From the IMG/VR virus record IMGVR_UViG_3300043392_000028, positions 1 through 31,101 of that record: a stretch of DNA of 31,101 bases; one strand, written 5' to 3'. Position 1 is the first letter of the stretch. Every line of letters starts with the position of its first letter. Position numbers and translations under genes: made by a program. The notes under the pieces were generated by a model, which saw nothing but the letters and a program-made list of their open reading frames with translations, had not been told where the DNA came from and ran no database searches. Shown piece by piece: positions 1-31,101 of the stretch. The DNA comes from a virus.

Positions 1-127
1 CTGGGCCCGTGAAGTTCTGGCCTCTTACAGTTAGGACTGGTCCTAGCTCACCATTGTCACGGACTTCAATTTGGCGATAGTCTATCGCTCTAGCACTGCG
101 GTCACTGATACCAAAACGCTCTTCAAT
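1..127. repeat. Terminal overlap of a circular contig (left copy)
   Basis: Bases 1-127 are identical to 30975-31101. The repeat lies inside the MuF-like gene, and joining the two copies restores one uninterrupted reading frame. A length of exactly 127 equals a common maximal assembly k-mer, so this is best read as an assembler overlap of a circular (or circularly permuted, or cos-joined) genome and not as a biological direct terminal repeat. Confidence 0.95.
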
Positions 128-790
128 GGCCTCATGTGTTGCCTCTAGGAGCTGGTCATCAATTACCTGGCCTGGGTCTGAGTTGCCATAGATAGGCATT
201 TCCCCACAGTCGCAACCAGGATGGATGGGCATCAAGTCCCCTCTGCGGTAGCGCTGGGTTGATGCTACATAGCACAGAGCACAGTTCTCAGCCCCTGAGA
301 GAGTGCGGAGATAGCCAACAATGCGGTCATTGCCGTTGCGGGCTCTGAGACCCGCTCCACGGCGTGCCAGAGCCATCTCTGTGGTTGCCAGTGAGCGTGC
401 TCTGAAGGCTCCAGCCTCAATCGCCTGGGTCATGGTCTTACCAGCATCAAGAGCAGTGTAAAGATCTACAAAAGGGCGGCGGTAGACCGTTGCGGTGTCT
501 GCTCCATTGCGGAGGGCAGCCGTGCTTAGCTCTTCCTGGGTGATGTTGACAGCGTTGAATGGCTGGCCCTGGTTTCGGGCAATCTCACGGTAATAACCAA
601 GGCTTAGGTTTGTAGCTTGGCGCTTTAGGCCCATCATGCCTTGGCCCACAATCTGGATGTAGCGATCTGCATCTGCATCACGCCAAGAACCAAGGTTTTT
701 GAAGGTGTTGACTGCTAGGGCTGCGGCTGCGGTTATTAGCCGCCCGCTAATGGCGTGATAACTATCGGTTATCTCTTTATTGGTTGCCAA
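1..790 (-). CDS. MuF-like head morphogenesis (minor capsid) protein, N-terminal and central part; continues at the window end
   Basis: This is the 5' part of a gene cut by the contig end. Joined with 30961-30974 across the circle junction it gives 267 codons plus TAA. I chose TTG at 790, preceded at 5 nt by AGGTGA and overlapping the portal end by 14 bp; GTG at 799 is an alternative. Near the C-terminus is the Cys/His pattern of phage Mu F-like proteins: C170-x2-C173, then H190-PG-C193-D-C195. Such proteins bind the portal inside the head and are packaged in a few copies. Its place directly after the portal and before the scaffold is the usual one. A short palindrome, GATAAC-N5-GTTATC at 757-773, lies in its first codons. 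The product class is fairly sure, the exact start is not. Confidence 0.85.
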   Translation of the reverse strand, partial: MATNKEITDSYHAISGRLITAAAALAVNTFKNLGSWRDADADRYIQIVGQGMMGLKRQATNLSLGYYREIARNQGQPFNAVNITQEELSTAALRNGADTATVYRRPFVDLYTALDAGKTMTQAIEAGAFRARSLATTEMALARRGAGLRARNGNDRIVGYLRTLSGAENCALCYVASTQRYRRGDLMPIHPGCDCGEMPIYGNSDPGQVIDDQLLEATHEAIEERFGISDRSARAIDYRQIEVRDNGELGPVLTVRGQNFTGP

Positions 791-2105
791 CTGGTTCACC
801 TGTTAGAGCCTGAGCAAGTAGCTGCTCACCTGCACGCTCTACCTCCATCTGAGCAACCTCAGCTGGTGTGAACTGACCCACTAGAGTCATGCGGCTGCGG
901 AATGGGATGTCTTGGAACTTGGAGTTAGCATCTGCACGCTCTGCAAGAGAGTAGCGCTCCGCTGGCTTCCAAATTGGCTCTAGATCCAGGAGCTGAGCCC
1001 TCTGCTCATCGCCAAGCCACTTGAACATCAATGACATAACTTTGGACCATCCAGAGGTCACCCTGGCAATGCGGTCCTCAGTCTTGAAAACTAGACCCTC
1101 ACGGGCAAGAGCTGCACCCTCAGCACTACCGTTAGCGCCTTCTGGGGTCAGATAGTGCATTGGGGTGCGGGTTACGGCTGCAAAGTCTTGGATGTCTGCA
1201 CGCACGGCCTGAAGGATGCCGTTGATGTCAGCCTGGCCAAGTTCATCAACCTCAGCGCTCTCTGGAATCATCCAGAGGGAGCCAGCTGAGCTCTCAAAAA
1301 TGCCGTTGTAGTCAATCTCATTGCCATCTTGGTCATGGGTTGGGAAATCACCCTTTAGAACCCTTTGCCTGAAGGCCTGAGTGGTTGCAATAACCAAGCG
1401 CTGGAGGATCATGTGGTTGATACGGTCAATGATGTCCAGATAAGGCTCAAATTCACCCTTTTCATCCATGTTGGTGAACTTGACCACTGGCATCTCACCT
1501 AGTGGGTTTGGTCCACCCATCTCAACCTCAAGGGTGTATCCATCAGCATCATAGATTGAAGAGTCAGACAACTTGGAGTAAACCTCAACGCTGTCTGCAT
1601 AGTAGAAGTAAGCAAAGTGCCTGGAGCCCTCTGTGAAAACCTTCACGGCCTCCAAAACGGTGCGGGGATCCGTTGGAGATGTGTAGCAATACATCTGCCG
1701 TGGGTCCTCAATGGTAACTACGGGGTAGCCATCCTCACCAGGGCCGCCAACGATTGCATAGGCAACGCCAAACTTCAGGAATACAGAGTGAAGGTCTGCA
1801 CTGCCCACATCTAGGTTGTTAGCTTTCCACAGTCTGCGGGCAAGCTGGTCCCCGTTTTCATCGCCATCTGCTCCAGTGCGGAACCCTGCAATGTTCATGC
1901 GCTCTCTTACAGCTGCAACTGCAAGCTGAGCCATGTTTAGGCGGGCTTTGCGCTGAAATCTACGGTAAGCCTTGGACTGGCCCTCTGCTCCCTCAGGGAG
2001 TGGGGCATCTCCATCATAGTAACGCTCAAGTAGGTTGAGCCTGGCCTGTTGCTTGGCAAGAGCCTTGATCAGACCCTGTTGCGATGCACTCAACATGGTG
2101 GCCAT
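777..2105 (-). CDS. Portal protein
   Basis: A 442-residue protein of normal size for the SPP1 Gp6-like / actinophage portal family, which forms the dodecameric ring through which DNA enters and leaves the head. It begins with a helical N-terminus containing LLERYYDGDAPLP, typical of portals from Gram-positive phages, followed by a mixed alpha/beta central part and a C-terminal region with the helical segment around SGWSKVMSLMFKWLGD. A good ribosome site (AGGAGACAAATG) precedes the ATG at 2105. It starts 7 bp after the large terminase stop and its end overlaps the MuF-like gene. The order terminase-portal-MuF-scaffold-capsid supports the call strongly. No truncation is seen. Confidence 0.93.
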   Translation of the reverse strand: MATMLSASQQGLIKALAKQQARLNLLERYYDGDAPLPEGAEGQSKAYRRFQRKARLNMAQLAVAAVRERMNIAGFRTGADGDENGDQLARRLWKANNLDVGSADLHSVFLKFGVAYAIVGGPGEDGYPVVTIEDPRQMYCYTSPTDPRTVLEAVKVFTEGSRHFAYFYYADSVEVYSKLSDSSIYDADGYTLEVEMGGPNPLGEMPVVKFTNMDEKGEFEPYLDIIDRINHMILQRLVIATTQAFRQRVLKGDFPTHDQDGNEIDYNGIFESSAGSLWMIPESAEVDELGQADINGILQAVRADIQDFAAVTRTPMHYLTPEGANGSAEGAALAREGLVFKTEDRIARVTSGWSKVMSLMFKWLGDEQRAQLLDLEPIWKPAERYSLAERADANSKFQDIPFRSRMTLVGQFTPAEVAQMEVERAGEQLLAQALTGEPVGNQ

Positions 2106-2112
2106 TTGTCTC

Positions 2113-3798
2113 CTAACGGATGCGGCGGGGGATAAAGGTGGACTTGGTGGCCTCTCCCTTTGAGAGTGCTACCAATCTAGCCTGAAAAGCTAGAACTGCC
2201 GCAACGGCGGCATCAATTTTGTTTTTGCTATCTGGATGCTCTTTGGCAATTGTAAGACCTGAGCGCCCCAATCGCCTCCTGGCGTTGAGGACATGGCGAG
2301 TCATCGCCAAATCTCCAGAGTGAGTTAGTTCTTTGTCTATCACAGCGTTAGCGAACTGCTCTAGGGCTCTAACCACTAGATAGGAGCGGTTTCCAGTCAT
2401 CCACCATTCAATTGGGTGAGCCTGGGAGCTCTTTACTTTGTAGTTGCGGCCAAAATCGCTCTCCCATTGAGCAATGTAGCTCTCCCACTTGGCGGGGTCT
2501 GCGAACATGCCAATGACCTTATAGGTCTCATGAGCTTTTCTGACCTCATAGTCCACTTCAGTGGTTGGGACTTCCCAATCCTCACCCGATGGCCCATCTG
2601 GCTGCTCCCAGACTTTGATCTCAAAGAGGTAGCCATCTGAGACCCTGCATCCAATCAGAGCAGTGGCATCTGTAACGCCTCTGGAGCGTTTGCGTGAACC
2701 ATCAAAGCCCAGGGTGATTTCAGTGCCTCTAGTGACCTCCTGCGGTTTCTGGCAAGCGGTCCACTCAGGCGCTGAGAGCCAAGCATCTTTGGAAGAGGTT
2801 GGCTGGTTGAAGTAATAACGCCTTGAATCATGTGGGTCATTGCGTGGGTCATAGATCTCATTGATTATGCGGTCTATGTCCATCACATCGGCAAAGGGGC
2901 CATAAGCCTCACGCAATCCTGCACGGACTGCATCCTCATCGGTGAGGTCAATGTCTGGGTCTGCCTCACGGTGGTCAAAGAGGAGGCGTTGGCGCTTGGT
3001 CTTGCCCTCTTTGATTGCCTTGGCCAGCTCATGGGTTTCCTCAGCCACGGACTTCTCACCTGGGAGATACATTGTTGATGTTTCCAGTGACCACGGCTCT
3101 GCCGCTTTGCGCTTGGCTAGGTTTCGCCTGGTTGTCTGATACATCCTCTTGAGCTCATTTGAGGTGTAAAGGTGTGTTTCATCAAAGACAACAAAGGACT
3201 CTTTACCACCATCTTTTGAGCTGGATGAAGCGGTGGATGGGATGATCTCTCCTCCACCTGGGAGGAAAACTCTAGTTAGTCCAGCGGCATCTCTGGGGAG
3301 ACCCTCACCTAGAGGGCCTTCAGTCAGATTGAAGTGGATGTTGTCATAAGTGTTGCCAGCCTGGCCCTCTTCGGTTGCTAGGCATCGGATAACTGGGGCG
3401 ATGACCTCAGTGCCAACTGGCTCACCTGGTTGATACTGGTAAGTGAAGCCATTGCGCTCATAGACATCCGTGCCATCACTTATGTGAGAGAACCTAGCGG
3501 GTCCCATCGCCTCAAAGAGAGCAATGAACCCAGCCAGCTCTGACTTTGCACGGCCTTTGGCACGGGAAATGAACGCTGAGTCATACAGTCTGCGGCCAGT
3601 GTCCTCTAGCGCATAGACATCCACAATAAAGCCAGCAAATTCATCATCCAGCTTGACTTCAGTGCCCTGCACATCGCCTGGGCCGTGAACACAGAAGGTC
3701 TCAATCCACCAGATAGCCATCCAGCCCAGTGACAAAGTGCGGTCATGGACTTCAGCTCTTACCAGGTCACGCATCCAAGAGCCTGGAGCGGCGGTCAT
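2113..3798 (-). CDS. terL: Terminase large subunit (packaging ATPase/nuclease)
   Basis: A 561-residue protein, a usual length for actinophage large terminases. The ATPase domain carries a degenerate Walker A-like loop at about residues 78-87 (SRAKGRAKSE), as in many phage terminases, and a clear Walker B, FVVFDETH, at 202-209. The RNase H-like nuclease domain begins at LGFDGS near 373 (first metal-binding Asp at about 375), continues with FADPAKW in the middle and ends with DSKNKIDAAVA, which carries the last Asp. It pumps DNA into the prohead through the portal and cuts the concatemer. The ATG at 3798 overlaps the small subunit gene by 32 bp, suggesting coupled translation. Confidence 0.96.
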   Translation of the reverse strand: MTAAPGSWMRDLVRAEVHDRTLSLGWMAIWWIETFCVHGPGDVQGTEVKLDDEFAGFIVDVYALEDTGRRLYDSAFISRAKGRAKSELAGFIALFEAMGPARFSHISDGTDVYERNGFTYQYQPGEPVGTEVIAPVIRCLATEEGQAGNTYDNIHFNLTEGPLGEGLPRDAAGLTRVFLPGGGEIIPSTASSSSKDGGKESFVVFDETHLYTSNELKRMYQTTRRNLAKRKAAEPWSLETSTMYLPGEKSVAEETHELAKAIKEGKTKRQRLLFDHREADPDIDLTDEDAVRAGLREAYGPFADVMDIDRIINEIYDPRNDPHDSRRYYFNQPTSSKDAWLSAPEWTACQKPQEVTRGTEITLGFDGSRKRSRGVTDATALIGCRVSDGYLFEIKVWEQPDGPSGEDWEVPTTEVDYEVRKAHETYKVIGMFADPAKWESYIAQWESDFGRNYKVKSSQAHPIEWWMTGNRSYLVVRALEQFANAVIDKELTHSGDLAMTRHVLNARRRLGRSGLTIAKEHPDSKNKIDAAVAAVLAFQARLVALSKGEATKSTFIPRRIR

Positions 3799-4222
3799 CC
3801 AGTTGAGCTACTGGGGCAGCGACAACCTCAAGGATCTGCGGCTCAATGTAGCGGATTTTCAAATCTCTACGAGCCTCAACGGTTGTGCCCATAATCTTTT
3901 CACGCTGCCTGAGCTCTGCCATAGCGGTAACGCTACCGTGAGCAGCTGAGGCGTGCACCATTGCGGTGTCTAAACAGAATTGCCAATCAGAGGGTTGCCA
4001 TAGCACACAGTGAGGCATCTTGGTAATTGCCTCATACCAGTTGCGGGTGCGGGTCTCAATCGGGACCTCCTGGATCTCACCCTTTGGGTTGATGTAGGTC
4101 CTTGAGAGTGGGAGCTCTGGAACTGGCCCTGAATAGGGGACATTTTCGACTTCAATCCAATCAATCTTGGATGGAGTGCGGTTCACAGACCTCTCAGCTG
4201 GTTTTCTGCCTGGGAGCGACAT
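3767..4222 (-). CDS. terS: Terminase small subunit
   Basis: A 151-residue protein directly upstream of and overlapping the large terminase. It starts with a proline-rich basic N-terminus (MSLPGRKPAER) and has the central sequence PHCVLWQPSDWQFCLDTA, followed by a helical segment with ELRQREKIMGTT. This layout is typical of actinophage small terminases, where the conserved W..SDW segment precedes a helical oligomerisation part. It would recognise the packaging site and load the large subunit on phage DNA. The ribosome site ATGAGGAAACC precedes the ATG. The call rests on pattern and position together, since small terminases diverge quickly. Confidence 0.85.
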   Translation of the reverse strand: MSLPGRKPAERSVNRTPSKIDWIEVENVPYSGPVPELPLSRTYINPKGEIQEVPIETRTRNWYEAITKMPHCVLWQPSDWQFCLDTAMVHASAAHGSVTAMAELRQREKIMGTTVEARRDLKIRYIEPQILEVVAAPVAQLDDRRSRLLDA

Positions 4223-4255
4223 GGTTTCCTCATTTCGAGTAAGTCTCTAGCTGTT

Positions 4256-4816
4256 TCAGCCGTTGACTAGCGTGTCAATTGGTAATTCTGTAAGCGGGGC
4301 CCTGGTTAGAGCCCTGCCAGTCATTGTGATGTATCTGCCAGAAGGGTAGATCTCTACGCTTAGCCCGTTTCGGGTGAAGCGCTTGCCTGAGTCCATCTTG
4401 GCATAGCCCCAGACATGAAGCCCGTGGCCACTTGGTGAAATCTCTGAGTAGGTCTCTGGGAGCGAGTGTAGGAGGCGCTGGGCTTCATCGCTCAGTTTGC
4501 CATCCTCAACGCAATGGTCTAGGTCTATGCAGACAATGCCATCACCGTTGAGGACAAACCCCAGGCCATCTCCAAACCGTGAAGTCTTGGCTGCCTGGTA
4601 AGTGCTCCAGTGAGCTGGGTTAGTAACGCTCAGCCAAAAGCCCTCTGGGTGCAGTGGGCGCTTAGCTTTATGTCTGACCCAACGGGGTAGAGCCATGAGC
4701 TCTGGAGGAAAAACATTTTTGCGGTGAGAGGCAACTCTGCACCTGGTTGAGCAAAAGCGTGGTTTACGGCCACGGGCTCCAGCCACGCATGGGGAGGAGC
4801 AGATCTCGCATAACAT
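4256..4816 (-). CDS. Stand-alone primase-polymerase (AEP/prim-pol) domain protein with N-terminal zinc finger
   Basis: A 186-residue protein. Residues 1-32 have a zinc-finger-like arrangement (C3, C6, C10, C22, C26, then H31), similar to fingers in actinophage proteins. The rest matches the bifunctional DNA primase/polymerase N-terminal family of archaeo-eukaryotic primases: FGDGLGFVL, then IDLDHC at 97-102 (the metal-binding D-x-D), SGHGLHVWG at 129-137 (the conserved sG.H motif), and VEIYPSGRYITMTG at 154-167. No helicase or C-terminal domain follows, so this is a minimal form. It is the first gene of the late operon, 34 bp upstream of the small terminase, and its ATG sits 6 nt after a consensus-like -10 box, so its mRNA may be leaderless. 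Whether it makes primers or acts in packaging or end processing cannot be told from sequence. Confidence 0.8.
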   Translation of the reverse strand: MLCEICSSPCVAGARGRKPRFCSTRCRVASHRKNVFPPELMALPRWVRHKAKRPLHPEGFWLSVTNPAHWSTYQAAKTSRFGDGLGFVLNGDGIVCIDLDHCVEDGKLSDEAQRLLHSLPETYSEISPSGHGLHVWGYAKMDSGKRFTRNGLSVEIYPSGRYITMTGRALTRAPLTELPIDTLVNG

Positions 4817-4822
4817 GCCTAA

Positions 4823-4851
4823 ATTCTAGCCTGTAACGATAAACCAGGCAA
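4823..4851 (-). promoter_or_regulatory. Probable late-operon promoter producing a leaderless mRNA
   Basis: Read on the minus strand, TTGCCT (4851-4846) and TAGAAT (4828-4823) are separated by exactly 17 bp and resemble the -35 and -10 boxes of vegetative sigma factors. Only 6 nt (TTAGGC) separate the -10 box from the ATG of the prim-pol gene, so transcription would start at or near the A of ATG. Leaderless mRNAs are common in actinobacteria. This is the only good promoter upstream of the terminase-capsid block. Confidence 0.6.
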
Positions 4852-4888
4852 GCATTTGCGGAGGCTATTTCAGCCCTTTGCCCTGTAT

Positions 4889-4903
4889 CTAAAAGGCTTT
4901 TAG
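4889..4903. promoter_or_regulatory. 15-bp palindrome upstream of the late promoter
   Basis: CTAAAAG-G-CTTTTAG is a perfect 7+1+7 palindrome centred about 45 bp upstream of the -35 box of the putative late promoter. It lies in non-coding DNA, so codon constraints do not explain it. It could be an operator or activator site for a late-gene regulator, or a terminase recognition element. A second, shorter palindrome (CCTGA-TC-TCAGG) lies at 4915-4926. Confidence 0.4.
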
Positions 4904-5158
4904 GGTAGGTGGCCCCTGATCTCAGGCGTGAGGCATCACCTGCGGGCGCTCAGCCCTGGAACCCCGAATGGCTGGCAAATCATACGCACAGCGAGCCACA
5001 GCACCTCTCCGCCTTTCTGTGACCCCTGGGGGAGGGGTGGTCCCCCCTGGGTTGAGCCAAACTGGCTACCGTTGGGGTGGGCATAGGAGGGATACCTGGG
5101 CGTTACTTAAGTTTGACCGCATAACCTTTAGTAACGGGCTGGGTAACTTAGGGATGGG

Positions 5159-5479
5159 CTACATCAAGCCTGGGTGTCGCTCCCTTGGATGGCGCTCAGT
5201 CCTTGGCTTGCGTGCCTCTGCCGCCTCCCGTGCAGTCTTTTGCTTATGATGCCAGTCACAAAGTAGTTGCAGATTGCTAGGGTCATCACTCCCACCCTTA
5301 GCAACATTGATGATGTGGTCAACATCTTTGCCTTTGTAGGTGCAGCGCTCTCCCTGATCACTAAGCAAGTCTGGCTCTGAGATGTGTTCACACATTCCTC
5401 CTGCTCTTTGCCAAACTAAGGCTTTGAGCTGTGGCCAGTTGATTGGGTCTTTTCTTCTGCGTGAGGTTTCCCAGGGCAT
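5159..5479 (-). CDS. HNH endonuclease next to the terminase region
   Basis: A 106-residue protein with a classical HNH motif: C30 in GGMCEH, C46 in GERCTYKG, then VDHIINVAKGGSDDPSNLQLLCDWHHKQK, containing the catalytic DH, the structural N of SNLQLLC and the final HH. HNH proteins beside terminase genes take part in DNA packaging cleavage in several phage families, so a role at cos is likely. The basic Arg/Lys-rich tails fit DNA binding. The ATG at 5479 has no good ribosome site (C-rich DNA precedes it), so the start is less certain than the function. Confidence 0.88.
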   Translation of the reverse strand: MPWETSRRRKDPINWPQLKALVWQRAGGMCEHISEPDLLSDQGERCTYKGKDVDHIINVAKGGSDDPSNLQLLCDWHHKQKTAREAAEARKPRTERHPRERHPGLM

Positions 5480-5643
5480 AGGGGGGAGGGTCCTTTGATT
5501 ATTCAGTTATGGGATGCGGGCAGGGGGGGTATCAAATAGGTAGGCCCAACGCCATGTTTCATGTGTGGGCCAGTGAACTGGCTGGGAGTTGAACCCAGGG
5601 AGAGTAAACCAAGAAACTCTCAGACCGCTCAGTCCCACCGAAA
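5480..5643 (-). other. Intergenic stretch with several RNA hairpins, one tRNA T-arm-like
   Basis: Between the metallophosphoesterase stop and the HNH gene the minus strand can form a series of hairpins: GAGAGT-N10-ACTCTC, CTGGG-TTCAACT-CCCAG and GCCAG-TTCA-CTGGC. The second has the exact loop pattern TTCRANY of a tRNA T-arm, and upstream ACTGAGCGGTCTGAGAG looks like a class II D-arm. I could not fold a full cloverleaf: the acceptor arms do not pair properly and there is no 7-nt anticodon loop. It may be a decayed tRNA, a tRNA-like element or unrelated structure. G-runs at 5482-5490 and 5522-5528 flank it. Confidence 0.4.
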
Positions 5644-6795
5644 TCAGAGCACCGTAACAGTGCCCTGGAAATCTTTATCTTTTTCCAGCGTGAAGGTGAC
5701 CAACCCTGTGGTTGAGTCCTCACCTGAGTTGAGGCGATACCAATCCGAACCGTTGTCCAGAGTCTTAGCCTGGACCCAGTAGCGGCTGGATTGCCGTGGG
5801 GTCACGCCTAACTCCTGCACCCTTAGGTGATGGAAGTGTCCAGAGGCATAGACCGTGGCGTTATTGGTTGGGGCATTACCGAACATCTGCCCCTTGATCC
5901 ACTGAGGCACGGCCTCTGGTCTGGCTGCCTGGTGTCCGTGGAAGAGTCCCAGGATGTGGAACCCATCATCAAAGACATCAAAGGCCAGTGATTCATCATG
6001 TGGCTGGGGCTCAAAGAACCTGATAGGCAGACCAACCTCTTTGCTGAGTCTGGCTAAGGTTCGCCCGATGTGGACTCCCCAGTCATCTGTGGCTTTGCCT
6101 ACTTGCTGTTTGCTAACCCGCCATTGGCAATGGTTAGACCCAACGGTCAGATAGGCGATGTCATCACACACTGAGCTCAGCCCCTTGAGCGCCTCCCAGG
6201 TTAGGGTTGCGGCCAGATCAACTTGCTGCATAATGCTGAGCGAGTTGCTTTGGAGCTGGGCTAGTGATGCGGCGTTTTCAAAGCCCTCTACTATGTCACC
6301 CACATCACAGAAGATGATGCGAGATGGTTTGAGTGCCTTGGCGTGGCTTATGAGGCTGTTTGTTGTTGCCGTAACTCTGGCGATTAGTTCCTCTGTGCCA
6401 CCCCTTGAAGCGGTCTTACCCACTTGCAGATCAGACCACAGGACTACTAGAGCCTTATCTGTTTTCTGTTTCTGCGTGAGCTTTGGGGCCTTGGTTTTGG
6501 CTTGCTTGAATAGAAGGGGCAAGTCAACCCTCTCACCTGTTACCAGGCGAAATCTAAAGCGGAAACTGGAGCGCCAAGAGCCATCGTAAACCTGCCACCT
6601 GGAGATCCTGGGGTTGTCTACAATCTCAATTTCATCAAGGTTGAATCCAGCCTCAGCCAGATACTGCTTGAAATCTGCTCCATCTGTAAGCCCTGGGGTC
6701 TGTGCAGTTCCCTCAAAGCCATCAAACTCAATGCCTGGCTTCACTCCTGTGGGGAGGTCAATCCTTGGGGCTGGGTTCGTGAGGTTCTCTAGCAT
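5644..6795 (-). CDS. Calcineurin-like metallophosphoesterase
   Basis: A 383-residue protein. The metal-binding blocks of the superfamily appear in order: SDLQVGK at 121-127 (Gln replaces the usual His of D-x-H), GDIVEG at 166-171, GSNHCQWR at 219-226 (the GNHD-like block), HGH at 286-288 and GHFHH at 319-323. The first 110 residues are a separate N-terminal part without recognisable motif. Actinophages often encode such proteins near DNA-metabolism genes, and a nuclease or phosphodiesterase role is likely. The ATG at 6795 follows the previous stop by 1 bp and has a good ribosome site (AAGGGG, 4-nt spacer), so the longer frame from 6852 is unlikely. Confidence 0.85.
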   Translation of the reverse strand: MLENLTNPAPRIDLPTGVKPGIEFDGFEGTAQTPGLTDGADFKQYLAEAGFNLDEIEIVDNPRISRWQVYDGSWRSSFRFRFRLVTGERVDLPLLFKQAKTKAPKLTQKQKTDKALVVLWSDLQVGKTASRGGTEELIARVTATTNSLISHAKALKPSRIIFCDVGDIVEGFENAASLAQLQSNSLSIMQQVDLAATLTWEALKGLSSVCDDIAYLTVGSNHCQWRVSKQQVGKATDDWGVHIGRTLARLSKEVGLPIRFFEPQPHDESLAFDVFDDGFHILGLFHGHQAARPEAVPQWIKGQMFGNAPTNNATVYASGHFHHLRVQELGVTPRQSSRYWVQAKTLDNGSDWYRLNSGEDSTTGLVTFTLEKDKDFQGTVTVL

Positions 6796-6796
6796 G

Positions 6797-7021
6797 TTAC
6801 CCCTTGAAGCAAGCGCAAGTTTTTGCACGGTGATTACCCAATGGGGTCTCACTCACCTGCAAACCACGCTCACCTAGAGCTCTGGAGAGGGCCTTGATGG
6901 GCCACTCTGGGCTGGCAATGGCATCTTCTAAGATGCGCTTATCTTCAGGGCTTAGATTGGCTGAGATTTCGGAGACTTTGCAGCTCCTAAAACGCCCTGG
7001 TGGGACCAGATTCTCTAACAT
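6797..7021 (-). CDS. Small helix-turn-helix DNA-binding protein (actinophage type)
   Basis: A 74-residue protein with the core CKVSEISANLSPEDKRILEDAIASPEWPIKALSRALGERG, followed by GNHRAKTCAC. The segment with W-x2-KALSRAL-x-RG reads as a helix-turn-helix, and the flanking Cys residues (CKV near the start, CAC near the end) occur in small regulators common in actinobacteriophages. It is transcribed together with the metallophosphoesterase (1-bp gap). A palindrome (ATACAT-TG-ATGTAT) lies just upstream. It may be a transcription regulator or a packaging-associated DNA-binding protein; I do not know its target. Confidence 0.65.
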   Translation of the reverse strand: MLENLVPPGRFRSCKVSEISANLSPEDKRILEDAIASPEWPIKALSRALGERGLQVSETPLGNHRAKTCACFKG

Positions 7022-7046
7022 GGCCTAGTTCTCGCCTCCGCTAAGG

Positions 7047-7069
7047 ATACATTGATGTATTGCAACTTA
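7047..7069. promoter_or_regulatory. Inverted repeat plus element shared with the promoter at 9956-9985
   Basis: In the 54-bp gap between two DNA-binding protein genes, ATACAT-TG-ATGTAT (7047-7060) is a perfect inverted repeat, followed directly by TGCAACTTA (7061-7069). The same 9-mer lies at 9981-9989 at the -35 box of the second early promoter. This suggests a common operator. Confidence 0.45.
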
Positions 7070-7075
7070 GGAAAC

Positions 7076-7276
7076 TTACTCATTGGCGTGTCCTTTTTTG
7101 TTGCGGTGGCCGTTATAGCCTCTGTTCTCTGTCATTTTGCGCTCTACCTCCAGGAGCTCATCAAGTTCAATGTAACGGCTTAGGGGCTTTAGCTCACCCT
7201 TCTGGATCCAGAGCCTGATGGTTCTCATGCTCCTGCCAGTGATCTGAGCGGCCTCTGCAATAGTTAGAATCTTCAC
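7076..7276 (-). CDS. MerR/excisionase-like helix-turn-helix protein
   Basis: A 66-residue protein that begins MKILTIAEAAQITGRSMRTIRLWIQKGELKP..., the typical winged-helix pattern of the MerR/Xis (helix_turn_helix_17) family: a first helix with A.ITGRS, a recognition helix TIRLWIQKG, then the beta wing with YIELDELLE. The C-terminus is basic (GHRNKKGHANE). It starts with GTG at 7276. No integrase is present, so a transcription-regulator role fits better than excision. The 91-bp region in front of it holds a pair of direct repeats and an inverted repeat, consistent with autoregulation. Confidence 0.75.
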   Translation of the reverse strand: MKILTIAEAAQITGRSMRTIRLWIQKGELKPLSRYIELDELLEVERKMTENRGYNGHRNKKGHANE

Positions 7277-7284
7277 TTTGTCTC

Positions 7285-7362
7285 TTTTCGTGCGTGCGTG
7301 CCAATTCCGAACCGAAAATGGTTCGCTTTTGCCAATAATGGGCTGTTTTCGTGCGTGCGTGC
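7285..7362. promoter_or_regulatory. Operator-like region: two 17-bp direct repeats around an inverted repeat
   Basis: TTTTCGTGCGTGCGTGC occurs identically at 7285-7301 and 7346-7362, 61 bp apart, each followed by one variable base and AATT. Between them, CGAACC (7308-7313) and GGTTCG (7320-7325) form a perfect inverted repeat with the 6-nt loop GAAAAT. It lies just upstream of the helix-turn-helix gene that starts at 7276. This looks like a cooperative binding site for a regulator; a hairpin in RNA is the alternative. Confidence 0.6.
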
Positions 7363-7367
7363 GAATT

Positions 7368-7973
7368 TCACTTCACGGCCTCCCTCTCTGCAAGATTGGC
7401 GTAAAACTCCATCTTTTCGGGCGGGATTCGGAACCCACAATCAAAACAAACAACCTCTAGATTGTCACCTTCATGCTGTGGAGGGGTATAAATAGTCCTC
7501 TTATTGCACTGAGGGCATGGGAGCGCTGTGACTCTGCTCCGCTCCTGCATAGGAAATGCCTGGAGTGTGTGCTTCAGGAGCTTTGGAAGCGGCATCAAGC
7601 TCATAATCTGCCTGGTGTTGGCGATGTGAGGGAGATGCCTCTGGATCCTCAGCGATTCAGCCTGGGCAATCTCCAGATACTCCCAGGGCTCCCAGTTGCT
7701 GTTTGGCTGAGCCTCAAAGAGCGCCCAGAAAATCTGGAGCGTTAGGTCCAGGGCGTGGATGTTTAGCGGGGCTGGAGGGTCTCTCCTAACCTTCTGGCTG
7801 CCATCGGTGTCAGATCTAGACTGCATTGAGTAGATCTCCCTGAGGTGGAAGAGCACGGGGCCAACTTGTGGGAGCGCCTTGTCAATGCCTTCATAGCAAG
7901 ACTCACAGAGCACTCCTCTAGTTGCCTCAATGGCTCCTTCTGCGTTTTCGCAACCTCTTAGGCACGCTCTCAT
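7368..7973 (-). CDS. Zinc-finger protein of unknown function
   Basis: A 201-residue protein with two Cys clusters. The N-terminus has C4, C8, then CESC at about 23-26. The C-terminus has CPQC-N-KRTIYTPPQHEGDNLEVVCFDCG, a typical four-Cys zinc ribbon. The central part is helical, with the W..WEYLEIAQAESLRIQRHLP segment. Proteins with this layout occur in actinophage early regions and usually bear no functional name. It is the last gene of the small-gene cluster, and its ATG overlaps the preceding stop (ATGA). A DNA- or RNA-binding role is plausible. Confidence 0.65.
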   Translation of the reverse strand: MRACLRGCENAEGAIEATRGVLCESCYEGIDKALPQVGPVLFHLREIYSMQSRSDTDGSQKVRRDPPAPLNIHALDLTLQIFWALFEAQPNSNWEPWEYLEIAQAESLRIQRHLPHIANTRQIMSLMPLPKLLKHTLQAFPMQERSRVTALPCPQCNKRTIYTPPQHEGDNLEVVCFDCGFRIPPEKMEFYANLAEREAVK

Positions 7974-8104
7974 TTGTCTGCCTCTTCTATGCGCTTGAAT
8001 AGGACTTTGCTGAAGCGCTCAATTGAGTCAGTTTTTTTGAACTCCGTGAGCAGATCCTCAACTAGCTGGAGGAGCTCCTCCCTGGTGAATGTCTTACTTG
8101 TCAT
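7970..8104 (-). CDS. Small acidic/helical protein, unknown
   Basis: A 44-residue reading frame (MTSKTFTREELLQLVEDLL...) chosen at the ATG at 8104, which has GGAG 8 nt upstream; the frame stays open to 8185, but the upstream part reads as antisense-like low-confidence sequence. Predicted to be one or two amphipathic helices (TREELLQLVEDLLTEFKK, then SIERFSKVLFKRIEEADK). It overlaps neighbours on both sides by 4 and 11 bp, which supports a real gene in a tightly packed operon. No family recognised. Confidence 0.55.
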   Translation of the reverse strand: MTSKTFTREELLQLVEDLLTEFKKTDSIERFSKVLFKRIEEADK

Positions 8105-8294
8105 CACTGAGCTCCAAGAACTCTGGGATGTATTCAGTGAGCAATCTGGCAAACTCTTTACAGTTGTCATCCTTGGTGCACTCATTCAGCTCCACAATGC
8201 GCTTGAGGATGTTGAATTTCACGGTTAGGGCCGCAATGGTCCTGCCATGGTTCATGCCTTTGCTGAAGGCATCAAGCACGCCTGTTTCATTCAT
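8094..8294 (-). CDS. Small protein of unknown function
   Basis: A 66-residue protein (MNETGVLDAFSKGMNHGRTI...). It is predicted mainly helical and ends in an acidic tail (LLTEYIPEFLELSDDK). The ATG overlaps the glutaredoxin stop as ATGA and AGAGAGG lies 8 nt upstream, so the start is well supported. It sits in a run of overlapping small early genes. I recognise no family. Confidence 0.6.
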   Translation of the reverse strand: MNETGVLDAFSKGMNHGRTIAALTVKFNILKRIVELNECTKDDNCKEFARLLTEYIPEFLELSDDK

Positions 8295-8545
8295 TTGTAT
8301 TGCCTCTCTTCGCTGTGGAGGAAGTTGGCCAAGCTCTTGATCTTGTCCATGCGGAACCCACTCCAGACTTTGCGGTCAGTTACTACAATCGGGGCCGCTG
8401 TGTAACCCTGCTCAATGAAGGCCTGAAGGGTGTCTGGGTGGTCCTCTAGGTTCATCTCTACATAGCGGATGTTTAGTTTGTCCATGAGCTTTTTGCTTTG
8501 AACACACTGCACACAGTTGCTTTTAGTCCAAACGGTTATCAGCAT
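8291..8545 (-). CDS. nrdH: NrdH-type glutaredoxin/thioredoxin-fold protein
   Basis: An 84-residue protein that begins MLITVWTKSNCVQCVQSKKLMDK. The redox motif C-V-Q-C is the NrdH signature, preceded by the beta strand ITVWTK. Further on, IRYVEMNLEDHPDTLQAFIEQGYTAAPIVVTD carries the cis-proline (A-A-P) segment and then WSGFRMDKI. NrdH proteins deliver electrons to class Ib ribonucleotide reductase; no reductase is encoded here, so it would serve the host enzyme during phage DNA synthesis. The start at 8545 was chosen because GAGAGGACCAAG lies directly upstream. Longer frames up to 8620 are less likely. Confidence 0.88.
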   Translation of the reverse strand: MLITVWTKSNCVQCVQSKKLMDKLNIRYVEMNLEDHPDTLQAFIEQGYTAAPIVVTDRKVWSGFRMDKIKSLANFLHSEERQYK

Positions 8546-8744
8546 CTTGGTCCTCTCCATGTCCTCTGATTTGCTCAAAGAGGCCGCTGAAATCAACCTT
8601 GATGATCTCAACGGGTTCATCCTCTAGGTCTGTGATGGTCACATCCATCTCTTCAATCAGTTTGATGATGCGCTCCTGCTCAGCAATCCTGCCCATGGTC
8701 TCTCCAACCATCTTGCCCAGGTCAAACTCATTTGAGTCTTGCAT
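8523..8744 (-). CDS. Small acidic coiled protein, unknown
   Basis: A 73-residue protein from ATG 8744, with GGAGG 6 nt upstream. It contains a long amphipathic helix (GKMVGETMGRIAEQERIIKLIEEM), then an acidic part with DLEDEPVEIIKVDFSGLFEQI and a very acidic end (GHGEDQDADN). Its end overlaps the NrdH gene by 23 bp. The function is unknown; its acidic nature might suggest a nucleic-acid mimic or an inhibitor of a host protein, but nothing shows this directly. Confidence 0.6.
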   Translation of the reverse strand: MQDSNEFDLGKMVGETMGRIAEQERIIKLIEEMDVTITDLEDEPVEIIKVDFSGLFEQIRGHGEDQDADNRLD

Positions 8745-9042
8745 TGCGGGCCTCCAGTTCATCTCTGCGGGCCTTTAGCAGTTCTTTTACCTGCGTGAGC
8801 GCTGCAATGCTCCAGACAACCTGGGCATTGTTGTCCCCAGTCAATGGGGTGGTTCTGAGTTCATCCAGAATCTTGGAGACCTGGCCAACTAGGTAGCCAG
8901 CCTCAAAGAAACGGCCACGGATCATGCCGTGTTGATAGCCCTGGTCAATGGCTTTGGCAATGTCATCATCCTCACCCATGAAGCGGGTGAAGTGGTCCAC
9001 AATGTGGGGGGCTCCCTGGTCAAATAGCGGCGTGCTAGTCAA
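8728..9042 (-). CDS. Helical protein of unknown function
   Basis: A 104-residue protein (MTSTPLFDQGAPHIVDHF...) starting with TTG at 9042, which overlaps the stop of the previous gene; GGGTGA lies 6 nt upstream. The C-terminal half (VWSIAALTQVKELLKARRDELEARN) is a strong helix with coiled-coil character. The middle has GYQHGMIRGRFFEAGYLVGQVSKIL. No family recognised. Overlaps with both neighbours and the shared direction make it a credible member of the early operon. Confidence 0.6.
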   Translation of the reverse strand: MTSTPLFDQGAPHIVDHFTRFMGEDDDIAKAIDQGYQHGMIRGRFFEAGYLVGQVSKILDELRTTPLTGDNNAQVVWSIAALTQVKELLKARRDELEARNARLK

Positions 9043-9331
9043 TGCTGTTCACCCAGCTCTCTCCAGCATCGCCTCCCCAGAGGTCCCAGGCAACACGCCA
9101 AGGGGTTGGCTCCCCATCTCTGAGCTCATAGTGCTCTGAGCGGTTGACACCGTGGCGGGCGAAAAAAGACCTCATTCGGGCAATGGTCTGGTCCGATAGG
9201 TTCTGGCGCTTTGAGAGTGCGTTAGCCCTGGCGAGACCCACACGGGTCAAACCTTGGCCACCGAAACCCTCACGGGCCCATCTCAGGCCACGCTCTGCGG
9301 CCTCTGCTACTCCTGCGGGTGGGACTGGCAT
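9035..9331 (-). CDS. Conserved phage protein of the AARRG-type, DNA-related, unknown role
   Basis: A 98-residue protein: MPVPPAGVAEAAERGLRWAREGFGGQGLTRVG..., then NLSDQTIARMRSFFARHGVN and finally PWRVAWDLWGGDAGESWVNSID. The pattern 'P.GV..AA.RGL', then 'T..RM.S(F/Y)FARH', then 'WDLWGGDAG..W' is well known from phage and prophage proteins, often stand-alone and sometimes fused to head maturation protease genes. Its exact function is not established. ATG 9331 overlaps the preceding TGA, and GGAAGG lies upstream. The family match is made from memory of the pattern and not from a search. Confidence 0.7.
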   Translation of the reverse strand: MPVPPAGVAEAAERGLRWAREGFGGQGLTRVGLARANALSKRQNLSDQTIARMRSFFARHGVNRSEHYELRDGEPTPWRVAWDLWGGDAGESWVNSID

Positions 9332-9537
9332 CAGTGAATCCTTCCTTCAATGTCTTTGAGGGCGATCTCTAGCCCTGCTTGAGCGTATTTTGGTGAGTCT
9401 GCCATTAGGCGGCGAATTTGAGAGGCCATCACCAGCTGGTTTACCCTGGCTCCCTCTCTTAGTCCCATCTCATAGTCAGCATCAAGATGCTTGCTGAAGA
9501 GTAGGTTGGCAATCGAATAGGTAATGCGGTCTAGCAC
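9331..9537 (-). CDS. Small helical protein, unknown
   Basis: A 68-residue protein (MLDRITYSIANLLFSKHLDADYEMGLREGARVNQL...) starting with GTG at 9537, preceded by AGAGAGGACCAAA, the extended ribosome-site motif shared with several genes here. It ends ALKDIEGRIH and overlaps the next gene as TGATG. Mostly helical. Actinophages often carry a comparable small protein in the same area, but I cannot name a function. Confidence 0.6.
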   Translation of the reverse strand: MLDRITYSIANLLFSKHLDADYEMGLREGARVNQLVMASQIRRLMADSPKYAQAGLEIALKDIEGRIH

Positions 9538-9549
9538 TTTGGTCCTCTC

Positions 9550-9705
9550 TTAGTTTTGGTAAATCTGGACATAGGTGTCCCAGAAGTAGGTGATTGCTGG
9601 CCATACCGCTGCAATGGCATGGCGGTGAACCTCAAAGGCCAGAAGTGTGATCAGTAGCACCATGAGCGCTACCAGGGTGATGAATCTGCGGGTTTGCTGG
9701 CTCAT
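9550..9705 (-). CDS. Single-pass membrane protein, 51 residues
   Basis: Chosen at ATG 9705, which overlaps the preceding stop (TAATG). After a short basic start (MSQQTRRF) follows one hydrophobic segment, ITLVALMVLLITLLAF, at about residues 9-24, and then an aromatic C-terminal part (VWPAITYFWDTYVQIYQN). It is predicted to sit in the host membrane with the N-terminus inside. It lies in the early cluster and not in the lysis cassette, so superinfection exclusion or host takeover at the membrane is possible; this is inference. Below the usual ORF size cut-off in this start version. Confidence 0.55.
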   Translation of the reverse strand: MSQQTRRFITLVALMVLLITLLAFEVHRHAIAAVWPAITYFWDTYVQIYQN

Positions 9706-9926
9706 TATGCGGCCACCTTTGCGATTTTTTCGGCGCACTTTTCACAAGCACTTGCTGATTTAGCAAAGCTCTGGGTCTTAAGTTCTCCAATAACTCTCTT
9801 GCCTGTGCCAGCTTTGCGAGAGCCACAAAGAACCAGGATAAGTTGGTTCTGTCCATTTGGCACAACAACTCCTGCGTGAGCTTTTGAGCCGTATCCAAAC
9901 TGAAGTTCTACATAATTCTTATTCAT
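9705..9926 (-). CDS. First gene of the second early cluster, unknown function
   Basis: A 73-residue protein (MNKNYVELQFGYGSKAHAGVVVPNGQNQLILVLCGSRKAGTGKRVIGEL...), ending with CEKCAEKIAKVAA. The N-terminal half looks like a small beta-rich fold and the CxxC near the end, with a Cys in VLCGS, may bind metal. AGAGAGGACCCCGAA precedes the ATG at 9926. It is the first gene behind the promoter at 9956-9985. No family recognised. Confidence 0.6.
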   Translation of the reverse strand: MNKNYVELQFGYGSKAHAGVVVPNGQNQLILVLCGSRKAGTGKRVIGELKTQSFAKSASACEKCAEKIAKVAA

Positions 9927-9955
9927 TTCGGGGTCCTCTCTTACCTCTTGATAAA

Positions 9956-9985
9956 AGTCTAGCCATAACTTGCAAGTAAGTGCAA
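9956..9985 (-). promoter_or_regulatory. Probable promoter with built-in palindromic operator
   Basis: On the minus strand, TTGCAC (9985-9980) and TAGACT (9961-9956) are 18 bp apart in the 110-bp gap upstream of the cluster starting at 9926. The perfect palindrome ACTTGCAAGT (9968-9977) lies between the boxes, and AAGT-GCA-ACTT (9978-9988) overlaps the -35 box. A protein bound there would block polymerase. TGCAACTTA at its edge recurs at 7061-7069. Confidence 0.55.
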
Positions 9986-10036
9986 CTTATTTTTTTACGG
10001 CGTGTTGAGTTTCAATAAGTGAAGGATAAAAACGCT

Positions 10037-10456
10037 TTATAGCAAAGAGACAACCACAGAGCAGCCCATGGTTTCTGGGGTCCCGTAGATCTTCCTAATC
10101 TCCCAACGGCAGATCAGGGCATCATCCTGGATTAGCTGGGAATACTTAGGGAGCGAGATGGAATCTCCAAGGCTCCTGGCCAGCTTATCTGCATCTGGGG
10201 AAACGGTTGGCAGTAGGCGCTTCACGCTTTTGGGCTTAGGGAGGATAAAGGTAACCTCAACCTGACACGCCTCAGTGAACTGGGAGTCATCTCCCGTGTC
10301 TTGCATCATCTGGTGGACCGCTTTGGCCACGGCTTGCCTCCAGGGCTCTAGTTTCTTGGAGGCCTCTACAAATCTGCCGTTTCCCAGGTAGCGCTTGGAA
10401 CCCTGCGGCGCTGGCTCCACGCCAACTACCTGGAAAGCGGCAAACTCTCTAGACAT
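10037..10456 (-). CDS. rusA: RusA-family Holliday junction resolvase
   Basis: A 139-residue protein, a usual RusA length. It starts with a beta strand and the pattern VVGVEPAPQGSKRYLG, then the typical FILPKPKSVKR strand. The acidic catalytic residues are in place: D88 and D90 in SPDADKLARSLGD, D98, and D111-D112 in IQDDALI, followed by RWEIRKIYG. RusA enzymes cut Holliday junctions symmetrically and resolve branched DNA from recombination-dependent replication before packaging. Its ATG overlaps the SSB stop as TGATG. It is the last gene of the replication operon before an intergenic gap with a new promoter. Confidence 0.9.
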   Translation of the reverse strand: MSREFAAFQVVGVEPAPQGSKRYLGNGRFVEASKKLEPWRQAVAKAVHQMMQDTGDDSQFTEACQVEVTFILPKPKSVKRLLPTVSPDADKLARSLGDSISLPKYSQLIQDDALICRWEIRKIYGTPETMGCSVVVSLL

Positions 10457-10785
10457 CAGAAGGGAGCATCAACTTCAGCCCAGGTGTTTGGGACCTGTGG
10501 CTTAGTGCCTTTGAGGGTTTCGATGACCTGAGCGTTGACCACCAGGTTCTTATAGCTCTTGCCATCCTTTTCTGACACTTCGGTCTTTTGCTTGCCCTGG
10601 ACCTCAATCCAGTCCTTCTCTGCAAACTCTGCACCAGTCATGCCCTCTGGGAGCCAGACCTTGAAGTCTGTATAACCAGTGGTCTCCCACTGATCCTGTG
10701 CGTTTTTCTTGCTGTGCTTTTCATAGACAATCAAAAAGCGGTCATAGACACTCTTCACGGTTGCCTTGAACTTTACCTCTGCCAT
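10456..10785 (-). CDS. ssb: Single-stranded DNA-binding protein, phage type
   Basis: A 109-residue protein. Residues 1-85 read as an OB-fold (KFKATVKSVYDRFLIVYEKHS..., DFKVWLPEGM, IEVQGKQKTEVSEKDGKSYKNLVVNAQVIE). It ends with WAEVDAPF, a short acidic-hydrophobic tail like the DDIPF tail by which SSBs bind partner proteins. This divergent SSB type is frequent in actinophages. AGAGAGGACCAAC lies upstream of ATG 10785. It sits between a zinc protein and RusA in the replication operon. A fairly good call, though based on overall pattern and not on a long motif. Confidence 0.72.
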   Translation of the reverse strand: MAEVKFKATVKSVYDRFLIVYEKHSKKNAQDQWETTGYTDFKVWLPEGMTGAEFAEKDWIEVQGKQKTEVSEKDGKSYKNLVVNAQVIETLKGTKPQVPNTWAEVDAPF

Positions 10786-10807
10786 GTTGGTCCTCTCTGG
10801 GTTTGTT

Positions 10808-11221
10808 TTAGTTTACTTGGCGGGTCTGACTTTTTTCTTTTTCCAGCGCCAACATAAGCTCAGAGTAATCCCTGCTTTTGCCAGTGCGGTAGAAGATAGA
10901 GAACTGCTCAGCAATGAGGTCCTCTTGGGTTGCTGGTTTTGTTTCACGGGTTGATACAAAATCAGCAATGTGTGACTTCTGGATGCAATCCTTATGTCCA
11001 CAGATCCTGGGCCCTGGTCTGTATAACTTCCCGTTTTTCATTGGGTTGTCATCCAGGTCAAAGTCTCCAGCCCATGGGACACACGGCTCACCGAACCCAT
11101 AGTCAATTTTGCGCTCCGAAGTGCGGCGGCACTCCTGGCAATAAAGGTGTTTGTTTTCCCTGCCCTCATTGATTCGCCACTCAGTGCAGCAAATTAGGCA
11201 TGTGACTACTTGCTCAGCCAT
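10808..11221 (-). CDS. Zinc-finger (HNH-like) protein of the replication operon
   Basis: A 137-residue protein from ATG 11221. N-terminal zinc ribbon: TCLICCTEWRI and YCQECRR. It continues with GEPCVPWAGDFDLDDNPMKNGKLYRPGPRICGHKDCIQKSHI, where C, CGH.DC and H form a second metal site. The 'C.PW.GDFD.......G....PG.R.CGH.DC...H' segment is typical of a group of actinophage proteins that resemble degenerate HNH domains. The end is basic and helical. I cannot say whether it cleaves DNA. ATG 11227 is an alternative start. It overlaps the helicase-loader candidate by 8 bp. Confidence 0.65.
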   Translation of the reverse strand: MAEQVVTCLICCTEWRINEGRENKHLYCQECRRTSERKIDYGFGEPCVPWAGDFDLDDNPMKNGKLYRPGPRICGHKDCIQKSHIADFVSTRETKPATQEDLIAEQFSIFYRTGKSRDYSELMLALEKEKSQTRQVN

Positions 11222-11612
11222 AGACATGCTCTTTTGCCCATAGTAGGAGAGCTGCATCATGCAAGTGAGCCATCTCATAGATCCTGCGGGTGCAGATCTC
11301 GCAAGTGGTCACTCTTTTACTGTGAGCTTTACAGATTGGCTCTGGGTCTCCACGCTTTACCTCTTCAGGCTGGTTGCGCTTTTCCTCACGGTCTAGTTTG
11401 TAGGCAGCCTCACGGGACCATTGCACAATGTGCCTTGGCTCCAGGTAGTTGATGGTTGCATCACGCCTGGCAAGCTTATGAGCCTCCCTGGCGATCTCAA
11501 ACGGGATGTTGGCAAGTATTGACTGCCAAACCTGCACCGTGCCTGGCTCAATGTGTCTCTTGTCAACGGCAGAGATCTCCTGGAGGAGCTGCGTTGTCTC
11601 TTTGATGTTCAT
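11214..11612 (-). CDS. Candidate replicative helicase loader
   Basis: A 132-residue protein from ATG 11612, which overlaps the previous stop as ATGA; a start at 11627 is possible. The N-terminal 70 residues (MNIKETTQLLQEISAVDKRHIEPGTVQVWQSILANIPFEIAREAHKLARRDATINYLEPRHI) follow the pattern of phage G39P/G40P-type helicase loaders: short helices, then 'W...L..IPFE.A..A', then 'P.HI'. The C-terminus has C-x8-C-x2-C (ICKAHSKRVTTCEIC). With the initiator and SSB in the same operon and no phage helicase, it would bring the host DnaB to the origin. Inference from pattern and position. Confidence 0.55.
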   Translation of the reverse strand: MNIKETTQLLQEISAVDKRHIEPGTVQVWQSILANIPFEIAREAHKLARRDATINYLEPRHIVQWSREAAYKLDREEKRNQPEEVKRGDPEPICKAHSKRVTTCEICTRRIYEMAHLHDAALLLWAKEHVYG

Positions 11613-12016
11613 AGTCTGGTGACCCATGCCTCTCTCAATGGGACCGCAATAAATTGCTCATTCTGTGTGTAAATCGTGCTTTTACTCACAATGGGAGAGG
11701 TTGCGGCTACCTCACCCTTGATGAAGATAACACGGTCCAGGGCGTGACTGCAAATTGAGAACCAGGAGTGAGCCACAGCAAACTTTAGTTTCCTGGCAGA
11801 GATGTGCACCGTGTCAAACGGAAAACGGCCACCATCCCAGTGATGCTTCACTTCAACCTCCCAGGATCTAGGTCCATCGGTCTCAATTAGGTCCACGCCA
11901 AACTGGTCTGGATTCACAATCGCATTGATGTCACGGGTCTTTAGGTATTTCATCACCGTGAGCTTTGCATTGTCATCCTGGTCATAGAGATCCTGGTCAA
12001 AGGGCTTCATTTTCAT
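11609..12016 (-). CDS. PD-(D/E)XK-type nuclease
   Basis: A 135-residue protein with the core of the PD-(D/E)XK fold: FGVDLIETDG (D42) followed by WEVEVKHHW, where E55-V-K57 is the E-x-K motif. Before it is a helix with VMKYLKTRDI; after it come strands with DTVHISARKLKFAVAHSWFSICSHALDRVIFIKG. It resembles small restriction- or resolvase-like nucleases that phages carry next to replication genes. The start at 12016 overlaps the initiator gene by 20 bp; an ATG two codons later is possible. The substrate is unknown. Confidence 0.7.
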   Translation of the reverse strand: MKMKPFDQDLYDQDDNAKLTVMKYLKTRDINAIVNPDQFGVDLIETDGPRSWEVEVKHHWDGGRFPFDTVHISARKLKFAVAHSWFSICSHALDRVIFIKGEVAATSPIVSKSTIYTQNEQFIAVPLREAWVTRL

Positions 12017-12701
12017 CCTGCTCCCTGGCCCAGCGATCTAGTGCCTCCCAGTCAGTGCCTTTGCGCTTAGGTGCACGCCTCTGCTCTGTGTTCATCCACT
12101 TCTGAAATGTGAGGTCCCAGGACTTCATGGGCTTACCAGTGCCAAGCCAGTAGAGCTTGAACTGCTCAATGTGGTAATCCATCTCAGGCAATAGAGAGGG
12201 CCACTTGGTTGAGAACATCTCAATGAGATCTTCACTTGGTGACCAATCCGCTGGCAACTTTGTTGCCCTGTTCTCTCTATTTGTATTCTCAAACTTTGTA
12301 TTCTCTAAACTTTGTATTCTTAAGAGAGTGCCCTGCGCCACTGTGCTTGCCTCCACTGTGCTTTGCTCCACTGTGCCCTGGGGCACTCTGGACAAATCAC
12401 TCAGCCTGTAAGTGTAAGTTGACCACTGGCCAGCGCTGTTTTTAGTTCTCTCTGCCTGGACCAAATTGAGATCCTGGAGCTCTTTGAGGGCACTTCTGAA
12501 GCCCTTAGGACCAAGACCAAGTTCTCTCTCTATCTGCGTGAACTTGACCTGGTAGCCAGCTTCATGTGTGAGTAGGTAGATCGCCAGCATCTTGGCGCTT
12601 ATTGAGATGGAGCCATCTCTAATGATTGCGTTGGGCACAATCGTAAAGTTTGACTCAGTAGTTTGGCGCTCTCTTTGAACGCCATGGGCATCTTCTGCCA
12701 T
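11997..12701 (-). CDS. Winged-helix replication initiator (DnaD/lambda-O-like replisome organiser)
   Basis: A 234-residue protein. Residues 15-100 are a winged helix-turn-helix: NFTIVPNAIIRDGSISISAKMLAIYLLTHEAGYQVKFTQIERELGLGPKGFRSALKELQDLNLV, typical of phage replisome organisers. A low-complexity linker follows (VPQGTVEQSTVEASTVAQGT, then LENTKFENTNREN, about 106-145), which is encoded by DNA iterons. The C-terminal part, ending SWDLTFQKWMNTEQRR, has the DnaD/DnaB_2-like 'W...F.KWM' signature. The ATG has GGAGG 6 nt upstream. With SSB, a helicase-loader candidate and RusA downstream, it would start replication at the iterons inside its own gene, as lambda O does. Confidence 0.8.
   Translation of the reverse strand: MAEDAHGVQRERQTTESNFTIVPNAIIRDGSISISAKMLAIYLLTHEAGYQVKFTQIERELGLGPKGFRSALKELQDLNLVQAERTKNSAGQWSTYTYRLSDLSRVPQGTVEQSTVEASTVAQGTLLRIQSLENTKFENTNRENRATKLPADWSPSEDLIEMFSTKWPSLLPEMDYHIEQFKLYWLGTGKPMKSWDLTFQKWMNTEQRRAPKRKGTDWEALDRWAREQDENEAL
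12280..12389. repeat. Two sets of three iterons inside the initiator gene: probable replication origin
   Basis: Set A: TTTGTATTCT at 12280-12289, 12295-12304 and 12311-12320, spaced 15 and 16 bp, in AT-rich DNA. Set B: CCACTGTGC at 12338-12346, 12353-12361 and 12368-12376, spaced exactly 15 bp. AGAGTGCCC (12325-12333) and GGGCACTCT (12381-12389) form a perfect 9-bp inverted repeat that brackets set B. The repeats account for the low-complexity linker of the protein. Iterons inside an initiator gene are the lambda O arrangement. Confidence 0.7.
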
Positions 12702-12796
12702 GTCTGACCTCCAATTGTCAGTTAGTTATGGCAAGATAGGCACTAGCCCAAATTGCCCTAGTAGTTGGGTTAGCCAGTCGAGATTACTCCTGGCCG

Positions 12797-12830
12797 CTTA
12801 TCCCTTTGGTCCTCTCATTGGAGGGATAAG
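12797..12830. promoter_or_regulatory. Inverted repeat with orphan GAGAGGACCAA motif upstream of the initiator gene
   Basis: CTTATCCCT (12797-12805) and AGGGATAAG (12822-12830) form a perfect 9-bp inverted repeat with a 16-nt loop in the 139-bp gap (12702-12840) before the initiator gene. The loop contains, on the minus strand, GAGAGGACCAA, which elsewhere serves as a ribosome site, but no start codon follows. On the plus strand the right arm is followed by a T-rich stretch. An RNA switch, operator or terminator is possible. The rest of the gap holds only the ribosome site of the initiator. Confidence 0.5.
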
Positions 12831-12840
12831 TGTTTCTTAT

Positions 12841-13188
12841 TCAGTTATCAGAGGGGCTGTAAACCTCTCTGGTGTAATTATCACATAAAAGATACCACTC
12901 GCCCGTGGTCATGCAAAAAACGGGCGTGTCACGGGGATTCTGCCAGCTCTCCAACTTCCAGCCCAGGCGCTTGGCCCTGAGTAGTGCAATTGAATTACTC
13001 TCTATCTGCCCATTGTGCTCACTGCAAAAGGTGATGATGTTGCTGGGAGCGTTGACCTTAGGATCTTTGCTGCCTCCCATGCCTCTGCCCAGGCGATGCT
13101 GTGGGACCAGGGTGTCATCCGTGGTTCCGCAATGGTAGCAGCGCCCGAAGTCACGCCTGAGATAGAGGTCAAACTCTTTGCGCTTCAT
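12841..13188 (-). CDS. HNH endonuclease-like protein
   Basis: A 115-residue protein from ATG 13188, which overlaps the preceding TGA as ATGA. Motif order: CYHCGTTDDTLVPQHRLGRGMGGSK, then APSNIITFCSEHNGQIES. The first Cys pair (CxxC), the QHR (catalytic His of the first HNH strand), N in APSNII and the C..HN...E end are the usual pieces of this HNH family, which is frequent in actinophages. The C-terminal third (ALLRAKRLGWKLESW..., FCMTTGEWYLL) is family typical. It may be a nuclease of recombination or a free-standing homing type. It is followed by the regulatory gap before the initiator. Confidence 0.8.
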   Translation of the reverse strand: MKRKEFDLYLRRDFGRCYHCGTTDDTLVPQHRLGRGMGGSKDPKVNAPSNIITFCSEHNGQIESNSIALLRAKRLGWKLESWQNPRDTPVFCMTTGEWYLLCDNYTREVYSPSDN

Positions 13189-13364
13189 TGACAATCTGGA
13201 GCTAGATCACAGCGGCAAGTGTTGCAGTCATCGCCCCAGCAATTACTTGGCTCCCGTGCAATCAGGATTTTTTCCTGCGTGAGCTCAGCAATCTTGGCCT
13301 CAATCATGGCCTTGATTAGTTTGCGCTCATAGTGAGCCTTATACCACTTGGTAAAAATGCTCAT
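13185..13364 (-). CDS. Small cysteine-rich protein, 59 residues
   Basis: A 59-residue gene that fits exactly between its neighbours: the ATG at 13364 overlaps the previous TGA as ATGA and its own TGA overlaps the next ATG in the same way. AGGAGAG precedes the start. It begins MSIFTKWYKAHYERKLIK, a basic helix, followed by MIEAKIAELTQEKIL, and ends with a compact Cys cluster, C-x5-C-x2-C-x-C-x5-C (CWGDDC-NTC-RC-DLAPDC). The cluster may bind zinc. No family recognised. Confidence 0.65.
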   Translation of the reverse strand: MSIFTKWYKAHYERKLIKAMIEAKIAELTQEKILIAREPSNCWGDDCNTCRCDLAPDCQ

Positions 13365-13708
13365 CTCTCTCCTATCCCTGCGGTCTTGTAGGTGATCTCA
13401 ACCATCTTGCCAGCGTGCATCACGGCCATCATGGAGTCACTTAGGTGTTTTAGCTTGGTCTTGATTCTGGTGACCTCTACCTTGGCGAGAGCGGCCTGGA
13501 ATCGTGCATCTGCACTTTGGAGCTTGGCGATGGCTTGGCGCTCAACAACTGTGCCCTGGTTGTCTAGGAGGGCTTGAGCCTCAATCTTTTCCGCTTCCAG
13601 GTCTAAGCGGATTTGGCGCTCCTCAGCTTCAGCAAGTAGGGAAATGCCCCGCTCACTTTGTCTGCGGATCTCCATCAACTCCTGAATCACTGAGTCTGGT
13701 GTCAGCAT
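13361..13708 (-). CDS. Helical/coiled-coil phage protein, unknown
   Basis: A 115-residue protein, almost entirely helical: LMEIRRQSERGISLLAEAEERQIRLDLEAEKIEAQALLDNQGTVVERQAIAKLQSADARFQAALAKVEVTRIKTKLKHLSDSMMAVMHAGKMVE. The segment 'A.LL..QGTV.ER.A.A........A.AKVE..RIKTK...L...M' recalls a family found in many phage early regions next to recombination genes, without assigned function. ATG 13708 overlaps the preceding gene by 56 bp; a later ATG at 13675 is possible. Its company suggests a recombination or replication helper. Confidence 0.6.
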   Translation of the reverse strand: MLTPDSVIQELMEIRRQSERGISLLAEAEERQIRLDLEAEKIEAQALLDNQGTVVERQAIAKLQSADARFQAALAKVEVTRIKTKLKHLSDSMMAVMHAGKMVEITYKTAGIGER

Positions 13709-13859
13709 CTCTCAACTCTCTCAATCTTGCCCTGAGGAGGCGTAACTCTGCATACTGCTCTGAGGCCTCTTTTTCAAAGCCGTAGAACCAGAGTTGTTGC
13801 ACCAGCTCACGCCTCTCCTCAATCGCTGCAATGAGGACCCACTTAGTCCTTGAGCTCAT
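13653..13859 (-). CDS. Small helical protein, unknown
   Basis: A 68-residue reading frame from ATG 13859 (MSSRTKWVLIAAIEERRELVQQLWFYGFEKEASEQYAELRLLRARLRELR...). It is predicted as two long charged helices with coiled-coil character. The frame stays open to 13895, so a longer form is possible. It overlaps neighbours on both sides, including 56 bp with the next gene, which is unusual in this genome and lowers confidence in one of the two starts. No family recognised. Confidence 0.5.
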   Translation of the reverse strand: MSSRTKWVLIAAIEERRELVQQLWFYGFEKEASEQYAELRLLRARLRELRDADTRLSDSGVDGDPQTK

Positions 13860-14334
13860 CTTTTCTGACCATAATCCCATCAAGCGTGGCGGCACTTGCT
13901 CCAGCTTTGCGGGCCTCCTGCCAGAGTTCCCTCAATCCTGCGAGTGTGTCCACTGTAAGGGATTCAGCCAGAAAATCCCGCTCTGGGGTCTGGCGGTTCA
14001 AAACCTCCTGGTAAGAGGCAACCCCACGCTTTGCATCAACTGCAAGAGTCGCAATGAGTGCACGGCCCCAGGCTGAGGTTTCTGCAACCATCACCTCACT
14101 GTTTCTGGTATAAGGCGTGAGTCCAGGGATTGGCTCCCATGCGGTTCCGATGCCTGGCGCTGGATCCTCAGGATGGCGATAGGCGGCAGCGGTATAAACA
14201 ACCCAGTCTTTGCCAGCAATGTTGACAAACTGCATGTCTACTTTGCGGAGGCTGCCCTCTGGGAACTTTTGCCGAAACTGCTCAATGCGCTCAGCGACAT
14301 CTACATAATCTGAGAGGTCTGGTTTCTTGCTCAT
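13843..14334 (-). CDS. ERF-like single-strand annealing protein candidate
   Basis: A 163-residue protein: SDYVDVAERIEQFRQKFPEGSLRKVDMQFVNIAGKDWVVYTAAAYRHPEDPAPGIGTAWEPIPG..., then NSEVMVAETSAWGRALIATLAVDAKRGVAS. The segment 'E...AETSAWGRAL' resembles the ERF/annealase signature in which A-E-T is followed by a G-R-A-L helix. Actinophage relatives occur next to exonucleases. It stands two genes after the YqaJ exonuclease, the normal place for the annealase of an exonuclease/annealase pair. ATG 14334 overlaps the previous stop as ATGA. Function inferred from pattern and context; the short C-terminal part is helical. Confidence 0.55.
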   Translation of the reverse strand: MSKKPDLSDYVDVAERIEQFRQKFPEGSLRKVDMQFVNIAGKDWVVYTAAAYRHPEDPAPGIGTAWEPIPGLTPYTRNSEVMVAETSAWGRALIATLAVDAKRGVASYQEVLNRQTPERDFLAESLTVDTLAGLRELWQEARKAGASAATLDGIMVRKDELKD

Positions 14335-14537
14335 GCCAGCCTCTCAATCATGGTGTTGTCATCCAGGTCCAGCCAGTGATCTAGTCCAGCCAGCTGCACT
14401 CTTAGGTGATCTGGGCCAAGATAGCTCTCAGCCACGCCAGTGACCTGGCCAATCACCTGCAAACCCTGCTGGTCATCTCTGTTTTTGCGGATGATCTCAA
14501 CAACATGCCCAATCTGGACACTGTTTCTGTAACTCAT
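14331..14537 (-). CDS. Small beta-rich protein, unknown
   Basis: A 68-residue protein (MSYRNSVQIGHVVEIIRKNRDDQQGLQVIGQVTGVAESYLGPDHLRVQLAGLDHWLDLDDNTMIERLA). The alternation of short hydrophobic strands and turns suggests a small beta-barrel such as an SH3- or KOW-like fold. AGGAGGACCAA lies directly before ATG 14537. It lies between the exonuclease and annealase candidates. A 14-bp palindrome sits 20 bp upstream. Function unknown. Confidence 0.6.
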   Translation of the reverse strand: MSYRNSVQIGHVVEIIRKNRDDQQGLQVIGQVTGVAESYLGPDHLRVQLAGLDHWLDLDDNTMIERLA

Positions 14538-14556
14538 TTGGTCCTCCTAGTTATTT

Positions 14557-14570
14557 ACCACAATTGTGGT
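14557..14570. promoter_or_regulatory. 14-bp perfect palindrome in a 51-bp intergenic gap
   Basis: ACCACAATTGTGGT is a perfect palindrome located between the exonuclease stop (14589) and the next start (14537), 20-33 bp upstream of that ATG. The gap is one of few in this operon. The shape is that of a dimer-bound operator; it contains the hexamer CAATTG, so a methyltransferase/restriction site is a trivial alternative. Confidence 0.5.
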
Positions 14571-14588
14571 TTAGCGCTCTGACATTTT

Positions 14589-15479
14589 TCATTTGACAAC
14601 CAAAAACGGGGTCCCGCCAGAGCGTGAACGCCTCCAAAAGCGTGCAACGCCTCCCAGGGTCCCAGTCTTAGCTCTGCCCATCTCTGCCATCACCCTGGAT
14701 TTTAGCTCTGTAAGCCTCTGGGTGGCAATCTCAGACTGTCTCAGGGCCTCTAGGTAATCAGCGCCCAGGTTGCCTAATTCAACCTCTGTGTTGTCAATTT
14801 CAGGGTGAAGTTGTCTGATGGTCTCATAAGTCGAAGAGGAGCCATCCCAGTCTGGTTGTTTGCCAATCTCGCACTGGTAGAGAAAAGTCTTGACTAGCTC
14901 CAGGTCAATGCTTTGCTGAAACTTATTAGCCCGCAATTCAAACTCTAGGTATTCACGGCCAGAGAACAAAACGGCCACATAGGCCCATTCAAGGCCCAGG
15001 GTGTTTAGATACCACTGCACCTGGGTCTGATAGTAGGGCGGGACTCTAAGCTCACCCTGTTCATCAATCCAGTCATCTTTGTAGGCAGCGGTCTTGATCT
15101 CCAAAACCCCCAACTCACCATCACGGTCCAGTAGGGCATCTGGGTTGGCCAGTTGCCAGTCATTCTCTTTGCTAATCCATGTGCCCACATTGCGGAGGAC
15201 CTTCATCTCAGGATGGGAGTCCTCAAACTTGTCAATGACTGCACCCTCTAGCCTCCTGCCCCACTCCATGGCCTCAGTGTCTGGAACATGGTCTGGGATT
15301 TGGTTGGTGAACTTATAGAAGGCGGTCACTGCACTCTCCCACTTATTCAAGCCAGCGATTGTGCCAACCATTGAGCCGCCAATCCTGCCTTTGCGAAGTT
15401 CGTGCCATTCAGGCTGGGAGGAGTCAAAAGCTCCTGCAAAACGGGCGATTTGTATTCTGTTCGTTAGGTCCTCTATCAT
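14589..15479 (-). CDS. YqaJ/lambda-exonuclease-type recombination nuclease
   Basis: A 296-residue protein from ATG 15479. Motifs of the YqaJ family (PD-(D/E)XK fold): PEWHELRKGRIGGSMVG (23-39), MEWGRRLE (71-78, metal-binding Glu), NPDALL (D114), LEIKT (E127-x-K129) and YYQTQVQWY (139-147, the Q..Q..WY helix). It degrades one strand of duplex ends so that an annealase can pair them. It is the first gene of the replication operon, back-to-back with whiB. The frame stays open to 15533, but the ATG at 15479 lies 6 nt behind a -10-like TATCGT, so a leaderless start there is preferred. The last 40 residues are basic and less conserved. Confidence 0.9.
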   Translation of the reverse strand: MIEDLTNRIQIARFAGAFDSSQPEWHELRKGRIGGSMVGTIAGLNKWESAVTAFYKFTNQIPDHVPDTEAMEWGRRLEGAVIDKFEDSHPEMKVLRNVGTWISKENDWQLANPDALLDRDGELGVLEIKTAAYKDDWIDEQGELRVPPYYQTQVQWYLNTLGLEWAYVAVLFSGREYLEFELRANKFQQSIDLELVKTFLYQCEIGKQPDWDGSSSTYETIRQLHPEIDNTEVELGNLGADYLEALRQSEIATQRLTELKSRVMAEMGRAKTGTLGGVARFWRRSRSGGTPFLVVK

Positions 15480-15485
15480 GCTTTT

Positions 15486-15514
15486 ACGATAACTGAGAGG
15501 TCTGACATTGTTCA
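15486..15514 (-). promoter_or_regulatory. Candidate leaderless promoter of the replication operon, overlapping the whiB start
   Basis: On the minus strand TGAACA (15514-15509) and TATCGT (15491-15486) are 17 bp apart, and 6 nt separate the -10 box from ATG 15479, the same geometry as at the late promoter near 4823. The -35 box overlaps the TTG start codon of whiB, and the plus strand shows a TACGAT box at 15485-15490 in the same place. The boxes are weaker than those of the late promoter. Confidence 0.4.
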
Positions 15515-15792
15515 TCAATAAGAGTGCGCTCAACGCCTATTTAGAGCTGAGTAAAGCGATTGAAGCGGCTCCAGTTATCCCGCCATGTCAGAACACGGAC
15601 CCAGAGATCTGGTTTCAGGAGCATGGCACTGCAAGTTACAGAATTGCACGGGCGCTATGCAACCGTTGCCCAGTGCGTGCCAAGTGCCTGGAATACGCTC
15701 TGACCAATCAGGAGGAGTTTGGCATGTGGGGAGGGCTCTCACCTTTTGAGCGTAGGGCCCTTATGCGAAAAGGCCGCCAAACGCAAAAATAG
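15508..15792 (+). CDS. whiB: WhiB-family iron-sulfur transcription regulator
   Basis: A 94-residue protein and the only gene on the plus strand. The four cluster-binding Cys are present: C27, C51, C54 and C60 (CNRCPVRAKC), followed by the G-(M/V)-W-G-G turn at 72-76 (GMWGGLSPFERRAL) and a basic C-terminus (RKGRQTQK) for DNA binding. WhiB proteins are confined to actinobacteria and their phages; the phage TM4 WhiB is known to act on host whiB2 and to affect septation and superinfection. The start TTG 15508 has GAGAGG 7 nt upstream. Its 5' end lies against the replication operon and its 3' end meets the late operon terminator, so it sits between the two big transcription units. Confidence 0.95.
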   Translation: MFINKSALNAYLELSKAIEAAPVIPPCQNTDPEIWFQEHGTASYRIARALCNRCPVRAKCLEYALTNQEEFGMWGGLSPFERRALMRKGRQTQK

Positions 15793-15816
15793 CCCCCAAC
15801 CGTAGTTGAGGGCTAT
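15789..15816 (-). terminator. Intrinsic terminator of the late operon
   Basis: Read on the minus strand, ATAGCCCTCAAC and GTTGGGGGCTAT form a 12-bp stem (one U-G wobble) closed by the tetraloop TACG, directly followed by TTTTTGCGTTT. The U-tract is only on the minus-strand side, so it ends the structural/lysis transcript 16 bp after the holin stop. The left arm overlaps the whiB stop codon on the other strand. Confidence 0.92.
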
Positions 15817-15831
15817 CTGCTAAAGCGTTAG

Positions 15832-16182
15832 TTACTTGATGCTTGGATCTTCATCCTGGTAGCGGGCTAGGTCATCGAAGTCAATGCCACCCTCTTGCTC
15901 TACCTTTAGGGCATCCTGGACATTTTCGTTGTCGCTCTTTGCCACGGCAGCTCTGAAGGCTGAGACAACGGCCTCATCTGCCAGCTCACCAGTCCAGGCT
16001 AGGCTCACGCCAACATAGGTAAGCACACCCGCAAAGGCTGTGCCCACTCCGATAAGGGAGCCCATCATCCAGTTGCCATCGGTGACAATCGCTCCAACTC
16101 CTGTGCCAGCAAAGAAGGTGGCTAGGAATAGGCCGATGGAGTGCCTAAGGATCAGACCTAGTTTTGCTAATACTGTTTTCAA
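15832..16182 (-). CDS. Two-TM holin-like protein
   Basis: A 116-residue protein from TTG 16182, which overlaps the endolysin stop by 4 bp and has GGAGAGG 7 nt upstream; the frame is open further to an ATG at 16209, but that has no ribosome site. Two hydrophobic helices follow each other: SIGLFLATFFAGTGVGAIV and MMGSLIGVGTAFAGVLTYVGVSLA, with the polar DGNW turn between. The C-terminus is acidic and soluble (EQEGGIDFDDLARYQDEDPSIK). Size, topology, and position directly after the endolysin and before the terminator fit a holin that permeabilises the membrane to let the M23 enzyme out. Confidence 0.75.
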   Translation of the reverse strand: MKTVLAKLGLILRHSIGLFLATFFAGTGVGAIVTDGNWMMGSLIGVGTAFAGVLTYVGVSLAWTGELADEAVVSAFRAAVAKSDNENVQDALKVEQEGGIDFDDLARYQDEDPSIK

Positions 16183-16724
16183 TCTATTACCTCTCCACAA
16201 TGCTTGCACTCATGCTGGTGCGTTTTCACTTGCGGCTTTTTTGTTTCTGGAGCCTCTAGAGACTCAATGAATTCAACGATGTCAAACACCTGCCCGCTCC
16301 ACGCTCCAGTGAGAGTGTTTGAGAGACATGTGTGACTGTGGGGCCCGCTACTTGCAGAGCCCGTGGAGCCAACCTTGACATCCTTGGCGATTGCTTTGCC
16401 AGCGGTTACCTTATCGCCCTCTTTTACGCTGAATGGGTTGCCGTGGTTGCCTGTGCACTTATCCTGGTGCTGAGGGCAAGCTAGGTGATGGTGCGAGATG
16501 AACCAGGTCTTGTTCTTGGCAAAGCCAGTGTAGACAATTCCCCAGCCCATAATCTTTGAGAACTTGATTAGCTTGATTGTGCCGTTGGTTATGGCGATGT
16601 GGGGAACCCTGCCTGGAGCCCAGTCAGTCCCACGGTGAGGGTTGGTAGGCGCTCCCTTGAAGGTGCGGATTTTGCCAAAGTGGCCCGTGAGGACCTTATC
16701 TGGCCACGGCTTTACCCAGGTCAT
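16179..16724 (-). CDS. M23 (lysostaphin/LytM-type) peptidase endolysin
   Basis: A 181-residue protein. Zinc ligands of the M23 family are in order: H30-x3-D34 (NPHRGTDWA), a catalytic-type H in WFISHHHLA (about 78-80) and H129-x-H131 (SSGPHSHTCLS). Between them is KEGDKVTAGKAIAKVG-like spacing (KEGDKVTAGK, then VKVGSTGSAS), typical of the fold. The C-terminus has HQHECKHCGEVID, a short zinc-knuckle-like tail, perhaps for wall binding. No signal peptide, so export depends on a holin. It would cut peptidoglycan cross-bridges of the host at the end of infection. It overlaps both neighbours as ATGA/TTGA. Confidence 0.93.
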   Translation of the reverse strand: MTWVKPWPDKVLTGHFGKIRTFKGAPTNPHRGTDWAPGRVPHIAITNGTIKLIKFSKIMGWGIVYTGFAKNKTWFISHHHLACPQHQDKCTGNHGNPFSVKEGDKVTAGKAIAKDVKVGSTGSASSGPHSHTCLSNTLTGAWSGQVFDIVEFIESLEAPETKKPQVKTHQHECKHCGEVID

Positions 16725-17038
16725 AGTTTGACAATCTTGCCTGGGAAGATGGTGCCATTCTTAGCAAATAGCTCTTTGGCATACTCCTGGCGGGTCTTAC
16801 CAGCGGGCCTGTAAAGCGCTGCAATGGTCTGGATGTTCTCACCCTCTTGCACGGTGTGAGTGCCTAGGAAAACCTGGACCTCCTCAGAGGCTAGGGCTTC
16901 AGCCAACTCCTCCTCAGAGAACTCAAGGTCAACATCCGCCAGGCGCTCAAACTCAGTGCCCTCCTGGACAACGCCATCCCCATCCGCATCAATCGGCTGA
17001 GGGTTGTAGGTCTTTGGTCTGCTAGATCTCTTGCTCAT
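16721..17038 (-). CDS. LysM-domain protein with Ca-binding-like loop
   Basis: A 105-residue protein from ATG 17038 (overlaps the previous stop as ATGA). It starts with a basic MSKRSSRPKT, then IDADGDGVVQEGTEFERL at about 16-33, a D-x-D-x-D-G loop like that of EF-hand/dockerin calcium sites. An acidic helix follows (LEFSEEELAEALASEE). The last 45 residues (HTVQEGENIQTIAALYRPAGKTRQEYAKELFAKNGTIFPGKIVKL) are a LysM domain, which binds peptidoglycan. It lies just before the M23 enzyme, so it may be the wall-targeting partner of that enzyme or a tail-associated wall binder. Confidence 0.78.
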   Translation of the reverse strand: MSKRSSRPKTYNPQPIDADGDGVVQEGTEFERLADVDLEFSEEELAEALASEEVQVFLGTHTVQEGENIQTIAALYRPAGKTRQEYAKELFAKNGTIFPGKIVKL

Positions 17039-17217
17039 GCGTTTCTCTTTTCCCATTCGCCACCAACTGGCAGCTTCTCACGGATGCTAATGGCAACCAT
17101 CTGGGCAATTGCATCCTCTTTGGTGGAGTGGCATCCAATAGCCTCTCCATCCTCTTTGACTACGGCCCAGGATGGGCATCCCGAAACGGAAAAGTCTTTG
17201 GTTATGAAATACGGCAT
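17035..17217 (-). CDS. Small conserved phage protein (stand-alone 'PY.I..D...C..WAVVK' type)
   Basis: A 60-residue protein from ATG 17217 (overlaps the holin-like stop as TAATG). MPYFITKDFSVSGCPSWAVVKEDGEAIGCHSTKEDAIAQMVAISIREKL... follows a pattern seen in many phages, where a similar 45-residue unit is stand-alone or stands at the N-terminus of head maturation proteases. Two Cys flank the strand WAVVKEDGEAIGC. Here it is found in the lysis cassette and no protease is fused. Function unknown. A longer frame from 17277 would overlap the preceding gene heavily and is unlikely. Confidence 0.65.
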   Translation of the reverse strand: MPYFITKDFSVSGCPSWAVVKEDGEAIGCHSTKEDAIAQMVAISIREKLPVGGEWEKRNA

Positions 17218-17456
17218 TAGATCACTCCAGCTATTTGATTGACAATGGCGGCAACGGCTCCAACCAGTGCGGCCCATGCAATGCGCTCAATCCATGCGTT
17301 TTTAGCTTGCTGAAGCTCTAGGTTTGCCACCCTCTCAGGGATGTTGTCCAGATTGCTTAGCTTGGCATTGAGTTCGATTAGTAACCGCTCATTCTCCAAT
17401 TGCTTGGAGTAAAGCATTTGCATGGTCACCCTGGCGTGAGGCTCTTTTTCCTCCAT
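17217..17456 (-). CDS. XhlA-like coiled-coil protein with C-terminal membrane helix (holin or lysis accessory)
   Basis: A 79-residue protein. The N-terminal 50 residues form a heptad-like helix (LYSKQLENERLLIELNAKLSNLDNIPERVANLELQQAKNAWI) and the end is a single hydrophobic helix, IAWAALVGAVAAIVNQIAGVI. This is the layout of XhlA/hemolysin-type phage proteins, which work with a holin in lysis of Gram-positive hosts. It opens the lysis cassette, 4 bp after the preceding tail-associated gene. With the two-TM protein at 15832-16182 there are two membrane proteins in the cassette. Which one forms the hole is not clear. Confidence 0.7.
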   Translation of the reverse strand: MEEKEPHARVTMQMLYSKQLENERLLIELNAKLSNLDNIPERVANLELQQAKNAWIERIAWAALVGAVAAIVNQIAGVI

Positions 17457-17460
17457 TAGA

Positions 17461-17823
17461 TTAGCTCTCTAGCTCTGAAATTTCTGATTCAAAAACCACT
17501 GGCTGCCAATCAGTAATTTCCTCATTCCACGCATAAATAACGCCATCTTCTGGGTATGGGGTAGGAGGATCCCATCTGCAAGTCTCTTCATTGAGAACCC
17601 ATGAGCCAAATGGTTTTGGAGGGATAAAAGCATCCCTGGTTTCATCATAAAAAAATCCAACACCAGCAAAATTTTTGCGAATACTTGCGTTGTAACTTGT
17701 TTTTACCCAAGTGCCGCCAAAAGTCATGACCAGCCAGTCATGCCCCTCATTTTCAAAATCGTTATTAGTTACTAAAACTTGGAGAACTATGTTATTTTCA
17801 TCTAATTCAGCAAAATGTGCCAT
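17461..17823 (-). CDS. Tail-associated protein of a type common in cyanophages and pelagiphages
   Basis: A 120-residue protein: MAHFAELDENNIVLQVLVTNND..., TWVKTSYNASIRKNFAGVGFFYDETRDAFIPPKPFGSWVLNEETCRWDPPTPYPEDGVIYAWNEEITDWQ. The blocks 'AHFA..DENN.V..V.VVNN', 'Q.SYN...RKN(F/Y)AG.G..YD...DAFIPPKP..SW.L....C.W..P..YP.D...Y.WNE....W' are very common in marine T4-like and other aquatic phages, near tail-fibre genes. To the eye the gene is AT-richer than its neighbours, which suggests transfer. It starts as TAATG overlap with the glycine-rich gene. The function in those phages is unknown; a tail or adhesion role is inferred from position. Confidence 0.75.
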   Translation of the reverse strand: MAHFAELDENNIVLQVLVTNNDFENEGHDWLVMTFGGTWVKTSYNASIRKNFAGVGFFYDETRDAFIPPKPFGSWVLNEETCRWDPPTPYPEDGVIYAWNEEITDWQPVVFESEISELES

Positions 17824-18656
17824 TATGCGGGATACCTCACAATAATAATGCCAGAGCCGCCTTGGGCTCCAATGTCTCTGGATCCGCCGCCACCGCCACC
17901 AGTATTCACAGTGCCATTTTGACCCGCATTTGCTGGGCCATCTCCAGTTCCTGCTCCACCATTTCCTCCACCATCTACTGCAATACCAGAACCCTGAGAC
18001 CCACCCCAGCCACCACCGCCACCAGCATACCTAGCCAAATTTAGCCAGGCAGACCCAACGCCTCCATTGCCTCCTCTTTGATAAAATAATGTTGTGCTTT
18101 CGCCAGCGCCACCAGCGCCACCGCCGCCGCCAGCTCCTTCGCTTGACCCGCCACCGCCACCATTATTGCCTTCCGATGGGCTATAAGCTCCAAGATTTCC
18201 AGAGCCGCCAGTCCCATTGCCGCTACCAGTCCTAATGCCGCCGCCGCCGCCGCTTCCTCCATTTGAAGCCACTGAACTGGCTATGCTGCCTCTACCACCA
18301 CCAGTTGCCGCTTCTGAGATACTTCCTCCGATTATTGAGCTGTTACTGCCATTTGACAAATTTCCACCAGCGCCAATCAGCACATTGTAAGAGCCTGGGT
18401 TGAAAGTTCGTGTAAGAGCTCTAAAGCCTCCAGCGCCGCCGCCGCCGCCTCTGTCATAGCTGAAATTGCTATTTCCACCACCAGCGCCACCGCCAGCAAC
18501 AATTAGCAATTCACACGAGTTAGAACCAGCAAGAACTGAAAAAGTGCCTGAATTAGTAAATGTGTGATACTTGTAACCGCCTGAAATTGTTACAGTTCCA
18601 CCAGTGGCTAAAAACCCACCCTGGGCGGCAAGTATTCCCAAAGGAATCGGTGACAT
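17823..18656 (-). CDS. Glycine-rich adhesin (probable receptor-binding tail protein)
   Basis: A 277-residue protein. The first 40 residues contain GGYKYHTFTNSGTFSV, the common beginning of the glycine-rich domain of tail and cell-surface proteins. The remainder is full of Gly runs (AGGGAGGGN, RGGGGGAGG, NNGGGGGSSEG, GGGGGAGGAG, YAGGGGGWGGS, TGGGGGGSRD) separated by variable Ser/Asn/Tyr/Trp stretches, and it closes with GGSGIIIVRYPA. Adhesins of phages such as S16 form a lattice of polyglycine-II helices with variable tips that meet the host; this protein fits that design. It overlaps both neighbours as TAATG. Slippage of GGC/GGT-type repeats can change it fast. Confidence 0.78.
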   Translation of the reverse strand: MSPIPLGILAAQGGFLATGGTVTISGGYKYHTFTNSGTFSVLAGSNSCELLIVAGGGAGGGNSNFSYDRGGGGGAGGFRALTRTFNPGSYNVLIGAGGNLSNGSNSSIIGGSISEAATGGGRGSIASSVASNGGSGGGGGIRTGSGNGTGGSGNLGAYSPSEGNNGGGGGSSEGAGGGGGAGGAGESTTLFYQRGGNGGVGSAWLNLARYAGGGGGWGGSQGSGIAVDGGGNGGAGTGDGPANAGQNGTVNTGGGGGGSRDIGAQGGSGIIIVRYPA

Positions 18657-19492
18657 TAGGCCAAATCTCCTACTAATAGCGCTGTGGTTGCTGAGGTAAA
18701 GAATAGCGTGGCTGCCGCATATTGCTTATTGATTGTGACCTTTGAGTCTTTGCTTTGCAGCGTGAGGCCACCTGAGCCAGCGAAAGTGATAGTTCCAGAG
18801 CCAATGTTAGCGACATCAACTCTGGTGCCAGTTGCAAAGGTGTTGCCTGGCACGGTTACTGTATAGGTGCCATTGACCTGGACTAGATCATTGGTGTCAC
18901 CAACGGTCAGCGTATAGTTTGCGGTCTTTGTGGATACCGCTGAAGCAATGTCTTGCTTGGTGTCTAGCTCAGAGTTGATTGAGTTTAGTTCGGTTTGCAA
19001 TCCTGTAACTGAGGCGATGTCAACTGAGCCAGTCCAGGGCTGGAAAAGCGTGCGTTCATCGGTTACATCACCAGGCGCAATGATTGTTTCATTCGCTGCA
19101 ACATAAATCTGAGCCAATGGGAGATCATAAATCGCTCCATCAGTCTGAGTCAGCGCTGGAGCAACTGGGGAAGCTGCTGGGGTTCCCTGGAGCAAGTGCA
19201 AGACGATGCTGTTAGCCGTAGGGTCTAGCCGTAGGACAACACGGTCAATGCGTGGGTTGGTTGTATCAGCCGCTGGGATGGTGATTGTCTCAGTGCCAGT
19301 GGAGTCATAGTAATGACCACGCACTAGGGCCTGGCCAGCCTTGACCTTGACATTCATGCCAGTAGAGTCAGCGTAGGGCTCTAGCTCTAGAAGTTTTCCA
19401 GCAACTGGGCCTTCACCTAGGTTGCGGAATAGCTGAGAATACTGAGTCTCAGAGGTGTCAATGTTTTCAAAAGGCCATGAAGTCTGTGCCAT
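18656..19492 (-). CDS. Tail fibre/baseplate-associated protein sharing a C-terminal domain with the collagen-like fibre
   Basis: A 278-residue protein. The N-terminal part (MAQTSWPFENIDTSETQYSQLFRNLGEGPV..., VKAGQALVRGHYYDS, RIDRVVLRLDPTANSI, IYDLPLAQIYVAANETII, VTDER) resembles the family of phage structural proteins that begin a minor-tail or receptor-binding module. A helix with LQTELNSINSELDTKQD follows. The last ~90 residues (from about 187: KTANYTLTVGDTNDLV..., TVTVP, GTRVDVANIGSGTITF, TLQSKDSKVT) match the C-terminus of the collagen-like fibre in the neighbouring gene. It probably forms a trimeric fibre or a tip. It starts 8 bp after the fibre gene stop. Confidence 0.7.
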   Translation of the reverse strand: MAQTSWPFENIDTSETQYSQLFRNLGEGPVAGKLLELEPYADSTGMNVKVKAGQALVRGHYYDSTGTETITIPAADTTNPRIDRVVLRLDPTANSIVLHLLQGTPAASPVAPALTQTDGAIYDLPLAQIYVAANETIIAPGDVTDERTLFQPWTGSVDIASVTGLQTELNSINSELDTKQDIASAVSTKTANYTLTVGDTNDLVQVNGTYTVTVPGNTFATGTRVDVANIGSGTITFAGSGGLTLQSKDSKVTINKQYAAATLFFTSATTALLVGDLA

Positions 19493-19499
19493 CTTTGTC

Positions 19500-20963
19500 C
19501 TATCCTAAATCACCAATTAGGCGATACTGGCCAGATGCTACTTTTACTAGCGTAACACCTGAGTATTGTGCGGCGGTTTTCAACTTGCCACCTTTGGATT
19601 GAATTGTTACTCCAGAGGCGCTAAATGTGATCTGCCCAGCCCCATCCTGGAGGAAGTCTACTCTTTCCCCAATCTGGAGGACATCGGGCACGGTCACGGT
19701 TATTGCGGATCCAGTAGAGCGGATAAATGTATTTTCATCGGCACTTACCAGAGTGTAATTGGCAGCTTTGTCAGAAACCGTGGTTGCCACCTGGGAGGCA
19801 TTGATTGCAATGGCCGCCTGGTTGATTGCCACGGTCTGAGTCCCAGAGTTGTAAGTTATTGGGCTAGTGGCGGCTACAACTCCCGTTGGTCCAGTTGGAC
19901 CAGTAGGACCCTGGGGTCCAGTTTCGCCTTGAGGGCCCTGAGGTCCAGTTGCACCAGTAGCGCCAGCGGGTCCAGTTGGCCCAGTCTCACCCTGTATCCC
20001 CTGAGGCCCCTGAGGACCTTCTGGGCCAGTTAGGCCCTGGATGCCCTGAGGGCCTTGATCTCCAGTGTCACCTTTGTCACCCTTAGGACCCTGGATTCCC
20101 TGGATTCCCTGAGGGCCAGTCTCACCTTGAGGACCTTGAGGACCAGTAGGTCCAACCTCACCCTGAGGACCCTGCGGCCCCTGAGGACCCGTGGCTCCCT
20201 GAGGGCCAACTTCTCCCTGAGGACCCTGGGGACCAGTCTCACCCTGGATGCCTTGAGCTCCCTGAGGACCCGTGGCACCCTGCAAAGCTAACGGATACCA
20301 GTGCTCTGATTCATTAGATGGGATCTCACCTAGATCTGGGTCTCCTGAGGCAAACCAAGAGGCGCTGTTATAGAAAACGGCATCATTCTCAACATAGTTG
20401 ACCTGAGCGCTCCAAGCGCCTAGCCAGTTGATTCCAGTGGCACCCGCTGGGCCTACTGGTCCACGCTCACCCTGAGGGCCTGTGGCTCCAGTTAGTCCAC
20501 GGTCTCCCTTAGGACCCTGCGGTCCATCGGCTCCAACTGGTCCCTGAATTCCTTGAGGTCCCTGCGGTCCCTGAGGGCCAGTGAGCCCTCTTGGGCCCTC
20601 AGCCCCTTCTGCTCCATTAGCTCCTGGAGCTCCAGACTCGCCTCTATCGCCCTTCTCACCTTTGTCACCTCTGGGCCCTTGAGCGCCTTGGATTCCCTGG
20701 GGTCCAGCTGGGCCCTGTGGTCCAGTTGCTCCAGTAAATCCTCTAGGACCTTGTGCTCCAGGCTCACCAGGTAAGCCACGGGGTCCAATAGGTCCCTGGG
20801 CACCTTGAGGGCCAGTGTTTCCAGTAGGGCCTTGAGGTCCCTGAGCTCCTGTTTCACCAGTATCTCCCTTTACTCCCTTAGCGGCGTAAAGCCTAAGGGC
20901 ATCCTGCGAGATGCGCTCAGTAAGTTGGCGATTACCGCCAGGCTCAATGATTTGAATTGGCAC
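19500..20963 (-). CDS. Collagen-like tail fibre with an internal carbohydrate-binding-like module
   Basis: A 487-residue protein. Residues 1-29 are a short head that would attach to the tail. Residues 30-176 are 49 uninterrupted Gly-X-Y triplets, and 229-360 another 44. Between them, 177-228 ([31 protein letters not shown]..., HWYPLALQG) has the W-x-G-x-W/Y...Y...D-x-V-x-Y/N pattern of CBM5/12-like carbohydrate-binding modules, known from phage fibres. The last 127 residues include a domain shared with the next gene. A trimeric triple-helical rod with a sugar-binding knob in its middle and globular ends is expected. It overlaps the gene before it by 1 bp. Confidence 0.88.
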
Positions 20964-21298
20964 TATCGGACCACCTCAGGCGATGGGATAACAAAGCCTT
21001 CCAAAAGTCTGATCACATAGCCATCAATCTTGCTCAGCTCAATTGCGTAGACATAACTAGAGGCAGTTAGCTCTGAGGTCTCCTCAGCGCTGAAGGTCCA
21101 GGAGATTGTGGCGGTCTCAACATCAATGTCTGGCTCTACTGTAATAACTGGCTCCGCACTTGCAACGGTCTCACGGACCTGGAGCTCTGCGGTGTAACCA
21201 GTGAGATCAAATAAGCTGCCATCATCATTGGTATAAACCAGGGAGCGCTCAAAGGTTGCTCCAGCTTCAACATGGAGATTGAATTGAATGGCGGTCAT
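20963..21298 (-). CDS. Small baseplate/tail protein upstream of the fibre
   Basis: A 111-residue protein: [90 protein letters not shown]... The order 'G.TF.R.L.Y...DG...DLTGYTA..QVR', then '..G.I.W.....T..L....Y.YD(I/L)EL' recurs in phage tail-tip proteins and in the N-terminal domain of BppU-type baseplate proteins; these are beta-sandwich modules. It lies between the Gp37-like tail protein and the collagen-like fibre and may act as adaptor between the two. The call rests on pattern and position. Confidence 0.7.
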
Positions 21299-22882
21299 TT
21301 ATCCCTCTATTTCGTAAGTGCCAGCAATGTGGAAGTTGTCAGCCGTGCTCAGTGTCACTGGCTCTCCATTGGAGAATGGAAAATCATAAAGATTTTGACC
21401 AGAGACATCTGTGGTAAAGAGCCACATCACATTTGAGTTGATAGCAACATGCCCAGAGATGTGGTATTGGCGATTAGCAGAGAAGTCATGCAAACATCCA
21501 TCCCTAAAGAGGTAAGCCGTGCGGGCCTCAAAAGGGAGCGTTAGATAATACTGGCCAGTCCCAAAGCTGGTTATGTTGTCAAAGTCCACCTGGATGCTGA
21601 AGTGAACCATGTTTCCAAAGCGGTTGAATGAGCCAGTGATTGCTGGGCCGCTAAAAGTTGGCTGGATTCCATCCGTGCCACCCTCTGGTTGATACTCAAC
21701 ATTTATGCCGTAGCCAGTGACCGTGCGCTCTAGGTTAGAGACCCTCTGGTCAACCTCTTGCTGTTTAGCTAGGACCTTAGCCTCATAGTCAATGCCAACT
21801 GGAGTGCCAACGGTTGCGGCAATCCTCACGCCATCGGATCCAATAGAGATGCCAACCTCAGTGACAACGGCAACGGCCTCAATCTCACCAATAACCACGG
21901 TGACCTTATCGCCTAGATACCAGTCAACGGCAAACTCCATGTTTATGTCATCCGATGGGACAACGGACATCTCAGTTATGGTTTTGCCTTCATCAACTAG
22001 GAGCTCTAAGCCATCCTGAGTGAGCTGAGATGTGACACGGGAGTTACGGCCATCCTTGAAAACTTCAATTCTGCGGCCCCATTCCTCTTCAGCGCTAACT
22101 GAGTCAGTGTTTGAGACCTCCACAAAACGGCGATACTCCGCCTCACCCTGGCCGCCTACAATTGCTCTAGTCACCTTGGGCAGTGAGTAGGCATACTCAG
22201 CCCGTGAGAGTTTCTGGTTGAAAAGATCCATGCGGATCAAGAGGCTTTTGTCCTCTGGCTCATAAACCTCAAAAACCAACTCTGAGTCATACTGAGCAAC
22301 GGCGTAACCCAAACCACCAGTTTGAGCTAAGCCATAGAGAAGCTCCTGGAGCCTATCGAAACGGGCTTTGCCCTGGACAATCTCCCCACGGTCAAAGTTG
22401 CTCTCCACGCTGAAGTTTGGCACTCTGCGGGCAACTGGAGCAGTAGGGCCCAGGTTTGCCTCAACATAGCCCTTGATAACGGACTCAGCGGTCCCCAGGC
22501 GTGCATCATACGCCTGGCCCTGGGCAGTCACATCGGCAGTGGTTGGATTTGGGTAAGCCAGGCGCTCATTCAGAATGATTGAGTCATCCGCTCCCACAAT
22601 TAGCCAGTCACCCTGCAAGTTGTCTGGAGTCTGCTCCAGCTTTGCTGAGAGGGTAGGACCTGAGAAGATGACATCACCCTCAGGGCCAGTGACAATGATC
22701 CCATAACCAGGCAGTCTTAGAAACTCACCTAGGCGGTTGCCAGCGGGGAGCTTCATCTCCCAGGCACCAACGCCATTGAACCTCAGGATAAATTTTGTGT
22801 CTACCAGATCGCCAGGAGTAAATTGGCCAATGCGCTTGAGGTCAGGGTCTCTGACTTCAATGATTAGGTCCTCAACTTGCAT
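21299..22882 (-). CDS. Tail-tip protein, siphovirus ReqiPepy6 Gp37-like
   Basis: A 527-residue protein. The N-terminal 370 residues (MQVEDLIIEVRDPDLKRIGQFTPGDLVDTKFILRFNGVGAWEMKLPAGNRLGEFLRLPGYGIIVTGPEGDVIFSGP...) follow the Gp37-like family of actinophages, related to tail-associated lysin/hub proteins but usually without a peptidase. A short helix (VLAKQQEVDQRVSNLERTV, about 383-401) joins a C-terminal beta domain of ~125 residues with a jelly-roll look (GGTDGIQPTFSGPAITGSFNRFGNMVHFSIQVDF..., FHIAGTYEIEG). That end resembles receptor-binding domains in other fibres. It overlaps the Dit-like gene by 1 bp. Confidence 0.85.
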   Translation of the reverse strand: MQVEDLIIEVRDPDLKRIGQFTPGDLVDTKFILRFNGVGAWEMKLPAGNRLGEFLRLPGYGIIVTGPEGDVIFSGPTLSAKLEQTPDNLQGDWLIVGADDSIILNERLAYPNPTTADVTAQGQAYDARLGTAESVIKGYVEANLGPTAPVARRVPNFSVESNFDRGEIVQGKARFDRLQELLYGLAQTGGLGYAVAQYDSELVFEVYEPEDKSLLIRMDLFNQKLSRAEYAYSLPKVTRAIVGGQGEAEYRRFVEVSNTDSVSAEEEWGRRIEVFKDGRNSRVTSQLTQDGLELLVDEGKTITEMSVVPSDDINMEFAVDWYLGDKVTVVIGEIEAVAVVTEVGISIGSDGVRIAATVGTPVGIDYEAKVLAKQQEVDQRVSNLERTVTGYGINVEYQPEGGTDGIQPTFSGPAITGSFNRFGNMVHFSIQVDFDNITSFGTGQYYLTLPFEARTAYLFRDGCLHDFSANRQYHISGHVAINSNVMWLFTTDVSGQNLYDFPFSNGEPVTLSTADNFHIAGTYEIEG

Positions 22883-23736
22883 TAGTGGACAACCTCATAA
22901 CGCTTGGCATAGTAGACATCAACTCTGGTTTCATCGGTAACATCAATGCCAGAGATTACCAGAGTGCTCTGACCAACTGGGATCCTGAATAGCTTTGGAG
23001 CTGGGTTCAAAATGTCATAGCGGTTGGTGTTGGATTGGTCATAGACCTCACCAGTTTCAGTGTTGACATAAATGATTTCACCAGCCTCAAGAGGCTCATT
23101 GAATCCAAAGCTGAAGCCATTGGAGGAGATCACTAGGTTGGTGATAGGCCCAATCACTCTATAAGTTGGATACATGGGGACATCACCAGTGTTGTTGATC
23201 AACACGGTGCCCAGTGCCTGTGAAGAGGAGATCCTAAGCTTGCTGAGCTGTGGCAGTAGGCCTCTACCAGTTGACCCTCTGGTCACGGTGAACTGCTCAA
23301 TGTTTGTGCTCTGCCAGTAGGGCTGAGGGGCCTGAAGCGATAGAACCCATTTAGCCCAGACCAGGCCAGCGGAGCTACCCCATTGGGACTCAGCGCCACC
23401 AGTGTAATAAGTCTGGAGGCTAAGAGTCTCTCCATCGCTGTAACGGGCCTCAAGAGTTAGCGGTCCAAACACATTCTGAGTGAGCTTACCTAGGCGGCGG
23501 AGCTTAGTCTGGACATCGGCACGGTCAGAGCCTAAAACGGTGATAGGGAGATCCATAACTCTCACGCCTCTTTTAGCGTGCCTGAAAACTCCACCATCAC
23601 CAGCGCTGTTCTCAATGCGAACTTCAGCGGGTGGCACTCCAAAGCCCAGGAAATCTGGGTTTAGGACATAGTTTTGGTTATCAAAGACAATGGTGTCACC
23701 GTTGGCCCCTATAAGGGCATAGTTCACGCTTACCAA
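22882..23736 (-). CDS. Distal tail (Dit-like) protein
   Basis: A 284-residue protein directly after the tape measure, the usual Dit place. It contains blocks of the siphovirus tail component family: VNYALIGANGDTIVFDNQNYVLNPDFLGFGVPPAEVRIENSAGDGGVF, GVRVMDLPITVLGSDRADVQTKLRRLGKLTQNVFGPLTLEARYSDGE, WAKWVLSLQAPQPYW, and a C-terminal galectin-like half with INNTGDVPMYPTYRVIGPITNLVI...GEIIYVNTETGEV. Dit hexamers form the hub that links the tail tube to the tip. It overlaps the tape-measure end by 7 bp. Confidence 0.87.
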   Translation of the reverse strand: MVSVNYALIGANGDTIVFDNQNYVLNPDFLGFGVPPAEVRIENSAGDGGVFRHAKRGVRVMDLPITVLGSDRADVQTKLRRLGKLTQNVFGPLTLEARYSDGETLSLQTYYTGGAESQWGSSAGLVWAKWVLSLQAPQPYWQSTNIEQFTVTRGSTGRGLLPQLSKLRISSSQALGTVLINNTGDVPMYPTYRVIGPITNLVISSNGFSFGFNEPLEAGEIIYVNTETGEVYDQSNTNRYDILNPAPKLFRIPVGQSTLVISGIDVTDETRVDVYYAKRYEVVH

Positions 23737-26603
23737 CCTACAACCACCTTTGCACGCTTCATGGCCTGGAACAAATCACGCTCTGAGTCTAGAGACTGGT
23801 TAGGAGCGGCGTAGTAGTTGACCGATGGACCACCTGAGCCCATGTTCATCATGCTCTCAAATCTATCAAGAGGAATGACAACTTCGGGACCAGCCTCACC
23901 GATAATGGCTGGAGTCGCACTAGTAACCAGGCCACCCTCTGCCATAAGTTCCCAAGGCCTAGCACTACCGCCACCACCTGTTGAAACTGAAACATTAGGC
24001 TTAGCTTGAGTAAGTGCGGATTGAATGCCACGGATCTCATTGGCAAGACCTGCGGCTGCACCCTTCATGTTGCCAACCTTCTCTTTGAAGGTCTCCTCAA
24101 TCTTTTCTAGGTCCTTGGTGTAAGTCTCAGCTGCCTTGACCAAAGCATCCTGGAAATCTTCCTCAGCCTCAACTAGAGCATCATCACGCTTGATTTTTGC
24201 CTCTAGGAGTGATTCATCAAGAGCGGCCTGGGCTTCAGCTAGGGCCTCATTTCGCATAACCTCAGCCTCAGCAATTGACTTGCTGAATTCTGCATTGATG
24301 CCCGCAACGGTTTCCTGATAAGCCTGGTTCTCAGCTGCCAGAGCCTCTGTAAGCGCAACCTGGTTGGCTGAGTAAAGGTTCTTGAGCTCAGTAGTAGCTA
24401 GGCCAGCCTGGTCATAGATTTGCTGGGCCAGCTGGTCCATGCCAGACTCTGACTCTTTTTCAAGAGCGCCATAGAGCGCCTTTAGCTCTGCCTTAGTCTC
24501 AGGGGTAGCGCCAAGGATGGATTCAGCAAGTTCATTGCCCACATCCGTGCCAGCCCCAACAACCTGCTCCACAAATGTCTGAGAGAATCCAGCGGCAGTT
24601 AGAGCGGCGGCGTTGGCCAGAAGTCTGCGAGAGGCTAGGAGCTTCTCTCTTAGGACCTCAACGGTTCCCTCAATGGATCCAGCCAGCTGGTCAGAGTTGA
24701 AGATTGAAGCAACATTCACCTGGACTGCGGAGCGATAAGCATCCCGCAACCTGTTCATTGACTGGGTAATTAGGTCAGCTTGGCGCTTGGCAAAATCGGC
24801 CTGAATCTGAGCGATGTTCTTATTGTGTTGCTTTAGAGCATCGCTTAGAGAGGAGTCACGGCGCTCAGTTGCGCTAGTAACGGCCTCATTGTAACGCTTG
24901 GTAATTGCGGCAGTCTGCTCAGCAAATCTCTTATTAGCAGCGGCAACATCTTTGTCATAGGCTTTGCCGATGTCCTCACGGCGCTCCTCAAAGCGCTCAT
25001 TGATGTCAGCAATTTCATCCTGGTAATTTTGGCGGGCCTCAATGAAGTCTTTGCGGGTATCAGCAATGACCTTTTTGAGCGCTGCACGCTGTTTGATAGC
25101 CTCTTGGCGTGCCTTTTTAGCAGCCTCTGCCGCTTTATCATCCTTTGGAGGCTTAGGGGCAGCTGGGGCCTTAGGCGTTGGAGTGGTAAGGGCTGGAGGT
25201 AGAAGGCCAGCCTCACGGGCAATGTTGTTGAAGCGGTTGTTCTCTCCAGTTGTCCCAGGGTCAACTTTGTAGTTGATTTCGATGGTCTTTTTGAGATCAC
25301 CAGGCTTGATGCCCACAATGCCCATGAGAGCATCCAGGATTGGAGTGATTGCACCAAATAGGGTTTCTAGGGATGGAGTCAGATCCCTAACCATCTTGGC
25401 AACCAGCTCAAGTGAGAAGGCTAGGCCCTCTCCAAAGATTTCAGCCAGAGCGGTAACAACTGGGACCACATAGTCAGAGATGAAGTCCACCAGCATTTCA
25501 ATGACTGGTAGAAGCGCTTCAATTAGGCTCACTGCGGATGGCAGAATCTGCTCAATCAGAGGCAAGAAGGCCTCAACCAGCTCAAGGACCACTGGGGAGA
25601 GCATTGCGATGACTTCAATCAACGGAGGCAGTATCTGAGCCAGGATCTCTGCCGCTACCTCTAGGAGTAGCCCAAAGACCTCAACAATTGGCTGGAGAGC
25701 ATCGAGCAATGGCCCCATGTTGTCTGCCAGAGTCTGGATAACTGGAGCCAGTGACTCAAAAATGCTAGTTAGAACTGGGGCTAGATCCTGGACCACTGGA
25801 ATCAGAGCAGTGGTAAGCTCTGCCAGAACTGGGAGGAGGGCATTGCCAACCTCTGCCTGGACATCGGCAAAGGTAGCCTTCAGGATACGCTGAGAGTTAG
25901 CTAGGCCATCTGAGGTGTTAGCAAAGTCTCCAGCAAACCTAGTTGTCTGCTCCATAATGGCCCCATAGCGGGCCTGAATCTTCTCTTGCTCAGTTAGCTC
26001 AGAGCCAACATCTGCGATGCCGTTAGCGTAGGCAAAAGCCTTGACCGCTGCCTCCGAAACATCAATTCCGAAACGGCGTAGGGGCTCAGTCTCACCAGCG
26101 AGACCAGAGCGGAAAATTGTGAGGGCATCATTGACCTCTAGGTTCATCACAGAGGCAAAGTCAGCGCCTCTGGTAGTTAGGTCATCAATGACTCCAACAA
26201 CATCGCCACCAGGTCCTGCAATCTTTTCAGCAAAGGCAGTGAAGCCCACAGCAAGCTGGTTGAATTGCTGAGAGGAGAGACCAAGCTGAGTGGCTGCCTC
26301 AGAACCCAGCTCCTTGATTCCACTAGCCGCTGCTCCAAAGGACACATTCACGGCGTTGATGGACTCAGCTAGATTTGAGGCTTGGCCAACTGCATCTTTT
26401 ACAAAGCCACCGATGGCGATGCCAGAGAAGGCGGCAGCAACTGGGCCAGCTAGGCCCTTGAGAGCTCCAGCAAAACCGCTCTGGAATTTACGCCCTAGAT
26501 TTGCACCCTGTCCACCAAGCCCTGAGAGCTCATTAGAGACTGCACGCTGGAATCCCTTGGCTACTGGGATCAGTGTCACATAGGCGTAAGCTTGCTCTGC
26601 CAA
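23730..26603 (-). CDS. Tape measure protein
   Basis: A 957-residue protein, the largest in the genome. N-terminus with small-residue helices (FAGALKGLAGPVAAAFSGIAIGGFV), then the phage minor-tail pattern VSFGAAASGIKELGSEAATQLGLS. A long hydrophobic repetitive segment (about 255-410: LLPVLAELTTALIPVVQDLAPVLTSIFESLAPVI...) probably inserts in the membrane. A Pro/Ala linker follows, then charged coiled coils (about 490-640 and 770-880), and a C-terminal part with GEAGPEVVIPL, typical for tape measures of actinophages. At roughly 0.15 nm per residue a tail of about 140 nm is expected. No lytic domain was seen. The start overlaps the chaperone gene by 28 bp. Confidence 0.94.
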   Translation of the reverse strand: MAEQAYAYVTLIPVAKGFQRAVSNELSGLGGQGANLGRKFQSGFAGALKGLAGPVAAAFSGIAIGGFVKDAVGQASNLAESINAVNVSFGAAASGIKELGSEAATQLGLSSQQFNQLAVGFTAFAEKIAGPGGDVVGVIDDLTTRGADFASVMNLEVNDALTIFRSGLAGETEPLRRFGIDVSEAAVKAFAYANGIADVGSELTEQEKIQARYGAIMEQTTRFAGDFANTSDGLANSQRILKATFADVQAEVGNALLPVLAELTTALIPVVQDLAPVLTSIFESLAPVIQTLADNMGPLLDALQPIVEVFGLLLEVAAEILAQILPPLIEVIAMLSPVVLELVEAFLPLIEQILPSAVSLIEALLPVIEMLVDFISDYVVPVVTALAEIFGEGLAFSLELVAKMVRDLTPSLETLFGAITPILDALMGIVGIKPGDLKKTIEINYKVDPGTTGENNRFNNIAREAGLLPPALTTPTPKAPAAPKPPKDDKAAEAAKKARQEAIKQRAALKKVIADTRKDFIEARQNYQDEIADINERFEERREDIGKAYDKDVAAANKRFAEQTAAITKRYNEAVTSATERRDSSLSDALKQHNKNIAQIQADFAKRQADLITQSMNRLRDAYRSAVQVNVASIFNSDQLAGSIEGTVEVLREKLLASRRLLANAAALTAAGFSQTFVEQVVGAGTDVGNELAESILGATPETKAELKALYGALEKESESGMDQLAQQIYDQAGLATTELKNLYSANQVALTEALAAENQAYQETVAGINAEFSKSIAEAEVMRNEALAEAQAALDESLLEAKIKRDDALVEAEEDFQDALVKAAETYTKDLEKIEETFKEKVGNMKGAAAGLANEIRGIQSALTQAKPNVSVSTGGGGSARPWELMAEGGLVTSATPAIIGEAGPEVVIPLDRFESMMNMGSGGPSVNYYAAPNQSLDSERDLFQAMKRAKVVVGW

Positions 26604-27219
26604 TCTAGCTCTCCATCTTTAGCACGCTTGAGGATCTCTCTCGCATCTTTTCTAGCTTTGCCCTTTGCTTTGACATTCGGATCTTTCCATGGCCTTGGAT
26701 AAGGCTTTGGTTTCCGTTTGCCAGAGTAAACCTGAGCAAATAGGTCATAGAGTGCCACCAGAATGGGCCACTCTTGACTTATGGGGTGTTTCCAGCCAGA
26801 TACTGCGGCGTGTGTCCAGCTTTGAGGGTCTTTGAGTAGGCAATCTACTAAAAGAATGAGTTCATCCAGGTCAACCTCCGCTGGGTCAATGCCCAGCTTT
26901 CGGAGGTCATAGACCAGGGCGGCCTCATTTTCCTCAACTAATTTGTGGAGCCAGACCCTTTTGGGCCCTGCACATACTCCACCCAAATCTTTGCCAACTC
27001 TCCTAGGTCATCGCCGGAGATCTTGGACTTCATTTCGGCGGGCAAGATGTCTGATAGAAACATCTTCAAAAATCCCTCATCGCCATTTGCATCCTTGGCG
27101 TAATACATCTGCTCAATCATTGCGGCAGAGATGTTGCCTGGGAGGATGTAGACCTCTCCTAGATACTCAACCTTTAGGTCTGGCTTGGCCTTCTTAGGCT
27201 CTAGTTTTACTACTGACAT
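26576..27219 (-). CDS. Tail assembly chaperone, -1 frameshift fusion product (gpGT-like)
   Basis: Long product of a programmed -1 frameshift. The 87 codons from ATG 27219 to the slippery site are read in frame G, then 127 codons in frame T (RVWLHKLVEENEAALVYDLRKLGIDPAEVDLDELILLV...GWKHPISQEWPILVALYDLFAQVYSGKRKPKPYPRP...) to the stop at 26576, giving 214 residues. The T part has no start codon or ribosome site of its own that would be needed for separate use; a free frame opens at 26986 only inside G. As in lambda gpG/gpGT, the fusion protein would bind tape measure and tail-tube protein during tail assembly. Confidence 0.88.
26938..27219 (-). CDS. Tail assembly chaperone, short product (gpG-like)
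   Basis: A 93-residue protein from ATG 27219 (MSVVKLEPKKAKPDLKVEYLGEVYILPGNISAAMIEQMYYAKDANGDEGFLKMFLSDILP...), made when ribosomes do not shift. A TTG four codons upstream could also start. It lies between major tail protein and tape measure, as in nearly all siphoviruses. The last residues before the stop (VEYVQGPKGSGSTN) contain the slippery codons CCA AAA. It is preceded by the hairpin at 27290-27322, so its transcription may be lower than that of the major tail protein. Confidence 0.88.
   Translation of the reverse strand: MSVVKLEPKKAKPDLKVEYLGEVYILPGNISAAMIEQMYYAKDANGDEGFLKMFLSDILPAEMKSKISGDDLGELAKIWVEYVQGPKGSGSTN
26959..26965 (-). other. Programmed -1 frameshift site (slippery heptamer)
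   Basis: On the minus strand the heptamer C CCA AAA in the zero frame fits X XXY YYZ exactly. After a -1 slip the next codon is AGG, and the reading continues without stop into the T frame for 127 codons. The zero-frame stop follows 6 codons later. This is the canonical place for tail chaperone frameshifting. Confidence 0.92.
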
Positions 27220-27289
27220 AATGCGGTCCAATCTATTTGTTTGCGGCTGAGAAGGGAGGAGATTGCTCCCCTCCCCTCTCTAAAGGGGT

Positions 27290-27322
27290 CCCCTATGGCC
27301 GCCGCATTTCAAACCATAGGGG
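27290..27322 (-). terminator. Stem-loop after the major tail protein gene (partial terminator or RNA-processing hairpin)
   Basis: CCCCTATGG and CCATAGGGG form a perfect 9-bp stem with a 15-nt loop, 8 nt after the major tail protein stop. Directly downstream on the same transcript is a second GC-rich foldable stretch (GGGGAGGGGAG-CAAT-CTCCTCCC, 27255-27280). No long U-tract follows, so partial termination or 3'-end protection of the abundant capsid/tail mRNA is more likely than full termination. Confidence 0.55.
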
Positions 27323-27329
27323 AGGCTTA

Positions 27330-27860
27330 CTAAGCCTCTAGGCTAGAGAACCACTTCTTGAAGGTAACAGAAGAGGTGTCTGCATAAGCGGTGATGGTCA
27401 CATTGTAACCAATGGCCTCACCAGAGGCTAGAACACGCTCACCCACAGCGGTAACTTCACCAGCTGGGATGTAGGTGCGCTCAACGATGTCTCCATCAAC
27501 AACATCAATCACAAAGGACTTGCGGCCTCCGCTCTTGGTTGGGTCTCCATCAAGCTCTCCACCAGTTAGGTCAGAGCCAAAGTAAAGCTCTAGGACATCC
27601 TGGTTGGTCTCAATGAAGGTCATGGCAACTGAGTAGGTTCCCTCAGATACAACTTCACGCACTAGTGCGCCATTCTGCCATGCACGGATCTGAGCGGTGG
27701 TCTTGTCAATGGTCTCAGTGATGCCATCGGCTGAAACATAGCCAAGGTCAGTAAAACCAGTTAGGGCTGAGCTGGAGGAAGTTGGGGCAGCTGAGGTGGT
27801 AGGTCCCACATACACTGCACCAGTTACCGCAACTCTTACATTGTCGCTGTCTAGCGCCAT
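27330..27860 (-). CDS. Major tail (tube) protein
   Basis: A 176-residue protein: MALDSDNVRVAVTGAVYVGPTTSAAPTSSSSALTGFTDLGYVSADGITETIDKTTAQIRAWQNGALVREVVSEGTYSVAMTFIETNQDVLELYFG... The beginning with 'VTGAVYV.P....AP......L.GF.DLGYVS.DG' and the ITETIDK, I.AWQ, VRE...E....F.F.ET...VLE..(Y/F)(Y/F)G blocks are standard for major tail proteins of actinobacterial siphoviruses. The position between tail terminator and chaperones agrees. The product forms the tail tube and should be among the most abundant late proteins; a hairpin follows the gene. Confidence 0.92.
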   Translation of the reverse strand: MALDSDNVRVAVTGAVYVGPTTSAAPTSSSSALTGFTDLGYVSADGITETIDKTTAQIRAWQNGALVREVVSEGTYSVAMTFIETNQDVLELYFGSDLTGGELDGDPTKSGGRKSFVIDVVDGDIVERTYIPAGEVTAVGERVLASGEAIGYNVTITAYADTSSVTFKKWFSSLEA

Positions 27861-27869
27861 TTTTTACTC

Positions 27870-28265
27870 CTAATTAGGTAGGGTGAGGTTTTCACCTCTG
27901 TGGTCAACGGCCCAGCGCAAAAATCTACGCTGGCCCTTTAGGTCAGATACATCCTGGATGGATGATTGAGCAGAGGTCAGAGTTATTGGGTTTCCATCGG
28001 GTAGGTCATCAAAGATGGCCTCCACCATGTTGCTCAGGTTCTCTGCATCTGCATAGGTTGCGGCATAGATGTTGACACCTATCACGCTGGTCATAATGGT
28101 TTTACTCTTGCGAGTGCCCCCATCACGCCTCAGGATCACCTGAGAAGGGCTTTCATCAGCCAACACGCTCACTCTTGTGTTGGTGAATCCTTGAGCGGTC
28201 AGAGCCGCTGAAATTCTGCTAACCAAGTGGGCCATAATGTCGCTAAAGATAACTGCATCAGCCAT
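27870..28265 (-). CDS. Tail terminator / tail completion protein
   Basis: A 131-residue protein (MADAVIFSDIMAHLVSRISAALTAQGFTNTRVSVLADESPSQVILRRDGGTRKSKTIMTSVIGVNIYAATYADAENLSNMVEAIFDDLPDGNPI...). The pattern of an N-terminal helix, the strand pair VILRRDGG, VIGVNIYAATYADAENLSNMVEAIF and a final R-x-L-R-W/F-x-V-D strand is characteristic of tail terminators (lambda gpU/HK97 gp10-type neighbours). It caps the tail tube and joins it to the head. Start overlaps the previous gene as TAATG; the major tail protein follows after 9 bp. Confidence 0.8.
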   Translation of the reverse strand: MADAVIFSDIMAHLVSRISAALTAQGFTNTRVSVLADESPSQVILRRDGGTRKSKTIMTSVIGVNIYAATYADAENLSNMVEAIFDDLPDGNPITLTSAQSSIQDVSDLKGQRRFLRWAVDHRGENLTLPN

Positions 28266-28546
28266 TATGCTCCCCTTCTAGGTTTCTGAGTCTTTACCTG
28301 GGTTCCCCTCAGACCACCAGCTAAATCTAGTGCCCTGGAGAGATCTCCAGTGTTTGCTTCATCAAAGTCAGAGCCTCTGATTACCACGGCAGCGACACGG
28401 GAGCGCCGCATCCTGGTCTCAAGTCTAGAGCCTGGAAGTGCAGATTGGACTCTTGCCATGCGCTCCTGGAGCATCGCCGCAATCTCTGGAGATTTGAGCA
28501 AGTCACCCATACCCTTGAAATTTAGCTTGACCCTAACCTTGGCCAT
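28265..28546 (-). CDS. Neck/minor tail protein (HK97 gp10-like position)
   Basis: A 93-residue basic protein (MAKVRVKLNFKGMGDLLKSPEIAAMLQERMARVQSALPGSRLETRMRRSRVAAVVIRGSDFDEANTGDLSRALDLAGG...). Pattern 'K....G...LLKSPE....L...A..V', then R.R....V....' is what is usually found at the place between head-tail stopper and tail terminator in actinophages. The 'ML.S.E....L..R...V' start is common to that family. Function in neck or tail completion is inferred from gene order. It overlaps the stopper gene by 14 bp. Confidence 0.7.
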   Translation of the reverse strand: MAKVRVKLNFKGMGDLLKSPEIAAMLQERMARVQSALPGSRLETRMRRSRVAAVVIRGSDFDEANTGDLSRALDLAGGLRGTQVKTQKPRRGA

Positions 28547-28859
28547 TTTGCTCCCGCTTGATGTTTACAACGGTCCCAGGGTTCCAAGAACCAAGACCAT
28601 CTCTCCAGTCAAAAGCCTCACCATCAATGACATAGCGCTTGCCTCTGACAACAAAGCGGTCAGAATCCTGCACATCCGTGCCAGAAGGTAGGTAAAGGGT
28701 TAGCCCCTGAGCGATGGTTAGCGCATCGGCTTCAGTGATAAGGCTAGAGTTTCGGGCTGCAACAATGCCCTGAAGTTCGGTTTCGGTCTCAACCCAGATT
28801 GGGAGACCGTGGGAATCAGTAGCGCTGGAACTTAGTCGGATTAGGGTAATTGATTCCAT
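28533..28859 (-). CDS. Head-tail stopper protein
   Basis: A protein of 108 residues from ATG 28859 (MESITLIRLSSSATDSHGLPIWVETETELQGIVAARNSSLITEADALTIAQGLTLYLPSGTDVQDSDRFVVRGKRYVIDGEAFDWRDGLGSWNPGTVVNIKRE). AGGA lies 10 nt upstream; an ATG three codons earlier (28868) is almost on top of it and less likely. The beta-rich fold with 'YLP.GTDV..SDR..VRG..Y.VDG....W....G...G.VV...R' is the common pattern of the SPP1 gp16/HK97 gp7-like stopper. It seals the portal after packaging. It overlaps the adaptor gene. Confidence 0.78.
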   Translation of the reverse strand: MESITLIRLSSSATDSHGLPIWVETETELQGIVAARNSSLITEADALTIAQGLTLYLPSGTDVQDSDRFVVRGKRYVIDGEAFDWRDGLGSWNPGTVVNIKREQNGQG

Positions 28860-29418
28860 AGTTGCCATTTCCTAGAGTTGAGGCGGATCTAAAGGTTCTC
28901 TCACGGTAAGCATGGGCAACCTTCTCCTCAGCTGGAGACATCATCACCTGGCCACCAACGGCCCATGAAGCATAAGACTGAGAGAATGGCCCCACAGCTT
29001 GCTGGGTAACGCCAGAAACGGCATCTGGGGCAATTTGTAGAGTTCGGACAACCATTCCAGCCACCGTGGCAACAACATCCGCTGGGATGTCCTCAGAGCC
29101 GTGCTCATACTCAACGATAACTGGGGAGTAGCTGCCCAGGTCATAGATAGATTGGTGACCATCAAAGGTGTAATCAATCTCAACACCATCAATGTCCTTG
29201 ACCGAAATGATTTCGATCACTGGGCGCTGGACCAATCGGACCACGCCATCCCTAGGGAATAGTCTGACTCTAGACTCACCCACCTCAAATTGCTGGGTAG
29301 CTCTCTGCACAAATAGAGCAGAGGCATCCTCAAGCCAGGCGGTTGCCTTTGGTAGCTCTGAGGTTGTCAGCGGTCTGCCAAGGCGTGCCTCAACATCTGC
29401 GATGGTAGCTAGTGCCAT
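28816..29418 (-). CDS. Head-tail adaptor (connector) protein
   Basis: A 200-residue protein (MALATIADVEARLGRPLTTSELPKATAWLEDASALFVQRATQQFEVGESRVRLFPRDGVVRLVQRPVIEIISVKDIDGVEIDYTFDGHQ...). 'TIADVEARLGRPL...E...A...LEDAS..(F/I)' is the typical start of gp6/gp15-like adaptors, followed by V..V.(Y/F)EHG...IP.DV.A.V.(G/A)MV.R and a C-terminal end near the stopper. It binds the portal and is the first neck ring. AGAGAGG precedes the ATG, and a strong hairpin separates it from the capsid gene. Confidence 0.87.
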   Translation of the reverse strand: MALATIADVEARLGRPLTTSELPKATAWLEDASALFVQRATQQFEVGESRVRLFPRDGVVRLVQRPVIEIISVKDIDGVEIDYTFDGHQSIYDLGSYSPVIVEYEHGSEDIPADVVATVAGMVVRTLQIAPDAVSGVTQQAVGPFSQSYASWAVGGQVMMSPAEEKVAHAYRERTFRSASTLGNGNYGINYPNPTKFQRY

Positions 29419-29454
29419 TATTGCCTCTCTGGGGATTTTTCTTTGCGGCGTGTG

Positions 29455-29486
29455 GCTAGGGAGCCAGCCGAAGCCAGCTCCCTAGC
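29455..29486 (-). other. Very stable UUCG-loop hairpin after the major capsid gene
   Basis: On the minus strand GCTAGGGAGCTGGC and GCTGGCTCCCTAGC form a 14-bp stem with TTCG as loop, closed by C-G. Two pairs are G-U wobbles that form only in the minus-strand RNA, so selection acted on the transcript. No U-tract follows. It starts about 12 nt after the capsid stop. Probably it stabilises the capsid mRNA or partly terminates. Confidence 0.85.
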
Positions 29487-29498
29487 GGTTAGGCGATA

Positions 29499-30308
29499 CT
29501 AAGCGCCGAAGTAAGAAACAACCGCTGGCTGCTTGATAACCTTTGCACCGTAGACATTTAGACCACGGACAATGTCAGCAAACTTGGTTGGGTTGCGTAG
29601 AGCCTCAAGAGAGTTGATCTGGTTTGCAAAAGCAACCATGCCTGAGTGGTAACCGATAGCGGCTGGGGTCTCAGAGTCAACTAGAGCGCTCTCTAGGATG
29701 TTGAAGCCGTATAGGCGTAGGATCTGGCCGTTGCGTAGCTCCTCAGTGCCACCTGCAACTGCGGCATCTGATAGGCCGTCAATTAGTAGGTCTGCGAAGT
29801 CTGGGTTTACAACCATGTAACGGTCAGAGGTTGGAACCTTTGCGTTGCTCATTAGGGTGCGGATTGCACGAACAGCGGCACGGGCCTTAGCTGGGGTGTC
29901 TACCTCAACTGCACCAGTGTTACCGTTGGTTGAGCCAGCTGCCATCTGAGCGATGACATAAGCCTCTGCATCCTCTGCAAGAGCCTTACCAGCTGCATCC
30001 ACCCATGGAGCGAAGTCAGAAGATGCCTGAACCTTGTCAACATCGTCAACATTCACAGAGAAGGCCTTCTCCTGGTCAATGTTTAGGAGGACCTCAGTGT
30101 CATTGAGTGCCTCAGCGGTGATGGAACGGCCAGCCGCCTTGTAGTCAACGATCGTTGGGGTGGTTGCGTTGATGATGTGGACCTGGTTGCCACGGGTAAC
30201 AGTGCCAGTGAACTGGGTGTTTAGGGTTGGGATAACAACCTGGTTTGCCATGAATGACTGGGTTACGCCAGCCGCCCAGATTTCTGGGATGAAGTTATCA
30301 ATTGCCAT
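29499..30308 (-). CDS. Major capsid protein
   Basis: A 269-residue protein: MAIDNFIPEIWAAGVTQSFMANQVVIPTLNTQFTGTVTRGNQVHIINATTPTIVDYKAAGRSITAEALNDTEVLLNIDQEKAFSVNVDDVDKVQA... The blocks 'IPE.W...V...(F).....V.....N.(Q/E)(Y/F).G......G..V.I', '(L/I)..D(Q)...F.V.(D/N)(D)(V/I)D..Q', a central A-domain with DRYMVVNPDFADLLI, and an end with GLNVYGAKVIKQPAVV are the actinophage P22-coat/HK97-fold capsid pattern. It is preceded by the scaffold gene and followed by the adaptor. There is no fused protease. Highly expressed gene; a very stable hairpin follows it. Confidence 0.95.
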   Translation of the reverse strand: MAIDNFIPEIWAAGVTQSFMANQVVIPTLNTQFTGTVTRGNQVHIINATTPTIVDYKAAGRSITAEALNDTEVLLNIDQEKAFSVNVDDVDKVQASSDFAPWVDAAGKALAEDAEAYVIAQMAAGSTNGNTGAVEVDTPAKARAAVRAIRTLMSNAKVPTSDRYMVVNPDFADLLIDGLSDAAVAGGTEELRNGQILRLYGFNILESALVDSETPAAIGYHSGMVAFANQINSLEALRNPTKFADIVRGLNVYGAKVIKQPAVVSYFGA

Positions 30309-30327
30309 TTTTATGGCCTTTCTTGGG

Positions 30328-30891
30328 CTAGATCTTGCCCATTAGAGCATCAAGTCTGCCATCCTTGCGGGCGGCCAGAATTTCAGCTGGGGACATGGAG
30401 GAGAGCTCCTCCCTGGAACGAATCAGGGATTTGCTCTGGTTTGTGCCTCTAACACCCTGCCCCAAATCTGGAGCTGGTGCAGCTGCGGGTTTTGAGTGAG
30501 CTTCAACCCATGACTGGATAGAAGTGGTATCAATCTCACCATCTTCACTAATGAACTGGTTCTTATTGAATTCAAGCAATGCTCCACCATCAAGGACTTT
30601 GCCGTTTAGCGCTGCCTTGAGCTCTGCATCCACTAGCTTTTGAGCGAACTCCTGTTTCACAGACCGCTGAGTTTCCTCTTTGGCTTGCTGGATCAGGCGC
30701 TCAGTCTCAGATAGCTGTGAACGCTTTAGCTCCTCTAGCTCTTTGGCCGCTTGAGCGTTTGCCTTTGCTTGCTGTTCGTTTTTGCGAGATAGTGACTTCC
30801 ACTTCTCAACCTCTGCCGATAGGTCCACCGTTTCAGTGGTCTCTGGGCTCTTTGTTTCCTCAACCTGGGTGGTTTCGGTTGTTTCTGCCAT
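30328..30891 (-). CDS. Capsid scaffold protein
   Basis: A 187-residue protein with a Thr/Glu-rich disordered beginning (MAETTETTQVEETKSPETTETVDL), then a long charged coiled-coil (EVEKWKSLSRKNEQQAKANAQAAKELEELKRSQLSETERLIQQAKEETQRSVKQEFAQKLVDAELKAAL), and a C-terminal helix-turn-helix (SREELSSMSPAEILAARKDGRLDALMG), the part that usually touches the capsid protein. The 'MS(P).E(I/V)...R..GRLD.L(L)G' end is the hallmark of actinophage scaffolds. It is removed after prohead assembly. GGAGAGG lies upstream of ATG 30891; the capsid gene follows after 19 bp. Confidence 0.93.
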   Translation of the reverse strand: MAETTETTQVEETKSPETTETVDLSAEVEKWKSLSRKNEQQAKANAQAAKELEELKRSQLSETERLIQQAKEETQRSVKQEFAQKLVDAELKAALNGKVLDGGALLEFNKNQFISEDGEIDTTSIQSWVEAHSKPAAAPAPDLGQGVRGTNQSKSLIRSREELSSMSPAEILAARKDGRLDALMGKI

Positions 30892-30960
30892 GGGGCTACC
30901 TCTCCGTTTCGGATTAGTCTCGCTCTTTACAGAGCCTCTCCAGCGGGATGCTGGAAAACT
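30892..30960 (-). other. Short intergenic region with two RNA hairpins before the scaffold gene
   Basis: Between the MuF stop and the scaffold start, the minus strand can fold TCCAGC-N5-GCTGGA (30939-30955) and GCTCT-GTAA-AGAGC (30922-30935), the latter with a GNRA-type loop. No U-tract and no clear promoter were seen. RNA processing or a translational element that separates the scaffold/capsid message from the upstream genes is possible. Confidence 0.45.
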
Positions 30961-31101
30961 TTAGGGTAAATCTTCTGGGCCCGTGAAGTTCTGGCCTCTT
31001 ACAGTTAGGACTGGTCCTAGCTCACCATTGTCACGGACTTCAATTTGGCGATAGTCTATCGCTCTAGCACTGCGGTCACTGATACCAAAACGCTCTTCAA
31101 T
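30961..31101 (-). CDS. MuF-like head morphogenesis protein, C-terminal part (second copy of the junction)
   Basis: This is the 3' end of the gene that begins at 790; only 14 bases (30961-30974) are new, the rest repeats 1-127. The end reads ...GELGPVLTVRGQNFTGPEDLP and TAA (complement of 30961-30963). The frame is continuous over the junction, which is direct evidence that both contig ends belong together. See the entry at 1-790 for the domain description. Confidence 0.85.
   Translation of the reverse strand: MEERFGISDRSARAIDYRQIEVRDNGELGPVLTVRGQNFTGPEDLP
30975..31101. repeat. Terminal overlap of a circular contig (right copy)
   Basis: Exact copy of 1-127. If counted once, the genome is 30,974 bp. 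Confidence 0.95.

Follow-up and report, generated by a model that had tools for sequence, protein, structure and literature searches.

Repeat arrays in an initiator gene

We found two sets of short repeats inside a replication initiator gene of a virus. The DNA analyzed, referred to here as the window, is the complete virus record of 31,101 bp. It has a 127-bp direct terminal repeat (positions 1-127 and 30975-31101), as expected for a genome that is complete and either circular or terminally redundant. Features of the locus are listed in Table 1.

Table 1. Features of the initiator locus, with positions in the window.
Feature	Position	Strand	Basis or remark
Small protein gene, two genes downstream of the initiator gene	11214..11627	-	Beside the initiator in relatives too
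Replication initiator gene, 234 aa (winged helix at the N terminus, then a disordered linker and a DnaT-like domain at the C terminus); contains the predicted origin	11997..12701	-	
N-terminal winged-helix domain, residues 1-100; putative iteron binder	12402..12701	-	PHROG initiator matches, AF2 model, iterons tracking the N domain
Disordered linker segment, residues 109-141, pLDDT below 50	12279..12377	-	Coincides with both arrays
C-terminal DnaT DNA-binding domain, PF17948, residues 148-212	12066..12260	-	Pfam E 2.7e-7, above gathering score
Upstream half-iteron AGAGTGCCC (GGGCACTCT on the plus strand), outer edge of the lattice	12381..12389	-	Sequence
Iteron 1, GCACAGTGG	12368..12376	-	
Iteron 2, GCACAGTGG, 15 bp from iteron 1	12353..12361	-	
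Iteron 3, GCACAGTGG, 15 bp from iteron 2	12338..12346	-	
Downstream half-iteron GGGCACTCT	12325..12333	-	Relatives have a half-iteron CCG here, ahead of the AT-rich element
AT-rich repeat 1, AGAATACAAA inside TAAGAATACAAA	12311..12320	-	
AT-rich repeat 2, 16 bp from repeat 1, in another reading frame	12295..12304	-	
AT-rich repeat 3, 15 bp from repeat 2	12280..12289	-	
Candidate unwinding element	12279..12322	-	22% GC over 44-45 nt, lowest-GC stretch of the gene

The PHROG matches of the gene product are initiation proteins. In an AlphaFold2 model, the winged helix and the C-terminal helical domain were confident and the linker segment between them was unstructured. The best fold matches in the PDB, both weak, were the primosomal DnaB of Geobacillus (5wtn, E 2.5e-3) and domain 1 of RctB. 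With its DnaT domain, the protein also resembles primosomal proteins of the DnaT/DnaD type.

Read on the plus strand, three copies of TTTGTATTCT (at 12280, 12295, and 12311; spacing 15 and 16 bp) are followed by three copies of CCACTGTGC (at 12338, 12353, and 12368; spacing 15 and 15 bp), with AGAGTGCCC (12325-12333) and GGGCACTCT (12381-12389) as bracketing sequences. The gene is on the minus strand, and the order in the coding direction is a half-iteron, three GC-rich iterons (GCACAGTGG) at 15 bp, another half-iteron, and three AT-rich repeats (AGAATACAAA) at 16 and 15 bp. The two triple sets had been described in an original prediction made from this DNA, and their positions and spacings were exact. 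The brackets noted there are also present. However, they are better described as half-iterons in the same 15-bp register, and a four-copy family with this period spans 12328 to 12391.

The arrays stand out in the window. Exact 9-mer triples (spacing within 30 bp) occur in three places in the 31 kb, the two arrays and a collagen-like gene, and there were none in 200 dinucleotide-preserving shuffles. The collagen-like gene (19500-20963, minus strand) encodes a protein with G-X-Y repeats in the tail region and is the only other strong source of tandem repeats; that gene aside, the initiator gene contains the two best tandem arrays in the window. We found no second repeat cluster or second origin in the window, and no DnaA box (TTWTNCACA). 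A lone fourth exact copy of AGAATACAAA, at 15449-15458 (minus strand) in a gene for a YqaJ-like exonuclease ~3 kb from the arrays, is probably there by chance. Cumulative GC skew said little about an origin because nearly all of the genes in the window are on one strand.

Relatives of the initiator

We searched IMG/VR and INPHARED for relatives, using the initiator gene, its domains, and the neighboring gene as queries. A DNA search of INPHARED with the initiator gene region gave no match, and neither the C domain nor the neighboring gene gave relatives in scans of the genome collections. By tblastn, the N domain matched 80alpha (4e-6) and phiPsal1 (2e-21), and TP901-1 was linked through the N domain of 80alpha (2e-16). 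The sample consisted of 61 initiators that share less than 70% identity; 32 have the N domain of the window (type A), 28 have a second class of winged helix (type B), and the last is that of lambda. Fourteen further relatives from INPHARED (the later sample) were fetched once the rules described below had been seen. N and C domains recombine freely, and DnaT-type C domains occur with both classes of N domain. The scores used to locate iteron lattices and the anchors of the AT-rich repeats favor the expected pattern, so scores for single genes are biased. In contrast, counts over fixed regions, that is, the linker-lag test and the number of WAAGAANA copies, are unbiased.

Conservation of the iterons

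The periodicity of the linkers is conserved within each class. In the 32 type A linkers, self-matches at lags of 15, 16, and 30 bp exceeded those in all 100 synonymous-codon shuffles, as did self-matches at lags of 11, 12, 21, 22, and 23 bp in the type B linkers. There were no lag peaks in the N-domain stretches of either type, nor in the C-domain stretch of type A. The type A iteron is a 10-bp near-palindrome, CC-N6-GG, plus 5 bp; the window and phiPsal1 have a 9-bp version, CAC-W-GTG. Positions 3 and 8 of the dyad co-vary (39/53 compared to 24.9 expected), in a lattice search that favors palindromes and so biases absolute symmetry upwards. A palindromic lattice at 14-16 bp was significant in 11 of the 14 initiators of the later sample.

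Similarity between iterons tracks the identity of the N domains when the C domain is held constant (partial r 0.42, P 0.002). In contrast, there was no relation to C-domain identity when the N domain was taken into account (r 0, P 0.46). Recognition of the iterons by the winged helix would produce this pattern. The expectation that iterons would be conserved in related phages while the linker drifts was borne out across the relatives. The contrary case, a linker with neither repeat set, was mostly absent: most relatives carry both sets, and genes that encode only the winged helix keep the arrays.

The arrays are cis DNA

It is possible in principle that the repetition is in the protein, with a low-complexity linker (GTVEQ STVEA STVAQ; ENTKF ENTN) that grew by slippage and DNA repeats as a by-product. 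A period of 15 bp corresponds to five codons, and the GC-rich set in the window encodes a five-residue repeat. In addition, lag 15 by itself is frequent in the synonymous shuffles (12.7/32). However, the AT-rich copies are out of frame with one another (16, 14, and 17 bp) and encode different peptides. The lags of 16 bp, and of 11, 22, and 23 bp in type B, are likewise out of frame and thus cannot be caused by protein repetition, and the iterons keep their dyad symmetry.

Two Streptococcus phages separate the arrays from the linker altogether. In Javan83 and phiNJ2 the initiator has ~106-110 residues and is a winged helix only. The palindromes and the AT-rich region follow the stop codon and are noncoding (L208:1243-1400 in Javan83; L218:1224-1400 in phiNJ2), and the arrays are therefore separable from any role in a linker. 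We regard protein repetition as extremely improbable, and as a sole explanation it is refuted by the reading frames and these noncoding cases. Based on the out-of-frame AT-rich copies, the excess over synonymous and AT-matched nulls (below), and the noncoding cases, the arrays are cis DNA. The arrays do coincide with the low-complexity linker, as had been noted. However, building a linker is not their purpose; the linker is what remains once cis DNA is translated, which accounts for the variable, repetitive linkers of these initiators. Separately, phiNJ2 has two perfect DnaA boxes (TTATCCACA, at 1210 and 1463), one on either side of its array region.

Conservation of the AT-rich element

Type A initiator genes have an AT-rich repeat with the consensus WAAGAANA, of which AGAATACAAA in the window is a variant. 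The repeat is oriented with respect to strand, recurs every 15±1 bp, and lies 3' of the iterons at a fixed register. The 32 type A linkers contain 70 copies, compared to 23.8 expected from synonymous shuffles (maximum 35 in 300). Copies in at least two reading frames were found in 14 genes (2.0 expected, maximum 6), and no antisense copy was found in any of the 32. The excess was threefold when the synonymous null was matched for both AT content and protein (66 compared to 20.6; maximum 32). The distance from the first of three iterons to the AT-rich element is 53 nt in 13 lineages, the window among them, and 38 nt, or one 15-bp unit fewer, in three; the register modulo 15 is the same in 16 of the 24 well-scored lineages. 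In nearly all lineages the element is the 44-nt stretch of the gene with the lowest GC content (26% vs. 51% on average).

Triples at 15-16 bp were also found in the later sample: the repeat is TAAGAA in Paracoccus phage Pyei1 (16 and 15 bp), LL-H (16 bp), and phiEF-1.1 (16 and 16 bp), and TP901-1 has AT-rich repeats at 15 bp. Relatives that deviate are REQ2, Flavobacterium phage tant8-1, Tank, and PaV-LD (14-bp lattice). As a possible element of the DnaA-trio/DnaD type, we counted TnnT opposite the purine-rich strand; it was enriched in type A (369 vs. 294) and not in type B, counts to which coding periodicity may contribute.

Type B initiators follow the same two-part plan with different sequences. 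Copies of GGGGTGACA at 21-22 bp are followed by AACCMTTA at 11-12 bp, about half the iteron pitch (L014, L012, L031, L036, L038, and others), and in 19 of 23 lineages the distance from the last iteron to AACCMTTA is 23 nt. The class of AT-rich motif goes with the class of N domain, whatever the C domain, and the motif is found in phages whose hosts are Actinobacteria, Firmicutes, and Alphaproteobacteria. The presence of two iteron sets had been thought unusual. We found instead that a two-part plan is the rule in this family of initiators, and that only the GC-rich set consists of classical iterons.

The conserved AT-rich motif, with a pitch similar to that of the iterons, might be a second iteron family that some other protein, such as a host factor or a helicase loader, binds in duplex form. 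We consider this improbable. The motif follows the N domain, which points to that domain and not to an unrelated protein; it recurs in phages whose hosts have differing factors; and the window lacks a DnaA box. It is also possible that the AT-rich set is simply an unstable tract whose repeats have no sequence-specific reader. It is, after all, the lowest-GC stretch of the gene, and the AT-rich tract of lambda acts as an opening site that is not needed for binding of O to the iterons, with O contacting its single strand (PMC7466680). Yet a plain tract does not lead one to expect a threefold excess of one motif over an AT-matched null, in a single orientation and at phased spacing, nor a different motif at its own pitch and fixed distance in type B. 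On balance we find this explanation rather unlikely.

Comparison with known origins

Among the nearest relatives are ORF20 of Staphylococcus phage 80alpha and rep of Lactococcus phage TP901-1. Both have a homologous N-terminal winged helix and an origin inside the gene, and both have iterons with a CC palindrome at 15 bp followed by AT-rich repeats at 15 bp, the same order as in the window. The origin annotated in the 80alpha record overlaps its arrays. A suicide plasmid can replicate with no more of 80alpha than ORF20 and ORF21, and loss of ORF20 is not rescued in trans (PMC5499656). The lack of complementation points to an origin inside ORF20. There are differences: the C domain is Phg_2220_C in 80alpha and DnaT in the window, and the neighboring gene encodes a DnaC-like loader in 80alpha and a small protein without a clear family in the window. 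Still, the window has the type A features, namely winged-helix homology, palindromic iterons at 15-16 bp, and 3' AT-rich repeats at ~15 bp in a fixed register. Most likely it contains a typical in-gene origin of the 80alpha/TP901-1 type, ordinary in kind and clear in anatomy.

The iterons might also serve as an operator through which the initiator gene regulates itself, instead of or besides being part of an origin. The sites are inside the initiator gene, and initiators often repress their own expression. However, a phased AT-rich element at a fixed distance has no role in an operator, and the genetics of 80alpha indicate an origin in the homologous gene (PMC5499656). We judge an operator to be highly improbable.

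RepO of Pontimonas phage phiPsal1, which has a circular genome of 31,069 bp, has the closest N domain (42% identity). Its iterons are CCACTGTGG, four copies at 15 bp, and its AT-rich repeats are TAAGACCAA, three copies at 16 and 15 bp. It differs from the window in having another C domain, four iterons rather than three, and other letters in the AT-rich repeat. In SPP1, oriL lies in gene 38 and has direct repeats, bound by the initiator G38P, and an AT-rich unwinding element (PMC6316719); ORF20 of 80alpha is 26% identical to G38P (PMC5499656). SPP1 has a second origin, oriR, whereas the window has no second cluster.

The locus had been called a lambda-O-like origin, which is apt for the layout: in lambda the iterons are in the middle of the initiator gene and an AT-rich element is on the 3' side (PMC7466680). 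The iterons of lambda differ, being 18-20 bp long at spacings of 20, 24, and 23 bp, and we found no phased AT-rich triple there. The window protein has no Pfam match to Phage_rep_O (the lambda O domain), its O-like PHROG match is weak (E 2e-4), and its nearest relatives are 80alpha ORF20, TP901-1 Rep, and phiPsal1 RepO. The predicted origin in the window is lambda-like in layout and not in descent.

Duplex sites beside a repeated, oriented single-strand motif are also found in bacterial oriC (DnaA boxes with DnaA-trios; the DnaD element) and in RK2 (13-mers). These systems differ from the window in using other families of initiators.

A proposed origin and mechanism

We estimate a probability of roughly 0.87 that the arrays are a phage replication origin embedded in the initiator gene. 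Support at the level of sequence comes from the existence of the arrays, their conservation, geometry, strand orientation, and independence of coding, and the co-variation of iterons with the N domain. The original prediction, in which a winged-helix initiator carries its origin within its own gene, is supported. The arrays are most likely an initiator-binding array and a structured unwinding element. This retains the earlier suggestion of GC-rich sites bound by the initiator and an AT-rich site of unwinding, and drops that of a second iteron family.

We propose that initiation would proceed as follows. The N-terminal winged helix would bind the GC-rich, near-palindromic iterons at their 15-bp pitch, a step for which support is strong. 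Assembly would then spread toward the 3' side of the gene and destabilize the AT-rich triple, the putative unwinding element, at its fixed distance. Less surely, one strand of the melted triple might be recognized in a sequence-specific manner, by the same initiator or by a loader. We propose reading of a strand because the AT-rich motif is conserved, always in the same orientation, and phased. Finally, the DnaT-like C domain and the small neighboring protein may help load the host helicase. One-strand reading of the triple by a protein would have precedents: the initiation protein DnaD, which has a winged helix, recognizes a single strand (PMC10201434), and a plasmid Rep binds one strand of a repeated DUE (PMC10797057).

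In-gene phage origins are known (lambda, SPP1, 80alpha). Our comparison suggests that there is a sequence-specific strand reader in a large family of initiators. The pitch of the AT-rich repeats equals that of the iterons (15-16 bp, type A) or is half of it (11-12 vs. 21-22 bp, type B). We tentatively raise the possibility that the initiator assembly on the iterons also reads the AT-rich element, as a strand-specific code, with a filament of initiator that extends from the iterons in duplex form to a single strand of the element as it melts. If so, this phase rule would be the phage counterpart of the DnaA-box/DnaA-trio system. As a family-wide rule it seems undescribed; in the open-access literature we found no description of the two-array layout in this family. 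The anatomy (palindromic lattice, fixed gap, and oriented triple) could allow origins to be predicted from sequence in many uncultured phages.

Neighboring genes

A conserved small protein with the motif DATINYLEPRHI.SW is encoded close downstream of the initiator in the window and in relatives (the neighbors in L002-L031). That it is a helicase loader is a weak guess, as the matches to such proteins are weak. No phage DnaB-like helicase was recognized in a non-systematic look at the ORFs of the window. A small gene at 15508-15792, WhiB-like with four cysteines, is apparently the only gene of the window on the plus strand; phiPsal1 also has an annotated WhiB gene close to its origin.
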